A DNA stretch of 64,000 nt, taken from NCBI RefSeq assembly GCF_029278605.1, contig NZ_CP119572.1, positions 930,001 to 994,000 of the forward strand, read 5' to 3'. Positions 1 to 64,000 of this stretch are shown piece by piece (within the stretch, counting starts at the first letter, position 1; every line of letters starts with the position of its first letter). The notes below the pieces were generated by a model. The model was given only the letters and a program-made list of their open reading frames with translations, searched no databases and was not told the origin of the DNA. Source of the DNA: Cupriavidus sp. WKF15. GTDB lineage: Bacteria; Pseudomonadota; Gammaproteobacteria; Burkholderiales; Burkholderiaceae. A program made the translations under genes and the position numbers.

Positions 1-50
1 CGGTGGCATCGAGGGTGCCGCCTGAAGCGAAGCGGCAAAATTCACGAGCT

Positions 51-2330
51 ATGACTGCGACAATCCTCGATTCCGTTCCCGAGGCGGAGGCCTCCACCCC
101 GCGCGCGCAGCGCCTGGCGCTGCTGCAGGCCAGCGGCGTGCTGCTGGTAACGCGCGCCCCGCAGGCGGCGGCGCGTCCCGCGCCAGGCCAGCCGGGCGCC
201 GCGTCGGACTATGTGCCGGCGCTGCCCGATATCTTCGTGGCCGTGCGCGATACCGGCGAGGTGCTCGCCTTCAACGGCCATGTCGACCTGGGCACCGGTA
301 TCCGCACCGCGCTGGCGCAGATCGTCGCCGAAGAGCTCGACGTGCCGCTCGCGCGCGTGCGCATGGTGCTTGGCCATACCGAGGCCACGCCCAACCAGGG
401 CCCGACCATTGCCAGCGCGTCGATCCAGATTTCCGCCATCCCGCTGCGGCGCGCGGCCGCGCAGACGCGCGCATGGCTGCAGACGCGCGCGGCGCAGCAA
501 CTGGGCGTGGCGCCGGAAACGCTGGAGGCCGACGACGGCGTGTTTCGCGTAAAAGGCGTGCAGGACGGCATCGGCTACGGCGCCCTGGTGGCCGGCGGAC
601 ATGTCGAGCTGCCGCTGGCCGACGACGTGCCGACCAAGCCGGTCGAGGCCTATCGCATTGTGGGCCGTGGCGCGGGCCGCGTGGATATCCCCGACAAGGC
701 GCGCGGGGTGCTGACCTTCGTGCATGACGTGCGCGTGCCCGGCATGCTGCATGGCCGCGTGGTGCGCCCGCCGTACGCCGGCCGCGATGCCGGCGATTTC
801 GTCGGGACCAGCCTGCTGGAAGTCGATCGCGATTCCGTGCGCGATGTGCCGGGACTGGTCGACGTCATCGTGCAAGGCGATTTCGTCGGCGTGGTCGCCG
901 AGCGCGAGGAGTACGCGGTATTGGCGGCGCGGCGCCTGCGCGTGCGCTGGAAGCCGGTCCCGCCGCTGCCGGCGCTCGACGATCCCGAGCCTGTGTTGCG
1001 TGCCAATCCGGCCACGCGCCGCGCCTTGCTGGACGACGGCGAGATGCCGGCGGCCAATGCCGGCACTACGCTGGCACGCCACTATGTCTGGCCTTACCAG
1101 ATGCACGGCTCCATCGGCCCGTCATGCAGTGTGGCGGACTGGCGCGAGGACGGCCTGACGGTATGGTCGGGCACACAGAACCCGCATGTACTGCGCATTG
1201 ACCTGGCGCGGCTGTCCGGACTTGGCGAGGACAGCATCGAGATCGTGCGCATGGAGGCCGCAGGCTGCTACGGCCGCAATTGCGCCGATGATGTTTGCGC
1301 CGACGCCGTGCTCCTTTCGCGCGCGGTGGGCCGCCCGGTGCGCGTACAGCTCTCGCGCGAGCAGGAACACCTGTGGGAGCCCAAGGGTGCGGCGCAGCTG
1401 ATGGACGTCAGCGCGACGCTTGGCGCCGGCGGCGAATTGCTCGGCTACGACTTCGTCAGCCGCTATCCGTCCAACGATGCGCCGACGCTGGCGCTGCTGT
1501 TGACCGGGCAGGTGCCCAATGCGCCGTGCATGCTCGAGATGGGCGACCGCACCGCGGTGCCGCCATACGCCTACGCGGGCCGCCGCATCGGCTGCGACGA
1601 TACGCCCGCCATCGTGCGTGCATCGTGGCTGCGCGGGGTATCGGCACTGCCGAATACGTTCGCGCATGAATGCATGATTGACGAACTGGCGAGCGAGGCC
1701 GGCACGGACCCCGTGGACTTCCGCCTGCGCCACCTGCCGGACGAACGCGCCGCCGACCTGCTGCGCGCCGTCGCGCAAGCCGCGGGCTGGCAACGCGGGA
1801 CACAGGGTTCACGCGGCGTACCGGATGCGGACGGCAAGCTGCGTGGCCGCGGCGTGGCCTACGCGCGCTATATCCACAGCCGCTTTCCGGGCTTCGGCGC
1901 GGCGTGGGCCGCATGGATCCTCGATGTTTGCGTCGATGCCGACACTGGCCAGATCGCCGTCGAAAAGATCGTCGTGGGCCAGGACACCGGCATGATGGTC
2001 AACCCCAACGGCGTACGCCACCAGATCCACGGCAACGTGGTGCAGACGCTGAGCCGCGTGCTCAAGGAGCAGGTGCGCTTTGACGGCACGGGCGTGGCCA
2101 GCCGGGAGTGGGGCGGCTATCCGCTGCTGACTTTCCCGGAGATTCCGCCGATCGAGGTGGTGCTGATGCCGCGGCAGTCGGAGCCACCTTTGGGCGCGGG
2201 CGAGTCGGCATCATTGCCGGGCGCGCCGGCGATGGCCAACGCATTGTTCGATGCGATCGGCGTGCGCTTGCGGCGGCCGCCGTTTGTGCCGGAGACGGTG
2301 CTGGCCGTTCTGCGTAGCCGTCGGCCCTAG
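51..2330 (+). CDS. Xanthine dehydrogenase family protein, molybdopterin-binding (large) subunit
   Basis: Predicted large subunit of a molybdenum hydroxylase of the NicB/IorB-like branch, which oxidises an N-heterocycle or aldehyde. The ATG at 51 gives 759 residues; a GTG at 3 is in frame but the codons before 51 look unconserved. The Moco-domain opening (GHVDLGTGIRTALAQ, about residues 76-90) lies near the N-terminus, as in that branch. The C-terminal GAGES motif (near residue 716) carries the Glu expected to act as catalytic base. The usual 2Fe-2S small subunit and cytochrome partner are not downstream, so they should lie upstream of the window. The substrate cannot be read from sequence. 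Confidence 0.85.
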   Translation: MTATILDSVPEAEASTPRAQRLALLQASGVLLVTRAPQAAARPAPGQPGAASDYVPALPDIFVAVRDTGEVLAFNGHVDLGTGIRTALAQIVAEELDVPLARVRMVLGHTEATPNQGPTIASASIQISAIPLRRAAAQTRAWLQTRAAQQLGVAPETLEADDGVFRVKGVQDGIGYGALVAGGHVELPLADDVPTKPVEAYRIVGRGAGRVDIPDKARGVLTFVHDVRVPGMLHGRVVRPPYAGRDAGDFVGTSLLEVDRDSVRDVPGLVDVIVQGDFVGVVAEREEYAVLAARRLRVRWKPVPPLPALDDPEPVLRANPATRRALLDDGEMPAANAGTTLARHYVWPYQMHGSIGPSCSVADWREDGLTVWSGTQNPHVLRIDLARLSGLGEDSIEIVRMEAAGCYGRNCADDVCADAVLLSRAVGRPVRVQLSREQEHLWEPKGAAQLMDVSATLGAGGELLGYDFVSRYPSNDAPTLALLLTGQVPNAPCMLEMGDRTAVPPYAYAGRRIGCDDTPAIVRASWLRGVSALPNTFAHECMIDELASEAGTDPVDFRLRHLPDERAADLLRAVAQAAGWQRGTQGSRGVPDADGKLRGRGVAYARYIHSRFPGFGAAWAAWILDVCVDADTGQIAVEKIVVGQDTGMMVNPNGVRHQIHGNVVQTLSRVLKEQVRFDGTGVASREWGGYPLLTFPEIPPIEVVLMPRQSEPPLGAGESASLPGAPAMANALFDAIGVRLRRPPFVPETVLAVLRSRRP

Positions 2331-2359
2331 CAAACCGGCAGCAGTATTTGCGCTGCCGC

Positions 2360-2839
2360 TCAGTTCCCGCCGTTTGATTCGTCGATCTCGCTCATCTTGC
2401 GTAGCAGGTAAGTTACCGCCACGCGCTCGGCCGGGTTCAGGTTGCCAAACGTCTGTTCGGAAATCTGCTTCGCGAACGGCACCGTCTCGTCGATCAGCGC
2501 CAGCCCGGCCTCCGTCACCGTCACCACCACCTTGCGCCGGTCATTCGGATCGTGCGATACCGCAATCAGCTCGCGTGCCTTGAGCCGCTCGATGATGCCG
2601 CGCACCGTGGCCTGGTCGATCGCCGTGGCGCGCACCACTTCATTGAGCGAGCACGGTTGCCGGTCCCTGACCGCGCACAGCACCACGAATTGCGCGGCCG
2701 TGAGCTGCGAATCGGGAATGGTCTGCTGGAAGATGGCCACGTGGCGCTGGTACGCGCGGCGCAGCAGGTGGCCCACCTGTTCGGTGAAATCGTAGCCGGG
2801 GTCGGTCTTGGCGGCGGGCTGGTCGGAGGAGGAGGGCAC
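2360..2839 (-). CDS. MarR family transcriptional regulator
   Basis: Winged-helix regulator of 159 residues. The recognition region (AIDQATVRGIIERLKARELI) and wing (DPNDRRKVVVTVTEAG) are typical of MarR proteins, usually homodimers released by small aromatic ligands. I chose the GTG at 2839 because the open frame upstream merely overlaps the next gene, and a -10-like TATACT lies about 33 bases before it. It follows the Bug-protein gene in the same direction but with its own likely promoter. It could control that transporter or the hydroxylase gene that converges on it. The ligand is unknown. Confidence 0.85.
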   Translation of the reverse strand: MPSSSDQPAAKTDPGYDFTEQVGHLLRRAYQRHVAIFQQTIPDSQLTAAQFVVLCAVRDRQPCSLNEVVRATAIDQATVRGIIERLKARELIAVSHDPNDRRKVVVTVTEAGLALIDETVPFAKQISEQTFGNLNPAERVAVTYLLRKMSEIDESNGGN

Positions 2840-2871
2840 TTCGATCGTGGTGCGATGGATGGTGTGCCCCG

Positions 2872-2877
2872 AGTATA
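2872..2877 (-). promoter_or_regulatory. -10-like element upstream of the marR-type gene
   Basis: The minus strand reads TATACT here, about 33 bases before the proposed GTG start. No convincing -35 hexamer is found 16-18 bases upstream, so this is a weak single-element call. Confidence 0.3.
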
Positions 2878-2913
2878 CCGACGAAGGTGGCGAAGGTGCG
2901 CCTGTGGCGAAGC

Positions 2914-3921
2914 TTAATCGACGGTAATGGCCGCGCTCTTCGCTACCTTGCCGAAGCGCTCGTACTCCTGCAGCGTAAGCGTCTGCAGCTCCGTCGCGCT
3001 CGAGCCCTTCGGGTTGAAGCCGGCCTGCGTCAGCTTCTCGCGCACGTCCGCGCGGCCCAGCGCTTCGACGAAAGCGGCATTGAGTGCCTGCACCACGGGC
3101 GCGGGCAGGTTGGCCGGGCCATAGACGCCGAACCACGGCTCCACCGCATAGCCCGGCAGGCCGGCCTCGGCCAGCGTCGGCACGTCCGGCAGCGACGGCG
3201 AGCGGCTCTTGCCGGCCACGGCCAGCGCGCGCAGCTTGCCTGCCTGGATGTGCGGCAGCGAGGCCGGCAGGTTGTCGAACATCACGGCGATATGCCCGCC
3301 GAGCATGTCGTTGATGGCCGGGCTGCTGCCCTTGTACGGCACGTGCGTCAGGCCGGTATGCGTCATCTGCGAGAACATCGCGCCGGCCAGATGCATCGAC
3401 GTGCCGGTGCCCGCGGTCGCGTACGTCAGCCCGGAATGTGCCTTGGCATAGGCAATCAGTTCCGGCACGGTCTTCACCGGCAGCGACGGGCTCACCTCAA
3501 GCACGATGGTCGAGGTGCCAAGCAGGCTGATGGCGGTGAAGTCCTTGCGCGGGTCGAACGGCACCTGCTTGTAGACATGCGGATTCAGCGCATTGGTGGA
3601 GATCGCACCGAAGCCGATGGTGTAGCCATCGGGCGCGGCCTTGGCCACGGCGTCCATGCCGATGTTGCCGCCGGCGCCGGGCCGGTTTTCGATGACCACG
3701 GGCTGGCCCAGTTTCTCGGCCACGCGCTGGCCGACGGTACGCGCGACGAGATCCGTGGTGCCGCCGGCGGCGTACGGGACGACGAAGCGGATCGGCTTGG
3801 CCGGGAACGTGTCGGCCGCGGCGGCGGCCAGCGGCAGGGCGCCGAGCGTGGCGGCCGTGGTGGCACCTAGCGTCAGGGCGATCAGCGTGGCGCGGCGGCG
3901 AAGGGCAGGGCGTTGCGGCAT
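2914..3921 (-). CDS. Bug/TctC family tripartite tricarboxylate transporter substrate-binding protein
   Basis: Periplasmic binding protein of 335 residues. A basic N-terminus (PQRPALRRR), a hydrophobic stretch and an Ala-rich site before DTFPAKPIRFVVPYAAGG indicate a Sec signal peptide. The motifs PYAAGGTTD, ENRPGAGGNIG and the GTSMHLAG segment are family hallmarks of Bug proteins, which are hugely expanded in Bordetella and Cupriavidus and bind carboxylates, amides or aromatics. No TctA or TctB membrane gene is adjacent, which is normal for orphan Bug genes. It is divergent from the EamA permease gene. The ligand cannot be predicted. Confidence 0.9.
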   Translation of the reverse strand: MPQRPALRRRATLIALTLGATTAATLGALPLAAAAADTFPAKPIRFVVPYAAGGTTDLVARTVGQRVAEKLGQPVVIENRPGAGGNIGMDAVAKAAPDGYTIGFGAISTNALNPHVYKQVPFDPRKDFTAISLLGTSTIVLEVSPSLPVKTVPELIAYAKAHSGLTYATAGTGTSMHLAGAMFSQMTHTGLTHVPYKGSSPAINDMLGGHIAVMFDNLPASLPHIQAGKLRALAVAGKSRSPSLPDVPTLAEAGLPGYAVEPWFGVYGPANLPAPVVQALNAAFVEALGRADVREKLTQAGFNPKGSSATELQTLTLQEYERFGKVAKSAAITVD

Positions 3922-4180
3922 GGCGCGGAAACTCCTCTACGGGTTGCGTTGTTCTGTAGTCCCGGCACGGCCATCGGTCCATTGTCGATGGATGTCCGTG
4001 CGGAAGCGCCCATTGTAGGCAAATGCGGACGAGCGGAGGCATACCGGGCGGTAGGCCGATGTCCATGCTTCTTTTCGAATACAATCTTCTGGTCGTCTTT
4101 GCCGACCCGGCCGGCCACGGTTGCGGCGGCAGCCTCTCCGCCTGAATTCCCCCGTGCCAGTTTCACCAAAATCTCTTGCC
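3922..4180. promoter_or_regulatory. Divergent intergenic region (Bug gene / EamA gene)
   Basis: No gene was found in these 259 bases, which should hold divergent promoters. On the plus strand a TACAAT at 4080-4085 is a plausible -10 for the EamA permease gene, about 95 bases before its ATG. No clear operator palindrome was seen. Confidence 0.35.
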
Positions 4181-5080
4181 ATGCCCGCTGCGCTGCCGTT
4201 GCCGCAGCGTTCGGGGCTGGCTATCGCGGCCGTTGGCGCCGTGCTGTTCTCCGCCAAGGCCATTGTCGCCAAATTGATGTACCGCTACAGCGTCGACGCC
4301 GTCATGGTGATCACGCTGCGCATGCTGTTCGCCGTGCCGCTGTTCATGGCGATCGGCTGGTGGCAGTCGCGGCGCCTGCCGGCGCTGTCGTGGGCCGACC
4401 GTGGACGCGTGGTGTTCCTTGGCTTCATTGGCTACTACCTGTCGAGCTTCATGGATTTCCTGGGCCTGCAGTACATCACCGCGGGGCTGGAACGGCTGAT
4501 CCTGTTCCTGACGCCGTCGTTCGTGCTGCTGGCCACGGCGCTGCTGTTCCGGCGCCCGATTGCCGCGCGGCAGTGGGTGTCGCTGCTGCTGGCCTACCTC
4601 GGCATCGTGCTGGTGTTCGCCCATGACCTCGATGTCAGCGGCGCGCAGGTCTGGCTTGGCGGCGCGCTGGTGCTGGCCAGTGCCTTGACGTATGGTATCT
4701 ACCTGATCCTGAGCGGCGAGCTGGTGCAGCGCATCGGCTCGCTGCGGCTGGTGGCGTATGCGATGTGCGTGTCCACCGCATGCTGCATGCTGCAGTACCT
4801 GGCGCTGGGCCGGCCTGTAGCCGAGCTCGCGCAGCCGGCGCCGGTGATGTGGCTGTCACTCGTCAATGCGGTGTTCTGCACGGTGCTGCCCGTCTCGATG
4901 ACGATGGTGGCCGTGGCCCGCATCGGCGCGCCGATGGCCTCGCAGGCGGGCATGATCGGCCCGGTATCGACGCTGTTCCTGGCCTTCTGGCTGCTCGACG
5001 AACCGGTCAGCGGCGTGCAGCTGGCGGGCAGCGCGCTGGTGCTGGGCGGGATGTACCTGTTGTCGGCGCGCAAGGCATGA
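4181..5080 (+). CDS. EamA (DMT superfamily) transporter
   Basis: Inner-membrane permease of 299 residues with about ten hydrophobic segments in two EamA repeats. The first repeat opens with SGLAIAAVGAVLFSAKAIVAKLMYRY, and the second starts around VSGAQVWLGGALVLASALTYG. The GAPMASQAGMIGPVSTLFLAFWLLDEP stretch is typical of repeat two. The ATG at 4181 gives a normal family length; an earlier in-frame start would add 20 unconserved residues. Family members export amino acids, metabolites or drugs, and the substrate here is unknown. The SDR gene follows after 65 bases. Confidence 0.85.
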   Translation: MPAALPLPQRSGLAIAAVGAVLFSAKAIVAKLMYRYSVDAVMVITLRMLFAVPLFMAIGWWQSRRLPALSWADRGRVVFLGFIGYYLSSFMDFLGLQYITAGLERLILFLTPSFVLLATALLFRRPIAARQWVSLLLAYLGIVLVFAHDLDVSGAQVWLGGALVLASALTYGIYLILSGELVQRIGSLRLVAYAMCVSTACCMLQYLALGRPVAELAQPAPVMWLSLVNAVFCTVLPVSMTMVAVARIGAPMASQAGMIGPVSTLFLAFWLLDEPVSGVQLAGSALVLGGMYLLSARKA

Positions 5081-5145
5081 CCGGGCGGCGACACCACCCC
5101 TGACTGACAAACGATACAAGCAGCAAGCAACTGGGAGAACGAGAA

Positions 5146-5934
5146 ATGGATCTGGGACTGCGTGGCAAGCATGCACTGGTGTGCGGCGCGAGCAAGGGCC
5201 TGGGCTTCGCCTGCGCGGACGCGCTGGCCGCCGAAGGCGTGGACGTGGTGATCGTTGCGCGCGGCGCCGAGGCGCTGGAGAAGGCCGCGGCCGACCTGCG
5301 CGCGCGCCATGGCCGCCGCGTGATCGCGGTGGCCACCGACATCACGAAGCCGGAAGGCCGCAAGGCCGCGCTCGATGCCGTGGCCAAGCTGGGCGATCTC
5401 GACATCCTGGTCAACAACGCCGGCGGCCCGCCGCCGGGCAATTTCCGCGACTGGGACCGCGACGCGTGGCTGGCGGCGCTGGACGCCAACATGCTGACCC
5501 CGATCGAACTGATCAAGGCCACGGTCGACGGCATGATCGCGCGCAAGTGGGGCCGCATCATCAACATCACGAGCGGTGCGGTGAAGGCCCCGATCGACAT
5601 CCTGGGCCTGTCCAACGGCGCGCGCTCGGGCCTGACCGGCTTCATCGCCGGGCTGGCGCGCGAAGTGGCGCAGCACGGCGTGACAGTGAACAACCTGCTG
5701 CCGGGGCCGTTCAACACCGATCGCCTGGCCAAGACCATGGAAGGCGCGGCACAGAAGGCCAACCTGAGCATCGAAGAAATCGCGCAACGCCGCGCCGCGC
5801 AGAACCCTTCGCGCCGCTTCGGCGACCCGGCCGAGTTCGGCGCCACCTGCGCCTTCCTGTGCAGCCGCCAGGCCGCGTACATCACGGCGCAGAACATCCT
5901 GCTCGACGGCGGCGCCTACCCCGGCACGTTCTGA
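5146..5934 (+). CDS. SDR family oxidoreductase with non-canonical active site
   Basis: Rossmann-fold protein of 262 residues preceded by GGGAGAACGAGAA. The nucleotide-binding GASKGLG (residues 14-20) and NNAGG (near 90) are intact. The serine of the catalytic triad region (ITSG, near 142) is present. However, the YxxxK motif is replaced by S156-N-G-A-R160, so both the catalytic Tyr and the Lys are missing. A known 'BKR-like' SDR subgroup shows similar departures. It precedes mgsA and a quinone oxidoreductase in one direction, suggesting a carbonyl or redox role, but normal dehydrogenase chemistry should not be assumed. Confidence 0.85.
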
Positions 5935-6001
5935 ACCCGGCGCGGCCCCGCTACTGGCCGCACCTTTTACCTGCAGTCGCTTACCGCAACAAGGACCCTT
6001 G

Positions 6002-6391
6002 ATGACCCGCCCACGTATTGCCCTGATTGCACACGACCACAAGAAGGACGACATCGTTGCCTTTGCCACACGGCATCGCGAATTCCTTGCGCAGTGCGAG
6101 CTGCTCGCGACCGGTACCACCGGTGGCCGGCTGATCGATGAAGTCGGGCTCGATGTGACGCGAATGCTGTCCGGGCCCTGGGGCGGTGACCTGCAGATTG
6201 GCGCCCAGCTTGCGGAAGGGCGAGTGCGCGCCGTGATCTTCCTGCGCGACCCGATGACGCCGCAGCCGCACGAGCCGGATATCAACGCGCTCGTGCGCGC
6301 GTGCGACGTGCATAACGTGCCGTGCGCGACCAACGTCGCCACGGCGGACCTGCTGATCGCCGAGCTGTGCCGCATCGAGGCGAAAGGCTGA
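6002..6391 (+). CDS. mgsA: Methylglyoxal synthase
   Basis: Converts dihydroxyacetone phosphate to methylglyoxal and phosphate, a phosphate-recovering bypass of lower glycolysis in the cytosol. The 129-residue protein has the family motifs [26 protein letters not shown] (containing the catalytic Asp), [12 protein letters not shown] and TNVATADLL. The ATG at 6002 lies six bases after AAGGA; the TTG one codon earlier is less likely. It is slightly shorter than the E. coli enzyme (about 152 residues) but complete. It sits between an SDR and a quinone oxidoreductase gene, both possible carbonyl-detoxifying partners. Confidence 0.93.
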
Positions 6392-6431
6392 TCCCCAACC
6401 CCAATTAGCCTGACTGACAGGAGACATGCAG

Positions 6432-7409
6432 ATGACCAAAGCCATCCGGATCGAACAGACCGGCGGACCGGAAGTGATGCAGTGGGTCGACGTGGAAGTC
6501 GGCGAGCCCGGCCCGGGCGAAGTCCGGGTCCGCCATGAGGCGGTGGGGCTCAACTATATCGACGTCTACTTCCGCTCGGGCCTTTACAAGCAGCCGCTGC
6601 CCGCCGGGCTGGGCATGGAAGGCGCGGGCGTGGTCGAGGCGGTGGGCGCGGGCGTGACCCACCTGCGCGCGGGCGACCGCGTGGCCTACGCGGGCCGCCC
6701 GAACGGCGCCTATGCGCAGGTGCGCGTGATGCCGGCCGATATCGTCGTGCGCCTGCCCGATTCGATTTCCTTCGAGCAGGGCGCGGCCATGATGCTGCAG
6801 GGCCTGACCGCGCAGTACCTGATCCGCGACAGCTACCGCGTGCAGGCCGGCGACACCGTGCTGCTGCATGCGGCGGCCGGCGGCGTCGGGCTGATCGCCT
6901 GCCAGTGGCTCAAGGCGCTCGGTGTCACGGTGATCGGCACGGTCGGCAGCGATGAGAAGGCGGAGCTTGCGCGCGCGCATGGCTGCACGCATACCGTGGT
7001 CTATACGCGTGAATCGTTTGTGGACCGGGTCAAGGAGATCACTGGCGGCAAGGGCGTGCCGGCCGTGTATGACTCGATCGGCGCCGACACCTTCCACGGC
7101 TCGCTCGACTGCCTGGCGCCGCGCGGCACCATGGTCAGCTTCGGCAATGCCTCGGGCCCGGTGCCGCCGTTCGATATCTCAGTCCTGGGCAGCAAGGGGT
7201 CGCTGCGGCTTACGCGGCCGACGCTGATGACCTATGTGGTTCACCGCGAATTGCTGGAGCCGATGGTGGCGGACCTGTTTGAGGCGGTCGGCAGCGGCAA
7301 GGTGAAGATCGATATCCGGCAGAGATATGCGCTGGCCGATGTCGCGCAGGCACATCGGGACCTGGAGGCGCGCAGGACGACGGGGTCTACGGTCCTGTTG
7401 CCGGGATAG
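6432..7409 (+). CDS. NADPH:quinone reductase / zinc-independent medium-chain dehydrogenase
   Basis: Member of the quinone oxidoreductase (QOR) branch of the MDR family, 325 residues. It has the GroES-like N-terminal segment (VGLNYIDVYFRSGLY), the cofactor motif HAAAGGVG near residue 150, and no structural or catalytic zinc ligands. The ATG at 6432 sits eight bases after AGGAG; the ATG at 6426 is only two bases from it and is unlikely. The likely reaction is NADPH-dependent reduction of quinones or alpha,beta-unsaturated carbonyls. It is the last gene of the plus-strand run starting with the SDR. Confidence 0.88.
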   Translation: MTKAIRIEQTGGPEVMQWVDVEVGEPGPGEVRVRHEAVGLNYIDVYFRSGLYKQPLPAGLGMEGAGVVEAVGAGVTHLRAGDRVAYAGRPNGAYAQVRVMPADIVVRLPDSISFEQGAAMMLQGLTAQYLIRDSYRVQAGDTVLLHAAAGGVGLIACQWLKALGVTVIGTVGSDEKAELARAHGCTHTVVYTRESFVDRVKEITGGKGVPAVYDSIGADTFHGSLDCLAPRGTMVSFGNASGPVPPFDISVLGSKGSLRLTRPTLMTYVVHRELLEPMVADLFEAVGSGKVKIDIRQRYALADVAQAHRDLEARRTTGSTVLLPG

Positions 7410-7451
7410 AAGGCGATCAGGGGGCGCATGCCACGAACGATGATGTTCCCC

Positions 7452-8225
7452 CTATACCTCCGGATTCACCAGCGTCATATCCGAACCGTAAGGATCCTCA
7501 GCCCGCACCACCACGACGGTGACGTTGTCATGGCCGCCATGATCCAGCGCCATCTTCACAAGCGCCTCGGCCGCGGCAGCGGGATCGCCGCCTGCGGCCA
7601 GTACCGATGCAATGCCATCGTCGTCGACTTCATTGCTCAGGCCGTCGCTGCAAAGCAGGAACACATCGCCATCGGCGACATCGACGAACAGCTGTTCCGG
7701 CATGAGCGTGTCGGCCGCGCCGACGGCACGCGTGATGGTGTTGTGCGCAGGGTGGTGCCGCGCTTCCTCCGCGGTGATCAGCCCGCGTGCGAGCAGCCGC
7801 TCTACCTGGCTGTGGTCGCGCGTCAGGCGCTGCAGCCGTCCGTCGCGCATCCGGTAGAGCCGGCTGTCACCGGCCCAGAGACATCCGCAGCGGCGGTCAC
7901 CCACTGCCAACGCCACCACGGTGGTGCCCACGCAGCGCACCTGCAGGCGCGCGGCTTCGGCAATCAGCGTGCGGTTGACGTCCTGCAGCGCGGCGCCCAC
8001 GTCGGCCAGCCGTTCTTCCAGTGATGGCCGCGCCGCCAGGCCCGCCAGTGCCTGTGTGACGGCCTGGCTGGCGAAATCACCGACCGCGTGGCCGCCCATG
8101 CCGTCGGCCACGACCCAGATGCCCAGGTCAGGAAGATCCAGGCACGCATCCTCATTGCGCTCGCGTACGCGGCCCACGTCGGTGCAGGCCGCCGATGTCC
8201 AGCGGAATTGCGACACGCCAGTCAA
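7452..8225 (-). CDS. PP2C-type serine/threonine protein phosphatase
   Basis: Metal-dependent (PPM) phosphatase of about 257 residues. All diagnostic motifs are visible in order: RERNEDACL, VADGMGGHAVGD, RCVGTTVVAL, WAGDSRLYR, LTRDHS, CSDGLSNEVDDD and HDNVTVVVV. These supply the acidic residues that bind the two metal ions. The start is uncertain. A TTG at 8225 follows GGAGG by five bases and is preferred; the ATG at 8270 lacks a Shine-Dalgarno site and a GTG at 8216 is possible. No partner Ser/Thr kinase or type VI secretion gene is nearby. Confidence 0.88.
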   Translation of the reverse strand: MTGVSQFRWTSAACTDVGRVRERNEDACLDLPDLGIWVVADGMGGHAVGDFASQAVTQALAGLAARPSLEERLADVGAALQDVNRTLIAEAARLQVRCVGTTVVALAVGDRRCGCLWAGDSRLYRMRDGRLQRLTRDHSQVERLLARGLITAEEARHHPAHNTITRAVGAADTLMPEQLFVDVADGDVFLLCSDGLSNEVDDDGIASVLAAGGDPAAAAEALVKMALDHGGHDNVTVVVVRAEDPYGSDMTLVNPEV

Positions 8226-8577
8226 GATGCCCTCCGTCAGTGGAAGCGCTTGCTCGCATCTGATCAGCATAGAAGCTGTTGCTGGTCTCGTAAAAGCGGA
8301 TCACCCGGCCCCGCCCGATACCTCTTTGCCCGTGGCGAACGGATGGTCCTGCCAAAAACCCGCTGTGTGCAGTTGGCCCGGAGCGTAATGGTGGCGCCCG
8401 GCCAACAACCTGGCGGCAATGTCGTTGGTCGCCAGGCAACAGTCGACGCGCCTCCACGACGCCACATTGGCCGCAAACGTCGAGCTGGCGCGACCAGGGG
8501 GCACTGGCACGTGTCATGCAGAGGGTCTGGCAACGACGCAGCAATGACTGCAGCGACCAGACACCCCGAGGCCAGCC
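8226..8577. other. Gene-free divergent region
   Basis: These 352 bases separate the PP2C gene from the LRAT-like gene. Short open frames on both strands look like GC-bias shadows. I see no clear promoter pair, terminator or repeat. Confidence 0.4.
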
Positions 8578-9051
8578 ATGCCACACCAGCACGCACCACA
8601 AAACGAACGTCGCCACGATGATGGAAGCCTGGCCGCTGAGCTATCGCCGGGTGCCCACCTGGTGACGAGGCGCTACGGCTATGTGCATCACGGCATCTAT
8701 GCCGGACACGGCCGCGTCATCCACTATGCCGGCTTCGCCCGTACGCTGCAGGCTGGGCCGGTCGAGGAAACCAGCCTGGAAGCGTTTGCCGCCGGTTGCG
8801 CGGTCGCAGTCCGGGCGGAGCCGTGCGCCAGCTTTGTCGGTATCGAGGCGGTGGCCCGTGCGCGTTCCCGCCTGGGCGAGAACCGCTACCACCTGTTTTC
8901 CAACAACTGCGAGCACTTCTGCTCGTGGTGCCTGTCCGGCGAGAGTCGCAGCGAACAAGTGGAAACCTGCCTGCGCCACCCCCGCGCCGCGCTGTGCGCC
9001 ATGTTGCGGCTTGCGGCCAGCATCTTGCAGGTCAGCCTTCGGGTGGCCTGA
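8578..9051 (+). CDS. LRAT-domain (NlpC/P60-like fold) protein
   Basis: Protein of 157 residues related to lecithin:retinol acyltransferase. The catalytic layout is clear: HHGIYAGHGRVIHYAG supplies the conserved histidines and NNCEHFCSWC the nucleophilic cysteine. In eukaryotic relatives these residues perform thioester acyl transfer between lipids; bacterial members are mostly uncharacterised. The start follows GAGG by six bases. There is no signal peptide, but a hydrophobic C-terminal stretch (LCAMLRLAASILQVSL) may touch membrane. A small Arg-rich frame with a good ribosome site follows. The physiological role is unknown. Confidence 0.82.
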   Translation: MPHQHAPQNERRHDDGSLAAELSPGAHLVTRRYGYVHHGIYAGHGRVIHYAGFARTLQAGPVEETSLEAFAAGCAVAVRAEPCASFVGIEAVARARSRLGENRYHLFSNNCEHFCSWCLSGESRSEQVETCLRHPRAALCAMLRLAASILQVSLRVA

Positions 9052-9085
9052 AACGTTTTCGGTACAGAACACGAAGGAGCCAGCC

Positions 9086-9277
9086 ATGTCCGGACTGATC
9101 GTCAGAGCAGATTGCGCCGTGTATCGCGGTCGCCAGAGCCACCGCAACGGCCACGCTGCCGTCGCCTCGGCAGGAGGCCGGCACGCCGGCAGCAGGGTGG
9201 GGCGCCACGCGCCGCGCCGGGCGCGACTGGCCTCGCAGGGGCGGTCCCTGGCGGCGGGCGAATGTCGGCGGCGATGA
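9086..9277 (+). CDS. Possible small Arg-rich protein (63 aa)
   Basis: Frame of 63 codons whose ATG is six bases after a full AAGGAG, 34 bases downstream of the LRAT-like gene. The product is Arg/Gly/Ala-rich with no hydrophobic segment, and I recognise no family. The good ribosome site supports it, while the biased composition, typical of random frames in GC-rich DNA, counts against it. Only conservation in relatives could decide. Confidence 0.3.
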   Translation: MSGLIVRADCAVYRGRQSHRNGHAAVASAGGRHAGSRVGRHAPRRARLASQGRSLAAGECRRR

Positions 9278-9324
9278 ATGGCAGTGGTGTCTGGGGAAGA
9301 TCCGGTACGGATGAAGCGAGGGCT

Positions 9325-9399
9325 TGGTCCCGCCGACAGGAATCGAACCTGTATCTAGCGCTTAGGAGGCGCTCGTTCTATCCATTGAACTACGGCGAG
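9325..9399 (-). tRNA. tRNA-Arg (anticodon CCU)
   Basis: Cloverleaf read on the minus strand. The acceptor CTCGCCG pairs with CGGCGGG (one U-G pair), the D-stem is GTTC/GAAC, and the anticodon loop CTCCTAA gives CCU. The T-arm is CAGG-TTCGATT-CCTG and the CCA end is encoded. It closely resembles E. coli tRNA-Arg(CCU), which decodes AGG, a rare codon in this genome type. No integrase gene or duplicated 3' end nearby indicates integration at it. Confidence 0.95.
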
Positions 9400-9655
9400 G
9401 GACAGAGTTGTCAGGACCATGGTTCCGCAGGGCTGCGGTGATCCTGAAGACGGGGCGGAGTATATCAAAATCCTCTCGCCCGGAGCGTGTTCCAGCGGCG
9501 GGGAAGGCCGATCGGCCGCGGCCGGGGGATGGACAATGCCGGTCCCGGCGGGGAGCATTTCGCCGAAATTCGCAAGTTTGCGGTAGCCAGCGCGGGTCGG
9601 GTGGCACCGCTGCACGGCGGCTTCCATTGCTTTGCCGCCGCGCGGTACCCGGCAA

Positions 9656-9805
9656 CTACTTCTTGTGATGCACCAGCCGGTTCCACCAGTACTGCACCGG
9701 ATGTTCGTGTTCGGGGTAGAGCGGCGACTTGTGGAAGAACTCGGCCCTCACGGCAAGGATGTACAGGGCGATGATGGCTGCGGCGAAGAGCAGGGCGGTA
9801 AGCAT
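9656..9805 (-). CDS. Small single-pass membrane protein (49 aa)
   Basis: Short gene, too small for most callers: ATG at 9805, 49 codons, stop TAG at 9656. GGGAG lies about eight bases upstream of the start. The product begins with a 17-residue hydrophobic helix (LTALLFAAAIIALYILAV), followed by a polar tail rich in His, Tyr and Trp (PEHEHPVQYWW) ending HHKK. This reads as one membrane anchor with a cytoplasmic or periplasmic tail. It lies between tRNA-Arg and the SMR gene. I recognise no family and suggest no function. Confidence 0.6.
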   Translation of the reverse strand: MLTALLFAAAIIALYILAVRAEFFHKSPLYPEHEHPVQYWWNRLVHHKK

Positions 9806-9853
9806 GGCGGTCTCCCGTGGCAGGAACCAAATCCATTCTAGGCGCCGCCGCTG

Positions 9854-10186
9854 CTAGTGCCCGCTGGTTTTCGAGAAAAGCTGGATCACCGCCACGCCGG
9901 CGATGATCAGCCCGATGCCCAGGCAGGCCGCCACGTCCGGCACCTGGCGGTACAGCACCATGGCGATCAGCGTGACCAGCACGATGCCGGCGCCGCTCCA
10001 GATGGCATAGGCGACCCCGACCGGCACGGACTCCATGACCAGCATCAGCAGGTAGAAGGCGCAGGCGTAGCCGGCCACGACCAGCATGCTGGGCACCAGC
10101 CGCGTGAAATTCTCCGCAGCCTTCAGGCTGCTGGTGGCAATGACCTCGGCCACGATGGCCAGCGTTAGCAGGAGGTATCCGTTCAT
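9854..10186 (-). CDS. Small multidrug resistance (SMR) family protein, EmrE-like
   Basis: Four-helix proton-coupled antiporter of 110 residues, the usual family length, active as an antiparallel dimer in the inner membrane. The essential membrane Glu is in AIVAEVIATSSLK (Glu14), and the family segments FTRLVPS and GVAYAIWSGAGIVL are present. The pattern matches the Qac/EmrE branch (quaternary cations) better than Gdx guanidinium exporters, although this cannot be settled by eye. A TATAAC about 13 bases before the ATG suggests a very short or absent leader. I saw no guanidine riboswitch. Confidence 0.9.
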   Translation of the reverse strand: MNGYLLLTLAIVAEVIATSSLKAAENFTRLVPSMLVVAGYACAFYLLMLVMESVPVGVAYAIWSGAGIVLVTLIAMVLYRQVPDVAACLGIGLIIAGVAVIQLFSKTSGH

Positions 10187-10198
10187 ATGTGAAAAAGG

Positions 10199-10204
10199 GT
10201 TATA
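10199..10204 (-). promoter_or_regulatory. -10 element of the SMR gene
   Basis: The minus strand reads TATAAC, ending 12 bases before the ATG at 10186, so the transcript would start about six bases before the start codon. There is no good -35 and no Shine-Dalgarno sequence, so the mRNA may be close to leaderless. Confidence 0.35.
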
Positions 10205-10425
10205 TGGGCAAGCGGACGGAGCGCGCCGGGGCGGGCAAGTGTTGCGCAGACACCGCAGCGGACAGGTATGCCCTCCCTTGCGGTGGTTGTGCGAAGCAGT
10301 ATTGCAGTTTTGAATGCTATTGTGCGCTTCAAGCGACATGCAGGCGGTCGCGGCAGTACCTGACCAGGCCGGGCCATCCAAAACAACGTACGGCGGCGGG
10401 TGTTTTCAGTTTCCGGGGGAGCGGA

Positions 10426-10932
10426 ATGAGCAATCAAGTCATTGACGGGGCAACGGTCTGGCAAGACACGCGTATGGCGGCCGCCGAGGCTGACGAATCG
10501 GGCGTCTGGCAGAACACAATCGCGGCGGCGGATTATGCCCTGGAGGAGGCGACCCGCATTCATCGCGGCGTGCAGAGCAATCTCAAGCTGGTTCAGGAAG
10601 TCCGGGCGCTGCGCGAGGAACTGCGCAAGGCGCACGCGGAAGCCGACCGCTACCGCGGCATGCATGCGCGCGTGGTGGTCAGCATGCGCCAGCTCGAGGA
10701 GGAGCATGCCGCCGAGATCGGCCGCCTGCAAACCGAGAACGAAATGCTGCTGGTGCGCCACCGCGTCTACAAGCTGCTGGCCGAGCACTACGGTCTGGCG
10801 GCGCTTCGCTTTGATACTCCGCAATTCTGCGAACATCGCGACCGTGTGCTCCAGCACGTGCTGTTCCAGCGCCGCAAGGGGGTGGCACTCGAAGATATCC
10901 GGTTTCGCGATATCGCCTTCCTGCTGCTCTAG
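10426..10932 (+). CDS. Hypothetical coiled-coil protein
   Basis: Cytosolic protein of 168 residues of no recognised family. Residues about 45-115 are strongly charged and heptad-like (VRALREELRKAHAEADRYR, then QLEEEHAAEIGRLQTENEML), predicting a coiled coil. The C-terminal part (PQFCEHRDRVLQHVLFQRRKGV) looks globular. The ATG at 10426 follows GGGGGAGCGG, and an earlier in-frame start would add 79 unlikely residues. No operon partner is evident. It might be a structural or nucleoid-associated protein, but nothing proves that. Confidence 0.7.
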   Translation: MSNQVIDGATVWQDTRMAAAEADESGVWQNTIAAADYALEEATRIHRGVQSNLKLVQEVRALREELRKAHAEADRYRGMHARVVVSMRQLEEEHAAEIGRLQTENEMLLVRHRVYKLLAEHYGLAALRFDTPQFCEHRDRVLQHVLFQRRKGVALEDIRFRDIAFLLL

Positions 10933-10944
10933 GCTGGTCCGGCC

Positions 10945-11154
10945 TCAGGCGATCTTGCGGCGCAGCACGAACAGCGCCAGCATGCCGCCTGCCACGCCCC
11001 AGAAGGCCGAGCCCACGCCGGCCAGCGTCATGCCGGACGCCGTGATCATGAAGGTGAGCGGGGCGGCTTCGCGTTCGTCCGGCGTCTGCATGGCCACGGT
11101 CAGGCCGTTGGCGATCGACCCCAGCAGCGCGAACGCGGCCAGCCGCACCACCAC
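10945..11154 (-). CDS. Small membrane protein, possibly 5'-frameshifted
   Basis: Frame of 69 codons (GTG start) encoding two hydrophobic segments (VVRLAAFALLGSIANGLTVAM and FMITASGMTLAGVGSAFWG) and a basic end (LRRKIA). No family is recognised. Just upstream, another frame reads KLMRVLSAASA, which would join naturally to AVVVRLAAF if one base were removed around 11157-11163. The intact gene may therefore start near 11190. Either a real frameshift, a sequencing error or a true GTG start is possible. The gene is convergent with the coiled-coil protein. Confidence 0.5.
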   Translation of the reverse strand: MVVRLAAFALLGSIANGLTVAMQTPDEREAAPLTFMITASGMTLAGVGSAFWGVAGGMLALFVLRRKIA

Positions 11155-11316
11155 GGCCTGCGGAGGCCGCGGACAGCACGCGCATCAGCTTGTCGAACCA
11201 GCCGGGCCCCGTCCCCTCCCCCCTCTCCCGGATGGGGCCGGTCTGGTCGTGTCGCCCTGGTCGGCTACCTGGCCGCCGCAAGCGGAACGCGTCGCGGCCC
11301 GCTTGCGGCGTGGGGT

Positions 11317-12252
11317 TCAGTCCGCGACCTTGTCGCTGGGGAACTTGAAGGAATCGCGCAGCAGGTAGCTCATGGGGATATCGAGCGTGATGCCATGCGG
11401 AGGAATCGGTGCCTGGAACCACTTCCGGTAGAGCTTAGGCGTTTCCTGCTCGTAGACGGAGGCGACCAGGGTCCTGTCCACCAGCTTCTTGAACTCGGCA
11501 TCGCCCTTGGGCAGCATGATGGCGTAGGGCTCGATGGTCAGCATCTCGCCAGTCACCTTGAAGTCGGCGGGCCGGCTGGCGTTGGCGCGCAGGCCGTACA
11601 GCAGCACGTCGTCCATCACGAAGGCGTCGGCCTTGCCGGCTTCGACCATGGCAAAGGCCTGCGCGTGGTCCTTGGCCTCGACCAGGCGCCACTGCATCAC
11701 GCCGCCTTCGTCCATCTTGCGCAGCATGGCCAGCGGCGTGGTGCCGGACGTGGACACCACGGTCTTGCCGCGCAAGTCGGCCCACCGGGCGATGCCCGAA
11801 TCGCTCTTGACGATCATGCGGCTGCCGGCGATGTAATGCGGGATGGTGAAGGCGACCTGCTCGCGCCGCTCGCGGTTGTTGGTAGTGGAGCCGCACTCCA
11901 GGTCGGCCTTGCCCCCGGCAATCGCGGCAATGCGGTTGGCCGGCGTGACCGGCACCCATTCGACGCGCAGGTTGGGCAGGCGCAGCGAGGTACGCACGGC
12001 GTCGGCGATCCTCAGGCACAGGTCCACCGCGTAGCCGACCGGCTTGCCGTCGACCACGAAGGAAAACGGCACCGAGCTTTCACGGTGGGCAATGCGGATG
12101 ACGCCGCTTTGCTGGATGTGCTGGAGGACCGGCGCGGTGGCGGATTCGGCGGGACCGGCTCCCGCGGCCAGCAGCCCGGCACATGCCAGGGAAGACAAGA
12201 CAAAGGCGACATTGGAGCGCGAAGCCCGGCGCGACAGACCCTTCTGGATCAT
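11317..12252 (-). CDS. Amino-acid ABC transporter substrate-binding protein (family 3, GltI-like)
   Basis: Periplasmic type II binding protein, 311 residues, with a signal peptide (RRASRS, hydrophobic core, AGAGPAESA). The opening SGVIRIAHRESSVPFSF and later GKADLECGSTTNNRERREQVAF and KDHAQAFAMVEAGKADAFVMDD match glutamate/aspartate-type solute-binding proteins. The ATG at 12252 follows GGGGG at good spacing, and a TTG five codons earlier is less likely. No permease or ATPase genes are adjacent, so it is an orphan binding protein or serves a transporter elsewhere. Confidence 0.88.
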   Translation of the reverse strand: MIQKGLSRRASRSNVAFVLSSLACAGLLAAGAGPAESATAPVLQHIQQSGVIRIAHRESSVPFSFVVDGKPVGYAVDLCLRIADAVRTSLRLPNLRVEWVPVTPANRIAAIAGGKADLECGSTTNNRERREQVAFTIPHYIAGSRMIVKSDSGIARWADLRGKTVVSTSGTTPLAMLRKMDEGGVMQWRLVEAKDHAQAFAMVEAGKADAFVMDDVLLYGLRANASRPADFKVTGEMLTIEPYAIMLPKGDAEFKKLVDRTLVASVYEQETPKLYRKWFQAPIPPHGITLDIPMSYLLRDSFKFPSDKVAD

Positions 12253-12747
12253 GGAAACCCCCGTCAAAGGAAAGCAAAAAAACTAATGGCGGCCGTCAGG
12301 TGTGGTTCCGTGCGGCTCTGCTCTGAGTTGTCGTTGTCGTGCTGTACCCCGCGGGCTATTGTTCCATGTGCGCCGGGTTGCCGACAACCTGCGGCAAGAC
12401 CGCCGTGCGACGTACGCAACGGCAGGCCGCCACCCCAGTTGACGGGGCTTTCCCTTACGGATATTTCCGAACTGGAGCGGCGTGCCGGCGATTGATATGC
12501 TTGCTTCCGTGTCCTGCGAGCAGGGCACCGAGGAGAGACTCTTGGGCCCGCGCTGCGGGCCCTTTCTTTTCTGCCTGATCCGAGGGGCGGCGCTTTCTTC
12601 TTTGGCTCCGGTCACCTGACACAAGACCCGCAGACGGGTTCCGGCGCCGTTGTTCTACAATGCGGCCTGCCTTGCGCCGAAGCCGCCAGCCCCCGCGGTT
12701 GCCGGTGCGCGTTCCGATCCTGCACTTATGCCGCCCGATTTCCTCCC
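12253..12747. promoter_or_regulatory. Long gene-free region before uup
   Basis: No credible gene in 495 bases. A plus-strand promoter-like pair (TTGACG 12439-12444, 17-base spacer, TATTTC 12462-12467) and an extended -10 (TGATATGCT, 12493-12501) precede an orphan terminator at 12544-12571. Downstream, TACAAT at 12656-12661 may be the -10 for uup. Confidence 0.4.
12544..12571 (+). terminator. Orphan intrinsic terminator (candidate sRNA end or leader attenuator)
   Basis: GGGCCCG (12544-12550) pairs with CGGGCCC (12556-12562) and is followed by TTTCTTTTCT. No plus-strand coding gene ends upstream. It must therefore close a short untranslated transcript or attenuate a long uup leader. Confidence 0.6.
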
Positions 12748-14676
12748 ATGGCCCTGTTTTCCATTACCGATGCCCAGCTTGCTTTCGGGCACGTGGCCTT
12801 GCTCGACCACACCGATTTTTCGCTGGAAGCCGGCGAGCGCGTCGGCCTGATCGGCCGCAACGGCTCGGGCAAGTCCTCGCTGCTGAAGATCGTGGCCGGC
12901 CTGGCGGCGCCGGATGACGGCCTGATCGCTCGCCAGTCCGGCGTGACGTCGGCCTACGTGCCGCAGGAGCCGCAATTCGAGCCCGGCATCACGGTGTTCG
13001 ACGCCGTGTCGCAGGGCATGGGCCAGGCGCATGACCTGCTGGTGCGCTATGAAGCCGCGGCCGAGAGGCTGGCCGACAGCCATGACGAGGCTGCGCTGGC
13101 GGAACTGCACCGGCTGCAGTCCGAACTCGACGCCGCCGGTGCCTGGCACCTGCGCACGCGCGTGGAAAGCACGCTGGCCCGGCTCGGGCTGGATCCGCAT
13201 ACGCGCGTCGACGCGTTGTCCGGCGGCCTGCAGAAGCGCGTCGCGCTGGCGCAGGGCCTGGTCGCGGAGCCGGATATCCTGCTGCTGGACGAGCCGACCA
13301 ACCACCTCGACGTGGAAGCCATCCGCTGGCTGGAAGACTTGCTGCTGGGTTTCCGCGGCAGCGTGCTGCTGATCACCCACGACCGCGCCTTCCTGGACCG
13401 CGTGGCGACCCGCATCGTCGAACTCGACCGCGGCCGCCTGCTGTCCTTCCCAGGCAACTTTGCCGCCTACCAGGCGCGCAAGGAGGAACTGCTGGCCGCC
13501 GAACAGGTGGAGCAGGCCAAGTTCGACAAGCTGCTCGCCCAGGAAGAAGTGTGGATCCGCAAGGGCGTGGAGGCGCGCCGCACGCGCAGCGTGGCGCGCA
13601 TCCAGCGCCTGGTAGCCATGCGCAGCGAACGCGCCGCGCGGCGCGAGGCGCAGGGCAACGTCAAGCTGGAAGTCTCGCAGGCCGATCGCTCCGGCAAGAT
13701 CGTGGCCGAGTTGACCGACGTGAACAAGGGCTACGGCGACAAGATCGTGGTGCGCGACTTCAGCGCCACCATCATGCGCGGCGACAAGGTCGGCCTGATC
13801 GGCCCCAACGGTGCCGGCAAGACCACGCTGCTGCGGCTGATCCTGGGTGAACTGCCGCCCGACAGCGGCACCGTGCGCAATGGCAGCAACCTGCAGGTCG
13901 CGTACTTCGACCAGATGCGCACCCAGCTCGACCTGGAAAAGTCCCTGGCCGACACCATCAGCCCGGGCAGCGACTGGGTCGAGGTCAACGGCCAGCGCAA
14001 GCACGTGATGAGCTACCTGGGCGACTTCCTGTTCGCGCCGGAGCGCGCGCGCTCGCCGGTCAAGTCGCTGTCCGGCGGCGAGCGCAACCGGCTGCTGCTG
14101 GCGCGCCTGTTTGCCCGCCCGGCCAACGTGCTCGTGCTTGACGAACCGACCAACGACCTCGACATCGACACGCTGGAATTGCTGGAAGAGCTGCTGCAGG
14201 ACTACAGCGGCACGGTGTTCCTGGTCTCGCACGACCGCGCGTTCCTGGACAACGTGGTGACCTCCACGATTGCCGCCGAGGGCGACGGCCAGTGGCGCGA
14301 GTCGGTTGGCGGCTATTCCGACTGGGTCGCGCAGTCCGAGCGCAGCGCCGCGCTGCAGGCAGCGCGCAAGCCCGAGCAGAAAACGGCCGAGCCGGTGAGG
14401 GCAAAGGACTCCCGCGAGGCGCGCGGCGCCAACCGCACGGTCAAGCTGTCATACAAGGAGCAGCGCGAGCTGGATGGTTTGCCCGAGCGGATTGCGTCGC
14501 TGGAAACCGAACAGAAGACGATCTCGGCGCAGCTCGAAGACGGCTCGCTTTATGTCAGCGACGCGGCCAAGGCCGCCACGCTGGCGACCCGCCACGACGA
14601 GATCGAGATGGAATTGCTGGAAGCGCTGGAGCGCTGGGAAGTGCTGGAGGCGAAGTCGAAGGGCGAGGCGGGCTAA
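12748..14676 (+). CDS. uup: ABC-F family ATPase Uup
   Basis: Soluble ribosome-associated ABC protein of 642 residues without membrane helices. It has two nucleotide-binding domains: Walker A GRNGSGKSS (near residue 36) and GPNGAGKTT (near 353), ABC signatures LSGGLQKR and LSGGERNR, and Walker B LLLDEPTNHLD and LVLDEPTNDLD. The basic linker around residues 260-310 (ARRTRSVARIQRL) and the C-terminal charged helices (about 545-640) identify Uup rather than EttA. Uup affects ribosome function and transposon excision in E. coli. Its stop overlaps that of the convergent 47-aa gene. Confidence 0.93.
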   Translation: MALFSITDAQLAFGHVALLDHTDFSLEAGERVGLIGRNGSGKSSLLKIVAGLAAPDDGLIARQSGVTSAYVPQEPQFEPGITVFDAVSQGMGQAHDLLVRYEAAAERLADSHDEAALAELHRLQSELDAAGAWHLRTRVESTLARLGLDPHTRVDALSGGLQKRVALAQGLVAEPDILLLDEPTNHLDVEAIRWLEDLLLGFRGSVLLITHDRAFLDRVATRIVELDRGRLLSFPGNFAAYQARKEELLAAEQVEQAKFDKLLAQEEVWIRKGVEARRTRSVARIQRLVAMRSERAARREAQGNVKLEVSQADRSGKIVAELTDVNKGYGDKIVVRDFSATIMRGDKVGLIGPNGAGKTTLLRLILGELPPDSGTVRNGSNLQVAYFDQMRTQLDLEKSLADTISPGSDWVEVNGQRKHVMSYLGDFLFAPERARSPVKSLSGGERNRLLLARLFARPANVLVLDEPTNDLDIDTLELLEELLQDYSGTVFLVSHDRAFLDNVVTSTIAAEGDGQWRESVGGYSDWVAQSERSAALQAARKPEQKTAEPVRAKDSREARGANRTVKLSYKEQRELDGLPERIASLETEQKTISAQLEDGSLYVSDAAKAATLATRHDEIEMELLEALERWEVLEAKSKGEAG

Positions 14677-14816
14677 CCGCACCACGCCAGCACCATATTG
14701 GTCAGGTCGACCATGAACGAGGGCCGCAGGTAACCGATAAACCCAAGTACCAGCGCCGCCGCCAGCACCAGCAGGCCGGCAGCGCGCAACACGTGCTCGC
14801 GGGCGGCGGTAGTCAT
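14673..14816 (-). CDS. Small membrane protein translationally coupled to the MFS permease (47 aa)
   Basis: Frame of 47 codons whose ATG overlaps the MFS stop as ATGA, implying coupling. The product has an N-terminal amphipathic start (TTAAREHVLRAAG), one clear helix (LLVLAAALVLGFIGYL) and a second hydrophobic stretch (FMVDLTNMVLAWCG). I recognise no family. The overlap and membrane character suggest an accessory or stabilising peptide for the transporter, but this is inference. Its stop overlaps the uup stop on the other strand. Confidence 0.65.
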   Translation of the reverse strand: MTTAAREHVLRAAGLLVLAAALVLGFIGYLRPSFMVDLTNMVLAWCG

Positions 14817-16024
14817 GCCGCAACCGGCTGCGGGCGCGCCAGCGCGTGCTCGCGGATCGGCAAGTTGACCAGCGCGGCCATCACGCCCAGCGCGATCGCG
14901 ATCATCCACACCGTGTTGTAGCCGCCGGTGCGGTCATACAGGTAGCCGCCCAGCCAGGCGCCCAGGAAGCTGCCGATCTGGTGCGAGAAGAACACCACGC
15001 CGGACAGCATCGACAGGTATTTCACCCCGAACACCTGGGCGATGATGCCGTTGGTCAGGGGCACGGTCGACAGCCACAGGAAGCCCATCAGCGCCGCAAA
15101 CATCCAGGTGCTGGCGGTCGAGAGCGGCAGCAGCAGGTAGCCGGTAATCACCACCGAGCGCGTCAGGTAGATGGCCGACAACAGATAGCGCTTGGGCATG
15201 CGCTGGCCCATCGCGCCGGCGGTGTAGGTGCCGAACACATTGAACAGGCCGATCAGCGCGAGCGCCACGGTGGCGATCTTCGGATCGGTCAGGCCCTGGT
15301 CCTTCAGGTAGGGGGCCAGGTGCACGCCGATGAACACCACCTGGAATCCGCATACGAAGTAGCCCAGCGTCAGCAGCTGGAAATTGCGGTTGCCGAAGGC
15401 CTCGCGGATGGCCTGGCCGATGGTCTGGTGATGCCCGCCGTCATGCGCGGCCATCTTCGGTTCGCGCAGCGTGAACGCCAGCGGCAGCATGACGCAGGCC
15501 ATCAGCGCCATCACGAACAGCGCGTTCTGCCAGCCAAGCCCCGAGATCAGCGTCTGCTCGACCGGGATCATCAGGAACTGGCCGAAGGAGCCCGCCGCGG
15601 CGGCAATGCCCATGGCCCAGACGCGCTTCTCGGCGCTGGCCACGCGGCCGATCACGCCGTACACCACGCTGTAGGTCGTGCCCGACTGCGCGATGCCGAT
15701 CATGACGCCGGCGCCGGTCGCGAAGGCCGTGCCGCTGGTCGACAGCGCCATCACCACGAGCCCGCCCACGTACAGCGCCACGCCGATCAGCATGATGCGC
15801 AGCGCGCCGAACTTGTCGGCCAGCGCGCCGGCGAAGGGCTGGCTGGCGCCCCACATCAGGTTCTGCAGCGCCAGCGCGAAGGCGAAGGTCTCGCGGTTCC
15901 AGCCATGGGTTTGCGTGATCGGCAGGTTGAACAGTCCGAAGCCATGCCGGATGCCCATGGAAAGGGTGACGAGCAGGCCGCCGCACACGAGCACGGTGGT
16001 CAGGGAGAGTGGTCGGTTCTGCAT
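14813..16024 (-). CDS. Major facilitator superfamily transporter
   Basis: Inner-membrane permease of 403 residues with about twelve helices, starting MQNRPLSLTTVLVCGG. RHGFGLFNLPI and the loop ALADKFGALR between helices 2 and 3 fit the oxalate/formate-antiporter or monocarboxylate-type MFS branch. The central cytoplasmic loop contains HDGGHHQTIGQAIREAFGNRNF. The ATG at 16024 is preferred to longer frames whose extra residues are unlikely. Substrate unknown. It is coupled to a 47-aa membrane protein and divergent from parE. Confidence 0.88.
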   Translation of the reverse strand: MQNRPLSLTTVLVCGGLLVTLSMGIRHGFGLFNLPITQTHGWNRETFAFALALQNLMWGASQPFAGALADKFGALRIMLIGVALYVGGLVVMALSTSGTAFATGAGVMIGIAQSGTTYSVVYGVIGRVASAEKRVWAMGIAAAAGSFGQFLMIPVEQTLISGLGWQNALFVMALMACVMLPLAFTLREPKMAAHDGGHHQTIGQAIREAFGNRNFQLLTLGYFVCGFQVVFIGVHLAPYLKDQGLTDPKIATVALALIGLFNVFGTYTAGAMGQRMPKRYLLSAIYLTRSVVITGYLLLPLSTASTWMFAALMGFLWLSTVPLTNGIIAQVFGVKYLSMLSGVVFFSHQIGSFLGAWLGGYLYDRTGGYNTVWMIAIALGVMAALVNLPIREHALARPQPVAA

Positions 16025-16335
16025 ATCGGGCTCGCTGCGGGCGGCGGGGTGCCGTAGTTGTTGTCGTTCTTGCTGAGCTGGCCGGGAGCGGCATTGGGGG
16101 TGCCGGGCCGGTCTGCGCGAGTTTACCCCGGCTTTCCGGAACGCGTCGGGCAGGGCCCGCAAGTCCGGACGGGCAGCATGGTAATCCGGATGGCCGGCAA
16201 GCAAGCGCGCCGGCGCCGCTGCCTTTTTGCCACGATTGCCGGTCCGGGCTTCCATTACAATGCAGTGCCCGGCACCCCGGCGCAGCCACGAATGCGCGCC
16301 CGAACCGCCGGGATCTCCACTTTCGTAGCGACTCC
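16025..16335. promoter_or_regulatory. Divergent region, MFS gene / parE
   Basis: No gene seen in 311 bases. A plus-strand TACAAT at 16256-16261 is a likely -10 for parE, with an untranslated leader of about 70 bases. The -35 is not clear. Confidence 0.35.
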
Positions 16336-18327
<1,992 letters not shown>

Positions 18328-18400
18328 CGGGCTGTCTGTGCGCGGACGGACAAAGGGGGATAATGCCCGCTTTGGCGTCCTCGCACCCAAGCCGGATCGC

Positions 18401-19183
18401 ATGATGACAATGAGACCGACACGCAAACCATGGCATTCAGCGGCCGCGGCCGTGCTGATGGTGGCCGGTCTCGCCTGTGCGCCGGCGGCGCATGCCGAAC
18501 TCTACGGCTTCATCGACTCGGATGGCATCGCCCACTTTGCCGAACGCAAGCTCGATGAGCGCTACAAGCTCTTCATGAGGAACGGCGGCAGCTTCGATAC
18601 CTCGCGCGACGCGAATGCCGCGGCGACCGATCTCGAACAGAACAAGCTGTACCGCTACGTCGTCAACCATCCGAATATCGCCAAGGTCGAGCCGATGATC
18701 CGGCAGATCGCGGAGAAGCAGGACGTCGACCCGGCGCTGGTCAAGGCGGTGATGGCGGTGGAGTCCGGCTTCAACCCGTCGGCCGTGTCGCCCAAGGGCG
18801 CCATCGGGCTGATGCAGGTCATTCCCGACACCGGCACGCGCTTTGGCGTGAGCGCCGACGCGCGCCGCAGCGTGGAGGAAAAGCTGGCCGACCCGCGCAC
18901 CAACATCTCGGCCGGCGTGCGTTACCTGCGCTGGCTGATGGAGCTGTTTCCCGACAACCTGGAACTGGTGCTGGCCGCCTATAACGCGGGCGAGGGCGCG
19001 GTGCAGCGCTACAACAACCGGATTCCGCCGTACCCGGAGACGCAGCAATACGTGAGCACCGTGCTGCAGTTCTACCGGCTTTACAAGCCCGGCGGCGGCC
19101 CGGTCGTGACCCGTACCAGCGCGGCGGCCGGCGCGCCGTCGCGCGTGAAGATGGTGATCGGCGGACGGCGCAGCATGCCCTGA
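18401..19183 (+). CDS. Lytic transglycosylase (SLT domain)
   Basis: Periplasmic murein-cleaving enzyme, 260 residues from the ATG at 18401 (further ATGs at 18404 and 18410 are equally possible). A signal peptide ends at AAHA before ELYGFIDSDG, which resembles a DUF4124-like strand segment. The SLT fold follows: AVESGFNPSAVSPKGAIGLMQVIPDT holds the catalytic Glu (ES), then AAYNAGEGAV and IPPYPETQQYV. The reaction is non-hydrolytic cleavage of the MurNAc-GlcNAc bond, forming anhydro-muropeptides. It lies between parE and parC in the same direction. Confidence 0.92.
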   Translation: MMTMRPTRKPWHSAAAAVLMVAGLACAPAAHAELYGFIDSDGIAHFAERKLDERYKLFMRNGGSFDTSRDANAAATDLEQNKLYRYVVNHPNIAKVEPMIRQIAEKQDVDPALVKAVMAVESGFNPSAVSPKGAIGLMQVIPDTGTRFGVSADARRSVEEKLADPRTNISAGVRYLRWLMELFPDNLELVLAAYNAGEGAVQRYNNRIPPYPETQQYVSTVLQFYRLYKPGGGPVVTRTSAAAGAPSRVKMVIGGRRSMP

Positions 19184-19255
19184 CCTGAATTCCCGATAAA
19201 CAAGCCACCCGGCGCGCCGGCTTCACATCATGGCGCGCCGTCTTCTTGCCAATCC

Positions 19256-21598
19256 ATGGAACAACAAGACATCACGTTTCAACCTGAAGAGCCCGCGGAT
19301 TCGCTGACGCTGGCGCGCTACGCCGAGCGGGCCTACCTCGACTACGCCGTCAGCGTGGTCAAGGGCCGCGCGCTGCCCGAGGTCGCGGATGGCCAGAAGC
19401 CCGTGCAGCGGCGCATCCTGTTCGCCATGCACGAGATGGGCCTGCGCGCCGACGCCAAGCCGGTCAAGTCCGCGCGCGTGGTGGGCGACGTGCTCGGCAA
19501 ATACCACCCGCACGGCGACCAGTCGGCCTATGACGCGCTGGTGCGCCTGGCGCAGGACTTCTCGCTGCGCTATCCGCTGATCGACGGCCAGGGCAACTTC
19601 GGCTCGCGCGATGGCGACGGCGCCGCGGCGATGCGCTACACCGAAGCGCGCCTGACGCCGATCTCGCGCCTGCTGCTCGACGAGATCGACGAGGGTACGG
19701 TCGACTTCATCGCCAACTACGACGGCTCGATGGAGGAGCCGAAGCTGCTGCCGGCGCGCATGCCGTTCGTGCTGCTCAACGGCGCGTCGGGCATTGCCGT
19801 GGGCATGGCCACCGAAGTGCCGCCGCACAACCTGCGCGAAGTGGCCGGGGCCACGGTGGCGATGATCCGCAACCCGAACATCTCGCTGGCCGAACTGCTG
19901 GCGCTGATGCCCGGCCCGGACTACCCGGGCGGCGGCCAGATCATCTCGCCGGCCGCGGATATCGCCCAGATCTATGAATCCGGCCGCGGCAGCCTGAAGG
20001 TGCGCGCGCGCTGGACCATCGAGGAAATGGCGCGCGGCCAGTGGCAGCTGGTGGTGACCGAACTGCCGCCGGCCACGTCGGCGCAGAAGGTGCTGGAAGA
20101 GATCGAAGAGCTGACCAATCCGAAGGTCAAGACCGGCAAGAAGGCGCTGACCCCGGAACAGCAGCAGCTCAAGGCCACGGTGCTGGCGGTGCTGGACGCC
20201 GTGCGCGATGAATCGGGCAAGGACGCACCGGTGCGGCTGGTGTTCGAGCCCAAGAGCAAGAACATCGAGCAGCAGGAATTCATCCAGACGCTGCTCGCGC
20301 ATACGAGCCTGGAATCGGGCGCGCCGGTCAACCTCGTGATGATCGGCACGGACGGCCGTCCGCGCCAGAAGGGCCTGCGCGAGATCCTGCGCGAATGGAT
20401 CGACTTCCGCTTCGCCACCGTCACGCGGCGCACGCGCCATCGCCTGGGCAAGGTGGAAGACCGCATCCACATCCTCGAAGGCCGGATGCTGGTGCTGCTG
20501 AACATCGACGAGGTGATCCGCATCATCCGCGAAAGCGACGAGCCCAAGCCCGCGCTGATCGAACGCTTCGGCCTGAGCGACCGGCAGGCCGAGGACATCC
20601 TGGAAATCCGCCTGCGCCAGCTGGCCAGGCTGGAAGCGATCCGGATCGAGAAGGAACTGAAGGAGCTGCGCGAAGAGCAGGCCGACCTCGACGTGTTGCT
20701 GAAGTCCGACACCATGATGCGACGTCGCATCATCAAGGAGATCGAGACCGACGCGAAGCAGTACAGCCCGGAAGACAAGGACCCGCGCCGCACGCTGATC
20801 CAGGAAGAGCGCCGCGCCGCCGCCGAGATGCGCGTGGTGGACGAGCCGGTCACGGTGGTGGTGTCGCAGAAGGGCTGGGTGCGCACGCGCCAGGGTCACG
20901 GCCACGATGCGCAGCAGTTCACCTTCAAGGCCGGCGATGCGCTGTACGGCACCTTTGAGTGCCGCACGGTGGACGTGCTGCTGGCCTTCGGCACCAATGG
21001 CCGCGTGTACTCGGTGCCGGTGGCCGGCCTGCCGGGCGGGCGCGGCGACGGCGTGCCGCTGACCACGCTGATCGAACTGCAGCCGGGCAGCCAGATCGCC
21101 CATACCCTTGCCGGCAGTGCCGAGCAGCGCGTGCTGATCGCTACGCAGGGCGGCAATGGTTTCCTGACCAAGGTCGGCGATATGACGGGCCGGCAAAAGG
21201 GCGGCAAGTCCTTCCTGACGCTCGATGACGGCGATGCCCCGCTCGCGCCCGCGCCGATCGGCGACGAGGCCACGCACGTGGCCTGCCTGTCCGGCAACGG
21301 CCGCATGCTGCTGGTGGCGCTCGACGAGGTCAAGGTGCTGTCGGCCGGCGGCCGCGGCGTGATCCTGATGGAGCTGGAGCCGAAGGAGACCTTGCTGCAG
21401 GCGGTTGGCGTGGGCGCGCCGGGGCTGCTGGTGTCAGGCACTACGCCGCGTGGCGGCAAGCCTGACTCGCAGAAGCTGGCGGGCGCGAATCTGCTGCCGT
21501 ATGTCGGCAAGCGCGCGCGCAAGGGCAAGGCGCTGGAAACGAAGCTGAAGGGCGTGCGGATTGATCCGGTGAAGGTTGTGGCGCCTGCGGGGAACTGA
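19256..21598 (+). CDS. parC: DNA topoisomerase IV subunit A
   Basis: DNA-cleaving subunit of topoisomerase IV, 780 residues. The active-site Tyr is in [11 protein letters not shown], and the quinolone-determining region reads [15 protein letters not shown]. The N-terminal DNA-gate domain is followed by a beta-pinwheel with Gly-rich repeats ([32 protein letters not shown]). Positions equivalent to E. coli Ser80 and Glu84 are Gln89 and Asp93, apparently normal for beta-proteobacteria. The gene completes the parE-transglycosylase-parC run. A large hairpin follows the stop. Confidence 0.96.
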
Positions 21599-21611
21599 AC
21601 CCGCGAGGGTT

Positions 21612-21643
21612 TCTGCCCTCTCCCGCCAGCGGGAGAGGGCAGA
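21612..21643. repeat. Perfect 15-bp inverted repeat after parC
   Basis: TCTGCCCTCTCCCGC (21612-21626) and its exact complement (21629-21643) flank two bases. It lies 14 bases past the parC stop and lacks a T-run. It could be a Rho-assisted 3' end or a copy of a dispersed intergenic repeat. A related CCCTCTCCCGG segment occurs near 11222. Confidence 0.7.
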
Positions 21644-21704
21644 CCCGCAGCGGCAGATTTCACGCTGCCGCAGTTGCTTGCCGTTGTCGCAATTCTTCTT
21701 CCCC

Positions 21705-22262
21705 ATGTCTTCCCTCGCCCCGCCCCCCACCCCCCGCACCCTGTTCATCGAGTTCGCCCGCATGGGCCTGTCCGGCTTTGGCGGCGTGCTGCCGTTCGTG
21801 CGCCGCGCGGTGGTGGAGCGCAACCGCTGGATGGATGACCGCGATTTTGTCGAACTGCTGAGCCTGGGCCAGGTCCTGCCCGGCCCCAATGTCATCAACC
21901 TGGCGTTGATGCTGGGCTTGCGCTTTGCCGGCTGGCGCGGCGCGCTGGCCGCGTTCGGCGGCCTCGTCATGGTGCCGATGGGACTGGTGCTGGGTTTGCT
22001 CCTGTTGTACCAGCACTACCAGGATGTGCCCGCCGTGCAGCGCATGCTGGCCGGCATGACGGCGGTATCGGCCGGCCTGATGCTGGCCATGGCCATCCGG
22101 CTGGCGCAGAGCCTGTCGCCGACCCTGCGCGCCGTGCTGGTTGGCGGTGCGGCTTTCCTGGTGATCGGACTGCTGCGCTGGCCACTCGTGCCGGTCATGG
22201 CGGTGCTCGTGCCGCTCGCGCTGGTGCTGGAATGGCGCGCGAGCCGCGGAGGGCAGTCGTGA
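21705..22262 (+). CDS. Chromate transporter, short-chain CHR family, first subunit
   Basis: Membrane protein of 185 residues with one CHR domain (about six helices). Family motifs visible are FARMGLSGFGGVLPFVRR, SLGQVLPGPNVINLALMLG and GGLVMVPMGLVLG. Short-chain CHR proteins work as heterodimers encoded by adjacent genes, together equalling one long ChrA; known members export chromate or sulfate. The start MSSLAPPP at 21705 is favoured over an N-terminal extension that runs through the parC hairpin. Its stop overlaps the next start (GTGA). Confidence 0.9.
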   Translation: MSSLAPPPTPRTLFIEFARMGLSGFGGVLPFVRRAVVERNRWMDDRDFVELLSLGQVLPGPNVINLALMLGLRFAGWRGALAAFGGLVMVPMGLVLGLLLLYQHYQDVPAVQRMLAGMTAVSAGLMLAMAIRLAQSLSPTLRAVLVGGAAFLVIGLLRWPLVPVMAVLVPLALVLEWRASRGGQS

Positions 22263-22789
22263 GTCCGGCCGAAGTGCTGGGCAGCCTGTTCGCCCATTTC
22301 AGCGCGCTGTCGCTGCTGGCCATCGGCGGCGCCAGTTCCACGCTGCCGGACATGCACCGCTACCTGGTCGAGGCCAATGGCTGGCTGACTGATGCGCAGT
22401 TCTCGGCCATGTACGCGATTTCGCAGGCGGCGCCTGGCCCCAACGTGCTGTTCGTCTCGCTGTTCGGCTGGCAGGTGGCGGGCTTTGCCGGTTCGCTTGC
22501 GGCCATGTTCGGCATGTGCGGGCCGTCCAGCCTGATCGCGCTGGCGTTCGAATACTTCTCGGGCCGTTCGCCGCATGCGAACTGGCCCGGCCTGATCCGG
22601 CGCGGGCTGGCCGCGCTGACGATCGGCCTGCTGGCCTCGTCGGGGTGGGTGCTGGCGCGCAGCGTCGACCACGGCTGGGGCGCGGCGGCGATTACCGTGG
22701 CGACTGTCCTGCTGATGCTGAAGACGCGCGTGCACCCGCTCGTGCTGGTCGCCATCGGCGGTCTGGCCGGCCTGCTTGGCTTGCTCTGA
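22259..22789 (+). CDS. Chromate transporter, short-chain CHR family, second subunit
   Basis: Partner CHR-domain protein of 176 residues, starting with GTG at 22259 that overlaps the previous stop and follows GGAGGG. The motifs LSLLAIGGASSTLPDMHRYLVE, YAISQAAPGPNVLFVSLFGW and FGMCGPSSLIAL are the second-half equivalents of the CHR repeat. The overlap predicts coupled translation and 1:1 assembly. This is a natural split pair, not a broken gene, since both halves have complete domains and ribosome sites. Whether it carries chromate is unproven. Confidence 0.9.
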   Translation: MSPAEVLGSLFAHFSALSLLAIGGASSTLPDMHRYLVEANGWLTDAQFSAMYAISQAAPGPNVLFVSLFGWQVAGFAGSLAAMFGMCGPSSLIALAFEYFSGRSPHANWPGLIRRGLAALTIGLLASSGWVLARSVDHGWGAAAITVATVLLMLKTRVHPLVLVAIGGLAGLLGLL

Positions 22790-22799
22790 CCGGAGTCGT

Positions 22800-24728
<1,929 letters not shown>

Positions 24729-24738
24729 GATACGCCCC

Positions 24739-24768
24739 AAAACAAACAGCCCCGCCGGGGCGGGGCTG
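24739..24768 (-). terminator. Intrinsic terminator of lldP
   Basis: On the minus strand CAGCCCCG pairs with CGGGGCTG (8 bp, 6-base loop), followed by TTTGTTTT. It lies 57 bases after the lldP stop and just before the ABC exporter start, insulating the two genes. Confidence 0.85.
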
Positions 24769-24824
24769 CAAGGGGCAGGCGAATCAGCCGGCGAATCGGC
24801 TGCCGGGTTTGCGGCCTGGCCAGG

Positions 24825-26501
24825 TCAGTGGATGACCATCTGCGTGAACGGATGCACGTAGGCCTGCAGCGTCACGAAGATGCCGACCAGGATCGCCAGC
24901 GCGATCGAATGGAAGAACACGTAGCGCAGGATGTCGCCTTCATGGCCGTACCACTTGGTGGCGGTGGAGGCCACCACGATGGACTGCGCGTCGATCATCT
25001 TGCCCATCACGCCGCCCGAGCTGTTGGCCGCGGACATCAGCACCGGCGACAGGCCAAGCTGCTCGGCGGTGGTCTTCTGCAGGCCGCCGAACAGCACGTT
25101 GGAGGCGGTGTCCGAGCCCGTCAGCGCCACCCCCAGCCAGCCCAGCATGGTGCCGAACAGCGGGTAGAGCACGCCGGTCTGCGCGAACGCCAGGCCCAGC
25201 GTGGCGTCCAGGCCCGAGTAGCGGGTCAGGTAGCCGATGCCGAACATGGCGCTGATGGTCAGCAGCGAGTACTTGGTCAGCTTGATGGTTTCCCAGTACT
25301 CCTTGATCATGCGCGGCACGGAATAGCCCATCACCAGGCCGCCCACGATTGCCGAGACCAGGATCCCCGTGCCGGCCATCGACAGCACGTTGAAGGCGAA
25401 TATGGCAGGCTCGGCGATCTCCTTGGGCGTCACCGGCGGATGCTTGAGTACCGCCTTGTCCAGGCCAGGGATCGGGAATTTCCACTGCCAGACGGCATCC
25501 ATGAACTTCTTGAACTCGGGGATGCCCCAGACAAACACGAACACCGTCAGGATGATCCAGGGCACCCAGGCCTTGGCCACCGAGATGCCGGCCGATGCGG
25601 CGGTGGCCCGGGCGTCGGCTTCGAGCGCTTCGGGGTGGTCGACCTTGGATTCGTCGTGGCGGCCCAGGATCTTGGTGGTGGTCCAGATTTCCTTCGGATG
25701 CCAGATCTTCAGGAACAGCGTCAGCGCACCCAGCGAGATCAGGGCCGAGATCACATCGACCAGCCACGGACCGTGGTAGTTCGACACCAGGAACTGCGGG
25801 ACGGCGAAGCTCACGCCTGCGACCAGGATCGCCGGCCAGATCGCGAGCATGCCGCGGAAGCCGGCAAAGGCCCAGATCAGCCAGAACGGCACCAGCACGG
25901 AGAAGAACGGCAGCTGGCGGCCGATCATGGCCGACAGCGTGACCTGGTCGATGCCGGTCACCGAAGACAAGCCGATGATCGGCGCACCGAGCGCGCCGAA
26001 GGCCACCGGCGCGGTGTTGGCGATCAGGGCCAGGCCCGACGCGGCCAGCGGCGAGAAGCCCAGGCCGATCAGGATGGCGCCGGTCACGGCCACGGGCGTG
26101 CCGAAGCCGGCGGCGCCCTCGAAGAACGCGCCGAAGCTGAAGGCCACCATCAGCAGTTGCAGGCGGCGGTCCTCGGTCACGCCGGAGATCGAGGTCTGCA
26201 ATACCTTGAAGGAGCCGTTCAGCGTGGTGAGCCGGTGCAGGAAGATGATGTTGAGGACGATCCACCCGATCGGGAACAGGCCGGAGACAATGCCCAGTCC
26301 GGCCGCCTTGCCGGCCATGGCCGCGGGCATGCCGAAGACCGCCGAAGCCACGACGACACCCACCACCAATGCCAGGCCGGCGGCCAGGTGCGCCTGCATG
26401 TGAAAGAAGGCCAGCGCTGCCAGCAGCACGGCTACGGGGATGCCCGCGGCAATGGTCGACAGCGCCATATTGCCTAGCGGGTCATAGACTTGACTCCACA
26501 C
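24825..26501 (-). CDS. lldP: L-lactate permease (LctP family)
   Basis: Inner-membrane lactate/glycolate symporter of 558 residues with about 12-14 helices. MVWSQVYDPLGNMALSTIAAG is the typical start, and FSFGAFFEGAAGFGTPVAVTGAILIGLGF and GSDTASNVLFGGLQ are the most conserved family segments. The GTG at 26501 lies nine bases after a perfect AGGAGG. No lactate dehydrogenase gene is adjacent. The leader holds two inverted repeats, so the gene is probably controlled, perhaps by an LldR-like repressor encoded elsewhere. A strong terminator follows. Confidence 0.93.
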   Translation of the reverse strand: MWSQVYDPLGNMALSTIAAGIPVAVLLAALAFFHMQAHLAAGLALVVGVVVASAVFGMPAAMAGKAAGLGIVSGLFPIGWIVLNIIFLHRLTTLNGSFKVLQTSISGVTEDRRLQLLMVAFSFGAFFEGAAGFGTPVAVTGAILIGLGFSPLAASGLALIANTAPVAFGALGAPIIGLSSVTGIDQVTLSAMIGRQLPFFSVLVPFWLIWAFAGFRGMLAIWPAILVAGVSFAVPQFLVSNYHGPWLVDVISALISLGALTLFLKIWHPKEIWTTTKILGRHDESKVDHPEALEADARATAASAGISVAKAWVPWIILTVFVFVWGIPEFKKFMDAVWQWKFPIPGLDKAVLKHPPVTPKEIAEPAIFAFNVLSMAGTGILVSAIVGGLVMGYSVPRMIKEYWETIKLTKYSLLTISAMFGIGYLTRYSGLDATLGLAFAQTGVLYPLFGTMLGWLGVALTGSDTASNVLFGGLQKTTAEQLGLSPVLMSAANSSGGVMGKMIDAQSIVVASTATKWYGHEGDILRYVFFHSIALAILVGIFVTLQAYVHPFTQMVIH

Positions 26502-26873
26502 GATTGAAATCCTCCTCAGGTTTGGCTCGGGCAGCCCGGGCGATCTCCGTGCCCTTGGCTGCCGTTGTACGTCGCGTACAGACGTGCGGCGTCTGCCGCA
26601 CACGCGAGTCGAACAAGGATTGTAAGGATGGGCTCCCACCACGCCGCCTTAAATCCGGTCATGGCATACATGAACCGGATTCAGGGATCAGGGTTTGCCT
26701 GGGGGCAGCATGGAGCATGTGCTGCCCAAAGCGCAGAGTACCCTAAACGGCGCCTCTTCGAAATGTATGCCAACCAGGGAATGACCATAATGTCAGCTTG
26801 GCAGCGGTGCGCGGTGTGCGTAGCCTGTCTGCCGAATGCCGATGGATCCGACAATCCGACAAAGGGAGACACC
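26502..26873. promoter_or_regulatory. Divergent region lldP / LysE gene, with two inverted repeats
   Basis: No gene in 372 bases. On the minus strand TACAAT (26619-26624) is a likely lldP -10. Downstream of it lie GTGCGGC-gtct-GCCGCAC (26584-26601) and GTACG-tcg-CGTAC (26567-26579), possible operators or leader hairpins. On the plus strand CATAAT (26786-26791) may serve the LysE-family gene. Confidence 0.45.
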
Positions 26874-27521
26874 ATGCCCGAGTTCCTTCCCCCGTGGCCG
26901 CTGCTTGGCGCCTTCGTGCTGGCCAGCCTGGCGCTGGCCGTGACGCCAGGCCCGGCGGTGGTCTATATCGTGACGCGTACGCTGGCGCAGGGCCGGCGTG
27001 CCGGGCTGGCGTCCGTCGGCGCCGTCGCGCTGGGCAATCTTGGTAATGCCGCGGGCGCCGCGCTCGGACTGGCCGTGCTGTTCTCGGTGTCGGCGCTCGC
27101 TTTTACCGTGGTGAAGTACGCGGGGGCGGCGTACCTGATCTGGCTGGGCATCCGTACCTTGCGCGCCGCGCCGGCAGTTGCCACGGATACGCCGCCGCCG
27201 GCGCGTCCGCTGCGCCAGGTATTGCGAGACGGCTTCGTGGTGGCCCTGCTGAATCCCAAGACCGCGATCTTCTTCGCCGCCTTCCTGCCGCAGTTCATGA
27301 ACCCGGCCGGTTCTGCGCTGACGCAGAGCCTGGCGCTGGGCGTGGGCTTCGTGCTGATCGCGGCGACCACCGACGTCTGCTACGTGACCGCGGCGGCCGC
27401 CGTGATGCCGGCGCTGCGCCGTGCCGGCCGGGCGCGGGCGGCAGGCCGCTACCTGACGGCTGCAGCCTTCATCGGACTCGGGGTGTTCACGGCGGCGTCG
27501 GGCTCGCGCGCCGGCAAATAA
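26874..27521 (+). CDS. LysE/RhtB family amino-acid exporter
   Basis: Inner-membrane exporter of 215 residues with about six helices. The signature LALAVTPGPAVVYIVTRTLAQGRRAGLASVGAVALGN lies in helix 1-2, and GFVVALLNPKTAIFFAAFLPQFM at mid-protein is typical of RhtB/LeuE relatives. The ATG at 26874 follows AGGGAG. Family members export threonine, homoserine, leucine or lysine. It converges on the minus-strand MocR-linked operon and is separate from the LysE protein encoded inside it. Confidence 0.9.
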   Translation: MPEFLPPWPLLGAFVLASLALAVTPGPAVVYIVTRTLAQGRRAGLASVGAVALGNLGNAAGAALGLAVLFSVSALAFTVVKYAGAAYLIWLGIRTLRAAPAVATDTPPPARPLRQVLRDGFVVALLNPKTAIFFAAFLPQFMNPAGSALTQSLALGVGFVLIAATTDVCYVTAAAAVMPALRRAGRARAAGRYLTAAAFIGLGVFTAASGSRAGK

Positions 27522-27541
27522 GCGGGTCAGCCGCCGCGTGC

Positions 27542-28186
27542 TCAGCGCAGCGGCAGTTCCAGGATGCCTTCGGCGGCCGGGCGCGCGCGCATGGCGGCCA
27601 GCCAGCGCTCCAGCTCGGGGCGCGGTTCGTGGGCGACCGGCGTGCCCATCCAGCGATGGGCGGCGCAGGCCAGCGAGATGTCCGCCATGGTGAAGCGGTC
27701 GCCGCCGATGAACTCGCGCCCGGCCAGGGCCTTGTCGAGCAGCGCGGCCAGCGGCTCGGTGCGTGCGCATGACGCGGCCACGGCGGCATCGTCGCGCTTC
27801 TCGGGTGCTACGCGCACCATGTTCAGGAAGGCGGTGACCATGGCCGGGCTGAAGGTGGTGGTCTGCCAGTCCATCCAGCGGTCGGCCGAGGCGCGCGCCT
27901 TGACGTCTTCCGGCCACAGCGTGCCCTCGCCATACCGCGCGCACAGGTAGCGCACGATGGCATTGGATTCCCACAGCACGAAGGGCTCGCCGCCCACGTC
28001 CGTGCCGCGGAAGTCCTCGATCACGGGGATCTGGCGGTTGGGGTTGAGGCGGACATAGGCTTCGGTGTCCAGATCGCCCTGGTTGACGCCGATGTCCACG
28101 CGCTCATGGTCCAGGTGCAGCTCGCGCGCGCACCAGACCACCTTCTGTACATTGATCGACGACAGTCGACCCCAGATCCGCAGCAT
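27542..28186 (-). CDS. Glutathione S-transferase family protein
   Basis: Cytosolic GST of 214 residues. The N-terminal thioredoxin-like domain has SSINVQKVVWCARELHL, LNPNRQIPVIED and the glutathione gamma-glutamyl contact ESNAIVRYL. The C-terminal helical domain contains FTMADISLACAAHRW. Ser in the first loop suggests a theta/beta-like catalytic residue. It is the last gene of the minus-strand operon behind the aminotransferase (33-base gap), so it may detoxify an electrophile arising in that pathway. Confidence 0.9.
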   Translation of the reverse strand: MLRIWGRLSSINVQKVVWCARELHLDHERVDIGVNQGDLDTEAYVRLNPNRQIPVIEDFRGTDVGGEPFVLWESNAIVRYLCARYGEGTLWPEDVKARASADRWMDWQTTTFSPAMVTAFLNMVRVAPEKRDDAAVAASCARTEPLAALLDKALAGREFIGGDRFTMADISLACAAHRWMGTPVAHEPRPELERWLAAMRARPAAEGILELPLR

Positions 28187-28219
28187 GAAGATTCTCCCCT
28201 GATCTTTTGCGGTTGTTTT

Positions 28220-29410
28220 TCAGGCCACGCGGGCCTGCGGCGCCGAGGCGATGGCTTCGCGGAACAACTTGCCCAGGATCGCCACGCCTTGTTCAATACG
28301 CTCGGGCGGCACGGTGACGAACGCCAGGCGCAGCGTGTTGCGCTGCGGGTTGCTGGCATAGAAGGGCGCTCCCGGCACATAGGCGACATTGCGCTTCACC
28401 GCTTCCTCCAGGATCGCCATGCTGTCCAGCCCCAACCCTTGAGGCAACTGCACCCAGATGAACATGCCGCCCTCGGGCTGGTTCCAGCTTACGCCTTCGG
28501 GCATGTGGCGCGCCAGCGCGTCGAGCATGACCTGGCACTGCTTGCCGTACAGCGCGCGGATGGTCGGGATGTGGCGATCGAGCAACCCGTCGCGCACGGT
28601 CTCGTAGGCCACGCGCTGGGTGAAGCTCGGCGTATGCAGGTCGGATGCCTGCTTGGCCTGGCACAGCTTGAAGTGCAGTGCCGGCGGTGCGATCACGAAG
28701 CCCAGGCGCAGGCCCGGTGCCAGGATCTTGGAGAAGGAACCCATATAGATCACGCCGTCGGGGTTCATCGACAGCAGGGTCGGGAGCTGGTCGCCGGTGT
28801 AGCTCAGTTCGCCATAGGGATCGTCTTCGACCAGCAGCACGCCGAACTCCTTGGCGCGCGCCACCAGGGCCTGGCGGCGTTCCAGCGGCAGGCGGCGGCC
28901 GGTCGGGTTCTGGAAGTTGGGCAGGGCGTACAGGAAGCGCGCGCCGGCGGTCAGCTCGGCGGTCAGCGCTTCAGGCTGCAGGCCCTTGTCGTCGGTGGGC
29001 ACGGAGGTGAACTCCGGCTCGAACAGCGAGAACGCCTGCAGCGCGCCGAGGTAGCTAGGCGTTTCCACCAGCACCTTGCTGCCCGGATCGATCAGCACCT
29101 TGGCAATCAGGTCCAGCGCCTGCTGCGAGCCGGTGGTGATCAGCACGCGCTCCACGGCCACATTGTGGCGCCTGGCGATGAATTCGCGCAGCGGCAGGTA
29201 GCCTTCGGTGGCCGCGTATTGCAGTGCGGCGGCCGGGTTGTCGGCAAATACACGGGCCGTCGCCGCCTCCAAGGCCGCTACCGGGAAGGATGCCGGCGAG
29301 GGCAGTCCGCCGGCGAAGGAAATGACTTCCGGACGCTCGGTCACCTTCAGGATTTCGCGGATGGCCGAGCTGGTCAGTTGCTGTGCCCGGCGGGAGATGG
29401 CCCATTGCAT
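28220..29410 (-). CDS. PLP-dependent aminotransferase class I/II (LysN/2-aminoadipate aminotransferase-like)
   Basis: Cytosolic aminotransferase of 396 residues. Visible features are GGLPSPASFPV, QYAATEGYLPLREFIA, TTGSQQALDLIAKVL, NFQNPTGRRLPLERR and the Schiff-base lysine in YMGSFSKILAPGLRLGF. This architecture matches the MocR-C-domain/LysN group, which transaminates branched-chain, aromatic or alpha-aminoadipate substrates with 2-oxoglutarate. It sits in the operon with RidA, consistent with imine or enamine intermediates. The exact amino donor is unknown. Confidence 0.9.
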   Translation of the reverse strand: MQWAISRRAQQLTSSAIREILKVTERPEVISFAGGLPSPASFPVAALEAATARVFADNPAAALQYAATEGYLPLREFIARRHNVAVERVLITTGSQQALDLIAKVLIDPGSKVLVETPSYLGALQAFSLFEPEFTSVPTDDKGLQPEALTAELTAGARFLYALPNFQNPTGRRLPLERRQALVARAKEFGVLLVEDDPYGELSYTGDQLPTLLSMNPDGVIYMGSFSKILAPGLRLGFVIAPPALHFKLCQAKQASDLHTPSFTQRVAYETVRDGLLDRHIPTIRALYGKQCQVMLDALARHMPEGVSWNQPEGGMFIWVQLPQGLGLDSMAILEEAVKRNVAYVPGAPFYASNPQRNTLRLAFVTVPPERIEQGVAILGKLFREAIASAPQARVA

Positions 29411-29452
29411 GATATTTCTCTTTTGTCTGGGGAGAACCGCCTGGCGGGCGGT

Positions 29453-29782
29453 TCAGTCAACGATGAATAGTCTGGCCCCGGTCGGCGTGGACGATCGGTG
29501 CGGTTCCGCCTGGTCGGCGACCTGGTAGCTCGTGCCCGCGCGGAGCACGAACTGGCGGCCGTCTTCCAGTTCGGTATGCAGTTCGCCGTCCAGGACGAAC
29601 AGGATATGGCCCTTGGTGCACCAGTGGTCCGCTAGGTAGCCGGCCGAGTACTCGACCATGCGCACCCGGATGTCGCCGAACTGGCGCGTGCGCCACAGCG
29701 CCTCGCCCCGTTCTCCGGGGTGGCGCGTGGGTTCGACCGCGGACCAGTCGGTGGTGCCGAAGGGCAGGTTGTCGATGCGCAT
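29453..29782 (-). CDS. DHCW-motif cupin-fold protein
   Basis: Small cupin of 109 residues. The sequence SAGYLADHWCTKGHILFVLDGEL contains the eponymous DHCW motif in the first cupin box, followed by FVLRAGTSYQVAD. Family members are uncharacterised and may bind a metal or small ligand. It lies between RidA (19 bases upstream) and the aminotransferase gene (42 bases downstream), so it probably acts on or senses an intermediate of the same pathway. Confidence 0.88.
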   Translation of the reverse strand: MRIDNLPFGTTDWSAVEPTRHPGERGEALWRTRQFGDIRVRMVEYSAGYLADHWCTKGHILFVLDGELHTELEDGRQFVLRAGTSYQVADQAEPHRSSTPTGARLFIVD

Positions 29783-29801
29783 CGCGGCAGCGGCAGTCCG
29801 T

Positions 29802-30257
29802 TCAGTTCACTTCGACGATCATTTCGATCTCGACGCAGGCGCCCAGCGGAATCTGCGCCACGCCGAACGCGCTGCGCGCGTGCTTGCCCTTGTCGCCGAA
29901 GACTTCGGCCAGGAACTCCGAGGCGCCGTTGGTCACCAGATGCTGCTCGGTGAATTCCTGCGTCGAGTTCACCAGGCTCATCACCTTGACGATGCGCGTG
30001 ACGCGGTTCAGGTCGCCCACGTGCGCATGCAGCGTGGCCAGCAGGTCGATGGCGATGGAACGCGCGGCGGCCTTGCCGGATTCGGTGTCGATGTCCTTGC
30101 CGAGCTTGCCGGCCCATACCTTGCCGTCCTTGCGGGCGATATGGCCCGACAGGAACACGGTATTGCCGGTCTGCGCGGCCATGACATAGGCGGCAGCCGG
30201 GGCGCCGGCGGTGGGCAGTTCCACGCCAAGGCGTGCAAGGGTGTCATAGACGGACAT
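29802..30257 (-). CDS. RidA family reactive-intermediate deaminase
   Basis: YjgF/YER057c/UK114-fold protein of 151 residues, trimeric in known members. RidA hydrolyses 2-aminoacrylate and related enamines/imines released by PLP enzymes, protecting other PLP enzymes. The motifs GNTVFLSGHIARKDG, HARSAFGVAQIPLGACVEIEMIVEV and the conserved Arg within ARS are present, suggesting catalytic competence. It is longer than E. coli RidA (128 residues) because of an N-terminal extension. It is encoded 11 bases after the EamA remnant. Confidence 0.88.
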   Translation of the reverse strand: MSVYDTLARLGVELPTAGAPAAAYVMAAQTGNTVFLSGHIARKDGKVWAGKLGKDIDTESGKAAARSIAIDLLATLHAHVGDLNRVTRIVKVMSLVNSTQEFTEQHLVTNGASEFLAEVFGDKGKHARSAFGVAQIPLGACVEIEMIVEVN

Positions 30258-30268
30258 GTGATCTCCTG

Positions 30269-30604
30269 TCAGTGAGTGCGTTCGGAAAGGATAGGGGGCG
30301 TTTGTGCTGCGGTTGTGGGGACCGTGGGGACGGCCTGTTGCACGGCGGCGCGGCGGCCCAGTGCCACCACGGCGATCACGGCCACCGCGAAGGCGATGGT
30401 GGCGGGGTCAAGCGGCTCGGCCAGCAGCAGGGTGCCGCCCGCCAGCGCCAGAAACGGCTGCAGCAATTGTATCTGCCCGACACGCGCCACGACGCCTTTT
30501 GCCAGGCCCGCATACCAGAAGCCGAGCAGCATGCCGCTGAAATGCGGCGGGTGCGAAGCGGAGGGGAGCGTCAGTACAGAGGTCATGGCAATGTTGGCGG
30601 TCAT
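30269..30604 (-). pseudogene. EamA permease remnant (C-terminal fragment)
   Basis: Frame of 111 codons matching only the last third of an EamA/DMT permease: FSGMLLGFWYAGLAKGVVARVGQIQLLQPFLALAGG followed by LLLAEPLDPATIAFAVAVIAVVALGRR. Intact members have about 290 residues and ten helices, while only about three remain. The first 24 codons (MTANIAMTSVLTLPSA) do not look like a permease start, suggesting a large internal deletion. The reading frame and operon spacing (7 bases after the LysE stop, 11 before RidA) are kept, so polar effects are avoided. Transport function is unlikely. Confidence 0.7.
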
Positions 30605-30611
30605 GGCCGGA

Positions 30612-31250
30612 TCAGGCCGCCGCGGGTTGCACGCTTACGGCGATCCACGCGGCGGTGAGTGCCAGCGCCAGGCCCATGGCGCGGTTGAACCAGCGCACGC
30701 GCTTGCCCTGCATCAGCCATTGCCGCAACGAAGCGCCCAGCACGCCGTACACGCTGTTGCTGACGAAGCCGAAGATGCCGAAGGTCGTGCATACCAGCAG
30801 CACCCGTTGCGCGGGCGAGGGCGCACCGGCCATGTACGACGCCGCGGTGGCCAGCGCCATCATCCACGCCTTGATGTTGGCGTACTGCAGCACGGCTGAC
30901 TGCCACACACTGAGCGGGCGCAGGACCTGTTTCTCCGCGAGCACGGTGCTGCGCGCGAGCCTGGCCGCCAGCCACAGCAGGTAGCCCACGCCGGCCATGT
31001 GCACGATGGTGGCCAGCGCCGGATTGCTCAGGATCAGCGCGCCGACGCCGACCGCGCACAACGCGAGGATGCTGGCAAAGCCGAAGGCCACGCCCACGCA
31101 ATGGGGCAGCGTCGCGCGCAAGCCGAAATTGGCGCCGGTCACCGCGGCAATGGTGGTATTGGGCCCCGGTGTGAACGAACCCACCGCAAGCAAGGTGACG
31201 AGCGCCAGGAATTGCGCGGCCGAGAGGCCGGTCAAAAAATCTCCGGTCAT
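30612..31250 (-). CDS. LysE family exporter (operon member)
   Basis: Inner-membrane exporter of 212 residues with about six helices. The signature VTLLAVGSFTPGPNTTIAAVTGANFGLR lies at the first helix pair, and YANIKAWMMALATAASY occupies the mid-protein position of the NPK-type motif, diverged. The ATG at 31250 lies five bases after the AlaX stop, so translation is probably coupled. Likely substrate is a neutral amino acid or toxic analogue, given the AlaX and RidA genes around it. It differs clearly from the other LysE protein at 26874. Confidence 0.88.
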   Translation of the reverse strand: MTGDFLTGLSAAQFLALVTLLAVGSFTPGPNTTIAAVTGANFGLRATLPHCVGVAFGFASILALCAVGVGALILSNPALATIVHMAGVGYLLWLAARLARSTVLAEKQVLRPLSVWQSAVLQYANIKAWMMALATAASYMAGAPSPAQRVLLVCTTFGIFGFVSNSVYGVLGASLRQWLMQGKRVRWFNRAMGLALALTAAWIAVSVQPAAA

Positions 31251-31255
31251 GGCGC

Positions 31256-31969
31256 TCAGGCGAAATTGACGACCACGCGCCGGTTGGTGCGGCTCTTCTT
31301 CTCGATCTTGGTGACGGCCACGGTGCCGATCTCGCCGGTGTTGGCCACATGCGTGCCGCCGCACGGTTGGCGGTCCACGCCCGGGATCTCGACGATGCGG
31401 ATGCTGCTGGTGCCGGCCGGCGGCGCGGCGCCGATGGTGCGTACCAGCTCGGGCTGCGCAGCCAGCTCCTGCGGCGTGATCAGCGTGATGCGCACCGCGG
31501 TGTTGGCACGGATCAGCGCATTGAGCTGTTCGGTCAGCTCGGCCTTGTCCAGCGTCGATTCGGGCAGGTCGAAGTCGATGCGCGCCGAATCGGGCGAGAT
31601 GCCGCAGCCCGTTACCGGCACCGGAATCAGCGAGCCCAGCAGGTGCAGGCAGGTGTGCAGGCGCATGAGCCGGTGGCGGCGTTGCCAGTCAATGGCTACC
31701 GTGACGCGCTCGCCCGGCCGCGGCAGCTGCGCCCCCGCCACGGGCACGTGCAGGATGCGGGCGCGGTCGTCGGCATAGACGGTGTCCGCGATCCCGATGG
31801 TGCGGCCATCCGCCAGGGTCAGCGTGGCCGTGTCGCCGGCCTGGCCGCCGCTGCGTGCATAGCAGACGGTCTCGTCGAGCTCGATGCCGGCCTCGCTCGC
31901 CGACAGCACGGTCGCGCTGCAATGGTCGAGGTAGGGATCGTCGTCGAAGCGTTTGCGCGTGGCGGTCAT
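31256..31969 (-). CDS. Alanyl-tRNA editing protein AlaX
   Basis: Free-standing trans-editing domain of 237 residues that hydrolyses mischarged tRNA-Ala (Ser- or Gly-tRNA-Ala in known enzymes). The zinc ligands are visible as HTCLH (HxxxH) and CGGTH (CxxxH). The N-terminal CYARSGGQAGD strand resembles the AlaRS editing core, matching the medium AlaX-M class. It is the second gene of the operon (40 bases after the VOC gene). Its presence beside an exporter and RidA suggests serine or alanine-analogue stress. Confidence 0.92.
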   Translation of the reverse strand: MTATRKRFDDDPYLDHCSATVLSASEAGIELDETVCYARSGGQAGDTATLTLADGRTIGIADTVYADDRARILHVPVAGAQLPRPGERVTVAIDWQRRHRLMRLHTCLHLLGSLIPVPVTGCGISPDSARIDFDLPESTLDKAELTEQLNALIRANTAVRITLITPQELAAQPELVRTIGAAPPAGTSSIRIVEIPGVDRQPCGGTHVANTGEIGTVAVTKIEKKSRTNRRVVVNFA

Positions 31970-32009
31970 CGGTGGGTCTCCGTGGTCTTGTTCTTGTCGA
32001 TGTTCGGGT

Positions 32010-32687
32010 CTAGCGCAGGGTACGGATGCCCTGCGGCGTTTCGATTTCTGCGATGAGCTGCGGCGGACCGTCGCTTTGTTCCAGCGTCATCAGAGGCTCG
32101 CCGCCCAGCCACGCCAGGCCCTGGCGCAGCAATTCGGCATTCGGGTGCCGGCCGGTGAGCCGGCGCAGCGCCAGGTCCTGCCGCGGCAGGCTTGCGCCCG
32201 GGGGCGGCGCCACGTCCCACTGGATCAGGCTCGGCAGCAGGCCGTCGCCGGCGCTGGCGGCTTCACCGTGCCATGCCGGCAGGCTGCCGTCCTCGGGCAC
32301 CGTGATGCGCCAGTGCAGGTCGCCGCGCTGCATGGCAATGACCGGCGCGATCCGGTCGGGATACTGCGCCTGCCAGCGCGTCAGGTCGGCGGGCCGGGTC
32401 ACGCGTGCTGCCCAGTGCAGCAGGCAGGGGCCGCCCTCCAGGCGCTTGCGCACGCTGTCGCTGTCGAGCCCGAACCAGCGCGGGCGCCGCGGCGCGGGGG
32501 CGTCCGGGTCGATCGCGATCACTTCCAGGTACATCCCGCCAAAGAGTCCGAGCACGCGGTTGTGCGTGCCCATGGCCGCATGGGCGCCGCCACCGTGCGG
32601 GGCAACGCCGAGCACGTCGGCGACGTATTCCGTGCCGGCATCGAGCGTCTGGGCGGCAATGACGAGGTGATCGAGGGCGAGCTTCAT
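32010..32687 (-). CDS. VOC superfamily (glyoxalase-like domain) protein
   Basis: Protein of 225 residues beginning LALDHLVIAAQTLDAGTEYVADVLGV, the first beta-alpha-beta of a glyoxalase-like domain, with HNRVLGLFGGMYLEVIAIDP at the next metal-ligand positions. The longer length and second half (LPRQDLALRRLTGRHPN) fit the Glyoxalase_3-like group of unknown function. It is the first gene of the minus-strand operon, divergent from the mocR gene across 84 bases. Confidence 0.85.
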   Translation of the reverse strand: MKLALDHLVIAAQTLDAGTEYVADVLGVAPHGGGAHAAMGTHNRVLGLFGGMYLEVIAIDPDAPAPRRPRWFGLDSDSVRKRLEGGPCLLHWAARVTRPADLTRWQAQYPDRIAPVIAMQRGDLHWRITVPEDGSLPAWHGEAASAGDGLLPSLIQWDVAPPPGASLPRQDLALRRLTGRHPNAELLRQGLAWLGGEPLMTLEQSDGPPQLIAEIETPQGIRTLR

Positions 32688-32693
32688 GTTGGC

Positions 32694-32757
32694 TTGATGG
32701 TAGACAAGGTAGTCGGTACAGTACCGGTACAGTTATGCGGATCGTATTCAGTACAGT
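32694..32757 (+). promoter_or_regulatory. Divergent VOC/mocR promoter with three GTACAGT repeats
   Basis: GTACAGT occurs at 32716-32722, 32727-32733 and 32751-32757 in the same orientation, 11 and 24 bases apart. The first two overlap the palindromes CGGTA-cag-TACCG (32714-32726) and GTACCGGTAC (32721-32730). TTGATG (32694-32699), a 17-base spacer and TACAGT (32717-32722) form a possible mocR promoter. MocR proteins are known to bind direct repeats, so this is a strong operator candidate. Confidence 0.6.
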
Positions 32758-32771
32758 TGCGGGAGCACTAC

Positions 32772-34310
32772 ATGGATGGCAGCCACCAGCAGGATTCCTC
32801 CGCCGCGCCCGAGCGCAAGGATAGCGAAGGCGGCGCACAGGACACGTCGGCGCGCCCGTTGCGGCTGGTCGTGCCGCCAGGCGCGGCCGGCAGCACCGAA
32901 CGCATGCCGGACCCGGTGCCGTCGGCGCAGATGACGCTGGTCGAGCAACTGACCGAATGGGCCCGCATGCGCATCGACGAACGCGTGTTCCGCGCGGGCA
33001 TGCGCATGCCGTCGATCCGCCAGCTGGCGCAGGAGAAGGGCATTTCGCGCTTTACCGTGGTGGAGGCCTATGAACGCCTGGTGGCGCTGGGCTACCTGGA
33101 ATCGCGCCGCGGCTCGGGCTTCTACGTGCGCGAACGCGTGGCGCAGGCCTCGGCCGCGCCGGTGGCACCCGTGGCGGTGGCCGCGCGCAATATCGACGTG
33201 ACCTGGCTGCTGCGCAGCATGTTCCATACCGCCGAGACCCACAAGGCGCCGGGGCTGGGGTTCCTGCCCAACGAATGGCTCGATGGCGAACTGATCGCCA
33301 GCGCGCTGCGCGGGCTGGGCCGCCAGCCCGGCAGCCATTTCCTGGCCAGCGGCACGCCGCAGGGCTTCCTGCCGCTGCGCCAGCAGCTGCGCACGCGGCT
33401 GGAGGAACTGGAGATCGGCGCCACGGCGGAGCAGATCGTGCTGACTTCGGGCATCACGCAGGCGCTGGACCTGATCGCGCGGCTCTACCTGCGCCCGGGC
33501 GACACCGTGCTGGTCGGCGACCCGGCCTGGTTCGTGATGTTCGGCCGCTTTGCCGCGCAGGGCGCGCAGGTGACCGGCGTGCCCTACACGGCCGAAGGTC
33601 CGGACCTGGAGGCGCTCGAGCGCATCGTCCAGGCGCACCGGCCGCGCCTGTTCGTCATCAACTCGGTGCTGCACAACCCGACCGGCACCTCGCTGTCGGC
33701 CGCCAAGGCGTTCCGGCTGCTGCAGATGGCCGAGCAGTACGATTTCCTGATCGTCGAGGACGACATCTACTGCGACCTGTGCCCGCCGGGCCACGCGGCG
33801 ACACGGCTGGCCAGCCTGGACCAGCTGCGCCGCGTGATCTACCTGGGCAGCTTTTCCAAGACGCTGGCGGCGAACCTGCGCGTGGGCTTTGTCGCCGCGC
33901 ACCCGGACCTGGCCGCGACGCTGACCGACAGCAAGCTGCTGGCCGGCCTGGCCACGCCGGAAATCAACGAGCGCGTGCTGTACAAGGTGCTGACCGAGGG
34001 CCACTACCGCAAGCACGTGGAGCGCGTGCGCGGCCGCCTCGACCGGGCGCGCGACGAAACCCGCCGCGAGCTGGAACGCCGCGGCCTGCGCCTGTTCCCC
34101 GGCCAGCATGCGGGCATGTACCTGTGGGCCGATACCGGCCGCGATACCAATGCCATCGCCACCGCGGGGCACGAGGAGGGCTACCTGTTCGCGCCCGGCA
34201 GCCTGTTTTCCCCGTCGCAGATGCCGTCGGGGTGGATGCGCTTCAATGTCGCCAGCAGCGGCGATCCCGACATGCTCGATTTCCTGTCCCGGCAACTGGA
34301 CCGGCGCTGA
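32772..34310 (+). CDS. MocR family transcriptional regulator (GntR HTH fused to aminotransferase domain)
   Basis: Cytosolic PLP-binding regulator of 512 residues. Winged-helix domain at about 50-125 (FRAGMRMPSIRQLAQEKGISRFTVVEAYERL, then GYLESRRGSGFYV). Class I aminotransferase-like domain at about 165-512, with LHNPTGTSLS, EDDIYCDL and the PLP lysine (K363) in GSFSKTLAANLRVGF. Such proteins sense an amino acid or amine through PLP and act as activators or repressors of divergent genes. The ATG at 32772 gives normal length. Its target is very likely the divergent operon starting with the VOC gene. Confidence 0.92.
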   Translation: MDGSHQQDSSAAPERKDSEGGAQDTSARPLRLVVPPGAAGSTERMPDPVPSAQMTLVEQLTEWARMRIDERVFRAGMRMPSIRQLAQEKGISRFTVVEAYERLVALGYLESRRGSGFYVRERVAQASAAPVAPVAVAARNIDVTWLLRSMFHTAETHKAPGLGFLPNEWLDGELIASALRGLGRQPGSHFLASGTPQGFLPLRQQLRTRLEELEIGATAEQIVLTSGITQALDLIARLYLRPGDTVLVGDPAWFVMFGRFAAQGAQVTGVPYTAEGPDLEALERIVQAHRPRLFVINSVLHNPTGTSLSAAKAFRLLQMAEQYDFLIVEDDIYCDLCPPGHAATRLASLDQLRRVIYLGSFSKTLAANLRVGFVAAHPDLAATLTDSKLLAGLATPEINERVLYKVLTEGHYRKHVERVRGRLDRARDETRRELERRGLRLFPGQHAGMYLWADTGRDTNAIATAGHEEGYLFAPGSLFSPSQMPSGWMRFNVASSGDPDMLDFLSRQLDRR

Positions 34311-34415
34311 ACGGCAGGCCGGCCTTGAAATTGGCCGGAACCGGCCCTATTTCCGGGAGCATTGGCCCTGCGCCGACCCCAATTCCCTGATTTTCCGGAT
34401 TCGAAAAGGAGAACC

Positions 34416-36317
34416 ATGTCCGCACCGCACGAAACGATGAGCTTCCAGGCGGAAGTGAAGCAACTGCTGCACCTGATGATCCACTCGCTGTACAGCAACA
34501 AGGAAATTTTCCTGCGCGAGCTCATCTCGAATGCTTCCGACGCCACCGACAAGCTGCGCTTCGAGGCGATCGCGAACCCCTCGCTGCTCGAAAACGACGC
34601 CGACCTGGCCATCCGCATCGAAGCCGACGCCACCGCGCGCACGCTGAAGATCACCGACAACGGCATCGGCATGAGCCGCGACGAGGCCATCCGCAACCTG
34701 GGCACCATCGCGCGTTCGGGCACCAGGGAATTCTTCCAGCAGCTGTCCGGCGACCAGCAGAAGGACGCCGCGCTGATCGGCCAGTTCGGCGTGGGCTTTT
34801 ACTCGGCCTTTATCGTGGCCGACAAGGTCACCGTCGAAACCCGCCGCGCGGGCGTGGCCGCCGACGAAGCCGTGCGCTGGGAAAGCGCGGGTGACGGCGA
34901 GTTCAGCGTCGACGCCATCACGCGCGCCGAGCGCGGCACCACCATCACGCTGCACCTGCGCGAAGGCGAGGACGATTTCCTCTCGGCCTGGCGCCTGAAG
35001 AGCATCATCCAGAAGTACTCGGACCATATCTCGCTGCCGATCCGCATGCCCAAGGAAGTGTGGGATGCCGATACCAGCGCGTACAAGCGCACCGACGAGT
35101 GGGAAAGCGTCAACCAGGCCAGCGCGCTGTGGACGCGTGCGAAGTCGGACATCACGGAAGAGCAGTACGCCGCGTTCTACCAGCACATCGCGCACGACAA
35201 CGAGGCGCCGCTGGCCTGGACGCACAACCGCGTGGAAGGCCGCAGCGAATACACGCAGTTGCTCTACATCCCGTCGCGCGCGCCGTTCGACATGTGGGAC
35301 CGCAACCACAAGCACGGCCTCAAGCTCTATGTGAAGCGCGTCTTCATCATGGACGACGCCGAGCAGTTGCTGCCTTCGTACCTGCGCTGGGTCAAGGGCG
35401 TGATCGATTCCGCGGACCTGCCGCTGAACGTCTCGCGCGAACTGCTGCAGGAAAGCCGCGACGTCAAGGCGATCCGCGAGGGCAGCACCAAGCGCGTGCT
35501 GTCGATGCTGGAGGCGCTGGCCGACAGCGAGGACGAAGCGGAGCGCACCAAGTACGCGACCTTCTGGCAGCAGTTCGGCCAGGCGCTGAAGGAAGGCATG
35601 GGCGAGGACCAGGCCAACCAGGAGCGCATTGCCAAGCTGCTGCGCTTCAGCTCGACGCACAACGACAACGCCGAGCAGACCGTGTCGCTGGCGGCCTATG
35701 TCGGCCGCATGAAGGAAGGGCAGGACAAGGTCTACTACGTGACGGCCGATACCTGGGCCGCCGCGAAGAACAGCCCGCACCTCGAAGTCTTCCGCAAGAA
35801 GGGCATCGAAGTGCTGCTGCTGACCGACCGCGTCGACGAGTGGATGCTGTCGTTCCTGCGTGAGTTCGATGGCAAGGAACTGGTTTCGGTGGCCCGTGGC
35901 GACCTCGACCTGGGCACGCTTGCCGACGAGGCCGAAAAGGCCGAGCAGGAGAAGGCCGAGACCGAATGGAAGGATGTTGTCGCTCGCGCCAAGACCGTGC
36001 TCGAAGGCAAGGCCAAGGACGTGCGCGTAACGCTGCGCCTGACCGAGTCCGCGTCGTGCCTGGTCTCGGACGAAGGCGACATGAGCGGCTACCTGCAGCG
36101 CCTGCTGAAACAGGCTGGCCAAAAGGCGCCGGACGCACAGCCGATCCTGGAACTCAATCCCGAGCACGCGCTGGTGAAGAAGCTGCGCGACCTGCCGGAG
36201 GGTGATGGCTTCAATGACCGCCTGCTGGTGCTGTTTGATCAGGCACTGCTGGCTGAAGGGGGCATGCTCGATGATCCGACTGCCTACGTGCAGCGTGTGA
36301 ACAAGCTGCTGGCCTGA
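34416..36317 (+). CDS. htpG: Chaperone protein HtpG (Hsp90)
   Basis: ATP-dependent homodimeric chaperone of 633 residues in the cytosol. The GHKL ATP site is clear ([53 protein letters not shown]). The middle domain ([38 protein letters not shown]) and the C-terminal dimerisation domain follow. The ATG at 34416 follows AAGGAG by five bases. No heat-shock promoter was recognised in the 105 bases upstream. An intrinsic terminator follows immediately. Confidence 0.97.
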
Positions 36318-36331
36318 ATGCAGGCGTGAGC

Positions 36332-36357
36332 AAAAGGGCCGGGTGACCGGCCCTTTT
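36332..36357 (+). terminator. Intrinsic terminator of htpG
   Basis: GGGCCGG (36336-36342) and CCGGCCC (36347-36353) enclose the loop GTGA and are flanked by AAAA and TTTT. It lies 15 bases after the htpG stop and could work in both directions. Confidence 0.88.
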
Positions 36358-36389
36358 GCTTCCGGCTGCGGATACAACCATAACGACTC

Positions 36390-36893
36390 ATGACGCTGAA
36401 GCGCTGCTTTCCTCCAGTGGTCGACGCCGAGACGCGCGTATTGGTCCTCGGCAGCCTGCCGGGCGAGGCGTCATTGGCGCAGGTTCAGTATTACGCCCAC
36501 AAGCAGAACCAGTTTTGGCGCTTGGTCGGCGACATTCTTGGCGAAGACCTGGTTCACATGGACTACGCTGCGCGGTTGCAAACGCTTCTGGCGCGTCACG
36601 TTGGTCTATGGGACGTCGTGGCTGAAGCCAAGCGCGAGGGTAGCTTGGACAGCAACATTCGCAGTCATGCGGGAAATGATTTGGTGGGATTGATCGAATC
36701 GCTGCCGAAGCTGAGTGTGATTGCGTTCAATGGGGGTACGGCTGAGCGTATTGGCTTGAAGGCTCTCGGGCGGTATGGCGGCAACCATCGCATTCTCAGG
36801 CTTCCTTCAAGTAGTCCTGCCCATACTATGCCGTACCCGGAAAAACTGCATGCCTGGCGGGAGCTGCGGGCATGGTTGGTCAAGGCTGGCTGA
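36390..36893 (+). CDS. DNA-deoxyinosine glycosylase (UDG superfamily, HDG family)
   Basis: Base-excision repair enzyme of 167 residues. VLVLGSLPGEASLAQVQYYAHKQNQFWRLV contains the GSLPG active-site loop and QNQFW typical of family-6 hypoxanthine-DNA glycosylases. The C-terminal LPSSSPAHTMPYPEKLHAW provides the DNA-intercalating SSSPA motif. Expected action is removal of hypoxanthine, and possibly uracil, from DNA. Local G+C is about 50-55%, lower than the flanks, so the gene was probably acquired along with the vapBC pair that converges on it. Confidence 0.88.
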   Translation: MTLKRCFPPVVDAETRVLVLGSLPGEASLAQVQYYAHKQNQFWRLVGDILGEDLVHMDYAARLQTLLARHVGLWDVVAEAKREGSLDSNIRSHAGNDLVGLIESLPKLSVIAFNGGTAERIGLKALGRYGGNHRILRLPSSSPAHTMPYPEKLHAWRELRAWLVKAG

Positions 36894-36903
36894 CGCCCCT
36901 CGA

Positions 36904-37275
36904 CTAATGCTCAAGCATTGCGCCCAAGTTGAGTTCGTCGGCAACCCTCTTCAATCGCTTGTCGCGAGTCCAGATGGTGGCGCCGGGATGCAGACGTGCG
37001 GATGCCAGCAGCGATGTATCGACATAGCCGATCCCACGATTGAATAATCCTTCTCGTTCGATCAGGTAGAACGTCTCTTCTGGCGTTGCAATCGGGGCCT
37101 GGGGCAGATCGAGCAAGGCACCGAGCACAACTTCCCGGTTGCGCAGACTGCCCAGCGATATCTCGCCAATCACGAATGGATGAGCCAGGACACGCTCCTC
37201 GACAAGCAGACTGACCAGCAAAGGATCGGACGCATTAATGTGGTCGATCCAGACCGAGGTGTCGACAAGAATCAT
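36904..37275 (-). CDS. vapC: Type II toxin, PIN-domain ribonuclease VapC
   Basis: PIN-domain RNase of 123 residues. The acidic metal-binding residues are visible: Asp5 in MILVDTSVWIDH, Glu in FVIGEISLGSLR, Asp in GIGYVDTSLLASA and Asp in TIWTRDKRL. VapC toxins cleave initiator tRNA or 23S rRNA when released from VapB. Its start overlaps the vapB stop by four bases (ATGA), so the pair is co-translated. G+C near 50% suggests horizontal acquisition. Confidence 0.92.
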   Translation of the reverse strand: MILVDTSVWIDHINASDPLLVSLLVEERVLAHPFVIGEISLGSLRNREVVLGALLDLPQAPIATPEETFYLIEREGLFNRGIGYVDTSLLASARLHPGATIWTRDKRLKRVADELNLGAMLEH

Positions 37276-37469
37276 TCGACGTCCTGCCGGCGACGCGGCA
37301 CCCCCTGTATGCCGGGTTGGCTACCGCCAAGATTCGCGAGCCGCCTCGCGGCCTCACGTTGGATCAAGGCTTTGAGCGCTTCGCGCACAAGCGCCGACTT
37401 TTCCTCCAAGCCCGTATAGGCTTGAGCCTTGGCGATCAATTCGTCATCAAGAGCGATGGTGGTACGCAT
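37272..37469 (-). CDS. vapB: Type II antitoxin VapB (ribbon-helix-helix)
   Basis: Antitoxin of 65 residues. MRTTIALDDELIAKAQAYTG is a ribbon-helix-helix start typical of VapB, followed by EKSALVREALKALIQREAAR and a disordered basic tail (GVPRRRQDVE) that should wrap VapC. The ATG at 37469 is chosen because the longer frame runs through the operator. A perfect palindrome lies five bases upstream, as expected for autoregulation by the VapBC complex. Confidence 0.9.
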   Translation of the reverse strand: MRTTIALDDELIAKAQAYTGLEEKSALVREALKALIQREAARRLANLGGSQPGIQGVPRRRQDVE

Positions 37470-37474
37470 GGACG

Positions 37475-37500
37475 GCTCCACAAGTGGAGCACCTATATTA
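37475..37500 (-). promoter_or_regulatory. vapBC promoter/operator candidate
   Basis: GCTCCAC-AA-GTGGAGC (37475-37490) is a perfect inverted repeat five bases before vapB. On the minus strand TAATAT (37495-37500) is a plausible -10 next to it. Binding here would block transcription start and the ribosome site. Confidence 0.5.
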
Positions 37501-37624
37501 GCATCGTTTGATGCCTTATTTCGTGCATTGCTCTTGCTGGTGCATCGGTTGGAGCCAAGTTGGCGGTGTCGCCTCTTCAATGGAGACAGAGGCCCCCCTT
37601 ATAGGAGCCTCTGCTCTTGAACGG

Positions 37625-38707
37625 TCAGCCGAGATCCGGTTGCGTGGCCGCGTAGCTCGGCCGCGCGCGCATGACGGAGTGGGCACGCCGGATGTTCGGC
37701 CGTGCCTCCAGCATCGCGGCGCTTTCCGGGAATCGCCCCAGATACTCGACGATCGGCGCGAAGAACAGGTCGGCCATCGACAACGCATTGCCGACCAGGA
37801 AATCGCGCCCGCCGTAGGCCTGCTCGAGGGCGTCAAGATTGCGCGCGATATCGGGCAGGGCCCCCTCGATGGTGGCGCGATCGGGCTTGCCGTCCGGGCC
37901 CTTCGGGAATACGTACTGCAGCACATAGCGGCGCACCATCGCATCGTAGGCGTGGCAGTTGATCAGGCTGATCCACTGCTCGCAGCGTGCGCGCGCAGTA
38001 GGGCCGGTTTGCGGAATCAGGTTCGGGCCGCCAAAGACCTCGTTGATGTAGCTCAGGATGGCGCGCGTTTCATAGAACTCGATCGGACCGTCGGCGAATG
38101 CCGGAATGCGGCCGAACGGGTTGTGGGTCAGCAGTTCGTCGCTGTGCGGCGCAACCGGCTTGAGCGTGTAGCGCACGCCTTTCTCTTCGAGCGCCAGGCG
38201 CACGGTGCGAACGTAGGTGCTGCGCGCGTCGCCGTAGACGGTCAGCGTGCCGGCGCTGCCTTCGGCATCCAGGTAGTCGCTGAGGTTGTTGAAGACGGAT
38301 TGCCAGCCGCTCTCGTGCGAATCGCGCGTGGCGGCATCGGGGAAGCCGCTATGGCGCATGTGCAGGTGGGTGCCGCCATCCTTGTCGGTCAGCGTGATCT
38401 CGATCAGCGTGCGTACGCCGGCGGGTAGTTCGCTGCCTTCCCATTGCCACGTATAGGCCAGGAAGTTGGCGCGATCGATTGCCTGATACTCGCCCCCGAC
38501 AATGTGCTGTTCGCCGTCCTTCGCTCCCATCACCAGCCGATAGCGGCCACCCACGCGCGCATCCGCGCTGGCTTCCCGCACCTGCATGCCACGCGGGCAA
38601 TGCCAGGCGGCCAGGGCGGCCTGGTCGGTGAATGCATCAAACACCCGCTCGCGCGGCGCGCGGATCTGGCGGGTCATCTCCAGGTGAAACGTTGCAGCTT
38701 CAGTCAT
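37625..38707 (-). CDS. Fusion of AHSA1-type SRPBCC domain with glutathione S-transferase
   Basis: Protein of 360 residues in two parts. Residues about 8-150 form an AHSA1/START-like domain (MTRQIRAPRERVFDAFTDQ, HSGFPDAATRDSHESGWQSVFNNLSDYL). From about 154 a GST follows (LTVYGDARSTYVRTVRLALEEKGV, HNPFGRIPAFADG, FYETRAILSYINEVFG, then LSMADLFFAPIVEYL). ArsR-linked AHSA1 genes are common, but a C-terminal GST is unusual. The start overlaps the arsR-type stop by ATGA. Likely role: binding a hydrophobic or electrophilic ligand and conjugating it. The domain boundary shows no internal start signal. Confidence 0.88.
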   Translation of the reverse strand: MTEAATFHLEMTRQIRAPRERVFDAFTDQAALAAWHCPRGMQVREASADARVGGRYRLVMGAKDGEQHIVGGEYQAIDRANFLAYTWQWEGSELPAGVRTLIEITLTDKDGGTHLHMRHSGFPDAATRDSHESGWQSVFNNLSDYLDAEGSAGTLTVYGDARSTYVRTVRLALEEKGVRYTLKPVAPHSDELLTHNPFGRIPAFADGPIEFYETRAILSYINEVFGGPNLIPQTGPTARARCEQWISLINCHAYDAMVRRYVLQYVFPKGPDGKPDRATIEGALPDIARNLDALEQAYGGRDFLVGNALSMADLFFAPIVEYLGRFPESAAMLEARPNIRRAHSVMRARPSYAATQPDLG

Positions 38708-39072
38708 GACTTGATCCCCTTTTTCGAATGGGTGACAGCGGTCTCGCCTTGCGTTTGCTCGACAAAGGCCACCAGCCTGTCGAGATTGCCTTCCCAAAGC
38801 CGGCGATAGGTCTCCAGCCAGCCGTGCGCATCGCGCATGGCGCCAGGGCGCAAATGGCAGATGCGCCAGCGTGCGTCGATCTCCCGCTCGATCAGTCCCG
38901 CCTCCGCCAGCACACGCAGATGCCGGGAGATGGCCGGACCGGAGATATCGAACGGGCGCGCCAGTTCGCTGACCGGGGCGTCGCCCTCGGACAGCCGCGC
39001 CAGGATCGCGCGGCGCGTCGGGTCGGCCAGGGCGGCAAAGATGATGGAGAGCGGGTCGCTGGTGTTCGGCAT
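38704..39072 (-). CDS. ArsR family transcriptional regulator
   Basis: Winged-helix repressor of 122 residues (MPNTSDPLSIIFAALADPTRRAILARLSEGDAPVSELARPFDISGPAISRHLRVL...). It lacks the CxC metal motif, so it belongs to the non-metal branch usually paired with AHSA1 genes. The ATG at 39072 lies only six bases after a -10 element, predicting a leaderless mRNA. Its stop overlaps the start of the AHSA1-GST fusion, making a two-gene autoregulated operon. Confidence 0.9.
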   Translation of the reverse strand: MPNTSDPLSIIFAALADPTRRAILARLSEGDAPVSELARPFDISGPAISRHLRVLAEAGLIEREIDARWRICHLRPGAMRDAHGWLETYRRLWEGNLDRLVAFVEQTQGETAVTHSKKGIKS

Positions 39073-39077
39073 GTTGT

Positions 39078-39107
39078 CATTTAACGTGTTGGTTAAATGA
39101 ACATCAA
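39078..39107 (-). promoter_or_regulatory. arsR-type promoter with embedded palindromic operator
   Basis: On the minus strand TTGATG (39102-39107), a 17-base spacer and TTAAAT (39079-39084) form a good sigma-70 promoter. The inverted repeat CATTTAAC-N6-GTTAAATG (39078-39099) covers the spacer and -10. Repressor binding would exclude RNA polymerase directly. Confidence 0.7.
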
Positions 39108-39243
39108 GGGCTGTTACAACTCGCATGTGCCATGCCGGTCGTGGCTGCGGGTCTCGGCACTCCTGTACGATGGCGGCACGCCCCACCGCCCCGGCCTCTG
39201 AGCAGACCGGGCCTGTCACTCGCAGTATTGCCGGGGAAGCGCC

Positions 39244-40386
39244 ATGCCGCATTCAGACTGGACCCACGAAGCGATCCACAGGATCGAGGCCGATTTCAAC
39301 CGGTCTTCCGACACCCACTTGATTCCCCTGGACTTGCCCGGCTATCCGGACATCCGCTTCTACTTCAAGGACGAATCCAGCCACCCGACCGGCAGCCTCA
39401 AGCACCGGCTCGCGCGGTCGCTGTTCCTGTATGCGTTGTGCAACGGATGGCTGCATGCCGGCAGCACGGTGGTGGAGGCCTCCAGCGGCTCGACCGCGAT
39501 TTCCGAGGCCTATTTCGCGCGCCTGCTCGGTCTGCCGTTCGTGGCGGTGATCCCGGCCGGCACCTCGCGTGCGAAGGTGGAGGCCATAGAGTTCTACGGC
39601 GGGCGCTGCCACCTGGTCGACAACCCGTCCGAGATCTACGCCGAGTCGCACCGCATTGCGCGGGAATCGGGCGGGCATTTCATGGACCAGTTCACCTACG
39701 CCGAACGCGCGACGGACTGGCGCGCCAACAACAATATCGCCGAGTCCATCTTCAAGCAGATGGCGCAGGAGGTGCATCCGGTGCCGGCGTGGATCGTGGC
39801 GAGCGGCGGCACCGGTGGCACCGTCGCCACGCTGGGGCGCTACGTGGCCTACCGGCGGCACCAGACGCGCATCCTGTGCGCCGATCCGGAGAACTCCGTG
39901 TTCTTCGATTACTTCTGCGGCTGTCTGGCGGGGAAGCCAGATCAGGCGCTGACACTCGAGACGGGCTCGCGCATCGAAGGCATCGGACGCCCGCGCGTGG
40001 AGTGGTCTTTCATTCCGACCTGCATCGACGCCATGCTCAAGGTGCCCGACGCACTGTCGTTTGCCGCCATGCGCTATCTGGCGCAGCGGTTCGGACGCCG
40101 CGTGGGCGGCTCGACCGGCACCAACTTCGTTGGCGTGCTGTACCTCGCGCAGCGCATGCGCGCGGCCGGGCAGGCCGGCGCGATCGTGACCCTGTTGTGC
40201 GACAGCGGCGAACGGTACGCGACGACCTATTATGACGACGACTGGTATCAGGAGCAGCGCATCCACGTGGATGCCGGGGACGTCCTGATCGGCCGCGCCG
40301 TCAATGGCGAACCGGTGCTGACGCCGCAGACCGTGGACGGGCTGGCGGCCGCGGGTGCCGGTATTCCCGGCGGCGCCGGACAATGA
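39244..40386 (+). CDS. PLP-dependent cysteine synthase family protein (Cds1-like)
   Basis: Fold-type II PLP enzyme of 380 residues. The PLP lysine is in [15 protein letters not shown], the substrate loop is [22 protein letters not shown], and the phosphate-binding loop is [14 protein letters not shown]. The sequence resembles L-cysteine desulfhydrase Cds1 more than CysK/CysM, so it may release H2S, pyruvate and ammonia from cysteine. The ATG at 39244 is the natural start; no strong ribosome site is visible. The SpeE-like gene follows. Confidence 0.85.
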
Positions 40387-40454
40387 TCGCGCGGGTTTCT
40401 GTCACAATCGCGGCTTTCCTGCGCTGGCTGCTGGCCTGCCCGAACAAGCAAGAC

Positions 40455-41327
40455 ATGACCCTACTGAAACGCAAATCGATCGAGGCCGTCGCCTCGCGCC
40501 GCCCCGCGCGCGGCATCCGTACCCGCGGCGAACGCCCGGCCCGGGAAGAAAAGCGCATGACGCCGCGCTTTGCACCGGTGACTTTTTCCGAGCTGGACGG
40601 CGTCCGCTACCTGCACTTCGGCACCGAGTGGGTACAGGGCGCGATGCGCCTGCGCAAGCCCGATGCCATCGAACTCGAATACGCCCAGCAGATGATGGCC
40701 TGGCTGCTGTTCCTGTCGCCGTCGGCGCCGGACTTCCACGTGGTGCAGCTCGGGCTGGGCGCGGCGGCGCTGACCAAGTTCAGCCACCGGCACTTCGCGC
40801 GGGCCCGCGTGACCGCGGTGGAGCTGAATCCGGCGGTCATCATTGCCGGCCGCAGCATGTTCGGCCTGCGCGAGGACGACGCGCGCCTCAGCGTGCGCGA
40901 GCAGGATGCCTGGGACTATGTGATGGACGCCACCAGCACGGACTCGGTCGACGCATTGCAGGTGGACCTGTACGACGCCACGGCGCGCGGCCCGGTGCTT
41001 GACACCACCGCCTTCTACCGCGCCTGCCGCCGTACCCTGAAGTCGCCGGGCGTGATGACCATCAACCTGTTCGGCGACCACGACAGCTTCCCGAAGAACA
41101 TCGAACGCATCTGCGATGCCTTCGACAACCGCGTGCTGGTGTTCCCGGAAGTCCATGACGGCAACGTCATCGCGCTGGCCTTCAACGGGCCGGCGATCGA
41201 CGTGTCGTGGGAAACGCTGGAAGCCCGCGCCGACGTGGTGGAAAAAGGCACCGGGCTGCCCGCGCGCGACTGGGTGAACAAGCTGCGCGCTGCCAATGCG
41301 CGCCAGGAAGAGAGGCTGGTGATCTGA
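40455..41327 (+). CDS. Spermidine synthase-like (SpeE-fold) protein
   Basis: Rossmann-fold protein of about 290 residues. FHVVQLGLGAAALTKFSHRHFARARVTAVELNP is the nucleoside-binding core, and VDLYDATARGPVLDTTAFYRACRRTL replaces the SpeE DxxDPxGP loop. The missing polyamine-binding residues argue for a SpeE-like methyltransferase or uncharacterised function. The start is uncertain: ATG 40455 is used, with a CACAAT -10 candidate at 40403-40408. ATG 40383 overlaps the upstream stop as ATGA, and ATG 40557 has GGGAAG nearby. Confidence 0.78.
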   Translation: MTLLKRKSIEAVASRRPARGIRTRGERPAREEKRMTPRFAPVTFSELDGVRYLHFGTEWVQGAMRLRKPDAIELEYAQQMMAWLLFLSPSAPDFHVVQLGLGAAALTKFSHRHFARARVTAVELNPAVIIAGRSMFGLREDDARLSVREQDAWDYVMDATSTDSVDALQVDLYDATARGPVLDTTAFYRACRRTLKSPGVMTINLFGDHDSFPKNIERICDAFDNRVLVFPEVHDGNVIALAFNGPAIDVSWETLEARADVVEKGTGLPARDWVNKLRAANARQEERLVI

Positions 41328-41336
41328 GGTACTGGC

Positions 41337-41367
41337 CTGATGCCCGGCGCACGGCTCCGGGCATCAG
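41337..41367. terminator. Convergent-gene hairpin
   Basis: CTGATGCCCGG (41337-41347) and its perfect complement CCGGGCATCAG (41357-41367) form an 11-bp stem between two convergent genes. There is no T-run, so it is a 3'-end hairpin rather than a classical terminator. Confidence 0.6.
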
Positions 41368-41374
41368 CGGGCCG

Positions 41375-42991
41375 TCACTCCTTGTGGAAGAACTGCGCGA
41401 GCGACCACTCGTCGGTGCGCGCTTCGTACTTCAGGCCCTTCTTCATCGCCCACATGGCCAGCTGGCTGTGCGACGGAATGATCGCATGGTCGTCCAGCGC
41501 GAATTTCGCGGCGGCCTTTGCGTTCTCCTCGCGTGCCTTGTCGCTGCTCACCGTGGTGAGCGACTTTTCGATCAGCTTGTCCAGCTGCGGGTTGCTGTAC
41601 TTGCCCCAGTTCCAGGTGCCGTAACCGGTCTTGGCGTCGGGCGTGCCGGTGATCGAGCGCAGCGCCACGTCGGCGGCGGCGGAGCCCCAGCCAAGCATCT
41701 CGAACGAGAAATCGCCCTGGCGCGCGCGTGTGAAGTACACGGCCACGGGCATGGTTTCCACCTTGGTCTGGATGCCCACGCGCGTCAGCATGCTGGCCGT
41801 GGCCTGCGCGACGGCGGCATCGTTCAGGTAGCGGTTGTTGGTCGCATGCAGCATCAGCCCGAAGCCGTTCGGATAGCCGGCGGCGGCCAGCAGCTTCTTC
41901 GCGCCTTCCGGGTCGTAGGGCTCGGGTTTGGTCCCTGGGTGCCCGAAGATCTGTGGCGACACCAGTGACGATGCCGGCACCGCCAGGCCCTCCATGATGC
42001 GGCTGACGATGGCGTCGCGGTTGATCGCCCTGGAGATCGCGGCGCGCACGCGCGCATCCTTGAACGGATTCTTGCCCAGCGGCTTGCCGGCCTTGTCGGT
42101 GACGTACGGCGGATTGTCGCGCGACTGGTCCATCTGCCAGAAGATCGTGCGCCATGACACGGTCTGCTCGATGCGGAACTTCGGGTTCTGCTTGAGCTTG
42201 GCCACGTCGGCGGCGGGCACGCTTTCGATGACGTCCACATCGCCGGCCAGCAGGGCGGCGGAGCGTGCGCCGTTGTCGGTGATGATGCGGAAGACCGCGC
42301 GGTCCCATTCCGGCTTGGGGCCCCAGTAGTCGGGATTGCGCGCCATGACGATCTCCTGGCCGCGCGCGAAGCGCACGAACCTGAACGGCCCGGTGCCGAT
42401 CATCGCCTTGCCCGAATCGAACTCGGCCTGCGTGAGCGTGGCGGCCACCTTCTTCGGCATGATCGGCACGCTGTTCAGGTCATTGGCCAGGTTGGCATAG
42501 TTCGGCACGTTCATGGTCAGGCGCACCGTGAGGGCGTCGGGCGTGTCGATGCGTGCGATCGGCTTGGTGTAGCTCGTGAACGAGCCAGGGCTGTTGTCCA
42601 GCTTCTCGGGCCGCTCCAGCGAGGCCTTGACGTCTACGCTTGTGAACGGCGCACCGTCATGCCATTTCACATTGGGGCGCAGCTTGATTTCCCAGGTGGT
42701 CGGATTGAGCGGTTTCCAGGACAGCGCGAGCCCCGGAATGTAGCGTGCGTTCTTGTCCATGAACACCAGCGACTCGAAGATATGCAGCGCAATCGCGTTG
42801 TTCGGGCCGGCGTTGTTCCATTGCGGGTCCATGGATGTGACGTCGGCCGCCAGGCCTATGCGCAAGTCTTCGGCGCTCGCGTTGCCGGTGGGCGACAACG
42901 CGAAGACCGCGCCACACCATAGCGCGGCGCCTGCGGTGCGCAACGCGGCGCGCGTGGAGCGGGTGGTAGTGGAAGGATGGCGGAAAGGCAT
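41375..42991 (-). CDS. ABC transporter substrate-binding protein, family 5 (dipeptide/oligopeptide type)
   Basis: Periplasmic DppA/OppA-fold protein of 538 residues with a Sec signal peptide (STRAALRTAGAALWCGAVFALSPTGNASA before EDLRIGL). Family motifs: DVTSMDPQWNNAGPNNAIALHIFESLV, ALSWKPLNPTTWEIKLRPNVKWHDGAPFTSVDV, MIGTGPFRFVRFARGQEIVMARNPDYWG. It binds peptides, opines or similar solutes. No permease or ATPase gene is adjacent. It converges with the SpeE-like gene across a hairpin. Confidence 0.92.
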   Translation of the reverse strand: MPFRHPSTTTRSTRAALRTAGAALWCGAVFALSPTGNASAEDLRIGLAADVTSMDPQWNNAGPNNAIALHIFESLVFMDKNARYIPGLALSWKPLNPTTWEIKLRPNVKWHDGAPFTSVDVKASLERPEKLDNSPGSFTSYTKPIARIDTPDALTVRLTMNVPNYANLANDLNSVPIMPKKVAATLTQAEFDSGKAMIGTGPFRFVRFARGQEIVMARNPDYWGPKPEWDRAVFRIITDNGARSAALLAGDVDVIESVPAADVAKLKQNPKFRIEQTVSWRTIFWQMDQSRDNPPYVTDKAGKPLGKNPFKDARVRAAISRAINRDAIVSRIMEGLAVPASSLVSPQIFGHPGTKPEPYDPEGAKKLLAAAGYPNGFGLMLHATNNRYLNDAAVAQATASMLTRVGIQTKVETMPVAVYFTRARQGDFSFEMLGWGSAAADVALRSITGTPDAKTGYGTWNWGKYSNPQLDKLIEKSLTTVSSDKAREENAKAAAKFALDDHAIIPSHSQLAMWAMKKGLKYEARTDEWSLAQFFHKE

Positions 42992-43153
42992 GGCGCTAGG
43001 CTCCTCATGCTGGCCCGGGCGACCGCGGGCGAGGAGGGCGCGCGGTCATGGGCCGTTGTCAGGCACGTTATCAGGCAATTTGCCCGCATTGTGCAGGCAA
43101 AACGACATCCATGCAGGCTTTCCGGGCAGGCGTGTGTGACCGGCACCGTTAAA

Positions 43154-43831
43154 ATGACTGCCATGTTTGCCAATTCCCCCACCATTGTTTCGGCACAGTC
43201 CGATGTACACGAACACCTCGCGGCACGCGTGGCGCGCCATCTTGCCGAGCCGTTTCGCAAGCCGATCGGCGAGGTGAGCCGGCGCGCGCTGGACCAGGCG
43301 CTGGCGCGCTGGCGGCAGGCCGGCGACGTGCCGCTGATCCTCGACGCCGGCTGCGGCGTGGGCGAAAGCACGCTCCGGCTCGCCACGGCATTTCCGGATC
43401 ATTTCGTGATTGGCGTGGACCAGTCGGAGAAGCGCCTGGGCGCGGGCAAGGACTGGTGGGGCGATGCCCCCATGCCCGGCAACTTTTGCTGGGCGCGCGC
43501 CGACCTTGTCGACGTGTGGCGCCTGCTGCAGGATGATCGCGTGCCCGTGGCGCGACACTATGTGCTCTATCCGAACCCCTGGCCGAAGATCGGGCACCTC
43601 GGGCGGCGCTGGCAAGGGCATGCCGTGTTCCCCGCGCTGGCAGCCTGTGGCGATTATCTGGAGTGCCGCAGCAACTGGAAGGTCTACATCGACGAGTTCG
43701 TGACGGCCCTGGGCATGGTCGGTCGTTCGTCAGTGACCGAGGCGTGGCAGCCCGAAACAGCGATGACGCCGTTCGAGCGCAAGTACGGGGCGTCGGGCCA
43801 CAGCCTGTGGCGCTGCGTGACGCAGCGCTAG
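43154..43831 (+). CDS. TrmB-like tRNA (guanine-N7)-methyltransferase family protein
   Basis: Class I SAM methyltransferase of 225 residues. The SAM motif is ILDAGCGVGESTLRLATAFPDHFVIGVDQSEKRL. YPNPWPKIGHLGRRWQGHAVFP corresponds to the FPDPWPKxRHxKRR catalytic/tRNA-binding motif of TrmB but is diverged. The usual N-terminal R/K-rich tRNA-binding segment is absent. It may therefore be a paralogue with altered substrate rather than the housekeeping m7G46 enzyme. The ATG at 43154 is preferred; ATG 43163 also fits. Confidence 0.78.
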   Translation: MTAMFANSPTIVSAQSDVHEHLAARVARHLAEPFRKPIGEVSRRALDQALARWRQAGDVPLILDAGCGVGESTLRLATAFPDHFVIGVDQSEKRLGAGKDWWGDAPMPGNFCWARADLVDVWRLLQDDRVPVARHYVLYPNPWPKIGHLGRRWQGHAVFPALAACGDYLECRSNWKVYIDEFVTALGMVGRSSVTEAWQPETAMTPFERKYGASGHSLWRCVTQR

Positions 43832-43841
43832 CCACAAAGCA

Positions 43842-43866
43842 CAACGGCCCGCAGTGCGGGCCGTTG
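43842..43866. terminator. 3'-end hairpin of the trmB-like gene
   Basis: CAACGGCCCGC (43842-43852) pairs perfectly with GCGGGCCGTTG (43856-43866) around a 3-base loop, starting 11 bases after the stop. The following GCGTTGATGG has no real T-run. Confidence 0.7.
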
Positions 43867-43879
43867 CGTTGATGGAAGC

Positions 43880-44115
43880 GAGGCGCCTTGGCCCCGTTAC
43901 TATCTTCGTGTCCCGATGATCGGGGCTTTGGCCAGCCAGGCCCGGCATGATTCTCGCCCCCAGTCGCCCATGATCCGGGGGGTGTTGTCACCGGGCCTGG
44001 TGGGTGGCTGGTGATCGCTAATAGGGGCTCGGCTGGAACATCTGGAGGCCGTCCGTAACGTGGATGCCGAGACTTGCCACCGTTGTTGCAGGCCAAACCG
44101 CTCAATCTGCAAAAC
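43880..44115 (+). ncRNA. Candidate bridge RNA region of the IS110 element
   Basis: Non-coding DNA upstream of the transposase in IS110-group elements encodes the bridge RNA that pairs with target and donor DNA (established for IS621 and relatives). Here the stretch contains hairpin-forming segments such as CCCGATGATCGGGG near 43914-43927. Its exact ends, and whether it is expressed, are not shown by the sequence. This is placement by analogy only. Confidence 0.3.
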
Positions 44116-44120
44116 CTTCG

Positions 44121-45326
44121 ATGCAAGACAACCAACAACATAGCTCCGTCGATGTATTCGTCGGCGTCGATGTCGGCAAAGGCCACCATCATGCCGTCGC
44201 TCTCGATCGGAACGGAAAGCGCCTGTACAACAAAGCGCTGCCCAACGATGAGGCCAAACTGCGCGCGCTCATCGCCGAACTCAAGGCACACGGCCAACTT
44301 CTGTTCATCGTCGATCAGCCCGCCACCATCGGCGCGCTGCCTGTGGCAGTCGCCCGTGATGAAGGTGTCCTGGTCGCCTATCTGCCGGGTCTGGCCATGC
44401 GCCGCATCGCCGATCTGCATGCAGGTGAAGCCAAGACTGACGCCCGCGATGCCGCCATCATTGCAGAAGCCGCCCGCTCAATGCCGCATACGCTGCGCTC
44501 GCTTAGACTGGCGGACGAGCAACTTGCCGAACTCACCATGCTGTGCGGCTTCGATGACGATCTCGCCGCGCAGATCACGCAGACTAGCAACCGCATTCGC
44601 GGACTGCTCACCCAGATCCATCCCGCTCTGGAGCGGGTTCTGGGGCCGCGCCTCGATCATCCAGCCGTGCTTGACCTGCTTGAGCGATATCCGTCGCCCG
44701 CCGAACTTGCAGCCGCCAGCGAGAAGACGCTCGCTAACCGCCTCACCAAACTCGCACCCCGCATGGGCAAAAGCCTCGCGGCCGAAATCGTTCAGGCGCT
44801 CAGCGAGCAGGCGGTAATCGTACCTGGCACTCAGGCAGCAACGATCGTCATGCCGCGTCTGGCACAGCAGCTCGCTGCCTTACGCAAGCAACGCGACGAG
44901 GTTGCCAGCGAAGTTGAACGCCTGGTGCATGCGAACCCTCTTTGGCCAGTCCTGACCAGCATGCCGGGAGTCGGCGTCAGGACCGCCGCCAGACTCCTCA
45001 CTGAAGTCGCCCACAAAGTCTTCGCTTCGGCCGCGCATCTTGCCGCCTACGCTGGCCTGGCGCCAGTAACTCGACGCTCCGGCTCATCCATCCGTGGCGA
45101 GCACCCGTCCAGGCGGGGCAACAAGGTCCTTAAGAGAGCACTCTTCCTCTCTGCCTTTGCCGCCTTGCGGGACCCTGTCTCACGGGACTACTACGCCCGC
45201 AAGGTCCAACAGGGCAAGCGCCACAACCAAGCGCTCATTGCTCTTGCCAGACGTCGCTGCGACGTGCTGTTCGCCATGCTGCGTGACGGCACCTTCTATC
45301 AACCGAAATCCGCCCCTAATGCTTGA
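44121..45326 (+). CDS. IS110 family transposase (DEDD, bridge-RNA-guided recombinase type)
   Basis: Transposase of 401 residues. The RuvC-like N-terminal domain starts DVFVGVDVGKGHHHAVALDRNGKRL (first Asp) with FIVDQPAT and KTDARDAAIIAEAAR further along. The C-terminal Tnp20-like domain has SMPGVGVRTAARLLTEV and AAYAGLAPVTRRSGSS, where the conserved serine is expected to attack DNA. Full length, no frameshift, so probably active. The ATG at 44121 gives MQDNQQHSS; 19 codons upstream are open but lie in the non-coding left end. Confidence 0.93.
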   Translation: MQDNQQHSSVDVFVGVDVGKGHHHAVALDRNGKRLYNKALPNDEAKLRALIAELKAHGQLLFIVDQPATIGALPVAVARDEGVLVAYLPGLAMRRIADLHAGEAKTDARDAAIIAEAARSMPHTLRSLRLADEQLAELTMLCGFDDDLAAQITQTSNRIRGLLTQIHPALERVLGPRLDHPAVLDLLERYPSPAELAAASEKTLANRLTKLAPRMGKSLAAEIVQALSEQAVIVPGTQAATIVMPRLAQQLAALRKQRDEVASEVERLVHANPLWPVLTSMPGVGVRTAARLLTEVAHKVFASAAHLAAYAGLAPVTRRSGSSIRGEHPSRRGNKVLKRALFLSAFAALRDPVSRDYYARKVQQGKRHNQALIALARRRCDVLFAMLRDGTFYQPKSAPNA

Positions 45327-45353
45327 CGAACCACATAGGGGCACCCCCCCTCG

Positions 45354-46556
45354 TTAGTGGAACAGCGGCTGCTGCGTCGGTGCATCCTCAGGCAGCTCGG
45401 CGTGGACGATCTCGCCGTTGCGATCAGCGTAGAGCGGCGTGCCGCAGTCTTCGCAGTATTCCGGATCGAACAGCGCGGCGTGGCGGAAGATGTCCTCGAC
45501 GCCGGCATTGCGCAGCTCCTCGCAGATCTGCTCGAGAGGGTTGCCCTTTTCGTCGGCATCCACTTCGCCGGCTTCGCGGCCATAGACCGGCCAGACGATC
45601 CCGTAGATCACATCCTTTTCGCCGCGCATGGTGAAGCCGACACGGTACTCTTCCACCACTTCCTCGCCGAACGCCGCCACCACCGCCGCGAGTTGGCCGG
45701 CGGGAACGTCCAGCGTGCCGCTCAGGTAATTCACGGCCGCGCGCACGGTCAGCGGGCGGATGCTCTTGTCGGATTCGCGGCAGGACAGGAAGAACGCGTC
45801 CGGCAGCAGCAGCTCGAATTCGCAGCCCGGCAGCAGCAGGGCCACCGTGGCCTGCACCTGGCTGCGCCACTGTTCGAGGCAGGTCGAGCGCTCGGCATGG
45901 TGCTCCTTGGCATCCTCCTGCCAGCGGAACAGCGCCTGCTCGTGCGGTGCGACCACCACGGCCAGCAGGTAGCGCGGATCGGCCAGGATCGGCGCCGTTT
46001 CCGGCAGGTCGCGCAGGTCCACCTTGGGTACGGCAGCGCTCAGCGCGGCGGCCGCGAGCTTTTGCGTCAGCGCGAAGGTGTCGCTGTGCGTGCGCGGCAG
46101 CTGGTCGATGCTGTACAGATACGGCGACAGTGCGACCTTGGTGCCCGTGGCCAGCACGTGCGCCTGCAGGTGCACGGCGAGGGTCTGCGCCAGGTCCGGC
46201 TTCAGCGAGCCGGACGGAATCGCGTAGCGCGTATGCGCGAGGATGGGGGCGGCTACCAGCAGGGCATCATAGCGCACGCCGTCGACTTCCAGCGTGGCCG
46301 ATTCGGCCAGCGTCTCGGCCTGCTCGGCCAGGACGTCGGAGGCGTCAGCATTGTGCTTGAACAGGTGTTCGAGCGCCGCGTCCAGCGCGGTCTGGCTGCC
46401 GTTCTTCAGCAGCCGGCCCAGGCGTTGCGAGAGCCGCCGTTCCCAGTACGCGTCCTCCATGCGGCTGCCCGATGCGTCGAGGGCGAGCGCATCGGCGACC
46501 AGTCGCTCGGCATCGGGCGAAAGACGCGGGGAAGCCTTGGGGCGAAAACCTGCCAT
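45354..46556 (-). CDS. DUF2863 family protein
   Basis: Protein of 400 residues of a family largely restricted to beta-proteobacteria and of unknown function. It begins AGFRPKASPRLSPDAERLVADALALDASGSRMEDAYWERRL and ends in a segment with a CxxC pair (EYCEDCGTPLYADRNGEIVHAELP) that looks like a zinc ribbon half-site. No signal peptide or membrane helix. The IS110 right end abuts its 3' end without disrupting it. Confidence 0.88.
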   Translation of the reverse strand: MAGFRPKASPRLSPDAERLVADALALDASGSRMEDAYWERRLSQRLGRLLKNGSQTALDAALEHLFKHNADASDVLAEQAETLAESATLEVDGVRYDALLVAAPILAHTRYAIPSGSLKPDLAQTLAVHLQAHVLATGTKVALSPYLYSIDQLPRTHSDTFALTQKLAAAALSAAVPKVDLRDLPETAPILADPRYLLAVVVAPHEQALFRWQEDAKEHHAERSTCLEQWRSQVQATVALLLPGCEFELLLPDAFFLSCRESDKSIRPLTVRAAVNYLSGTLDVPAGQLAAVVAAFGEEVVEEYRVGFTMRGEKDVIYGIVWPVYGREAGEVDADEKGNPLEQICEELRNAGVEDIFRHAALFDPEYCEDCGTPLYADRNGEIVHAELPEDAPTQQPLFH

Positions 46557-46659
46557 ATAGAGAAACCATCCGTTTTTTCGTAAAACGGTATTCTACTCGC
46601 TGCGTTGACAGGAATGACGCCAGTCCGGCCCGACTGGCAGACATGTCCTGCCGGCAGCC

Positions 46660-46800
46660 TTATTTTTGCTCGGCGGCAGCCGGAGCGTGGATTTCGGTGC
46701 CGTGCTGCTCGCCGCCCATCGACACCTCGCCGCCGCCCTTGCTGAGCAGGTAGAAGGCGGCGCCGGCGAGGACGACGAACGCGATGATGATCTTGACCAT
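46660..46800 (-). CDS. Small single-pass membrane protein (46 aa)
   Basis: Frame of 46 codons with AGGAG five bases before the ATG at 46800. Residues 2-19 form one helix (VKIIIAFVVLAGAAFYLL), followed by a Gly-rich, polar tail (SKGGGEVSMGGEQHG) ending AAAEQK. No family recognised. It is flanked by DUF2863 and the acnA terminator and has no obvious operon partner. The strong ribosome site and clean membrane anchor make it a credible gene. Confidence 0.6.
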   Translation of the reverse strand: MVKIIIAFVVLAGAAFYLLSKGGGEVSMGGEQHGTEIHAPAAAEQK

Positions 46801-46960
46801 GGTGTCTCCTGGAGGGTGGTCTGGGGGACGATGGCCTGGATGGCTGTCCTCCGGGCGTTGAACGCCGTTCTTGTGAGGACAGTGTGGCAGCGCTGGCTTG
46901 CGTGGAACTTACACGCTGGCAGGCCGAAAAGTGACGGATGTAGCGCGTCTTGCACCAGTG

Positions 46961-47004
46961 AAAACCGCCCGCCATCCCCGGCACGGGGCCGGGGCGTGGC
47001 GGGC
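46961..47004 (-). terminator. Intrinsic terminator of acnA
   Basis: On the minus strand GCCCGCCA (47004-46997) pairs with TGGCGGGC (46974-46967), enclosing a second G/C hairpin and followed by GGTTTT. It begins 24 bases after the acnA stop. Confidence 0.75.
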
Positions 47005-47027
47005 GTTGGCGTCAGTGCGCGGGCTGG

Positions 47028-49733
<2,706 letters not shown>

Positions 49734-49981
49734 TGCCATACTCCAGTCGAGGAATGAATGCGGTGGCATTGACTCGGACCTGACCCCGGCGAGCGCCGTC
49801 ACGGCGATCACCGCGGTCCGATATCGGTTGCGACTGATACTCTAACCTCCGCGAACGCTGCCCGCCAGCGCCTGGCCGGCGAGCGCCGCGTTCGCGCAAT
49901 GACTGCCATGCCGGCAACCATCCCCCGCCGGCATGGCGCCCGGCCCCGGCCCGGATCGGGCAGGGTCGGGAGCCGCCGGAT

Positions 49982-50518
49982 TTACTGCTTCGGCGCAGCC
50001 GACTGCTGGGTTGCGTCGGGCTGTTGCTGCTGCGGCGGCGCCGCCAGCAGCGGCGCGATCACCGGCGCGCGCAGGCCGCCGGCCTGGGTCGGTGCGGCAC
50101 CGCCGGCCTGCATGTCGGCGTTCTGGCATTCGTCGGCCAGGCGCTGGCCCAGGTTCTTGTTGAACAGCATGGCCTTGCTCGGAATCACCACCAGGTCCAG
50201 GCCGGAGCGGGCGTCGAAATAGCGGTCGGCACCGGTCACGGTGGACTGGCGCGGCAGCTTGTAGTCGCGGCCCTGCCAGTGGACGGACAGGACTTCATCG
50301 CGCTGCATATTGCCCGAGATGTAGAGGACATTGCCGAGTTCGCACTGCCATTTCTCGCCGGTCGGCGTCACGGCGGCGGCGGCCGGGGCCGCCTTGCTGC
50401 TCTTCTTGGCGGGCGCCTTCTTGGTGGTGGTCTTGTGGGCCGGTTCCTGGGCCATCACGGTGCCGGCGGTGCCGAGGGTGAACGCGCCGATGCACGCTGC
50501 GAGGATGAGCTTCTTCAT
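49982..50518 (-). CDS. Exported protein with a MliC/PliC-like domain
   Basis: Secreted protein of 178 residues with a clear signal peptide (MKKLILAACIGAFTLGTAGTVMA-QEPAHK). A Lys/Ala-rich linker (about 27-50) precedes a compact domain. There WQCELGNVLYISGNM, VHWQGRDYKLPRQSTVTGADRYFDARSGLDLVVIPSKAMLF and a closing DEC resemble the membrane-bound lysozyme inhibitor (MliC) fold with its two cysteines. The C-terminus is Pro/Gln-rich. A role in lysozyme inhibition or cell-wall defence is possible but only by resemblance. It lies between acnA and prpC. Confidence 0.7.
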   Translation of the reverse strand: MKKLILAACIGAFTLGTAGTVMAQEPAHKTTTKKAPAKKSSKAAPAAAAVTPTGEKWQCELGNVLYISGNMQRDEVLSVHWQGRDYKLPRQSTVTGADRYFDARSGLDLVVIPSKAMLFNKNLGQRLADECQNADMQAGGAAPTQAGGLRAPVIAPLLAAPPQQQQPDATQQSAAPKQ

Positions 50519-50697
50519 AGGAATAACCTTTCAGAGTGTGTGTCTTTTGTGGTCTGGCGCCCCCCGGTGGAGTCCGGGGCGCTGGCGAGAGTCCGCCGCT
50601 ATTCTCTACGATTTGCGAGACAGGGCAAGCAGGCTGGTGTTTCGTTACATAATCGGGCCCAAGTTCCGGGAATGTGACGGACGCGAGCCTCACATGA

Positions 50698-50745
50698 CCT
50701 TTACTTTTGCTTGCCCTTCACTTTCGCTTGCCTTTACTTTCGCTT
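50698..50745 (-). repeat. Three imperfect 16-17-bp tandem repeats across the prpC stop
   Basis: On the minus strand, AAGCGAAAGTAAAGGC, AAGCGAAAGTGAAGGGC and AAGCAAAAGTAAAGG follow each other. The first copy contains the last prpC codons and the TAA; the others are untranslated. Expansion would not change the protein but could alter the mRNA 3' region. Confidence 0.75.
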
Positions 50746-51915
50746 CCCGATCGGGACGAACTTCAGATTTTCGGGTCCGGTGTAGTTGGCGCTCGGGCGG
50801 ATGATCTTGTTGTCGATGCGCTGCTCGATGATGTGCGCAGCCCAGCCGGAGGTACGCGCGATCACGAACAGCGGCGTGAACATCGCGGTCGGCACGCCCA
50901 TCATGTGATAGCTCACGGCGCTGAACCAATCCAGGTTCGGGAACATCTTCTTGATGTCCCACATCACCGTTTCCAGGCGCTCGGCGATGTCGAACATCTT
51001 CATCGAGCCGGCGTCCTTGGACAGCTGGCGCGCGGTTTCCTTGATCACCTGGTTGCGCGGGTCGGCAATGGTGTACACCGGGTGGCCGAAGCCGATCACG
51101 ACTTCCTTGTTCTCGACGCGGCGGGTGATGTCGGCCTGGGCTTCGTCGGGGCTGTCGTAGCGCTTCTGGATCTCGAAGGCCACTTCATTGGCGCCGCCGT
51201 GCTTGGGGCCGCGCAGCGCGCCGATCGCGCCGCAGATGGCCGAGTAAATGTCCGAGCCCGTACCGGCGATGACGCGGCCTGCGAAGGTGCTGGCGTTGAA
51301 CTCGTGCTCCGCGTACAGGATCATCGAGGTGTGCATGGCGCGTTCCCACAGCGCCGTCGGCTTCTTGCCGTGCAGCAGATGCAGGAAGTGGGCGCCGATC
51401 GAGTCGTCGTCGGTCTCGACCTCGATGCGGCGGCCATTGTGGCTGTAGTGGTACCAGTACAGCAGCATCGAGCCCAGGCTGGCCATCAGCCGGTCGGCGA
51501 TGTCGCGCGCGCCCGGGGTGTTGTGGTCGTCCTTCTCGGGCAGCACGGTACCGAGCACGGACACGCCGGTGCGCATCACGTCCATCGGGTGGGCCGAGGC
51601 GGGCACCCATTCCAGGGCGGCCTTGACGTTGGCGGGCAGGCCGCGCAGCGACTTGAGCTTGGTCTTGTAGGCGGCCAGTTCGGCCTTGTTCGGCAGCTTG
51701 CCGTGGACCAGCAGGTGGGCGATTTCCTCGAACTCGCAGGCGTCGGCCACGTCCAGGATGTCATAGCCGCGGTAGTGCAGGTCGTTGCCGGTACGCCCGA
51801 CCGTGCACAGGGCGGTGTTGCCGGCGGTCACGCCCGACAGGGCAACGGACTTCTTGGGCTTCGGCCCGGTCGGTTGCGGGGTTTCAGCGGGTGCGCTGTT
51901 CTTTGCTGCGGACAT
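50734..51915 (-). CDS. prpC: 2-methylcitrate synthase / citrate synthase paralogue (PrpC type)
   Basis: Condenses oxaloacetate with propionyl-CoA, and usually also acetyl-CoA. The 393-residue protein has the compact PrpC pattern: [64 protein letters not shown] and [22 protein letters not shown], with the catalytic His and Asp. It lacks the longer N-terminal domain of hexameric type II GltA, which is encoded at 59321. No prpB or prpD is nearby, so the methylcitrate cycle role is less certain here. It follows the CitE-like gene by 61 bases. Confidence 0.88.
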
Positions 51916-51976
51916 CCTGTTCTCCTGTGGTCTTGGTATTTGCCGGATGCTGTGCGGGCGCGGGCCAGGCCGCGGG

Positions 51977-52957
51977 CTAGTCGAAGAACAACTCGGCCAC
52001 GTTGCCCGGCAGCGGCGTGCCCGTCGCATGAGCGCGCTGCAGCAGCGACCAGTAGTACCGGTAGCTGGCGCGGTCATGCAGTTGCCCGTCGTGCCGGATC
52101 GGGGCCCAGTTGTTCTCGTGGGCGGCCAGCAGGATCTGGCTGGCCGCGCCAATTTCCTCGATGCCGGGCCGGAACGCGGCGACGATCGGCTCGATCTGGC
52201 CCGGGTGGATGCTCCACTTGCGCAGGTAGCCGAACTCTGAGCGCGCGCGCAGCGCGTCATCGCCCGCGTGCTGCGGTGCCTGGACATCGGTGCTGACATT
52301 GTGCGAAGGCACCTTGCCGTGACGGTGGCAGGCGGCCGATATCTCCAGCATGGCCCGGCGGATCAGCGGGTGCTCGAACTGCTGCGGCGAGCGCATGGCT
52401 TCGCCCGGAATCGCGCCGTGGTGGGCCGAGACGAAATCCATCAGGCCGAAGCTCAGGCATTCGACCTGCACCAGCGAGGCAATGTCGAAGGCCTGTTCGA
52501 GCGCGGCATGCGTCTCGACCAGCACATGAATCGGGATGTGGCGTGCAATGCCTGCCGCGCGCGCCACCTGGTTGACATGATCGGTCACCCGGGCCACTTC
52601 GACGACATCGGTGACCTTGGGCACGACCACGTAGGCCAGGCGGGCGCCGGCCGCGCGCACAAGCACGTCGACATCCTGCTTCCAGCATGGGTGCGCCGGA
52701 TCGTGGATGCGCACGCCCACGCGGTTGTGGGCGTTGAGCGGACTATTGACGAGGCTGGCGCAGAGTTCGGCGTGCTCGCGCTCAAGCCCGACGGCGGCGC
52801 CGTCTTCGCAGTCGAAGGTGATATCGAAGACGGGACCAAGCTCTTGCTGCAGCGCCAGCGACTTGAGCATCAGCTTTTCGCTGCCTGCGTAGTGGTCGCA
52901 GACCGGCAGCTGGATGGGGATGGCTTCGCCCTGGAACAAGACCTCGGATGGGTGCAC
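51977..52957 (-). CDS. HpcH/HpaI aldolase / citrate lyase beta-like (CitE-like) protein
   Basis: TIM-barrel Mg-dependent lyase of 326 residues. Landmarks: [36 protein letters not shown] (metal-binding Glu/Asp), [32 protein letters not shown] and [18 protein letters not shown]. Relatives cleave citryl-, malyl- or methylmalyl-CoA. Lone CitE-like proteins without citDF usually act as malyl-CoA lyases or thioesterases. Its place upstream of prpC and after mdh fits C4-C6 acid metabolism; the exact substrate is not determined. Confidence 0.85.
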
Positions 52958-53001
52958 TTGGAGACTGGTCAGAAGAAAGGGTTGGTGGGCAGGGGCCCAA
53001 G

Positions 53002-53052
53002 AAAAAAACCGGAGCCCGCGCCGATTCTTGAATCGTTGCGGTGCTCCGGTTT
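53002..53052 (-). terminator. Intrinsic terminator of mdh
   Basis: On the minus strand ACCGGAGC (53050-53043) pairs with GCTCCGGT (53015-53008) around a loop that itself forms GATTC/GAATC, followed by seven T residues. It begins 23 bases after the mdh stop. Confidence 0.85.
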
Positions 53053-53074
53053 CCTAGCGGACAGGATCCGAGGA

Positions 53075-54058
53075 TCAGCCGAGCAGATGCTGCACGCCGG
53101 CCTTTTCTTCTTCCAGTTCGTTCAGGGTGATGTTGATCTTTTCCTGGCTGTAGGCGTCGATCTCCAGGCCCTTGACGATTTCATACTTGCCGTTGGCGCA
53201 GGTCACGGGGTAGCCGAACATGGTGTCGGACGGGATGCCGTATTCGCCGTTCGACGGGATGCCCATGGTGACGACCTTGCCGTTGGTGCCCAGCACCCAG
53301 TCATGCACGTGGTCGATGGCGGCGTTGGCGGCCGAGGCAGCCGACGACAGGCCGCGTGCCTCGATGATGGCGGCGCCGCGCTTGCCGACGGTCGGCAGGA
53401 ACACGTCGTTGTTCCAGACCGGATCGTTGATCATGTCCTTGACGCTCTTGCCGTCGACGGTCGCGTAGCGGTAGTCGGCGTACATGGTCGGGCTGTGGTT
53501 GCCCCACACGAACATCTTCTCGATCGACGACACCGGCTTGCCGGTCTTGGCGGCGATCTGCGACAGGGCACGGTTGTGGTCCAGGCGCAGCATGGCGGTG
53601 AAGTTCTCGCGCGGCAGGCTCGGGGCCGACTTCATGGCGATGTAGGCGTTGGTGTTGGCCGGGTTGCCGACCACCAGCACCTTGACGTTGCGGCTGGCGA
53701 CTTCGTCCAGTGCCTTGCCCTGCACCGTGAAGATCTGGGCGTTGGCTTCGAGCAGGTCCTTGCGCTCCATGCCCTTGCTGCGGGGACGTGCGCCCACCAG
53801 CAGGGCGACGTCGGCGTCCTTGAAAGCGACCTTCGGGTCATCGGTGATCACCACGCCAGCCAGCAGCGGGAAGGCGCAGTCTTCCAGTTCCATCACCACG
53901 CCCTTGACGGCCGCCTGGGCCTGGGGCAGGTCGAGCAGTTGGAGGATGACCGGCTGGTCTTTGCCCAGCATATCGCCGTTGGCGATGCGGAACAGCAGGG
54001 AGTAGCCGATCTGGCCAGCGGCGCCGGTCACTGCGACGCGCATTGGGGCTTTAGCCAT
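53075..54058 (-). CDS. mdh: Malate dehydrogenase
   Basis: NAD-dependent oxidation of L-malate to oxaloacetate in the TCA cycle. The 327-residue protein is of the cytosolic-like MDH group: [26 protein letters not shown] (NAD site), [23 protein letters not shown] (substrate loop Arg), [18 protein letters not shown] and [20 protein letters not shown] (catalytic His). The ATG at 54058 lies eight bases after GGAG. Encoded alone with its own terminator, divergent from the GntR gene. Confidence 0.96.
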
Positions 54059-54455
54059 GAGTAAATCTCCAAACGAAAAGATGGGGGAAACCGGTGGGTG
54101 GCGCGCCGCGTAGGGGGAGGCTCGTCACCACGTGCTGGTTGTCGCCACAGCGGGGAGCGGCAGTCCGCCGGTACCAGGTGGCGGGGCCACGGGCGGAACC
54201 GGTGAGGAGGAGCCACAACGGGTCATGGTGAGGCAACGAAGCGTAAGTCTACTGCGAAGCGGGGCGCATTAGCCAGTTTGGAGCATCAGCCGATTGGGGG
54301 CGGCTTTCATGCCTCTGTCACGCGCGCCGCCGGCGTGGACCAGCGCGAGTGTAGGTCGGGGTTCCGGTGATTGTCAATTCATATGTCTTATATAAGACAT
54401 AAGACATTTAACGTCGGGCTGGACGGGGCTCGCCCTTTTGTGGTGAAATCCCGCT
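54059..54455. promoter_or_regulatory. Divergent region mdh / gntR with perfect palindrome
   Basis: No gene in 397 bases. ATGTCTTAT-ATAAGACAT (54383-54400) is a perfect 18-bp palindrome, followed by another ATAAGACAT half-site overlapping at 54399-54407. On the minus strand TTGACA (54372-54377), an 18-base spacer and TACACT (54348-54353) form a candidate mdh promoter next to the palindrome, with a leader of about 280 bases. Confidence 0.6.
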
Positions 54456-55322
54456 ATGTCCTCCCTGCCTACGTCCCTGACCGGTGCCTCCGTACCCGGA
54501 GCGCAGGATTCTGGTGCTGCCAATACCGGCGCCGGGACGCAGTCGCCGTCATCTTCATCGCCTTCCCAGCAGCCACAGGCTCCCGCCGTTGCCCACGCCG
54601 TGCCGTCGCCCACCTTCAGTCCGCTCTACCAGCAGATCAAGGCCCTGATCACGCGCAGCCTGCAGTCGGGCGAGTGGAAGCCAGGCGAAATGATACCCAG
54701 CGAAATGGAGCTGGCCTCGCGCTACAAGGTCAGTCAGGGCACCGTGCGCAAGGCCATCGATGAGCTTGCCGCCGAGAACCTGGTGGCGCGCCGGCAGGGC
54801 AAGGGTACCTTCGTCACCACCCACCACGAAGACGTGGTCAAATTTCGCTTCCTGCGGCTGGTGCCGGACGAGGGAGAGCCGCATTATGGCGCCAGTCGCG
54901 TGCTCGAGTGCAAGCGGCTGCGTGCGCCCGCCGAGATCGCGCGCCTGCTCGACATCCGCACCGGCGACAGCGTCGTGCAGATCCGCCGCGTGCTGACATT
55001 CTCCGCCGAGTCGACCGTGCTCGACGAGATCTGGCTGCTCGGCGCCAACTTCAAGGGGCTCACGGCGGAAAAGCTGACCGAGTGGAAGGGCCCCATGTAT
55101 GCGTTGTTCGAGGCCGAATTCGGCACCCGCATGATTCGGGCCTCTGAGAAGATTCGTGCGGTGGCTGCCGATGAGACGGCTGCCACCTTGTTGTCCGTCC
55201 CGTTGGGGTCGCCGTTGCTGTCGGTCGAACGCGTGTCCTACACGTATGGCGATCGTCCTGTCGAGGTGCGGCGCGGCCTGTATGTGACCACGCGCCACTA
55301 TTACCAGAATGACCTGAGCTGA
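54456..55322 (+). CDS. GntR/HutC family transcriptional regulator
   Basis: Regulator of 288 residues. After a Ser/Pro/Gln-rich N-terminal tail (about 1-48) comes a GntR winged helix (PLYQQIKALITRSLQSGEWKPGEMIPSEMELASRYKVSQGTVRKAIDEL, then RRQGKGTFV). A UTRA ligand domain follows (LLDIRTGDSVVQIRRVLTFSAESTVLDEIWLL, ending RPVEVRRGLYVTTRHYY). Its location between mdh and sdhC suggests control of TCA-cycle genes in response to an organic acid. The palindrome at 54383-54400 is its probable binding site. Confidence 0.93.
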   Translation: MSSLPTSLTGASVPGAQDSGAANTGAGTQSPSSSSPSQQPQAPAVAHAVPSPTFSPLYQQIKALITRSLQSGEWKPGEMIPSEMELASRYKVSQGTVRKAIDELAAENLVARRQGKGTFVTTHHEDVVKFRFLRLVPDEGEPHYGASRVLECKRLRAPAEIARLLDIRTGDSVVQIRRVLTFSAESTVLDEIWLLGANFKGLTAEKLTEWKGPMYALFEAEFGTRMIRASEKIRAVAADETAATLLSVPLGSPLLSVERVSYTYGDRPVEVRRGLYVTTRHYYQNDLS

Positions 55323-55476
55323 ATATCGCGGGCACCGTGCGGCTCGGCGCCTGGATTATTGCGATATTCGTCATGATGGTTGCGGCTATTGCGAGATGCG
55401 GATGGTTTTGACGCATCTGGAAGTGCTGTGTGCGATTGTCGGGCGCCGCGTGTCGGGGCCTGATAGCTGAAAATTA

Positions 55477-55507
55477 TTGGTGCGGCGCGCAACAAAGGCG
55501 CTAAAAT
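55477..55507 (+). promoter_or_regulatory. sdhC promoter candidate
   Basis: TTGGTG (55477-55482) and TAAAAT (55502-55507), separated by 19 bases, lie about 84 bases before the sdhC ATG. The spacer is slightly long. Confidence 0.4.
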
Positions 55508-55590
55508 CTCATGGATTTGCCCCAATGCATTCCTTTGCATGCAGGGCAATGGCAGTTTCGTTTTTTGTTTACCGCAAAATGGGGTCTCGC

Positions 55591-56001
55591 ATGGCTGAAG
55601 CCGTCAAACAAGCCAGGCCGGAGTTCCGGAATATCGGTATCTCGCAGATCGCGAAATACCGGTTGCCCTGGGCCGGCAAGGTATCCATCCTGCATCGCGT
55701 AAGCGGTGCCTTGATGTTCCTCCTCCTTCCCTTCGTTCTGTACCTGTTTGAGCAGAGCATTACCTCCGAACTGAGCTTCGCAAAGTTCTCGGCACTGTTG
55801 TCCGGTGGCTTCGTCAAGCTGGTTGTGCTGGCCCTGATCTGGGGTTATCTGCATCACTTCTGCGCTGGTATCCGCTTCCTGCTGCTGGATGTGCACGTTG
55901 GCGTCACCAAGCCCGCTTCGGCTAAGTCTGCCATCGGCGTGCTGGTTGTCAGCCTGCTGCTTACCCTGATTTTCGGCCTGAAGCTGTACGGCCTGTTCTG
56001 A
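55591..56001 (+). CDS. sdhC: Succinate dehydrogenase cytochrome b556 subunit
   Basis: Membrane anchor of complex II, 136 residues. RPEFRNIGISQIAKYRLPWAGKVSILHRVSGALMFLLLPFVLYL contains the SILHRxSG motif with residues near the quinone and heme. The heme-ligand His is expected in LIWGYLHHFCAGIRFLLLD. Three membrane helices are seen. The ATG at 55591 gives the usual length; the longer frame adds 38 unlikely residues. First gene of the sdhCDABE-gltA run. Confidence 0.93.
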   Translation: MAEAVKQARPEFRNIGISQIAKYRLPWAGKVSILHRVSGALMFLLLPFVLYLFEQSITSELSFAKFSALLSGGFVKLVVLALIWGYLHHFCAGIRFLLLDVHVGVTKPASAKSAIGVLVVSLLLTLIFGLKLYGLF

Positions 56002-56012
56002 GGAGAATCAAG

Positions 56013-56378
56013 GTGGCAAACAATAATATCGGTCCCAAGCGTCTTGTCGTCGGTGCCCACTACGGCCTGAAAGACTGGCTCGCGCAACGCGTCACGGCCT
56101 GCATCATGGTGGTCTTCACCGTGGTCCTGGCCATTGCTTTCCTGCTGTCGAACGGCGCTTCGTACGAAGCGTGGGCAGGGCTCTTCGCCAACCAGTGGAT
56201 GAAGATCATCACGTTCCTGACCATCCTGTCGCTGCTGTATCACGCCTGGATCGGCGTACGCGACATCTGGATGGACTATGTGAAGCCGATGGCAGTGCGC
56301 CTCGTGCTGCAAGTTCTTACGATTCTGTGGCTCGTCGGTTGTGCGGGCTACGCTGCTCAGATTCTCTGGAGGGTGTAA
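56013..56378 (+). CDS. sdhD: Succinate dehydrogenase hydrophobic membrane anchor subunit
   Basis: Second membrane subunit of complex II, 121 residues with three helices. RLVVGAHYGLKDWLAQRVTACIMVV opens the first segment, and LLYHAWIGVRDIWMDYVKP contains the conserved heme-side His and the Asp/Tyr quinone-side residues. It starts with GTG at 56013, seven bases after AGGAG and 11 bases after sdhC. Together with SdhC it holds heme b and the ubiquinone site. Confidence 0.93.
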   Translation: MANNNIGPKRLVVGAHYGLKDWLAQRVTACIMVVFTVVLAIAFLLSNGASYEAWAGLFANQWMKIITFLTILSLLYHAWIGVRDIWMDYVKPMAVRLVLQVLTILWLVGCAGYAAQILWRV

Positions 56379-56381
56379 TAA

Positions 56382-58160
56382 ATGGTCGCAGTCAAGACTG
56401 GATTGCCGCGTCGCCGCTTTGACGTGGTCATCGTCGGTGCTGGCGGCGCCGGGATGCGCGCATCCCTCCAGCTCGCGGAAGCCGGCCTGAACGTCGCCGT
56501 GCTGTCCAAGGTGTTCCCGACCCGCTCGCACACGGTGGCGGCGCAGGGCGGTATCGGTGCTTCGCTGGGCAACATGAGCGAAGACAACTGGCACTATCAC
56601 TTCTACGACACCATCAAGGGCTCGGACTGGCTGGGCGACCAGGACGCCATCGAGTTCATGTGCCGTGAAGCTCCGAAGGTCGTGTACGAGCTCGAGCACT
56701 TCGGCATGCCGTTCGACCGCAACCCGGACGGCACCATTTACCAGCGTCCGTTCGGCGGCCACACCGCCAACTACGGCGAGAAGCCCGTGCAGCGTGCCTG
56801 CGCCGCGGCCGACCGTACCGGCCACGCGCTGCTGCACACGCTGTACCAGCGCAACGTGCGCGCCAAGACCCACTTCTTCGTCGAGTGGATGGCGCTGGAC
56901 CTGATCCGCGACCAGGACGGCGACGTGCTGGGCGTGACCGCGCTGGAAATGGAAACCGGCGAGGTCTACATCCTCGAAGCCAAGACCACGCTGTTCGCGA
57001 CCGGCGGTGCCGGCCGTATCTACGCGGCTTCCACCAACGCCTTCATCAACACCGGTGACGGCCTGGGCATGGCAGCGCGCGCAGGCGTGCCGCTGGAAGA
57101 CATGGAGTTCTGGCAGTTCCACCCGACCGGCGTGGCCGGCGCGGGCGTGCTGATCACCGAAGGCGTGCGCGGCGAAGGCGGTATCCTGCGCAACAAGGAC
57201 GGCGAGCGCTTCATGGAGCGCTATGCCCCGACGCTGAAGGACCTGGCGCCGCGCGACTTCGTCTCGCGCTCGATGGACCAGGAAATCAAGGAAGGCCGCG
57301 GCTGCGGCCCGAACGGCGACTACGTGTTGCTCGACCTGACCCACGTCGGTGCCGAGACCATCATGAAGCGCCTGCCGTCGATCCGCGAAATCGGCCTGAA
57401 GTTCGCCAACGTCGACGCGATCAAGGAACCGATCCCGGTGGTCCCGACCATCCACTACCAGATGGGCGGTATCCCGACCAACTATCACGGGCAGGTCGTG
57501 GTGCCGAAGAACGGCAACCCGAACGAAGTCCTGAACGGTTTCTACGCGATCGGCGAATGCTCGTGCGTGTCGGTGCACGGCGCCAACCGCCTGGGCACCA
57601 ACTCGCTGCTCGACCTGGTGGTGTTCGGCCGCGCCGCCGGCAACCACATCATCGCGCAGAACCTGAAGCAGAAGGAGCACAAGCCGCTGCCGGCCGACGC
57701 CGCCGACCGCGCGCTGTCGCGCCTGGCCAAGCTGCAGGGCACGACCTCGGGCGAGTACACGCAGGACGTCGCCAACGACATCCGCAAGAACATGCAGTCG
57801 CATGCCGGCGTGTTCCGTACGCAGAAGCTGATGGACGAAGGCGTGGAGCGCATCCTGGAAGTGTCGGAGCGCGCCAACAACATCCACCTGAAGGACAAGT
57901 CCAAGGTCTTCAACACCGCGCTGGTGGAAGCCCTGGAAGTGGCCAACCTGGTGGAAGTGGCCAAGGCCACCATGATCTCGGCAGCCGCCCGCAAGGAATC
58001 GCGCGGAGCGCACGCGCACAGCGACTTCCCGAACCGCGACGACCAGAACTGGCTCAAGCACACGCTGTTCTACAGCGAAGGCAACCGCCTCGACTACAAG
58101 CCGGTGAAGATGGAGCCGCTGACGGTGGAAAGCGTTCCGCCGAAGGCCCGTACTTTCTGA
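56382..58160 (+). CDS. sdhA: Succinate dehydrogenase flavoprotein subunit
   Basis: Catalytic FAD subunit of complex II, 592 residues; oxidises succinate to fumarate. The motifs are FDVVIVGAGGAGMRASLQLAEAG (dinucleotide site), TRSHTVAAQGGIGASLGN (His covalently linked to FAD), HPTGVAGAGVLITEGVRGEGG (active site), and GECSCVSVHGANRLGTNSLLDLVVFGR. The gene follows sdhD by three bases. Flavinylation probably depends on SdhE encoded at 58989. Confidence 0.97.
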   Translation: MVAVKTGLPRRRFDVVIVGAGGAGMRASLQLAEAGLNVAVLSKVFPTRSHTVAAQGGIGASLGNMSEDNWHYHFYDTIKGSDWLGDQDAIEFMCREAPKVVYELEHFGMPFDRNPDGTIYQRPFGGHTANYGEKPVQRACAAADRTGHALLHTLYQRNVRAKTHFFVEWMALDLIRDQDGDVLGVTALEMETGEVYILEAKTTLFATGGAGRIYAASTNAFINTGDGLGMAARAGVPLEDMEFWQFHPTGVAGAGVLITEGVRGEGGILRNKDGERFMERYAPTLKDLAPRDFVSRSMDQEIKEGRGCGPNGDYVLLDLTHVGAETIMKRLPSIREIGLKFANVDAIKEPIPVVPTIHYQMGGIPTNYHGQVVVPKNGNPNEVLNGFYAIGECSCVSVHGANRLGTNSLLDLVVFGRAAGNHIIAQNLKQKEHKPLPADAADRALSRLAKLQGTTSGEYTQDVANDIRKNMQSHAGVFRTQKLMDEGVERILEVSERANNIHLKDKSKVFNTALVEALEVANLVEVAKATMISAAARKESRGAHAHSDFPNRDDQNWLKHTLFYSEGNRLDYKPVKMEPLTVESVPPKARTF

Positions 58161-58194
58161 GCACCGCATCGTAGAGAAAACAGGACCCACAGAA

Positions 58195-58896
58195 ATGAAG
58201 CGTATTTTCGAAGTCTACCGCTACGATCCGGACAAGGACGCGGCACCTCGCATGCAGACCTACGAGGTCGAGCTCGACGGTCACGAGCGCATGCTGCTGG
58301 ACGCGCTGGTCAAGCTCAAGAAGCTGGACGAAACCATCTCGTTCCGCCGCTCGTGCCGTGAAGGCGTGTGCGGTTCGGACGCGATGAACATCAACGGCAA
58401 GAACGGCCTGGCGTGCCTGACCAATATGCGCGAGCTGCCGGACCGCATCGTGCTGCGTCCGCTGCCTGGCCTGCCCGTCGTGCGCGACCTGATCGTCGAC
58501 ATGACGCAGTTCTTCAAGCAGTACAACTCGATCAAGCCGTTCCTGATCAACGACGAGCCGCCGCCCGAGAAAGAGCGCCTGCAGTCGCCTGAACAGCGTG
58601 ACGAGCTCGACGGCCTGTACGAGTGCATTCTGTGCGCGAGCTGCTCGACGTCGTGCCCGTCGTTCTGGTGGAACCCGGACAAGTTCGTTGGCCCGGCCGG
58701 CCTGCTGCAGGCTTACCGCTTCATCGCGGACAGCCGCGACCAGGCCACCGGCGAGCGTCTGGACAACCTGAACGACCCGTACCGCCTGTTCCGTTGCCAC
58801 AGCATCATGAACTGCGTCGACGTGTGCCCGAAGGGTCTGAACCCGACCAAGGCTATCGGCAAGATCAAAGAGTTGATGGTCCGCCGCGCGGTCTGA
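58195..58896 (+). CDS. sdhB: Succinate dehydrogenase iron-sulfur subunit
   Basis: Electron-transfer subunit of complex II, 233 residues, with three clusters. The 2Fe-2S ligands are in SFRRSCREGVCGSDAMNINGKNGLAC. The 4Fe-4S and 3Fe-4S ligands are in CILCASCSTSCPSFWWNPDKFVGP and FRCHSIMNCVDVCPKGLNPTKAI. Starts 34 bases after sdhA with AGGA upstream. It passes electrons from FAD to ubiquinone in the SdhCD anchor. Confidence 0.97.
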   Translation: MKRIFEVYRYDPDKDAAPRMQTYEVELDGHERMLLDALVKLKKLDETISFRRSCREGVCGSDAMNINGKNGLACLTNMRELPDRIVLRPLPGLPVVRDLIVDMTQFFKQYNSIKPFLINDEPPPEKERLQSPEQRDELDGLYECILCASCSTSCPSFWWNPDKFVGPAGLLQAYRFIADSRDQATGERLDNLNDPYRLFRCHSIMNCVDVCPKGLNPTKAIGKIKELMVRRAV

Positions 58897-58988
58897 TCCG
58901 GCGGAGTTTGCAGTAAAGAGCAGTCGTTGTAAGAGGCGCGTCAGCCTGAGCGGCTATATCAGGCGGGCGCGCCGAAAAGCAGGAAGCC

Positions 58989-59276
58989 ATGACCGAGAGT
59001 CTCGCCACCAACTTCTCCCACCAGGCCGATCCACACAAACGCGCGCGTCTGCGCTGGCGTGCGCGCCGCGGCCTCCTGGAGAACGACATCATCGTCGAGC
59101 GATTCTTCAACCGTTACGAGGAGAGCCTGTCCGACGAGGATGTGGCTTCGCTGAGCACGCTGTTCGAACTCAGCGACAACGAGTTGATGGACCTGCTCCT
59201 TGCCCGCAAGGAGCTGGACGGTGAACTCGACACGCCCCCGATGCAGCGCATTATTGGCCTGCTGCGTTCGGTCTGA
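58989..59276 (+). CDS. sdhE: FAD assembly factor SdhE
   Basis: Small cytosolic protein of 95 residues that promotes covalent FAD attachment to SdhA. The hallmark RGxxE motif is in [24 protein letters not shown]. The rest ([24 protein letters not shown]) matches the five-helix SdhE/CptB fold. It lies between sdhB and gltA, the common beta-proteobacterial order. Confidence 0.95.
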
Positions 59277-59320
59277 GTTTTTGGTCAATATTATTATTCA
59301 CAGCATTTGAAGGATCCGAC

Positions 59321-60622
59321 ATGACGCCGTCCGATGTGAAAGCCACGCTATCGTTCTCCGATGGTTCCCCCAGCGTTGAGCTGCCGATCTACAAGGGCAC
59401 CGTGGGCCCGGACGTGATCGACATTCGCAAGCTGTACGGCCAGACCGGCAAGTTCACCTACGACCCCGGTTTCATGTCGACGGCTTCGTGCAACTCGAAG
59501 ATCACCTACATCGACGGTGACAAGGGCGAGCTGCTGTACCGCGGCTACCCGATCGAGCAGCTGGCGCAGAAGTGCGACCACCTCGAAACCTGCTACCTGC
59601 TGCTGAAGGGTGAACTGCCCAACGCCAAGCAGAAGGAGGAATTCACCGGCCACGTCATGAACCACACCATGGTTCATGAGCAGCTGCAGTTCTTCCTGCG
59701 CGGTTTCCGCCGCGATGCCCACCCGATGGCCGTGCTGACCGGCCTGGTGGGTGCCATGAGCGCGTTCTACCACGACGCGATGGACATCGATGATCCGCAC
59801 CAGCGCGAGATCTCGGCCATCCGCCTGATCGCCAAGATGCCGACCATGGTGGCCATGGCGTACAAGTACAACATCGGCCAGCCGTACATCTATCCGCAGA
59901 ACGACCTGTCCTACTCGGGCAACTTCCTGCGCATGCTGTTCGGCACGCCGTGCGCCCCGTACACCGTCAATCCGGTGCTCGAGCGCGCGCTGGACCGCAT
60001 CTTCATCCTGCACGCCGACCACGAGCAGAACGCGTCGACCTCGACCGTGCGCCTGGCCGGTTCGTCGGGCACGAACCCGTTCGCAGCCATCGCCGCTGGC
60101 GTGGCCTGCCTGTGGGGTCCGGCTCACGGCGGCGCCAACGAAGCCGCGCTGAAGATGCTGGAAGAGATCGGCAGCGTCGACAACATCAACGAGTTCATCA
60201 AGCAGGTCAAGGACAAGAATTCGGGCGTGCGCCTGATGGGCTTTGGCCACCGCGTGTACAAGAACTACGATCCGCGCGCCAAGCTGATGCGCGAAACCTG
60301 CCATGAAGTGCTGGAAGAGCTGGGCCTGCACAACGACCCGCTGTTCAAGCTCGCCATGGAGCTGGAAAAGATCGCCCTGGAAGACGAGTACTTCGTCAGC
60401 CGCAAGCTGTACCCGAACGTCGACTTCTACTCGGGCATCGTCCAGCGCGCGCTGGGCATCCCGACGTCGCTGTTCACCTGCATCTTCGCGCTGGCTCGTA
60501 CCCCGGGCTGGATCTCGCAGTGGGAAGAGATGATCACCGATCCGGAGTACAAGATCGGCCGTCCGCGCCAGCTGTTCAACGGCGCCGCTTCGCGCGACGT
60601 GCCGGACATGGCCAAGCGCTAA
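59321..60622 (+). CDS. gltA: Citrate synthase (type II)
   Basis: First TCA step, condensing acetyl-CoA and oxaloacetate. The 433-residue protein has the type II N-terminal domain ([30 protein letters not shown] and [23 protein letters not shown]). The active-site segments are [32 protein letters not shown] and [31 protein letters not shown]. Type II enzymes are hexameric and NADH-inhibited. It ends the sdh run and is followed by a terminator. It differs from the PrpC-type enzyme at 50734. Confidence 0.97.
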
Positions 60623-61148
60623 GCGCAGGCTTTTCCATCGGCTGCGCACTGCAGCAAACTCAGACGCCCCGGCTCGCCGGGGCGTTTGTCTTTCTGGTGC
60701 CATGCGTCTTGTGCGATGCAGCGCGGGCGAGGGCAGGAAATTGCAGGCTAAGTGGTCAGAAGCGCAATTTGTGGAGAATTGTGTCGCGATCAGCCAATCA
60801 GGTTCCGCATTTATTGTGCGATTTTCGCATCCGGCAGGAGATTTGACCCTATAATGCGGGCTGCTCTGCCGATGGCAGCCGGGCCACCCTTCCGGCAAGC
60901 CGTGCGGCAAGCGGGGCAGGCGACAGCGCTTGCGCAATAGAGAACGCATTAAACGTTGTCTTTCCGAACCATGCTCCCCTGATCCCATCCGGGGGCTGAC
61001 ACATGCCGGGCCCCGCATTCGCTGTCTTCTTGCCGGGCCCGACTACCGCGTCTCGGGCCTAGTTTCTCTGTCGTCCGCGGGTGTAGTTCGATTGCGCAGG
61101 TCATGCCGTTCTGCCCGTATGACCACAATACCAATCGAGGAGCTCCTG
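60623..61148. promoter_or_regulatory. Region between gltA and livK
   Basis: No gene seen in 526 bases. After the gltA terminator, TATAAT at 60850-60855 is a perfect -10 for the plus strand, giving a livK leader of nearly 290 bases. No good -35 is found at normal spacing. The long leader may carry regulation, but I see no known riboswitch. Confidence 0.4.
60664..60695 (+). terminator. Intrinsic terminator of gltA
   Basis: ACGCCCCGGC (60664-60673) pairs with GCCGGGGCGT (60676-60685) and is followed by TTTGTCTTTCT. It lies 42 bases after the gltA stop. Confidence 0.85.
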
Positions 61149-62264
61149 ATGACGCTTTCCCGCCTTACGTCCATTTCGCTGGCCGCCGTGCTGGCTACCC
61201 TTGGCGCTGCCGCCAACGCCGAAACCGTGAAGATCGCCATTGCCGGCCCGATGAGCGGCTCGGTGGCCCAGTATGGCGACATGGTCAAGGCCGGTGCGCT
61301 GACCGCAATCGAGCAGATCAATGCCGCTGGCGGCGCCGGTGGCAACAAGTTCGAAGCGGTGATGATGGATGACGCCTGCGAGCCGAAGCAGGCCGTGGCA
61401 GTGGCCAACAAGATCGTCAGCCAGGGCATCAAGTATGTGATTGGCCATGTATGCTCGGGCTCGACCATCCCTGCTTCGGACATCTACGAGAACGAAGGCA
61501 TCGTGATGGTCACGCCGTCGGCCACGGCGCCGCAGCTGACCGAAGCCAAGAAGCGCAAGTTCATCTTCCGCACCATCGGCCGCGACGACCAGCAAGGTCC
61601 CGCTGCAGCCCAGTACATCATCGGCAAGGTCAGGCCGAAGAAGGTTGCCGTGCTGCACGACAAGCAGTCGTACGGCCAGGGCATCGCCACCTCGGTGAAG
61701 AAGGACCTGGAAGCCGCCAAGATTCCGGTGGCCGTGTTTGAAGGCATCAACGCCGGCGATTCGGACTACTCCGCCGTCATCACCAAGCTCAAGTCGCAAG
61801 GCGTGGACTTCGTCTACTTCGGCGGCTACCACCCGGAAATGGGCCTGCTGATGCGCCAGGCACGCGAGCAGGGTGTGAAGGCCACCTTCATGGGCCCCGA
61901 GGGCGTGGGCAACAAGGACGTGACCGCGATTGCCGGCCCGGCCTCCGAAGGCATGCTGGTGACGCTGCCGGCCGACTTCTCGGCCGACCCGGCCAACGCC
62001 GGCCTGGTGAAGGCGTTCGCCGACAAGAAGCGTGACGCCAACGGTCCGTTCCAGATGCCGTCCTACGCCGCCGTCAAGATCATCGGCGACGCCATCGCCG
62101 GCGCCAAGAGCACCGATCCCACCAAGGTCGCGGCGTACATGCACAAGAACGCCTTCCAGACCCCGATCGGCAAGGTCGAGTACGACGACAAGGGCGACCT
62201 GAAGTCCTTCAAGTTCGTCGTCTACACCTGGCACAAGGACGCCAGCAAGACCGCCGCCAACTGA
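61149..62264 (+). CDS. livK: Branched-chain amino-acid ABC transporter substrate-binding protein
   Basis: Periplasmic type I binding protein of 371 residues. Signal peptide MTLSRLTSISLAAVLATLG-AAANA, then ETVKIAIAGPMSGSVAQYGDM, the standard Leu/Ile/Val-binding opening. IGHVCSGSTIPASDIYENEGIVMVTPSATAPQLT lines the ligand pocket, and FGGYHPEMGLLMRQAREQG is typical of LivJ/LivK. The ATG at 61149 follows GAGGAG. It is the first gene of a liv cluster. Confidence 0.94.
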   Translation: MTLSRLTSISLAAVLATLGAAANAETVKIAIAGPMSGSVAQYGDMVKAGALTAIEQINAAGGAGGNKFEAVMMDDACEPKQAVAVANKIVSQGIKYVIGHVCSGSTIPASDIYENEGIVMVTPSATAPQLTEAKKRKFIFRTIGRDDQQGPAAAQYIIGKVRPKKVAVLHDKQSYGQGIATSVKKDLEAAKIPVAVFEGINAGDSDYSAVITKLKSQGVDFVYFGGYHPEMGLLMRQAREQGVKATFMGPEGVGNKDVTAIAGPASEGMLVTLPADFSADPANAGLVKAFADKKRDANGPFQMPSYAAVKIIGDAIAGAKSTDPTKVAAYMHKNAFQTPIGKVEYDDKGDLKSFKFVVYTWHKDASKTAAN

Positions 62265-62378
62265 TCCTGGCATTTCGTCCGCAGCCATCCCGCGCCCCCA
62301 TAAGGGGCGGCGGGATGGTTTGCTATCGGGCTTCGGCACGGGCTTCAATCCGGGCTTCGATTTCCTGAGGCTTCTCCC

Positions 62379-63305
<927 letters not shown>

Positions 63306-63318
63306 GGGAAAACGCGAC

Positions 63319-64000
<682 letters not shown>

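Follow-up and report, generated by a model that had tools for sequence, protein, structure and literature searches.

The locus at positions 27542-34310 of the window (the whole stretch of 64,000 nucleotides from Cupriavidus sp. WKF15 that was analysed) raises the question of what a MocR-type regulator and the eight closely spaced genes diverging from it do together. A preliminary description had interpreted this block as a unit that relieves amino-acid overload. An open reading frame and coordinate check of the 64-kb window found all nine frames in place, eight of them on the minus strand with gaps of 33, 42, 19, 11, 7, 5 and 40 bases, and Pfam and NCBIfam models concur with the names given to these eight (VOC, AlaX, LysE, EamA, RidA, DHCW cupin, aminotransferase and GST). 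The observation of a MocR-divergent block with gaps of 5-42 bases is confirmed, and its interpretation is partly supported: the sequences make it fairly probable that the locus belongs to a MocR regulon for the relief of amino-acid overload, with a composition and an extent that differ from those first proposed.

Proteins encoded at the locus

The regulator (32772..34310, plus strand) fuses a GntR DNA-binding domain (54.6 bits) to an aminotransferase-like domain (Aminotran_1_2, 116.4 bits), the architecture by which the MocR subfamily is recognised. Its frame contains GSFSKTLAANLR, read directly from the translation, which we take to be the motif carrying the PLP-binding lysine in such proteins. 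Against the PdxR equivalog model NF052282 it scores 251.6 bits, under the curated cut-off of 320 bits.

The core enzymes of the operon are a PLP aminotransferase and a Rid protein. The aminotransferase (28220..29410, minus strand) matches Pfam Aminotran_1_2 and is nearest to LysN, a 2-aminoadipate aminotransferase (2egy_A, 358.3 bits; next match, 345.9 bits). The arginine of its SAIRE motif aligns with that of STIRE in LysN, a residue to which we ascribe a functional role there. The normal reaction of a LysN-type aminotransferase yields no 2-aminoacrylate, and this type points to 2-aminoadipate or to broad substrates rather than to serine, which argues against a serine reading. The Rid protein (29802..30257, minus strand; YjgF_endoribonc, 61.1 bits, cut-off 35) has an unnamed protein as its top solved match (3d01, 122.3 bits), followed among named proteins by PA0814 (90.1 bits) and ACIAD3089 (74.9 bits), with yeast 1jd1 at 23.8 bits. 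The arginine of its HARS motif aligns with the ARS of 1jd1 and presumably occupies the catalytic position designated Arg105 in PMC4433059. The protein called RidA earlier is of the Rid1 type, by its nearest named matches and the retained arginine; PA0814 and ACIAD3089 are Rid1 representatives (PMC5619798). Such proteins complement a ridA mutant on media containing serine or cysteine (PMC5619798), and Rid1 deaminates 2-aminoacrylate (PMC4433059, PMC5619798).

Two exporter genes lie upstream of these enzymes. The LysE-family protein (30612..31250, minus strand; Pfam LysE, 43.5 bits, cut-off 25.6) has the cysteine/O-acetylserine transporter EamB (PRK10323) as its best NCBIfam match, at 63.4 bits under a cut-off of 193. 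The adjacent EamA gene (30269..30604, minus strand), previously described as a remnant, is indeed broken by an in-frame internal deletion: it is 666 bp shorter, in frame, than its relative at locus L044, and the 111 amino acids that are left score 24.0 bits, below the Pfam cut-off of 28.2. Relatives carry full-length frames in a survey of matches of at least 120 bits. In Escherichia coli, the exporters AlaE, EamA and EamB relieve amino-acid excess, and the EamA and LysE families are those found in the window; to our knowledge, the E. coli exporters are not combined with MocR, Rid1 or AlaX as they are here.

The free-standing alanyl-tRNA editing protein AlaX (31256..31969, minus strand) carries a tRNA_SAD domain (53.4 bits, cut-off 24), and its HTCLH and CGGTH motifs align with those of solved AlaX proteins (HTGLH in 2e1b, HSALH in 9iuw). 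These HxxxH/CxxxH motifs, which we assume to bind metal, and the domain place it among the AlaX editing proteins at large; against the narrower AlaXM equivalog NF040865 it reaches 179.7 bits under a cut-off of 300, and its relatives at L150 (189.2 bits) and L086 (212.9 bits) likewise fall below the cut-off. The remaining minus-strand frames encode a VOC protein as the first gene (32010..32687; Glyoxalase_3, 140.8 bits), an optional DHCW-motif cupin (29453..29782; NF038084, 180.9 bits, cut-off 70) and a GST-like protein as the last gene (27542..28186; GST_N_2, 43.1 bits; GST_C_2, 40.6 bits).

A conserved predicted operator and a probable second regulon unit

A MocR operator and promoter are predicted from the sequence at 32697..32756 on the minus strand, where three CTGTAC boxes (32756-32751, 32732-32727 and 32721-32716) are followed by TACCAT, a -10-like box (32702-32697). 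In sequence comparisons, this three-box element ends in the -10-like box at constant spacing. With at most two mismatches, the operator pattern is present at 43 of 45 fetched loci; 900 shuffled sequences never gave fewer than four mismatches. The 15-base gap in the pattern was set from loci inspected beforehand, which are therefore not independent of it. In a family sample of 200 genomes, operator and -10-like box were found at one mismatch in 151 of the 154 genomes that bear the aminotransferase and in none of the 46 that lack it. Three aminotransferase-bearing genomes (G260, G409 and G428) are without the operator at this threshold, and that of G260 is recovered at two mismatches (locus L162); G433 has a single match, away from the operon. 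Simple CTGTAC pairs were also considered as a genome-wide family and rejected, as they are not enriched (at two mismatches, 141/153 against 281/281, the reversed control being the commoner), and therefore only the full operator and -10 pattern was used. This conserved operator supports the proposed control of the operon by MocR.

A second copy of the operator precedes an unlinked LysE-family exporter gene, LysE_B, located 2.2 Mb from the operon. It is found upstream of LysE_B in all 12 LysE_B-bearing genomes common to the exporter and operator surveys and at 20/20 fetched second-site loci of genera g128 and g3; G312 and G341, which have no LysE_B, carry the operon site alone. LysE_B scores 79.5 bits against PRK10323, so that the cysteine/O-acetylserine model is the best match of both LysE proteins, far below its cut-off of 193, and suggests a lean towards serine or cysteine. 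With this second operator copy, the evidence points to a MocR regulon of two units, through which amino acids would be exported and transaminated and enamines cleared. The claim of amino-acid export gains support from the additional LysE-family gene and its matching operator, and the probable regulon extends beyond 27542-34310, to which the unit had been confined. In g137 and g138, operator-type sites stand before the aminotransferase gene alone and before racemase or FMN-binding genes; in 4/6 cases the following gene encodes a LysE or EamA exporter.

An old core and its optional genes

The old part of this arrangement adjoins htpG in Burkholderiaceae and consists of MocR, divergent from the LysN-type aminotransferase and Rid1, accompanied by EamA exporters, LysE exporters or both, and frequently by VOC. 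This htpG-adjacent synteny spans genera and is partly found in family f8 as well. Among the matches listed (147/154 and 148/183 genomes), aminotransferase and Rid genes lie at most 2.5 kb apart in 138 of the 139 family genomes with both, and the pair occurs in both gene orders. The block recurs, far from chance, in 19 Cupriavidus-type loci: MocR, AlaX and LysE are present in 19/19, VOC in 18/19, EamA, Rid, aminotransferase and GST each in 18/19 (L055 is a short contig) and DHCW in 9/19. Absence of the gene order outside one strain had been named beforehand as the outcome that would count against the overload interpretation, and the order proved to be conserved beyond one strain. The eight genes do not, on the other hand, constitute one conserved unit, a proposal ruled out by AlaX, DHCW, GST, VOC and the operon LysE, which come and go. 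DHCW was likewise rejected as a core part: it belongs to the operon in 4/22 genomes of the window's genus and sits between the Rid and aminotransferase genes in just 4 of the 52 DHCW-bearing genomes of the family sample.

Close AlaX proteins occur in the family sample only in the window's genus (18/22 genomes) and in g140 (16/16). The fetched loci of the remaining regulon-bearing genera have no AlaX, and many genomes of these genera hold an AlaX of 39-52% identity elsewhere; it is therefore no core part. The predicted tRNA-proofreading AlaX is an addition to the gene set in the window strain's branch of the family. Beyond the family, AlaX genes at alphaproteobacterial loci have a cysteine synthase gene (cysK) nearby in 17/20 cases and a sulfurtransferase gene (sseA) in 15/20, and Rhodospira trueperi provides one case of MocR divergent from a threonine dehydratase-AlaX arrangement. 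Nine Burkholderiales AlaX loci (L103, L105, L106, L109, L227-L229, L232 and L233) have no cysK or sseA neighbour; for the order-wide loci L008-L033, neighbours were covered within 1.5 kb. The neighbours of AlaX elsewhere mildly favour serine or cysteine.

Comparison with known systems

According to Suvorova and Rodionov (2016; PMC5320631), MocR regulators bind repeated boxes, most of which contain TGT or TGG, and in some groups the genes under their control encode aminotransferases and DMT or LysE/RhtB transporters. A RidA-family gene is present in five MocR regulogs of four groups, for which a role against damage caused by PLP enzymes was proposed (PMC5320631). These regulons resemble that of the window in their repeated boxes and in their aminotransferase, DMT or LysE/RhtB and RidA genes; the part of PMC5320631 compared here does not state that RidA and exporters are joined in one regulon, whereas the window operon has both. 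Against the earlier statement that no named system with this composition was known, MocR regulons containing RidA have been published, as have others containing DMT or LysE genes (PMC5320631). AlaX is unmentioned in the main text of that paper ('alanyl', 0 matches); in the literature searched, neither MocR joined with AlaX in one regulon nor alanyl-tRNA editing joined with cysteine synthase was found. The Rid/PLP-enzyme clusters of PMC4433059 and PMC5619798 share with the window a Rid gene beside a PLP enzyme, but those described feature aspartate aminotransferase, cysteine desulfurase and others, in contrast to the LysN-type aminotransferase, exporters and MocR seen here. The canavanine operon with CtdA (PMC10018355) also places a free-standing tRNA editor beside genes that handle a troublesome amino acid; CtdA is a B3/4-domain editor for arginine in a catabolic operon that, as far as PMC10018355 describes it, has no family in common with the window genes.

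What the regulon may respond to

In the reading that we favour, MocR would take an amino acid onto its PLP and activate the operon and LysE_B units; LysE, EamA and LysE_B would carry the amino acid out of the cell, its amino group would be removed by the LysN-type aminotransferase, and Rid1 would hydrolyse imines or 2-aminoacrylate. An AlaX step would be added in the window's genus and g140, clearing the amino acid when mischarged on tRNA-Ala. As EamA is broken in the window strain, its step is lost there and the two LysE proteins would have to sustain export. The signal is most likely serine, cysteine or a close beta-substituted alanine. For the serine- or cysteine-like substrate proposed earlier, the Rid1 type and AlaX beside cysK/sseA or threonine dehydratase are circumstantial points in favour, and the ligand itself is a prediction.

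Other explanations share part of this evidence. Homeostasis of vitamin B6 (PLP) of the PdxQ type, in which MocR would sense free PLP and set exporters and PLP enzymes with amino acids secondary, draws on the DMT or LysE transporters, aminotransferases and GloA-family lyases of PdxQ regulons (PMC5320631), and the FMN_bind_2 gene after an operator-type site in g137 would fit. We nevertheless judge it quite improbable, as no pdx gene is among the eight minus-strand frames, the window MocR falls under the PdxR cut-off, and no role of AlaX or Rid1 in B6 supply is known. A system that defends against, or makes use of, a single non-protein amino acid, such as a plant or microbial poison of PLP enzymes, would parallel CtdA, a free-standing editing protein adjoining the canavanine degradation operon (PMC10018355), and exporter, aminotransferase, Rid and AlaX would suit an alanine analogue. 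This appears unlikely given that the pairing of aminotransferase and operator is old and common (151/200 family genomes), unlike a niche trait, and that none of the eight minus-strand frames was recognised as a specific degradative enzyme.

It is also conceivable, if somewhat doubtful, that only MocR, exporters, aminotransferase and Rid1 belong together, with AlaX, VOC, DHCW and GST as passengers gaining a handy promoter. Each of these four varies between genera, and VOC, common at the regulon locus in the family, forms a stand-alone pair with AlaX in Achromobacter. Against passengers speak the retention of AlaX in 18/22 genomes of the window's genus and 16/16 of g140, and an operator-like element that the Achromobacter pair keeps before a TACCAT box (13/16 loci, a count without shuffle control). 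In the VOC tree, Achromobacter and Delftia group with Cupriavidus, apart from 9/10 other Burkholderiaceae rows; the test of a topology holding Cupriavidus with the other Burkholderiaceae is marginal (p-AU 0.0486), which leaves horizontal transfer of VOC-AlaX as no more than a suggestion.

Relief of amino-acid overload remains the preferred reading, with a widely conserved gene set by which this soil bacterium probably exports and detoxifies an excess amino acid. A more specific version is offered tentatively: MocR, as a PLP-based sensor of amino acids, would co-induce the exporters, the transaminating and enamine-quenching enzymes and the tRNA proofreader, so that alanine-codon fidelity would be an induced component of how Cupriavidus and its sister genus respond to serine/cysteine overload. 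For a MocR group for which no function assignment was found, the analysis supplies a defined predicted operator, a probable regulon of two units and a few candidate ligands, and the cysK-alaX-sseA neighbourhood in Alphaproteobacteria offers a separate line of evidence on the purpose of bacterial AlaX. Should AlaX truly be induced together with the exporters, a free-standing tRNA editor would, unusually, be tied by its regulation to the amino acid that it guards against.

Conservation of the operon and its variable members

The genome that holds the window (7.38 Mb, three contigs) encodes, on the minus strand at 27542-32687, a glutathione S-transferase (GST), a PLP aminotransferase (AT), a DHCW-motif cupin (DHCW), a Rid1-type imine/enamine deaminase (Rid), an EamA piece, a LysE exporter, AlaX and a Glyoxalase_3 protein (VOC), separated by gaps of 5-42 bases, and MocR diverges from them on the plus strand (start codon at 32772). 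Coordinates and family searches bear out this arrangement of eight frames and a divergent regulator, and named relatives put the genome in Cupriavidus. An additional LysE-family gene at 26874-27521 is directed towards the GST gene; its top model is homoserine efflux (117.1 bits, below the cut-off of 209), and it is found in 11 of 19 Cupriavidus-type loci. These 19 (18 bearing that name and L061, titled Ralstonia sp.) come from a single scan of named AlaX-bearing genomes, which returned 66 loci, and all of them keep the block adjoining htpG. VOC is absent from one locus (L050) and DHCW from nine of the 18 that are of sufficient length. AlaX occurs outside the block in Achromobacter (16 loci with VOC-AlaX) and Delftia (4 loci, VOC only in L078).

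Across a sample of 200 genomes of the window's GTDB family, AT is present in 154 (E<=1e-90) and Rid in 183 (E<=1e-30), and the two lie within 2.5 kb of each other in 138 of the 139 genomes with both matches listed, several such counts being drawn from related genomes and not being independent events. The sole exception, G380, has the genes on two contigs. In 14 loci fetched from genera other than the window's, MocR adjoins AT, accompanied by Rid and htpG in all 14 and by VOC and EamA in 10 each; the order is Rid-AT in genera g140 and g123, matching Cupriavidus, and AT-Rid in the remaining 12. Among 20 AT loci fetched from other families of the order, matches to MocR, EamA, LysE or Rid adjoin AT in 10, and 10, including all six of family f4, carry AT with none of these adjoining apart from a weak partial MocR match in L196. 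Loci of family f8 combine MocR with LysE/EamA, Rid and AT, with variations and with htpG nearby in three, and those of f49 present LysE, EamA and AT, with MocR, GST or VOC in some. A second AT copy (L152, G388:C2:1300711; 72% identical) is present on another contig in one genome of the window's genus, and no matches to operon genes were found around it.

The proposal of the preliminary description that the eight genes form one unit is not supported, as a close AlaX is limited to two genera of the family sample and DHCW is optional. Only two genera of this sample carry an AlaX of at least 72% identity, the window's genus (18 of 22 genomes) and g140 (16 of 16), which we guess to be Ralstonia; the remaining genomes have an AlaX of 39-52% identity or no match at E<=1e-30. 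AlaX lies within 4 kb of AT in 17 of the 18 AlaX-bearing genomes of the window's genus, G312 having it on another contig, and in 15 of 16 g140 genomes, the sixteenth (G380) having it no more than 2 kb from Rid. Four of the 22 window-genus genomes have DHCW between Rid and AT. By sequence comparison, AlaX and DHCW are thus apparent additions to the locus. The EamA frame of the window corresponds to just the final part of a transporter. Because it is 666 bp shorter, in frame, than that of locus L044, and because in the 18 Cupriavidus-type loci reaching the gene 320 or more of the 333 residues of the EamA query are matched (with an internal stop in one, L047), this export gene is broken in the window's strain; an in-frame loss would spare the genes downstream of it.

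A predicted MocR operator and its distribution

The evidence for the regulon is entirely comparative. Upstream regions of 45 fetched MocR loci, including that of the window's genome and some that overlap or are closely related, share CTGTAC boxes spaced 24 and 11 bases, followed at a fixed distance by a TAnnnT hexamer. In the window, this predicted operator occupies 32697-32756, with the VOC start codon (32687) on one side and that of MocR (32772) on the other. Allowing for up to two mismatches, 43 of the 45 loci carry the pattern TGTACCGKTACTGT-N15-TANNNT (L201 and L207 have 4 and 5), and the best match among 900 shuffles had four. At one mismatch or fewer it occurs in 151 of the 200 family genomes, at most twice per genome, against 8 matches in total for a reversed-pattern control; all 151 are among the 154 genomes with AT, and none of the 46 AT-less genomes carries it, a split whose Fisher value takes no account of relatedness. 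The constant spacing to the -10-like box suggests activation by MocR from near the -35 position. Only 10 bases separate the -10-like box from the VOC start codon (window 32685-32702), so the operon transcript may have almost no leader. By eye, VOC upstream of AlaX in Cupriavidus lacunae (L050) is apparently reduced to a few codons at each end, and the operator and AlaX remain. An operator-like TGTACGGGTAC element before TACCAT lies upstream of the stand-alone VOC-AlaX pair in Achromobacter (L056-L082; 13 of 16 loci at four mismatches or fewer, counted without a shuffle control), and no match to the window's MocR was found within these loci.

The pattern occurs twice in the window's genome. Its second copy lies 34 bases upstream of LysE_B, a 208-aa LysE-family gene outside the window (C1:3160091-3160714) found in 36 of 40 genomes of the genus. 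All 30 fetched LysE_B loci have the element no more than 200 bp away, 29 of them with one mismatch or none and the other with two; the best match in 3000 shuffles had three. Among the 14 genomes common to the LysE_B and operator surveys, the second site adjoins LysE_B in all 12 that bear the gene, and the two without it, G312 and G341, have the operon site only. In genera g128 and g3, the second site is followed by a LysE_B of 51-55% identity in 20 of 20 fetched loci, on a contig other than the operon's. LysE_B directly follows none of the six distinct second sites in g137 and g138 (L312-L315, L292 and L316, the last identical to L293), two genera with small genomes. Downstream of these sites are racemase-like (Asp/Glu racemase) frames, with FMN-binding or DJ-1 genes in some, only part of the frames being named by Pfam and the others by eye. 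In L292, L313, L315 and L316 an exporter of the LysE or EamA family comes next. In two loci of these genera, L163 and L164, the first site precedes AT, and the fetched sequence gives no match to Rid or MocR. The constant theme is thus an exporter together with an aminotransferase.

Relation to published systems and candidate substrates

The preliminary description knew of no named system of such composition. Its idea is already published in general form: PMC5320631 presents reconstructed regulons of 825 MocR regulators, in which some groups hold aminotransferases along with DMT or LysE transporters and five regulogs include a RidA gene. Rid genes are likewise reported to cluster with PLP enzymes (PMC4433059). 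The literature search found no paper with MocR and AlaX together; the nearest precedent met is CtdA (PMC10018355), an editing protein encoded alongside the genes that deal with the amino acid it guards against.

The nearest relative of AT is LysN, and the nearest named solved proteins to Rid are PA0814 and ACIAD3089, described in PMC5619798 as Rid1 representatives that deaminate 2-aminoacrylate; according to a figure legend there, RidA and Rid1 proteins rescue the growth medium phenotype of a ridA mutant with serine and with cysteine. For both the operon LysE and LysE_B, the best model is a cysteine/O-acetylserine transporter, far under its cut-off. Alphaproteobacterial loci of the AlaX scan (L084-L107) present a cysK-alaX-sseA neighbourhood, with genes for cysteine synthase A and 3-mercaptopyruvate sulfurtransferase (families named from L088) within 4 kb of AlaX in 17 and 15 of 20 loci, respectively. 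In Rhodospira trueperi (L086:7327-10702), a threonine dehydratase (462 bits, cut-off 317) and then AlaX diverge from a different MocR. Speaking against this clue, no such neighbour of AlaX was found in seven Burkholderiales loci (L103, L105, L106, L227-L229 and L233) or in L100 and L108. Of two further Burkholderiales loci, L232 shows just an EamA exporter and L109 just a threonine-dehydratase-like match some 4 kb away, and a weak MocR match is all that the gammaproteobacterial L089 has. In L232:5227-7634 (g140 genome G348), an AlaX of 41% identity adjoins the EamA exporter and a 2OG-Fe dioxygenase resembling a hydroxy-isoleucine enzyme (121.7 bits, cut-off 350). Taken together, the Rid1 type, the LysE models and the AlaX neighbours weakly favour serine or cysteine as the amino acid that the operon would handle.
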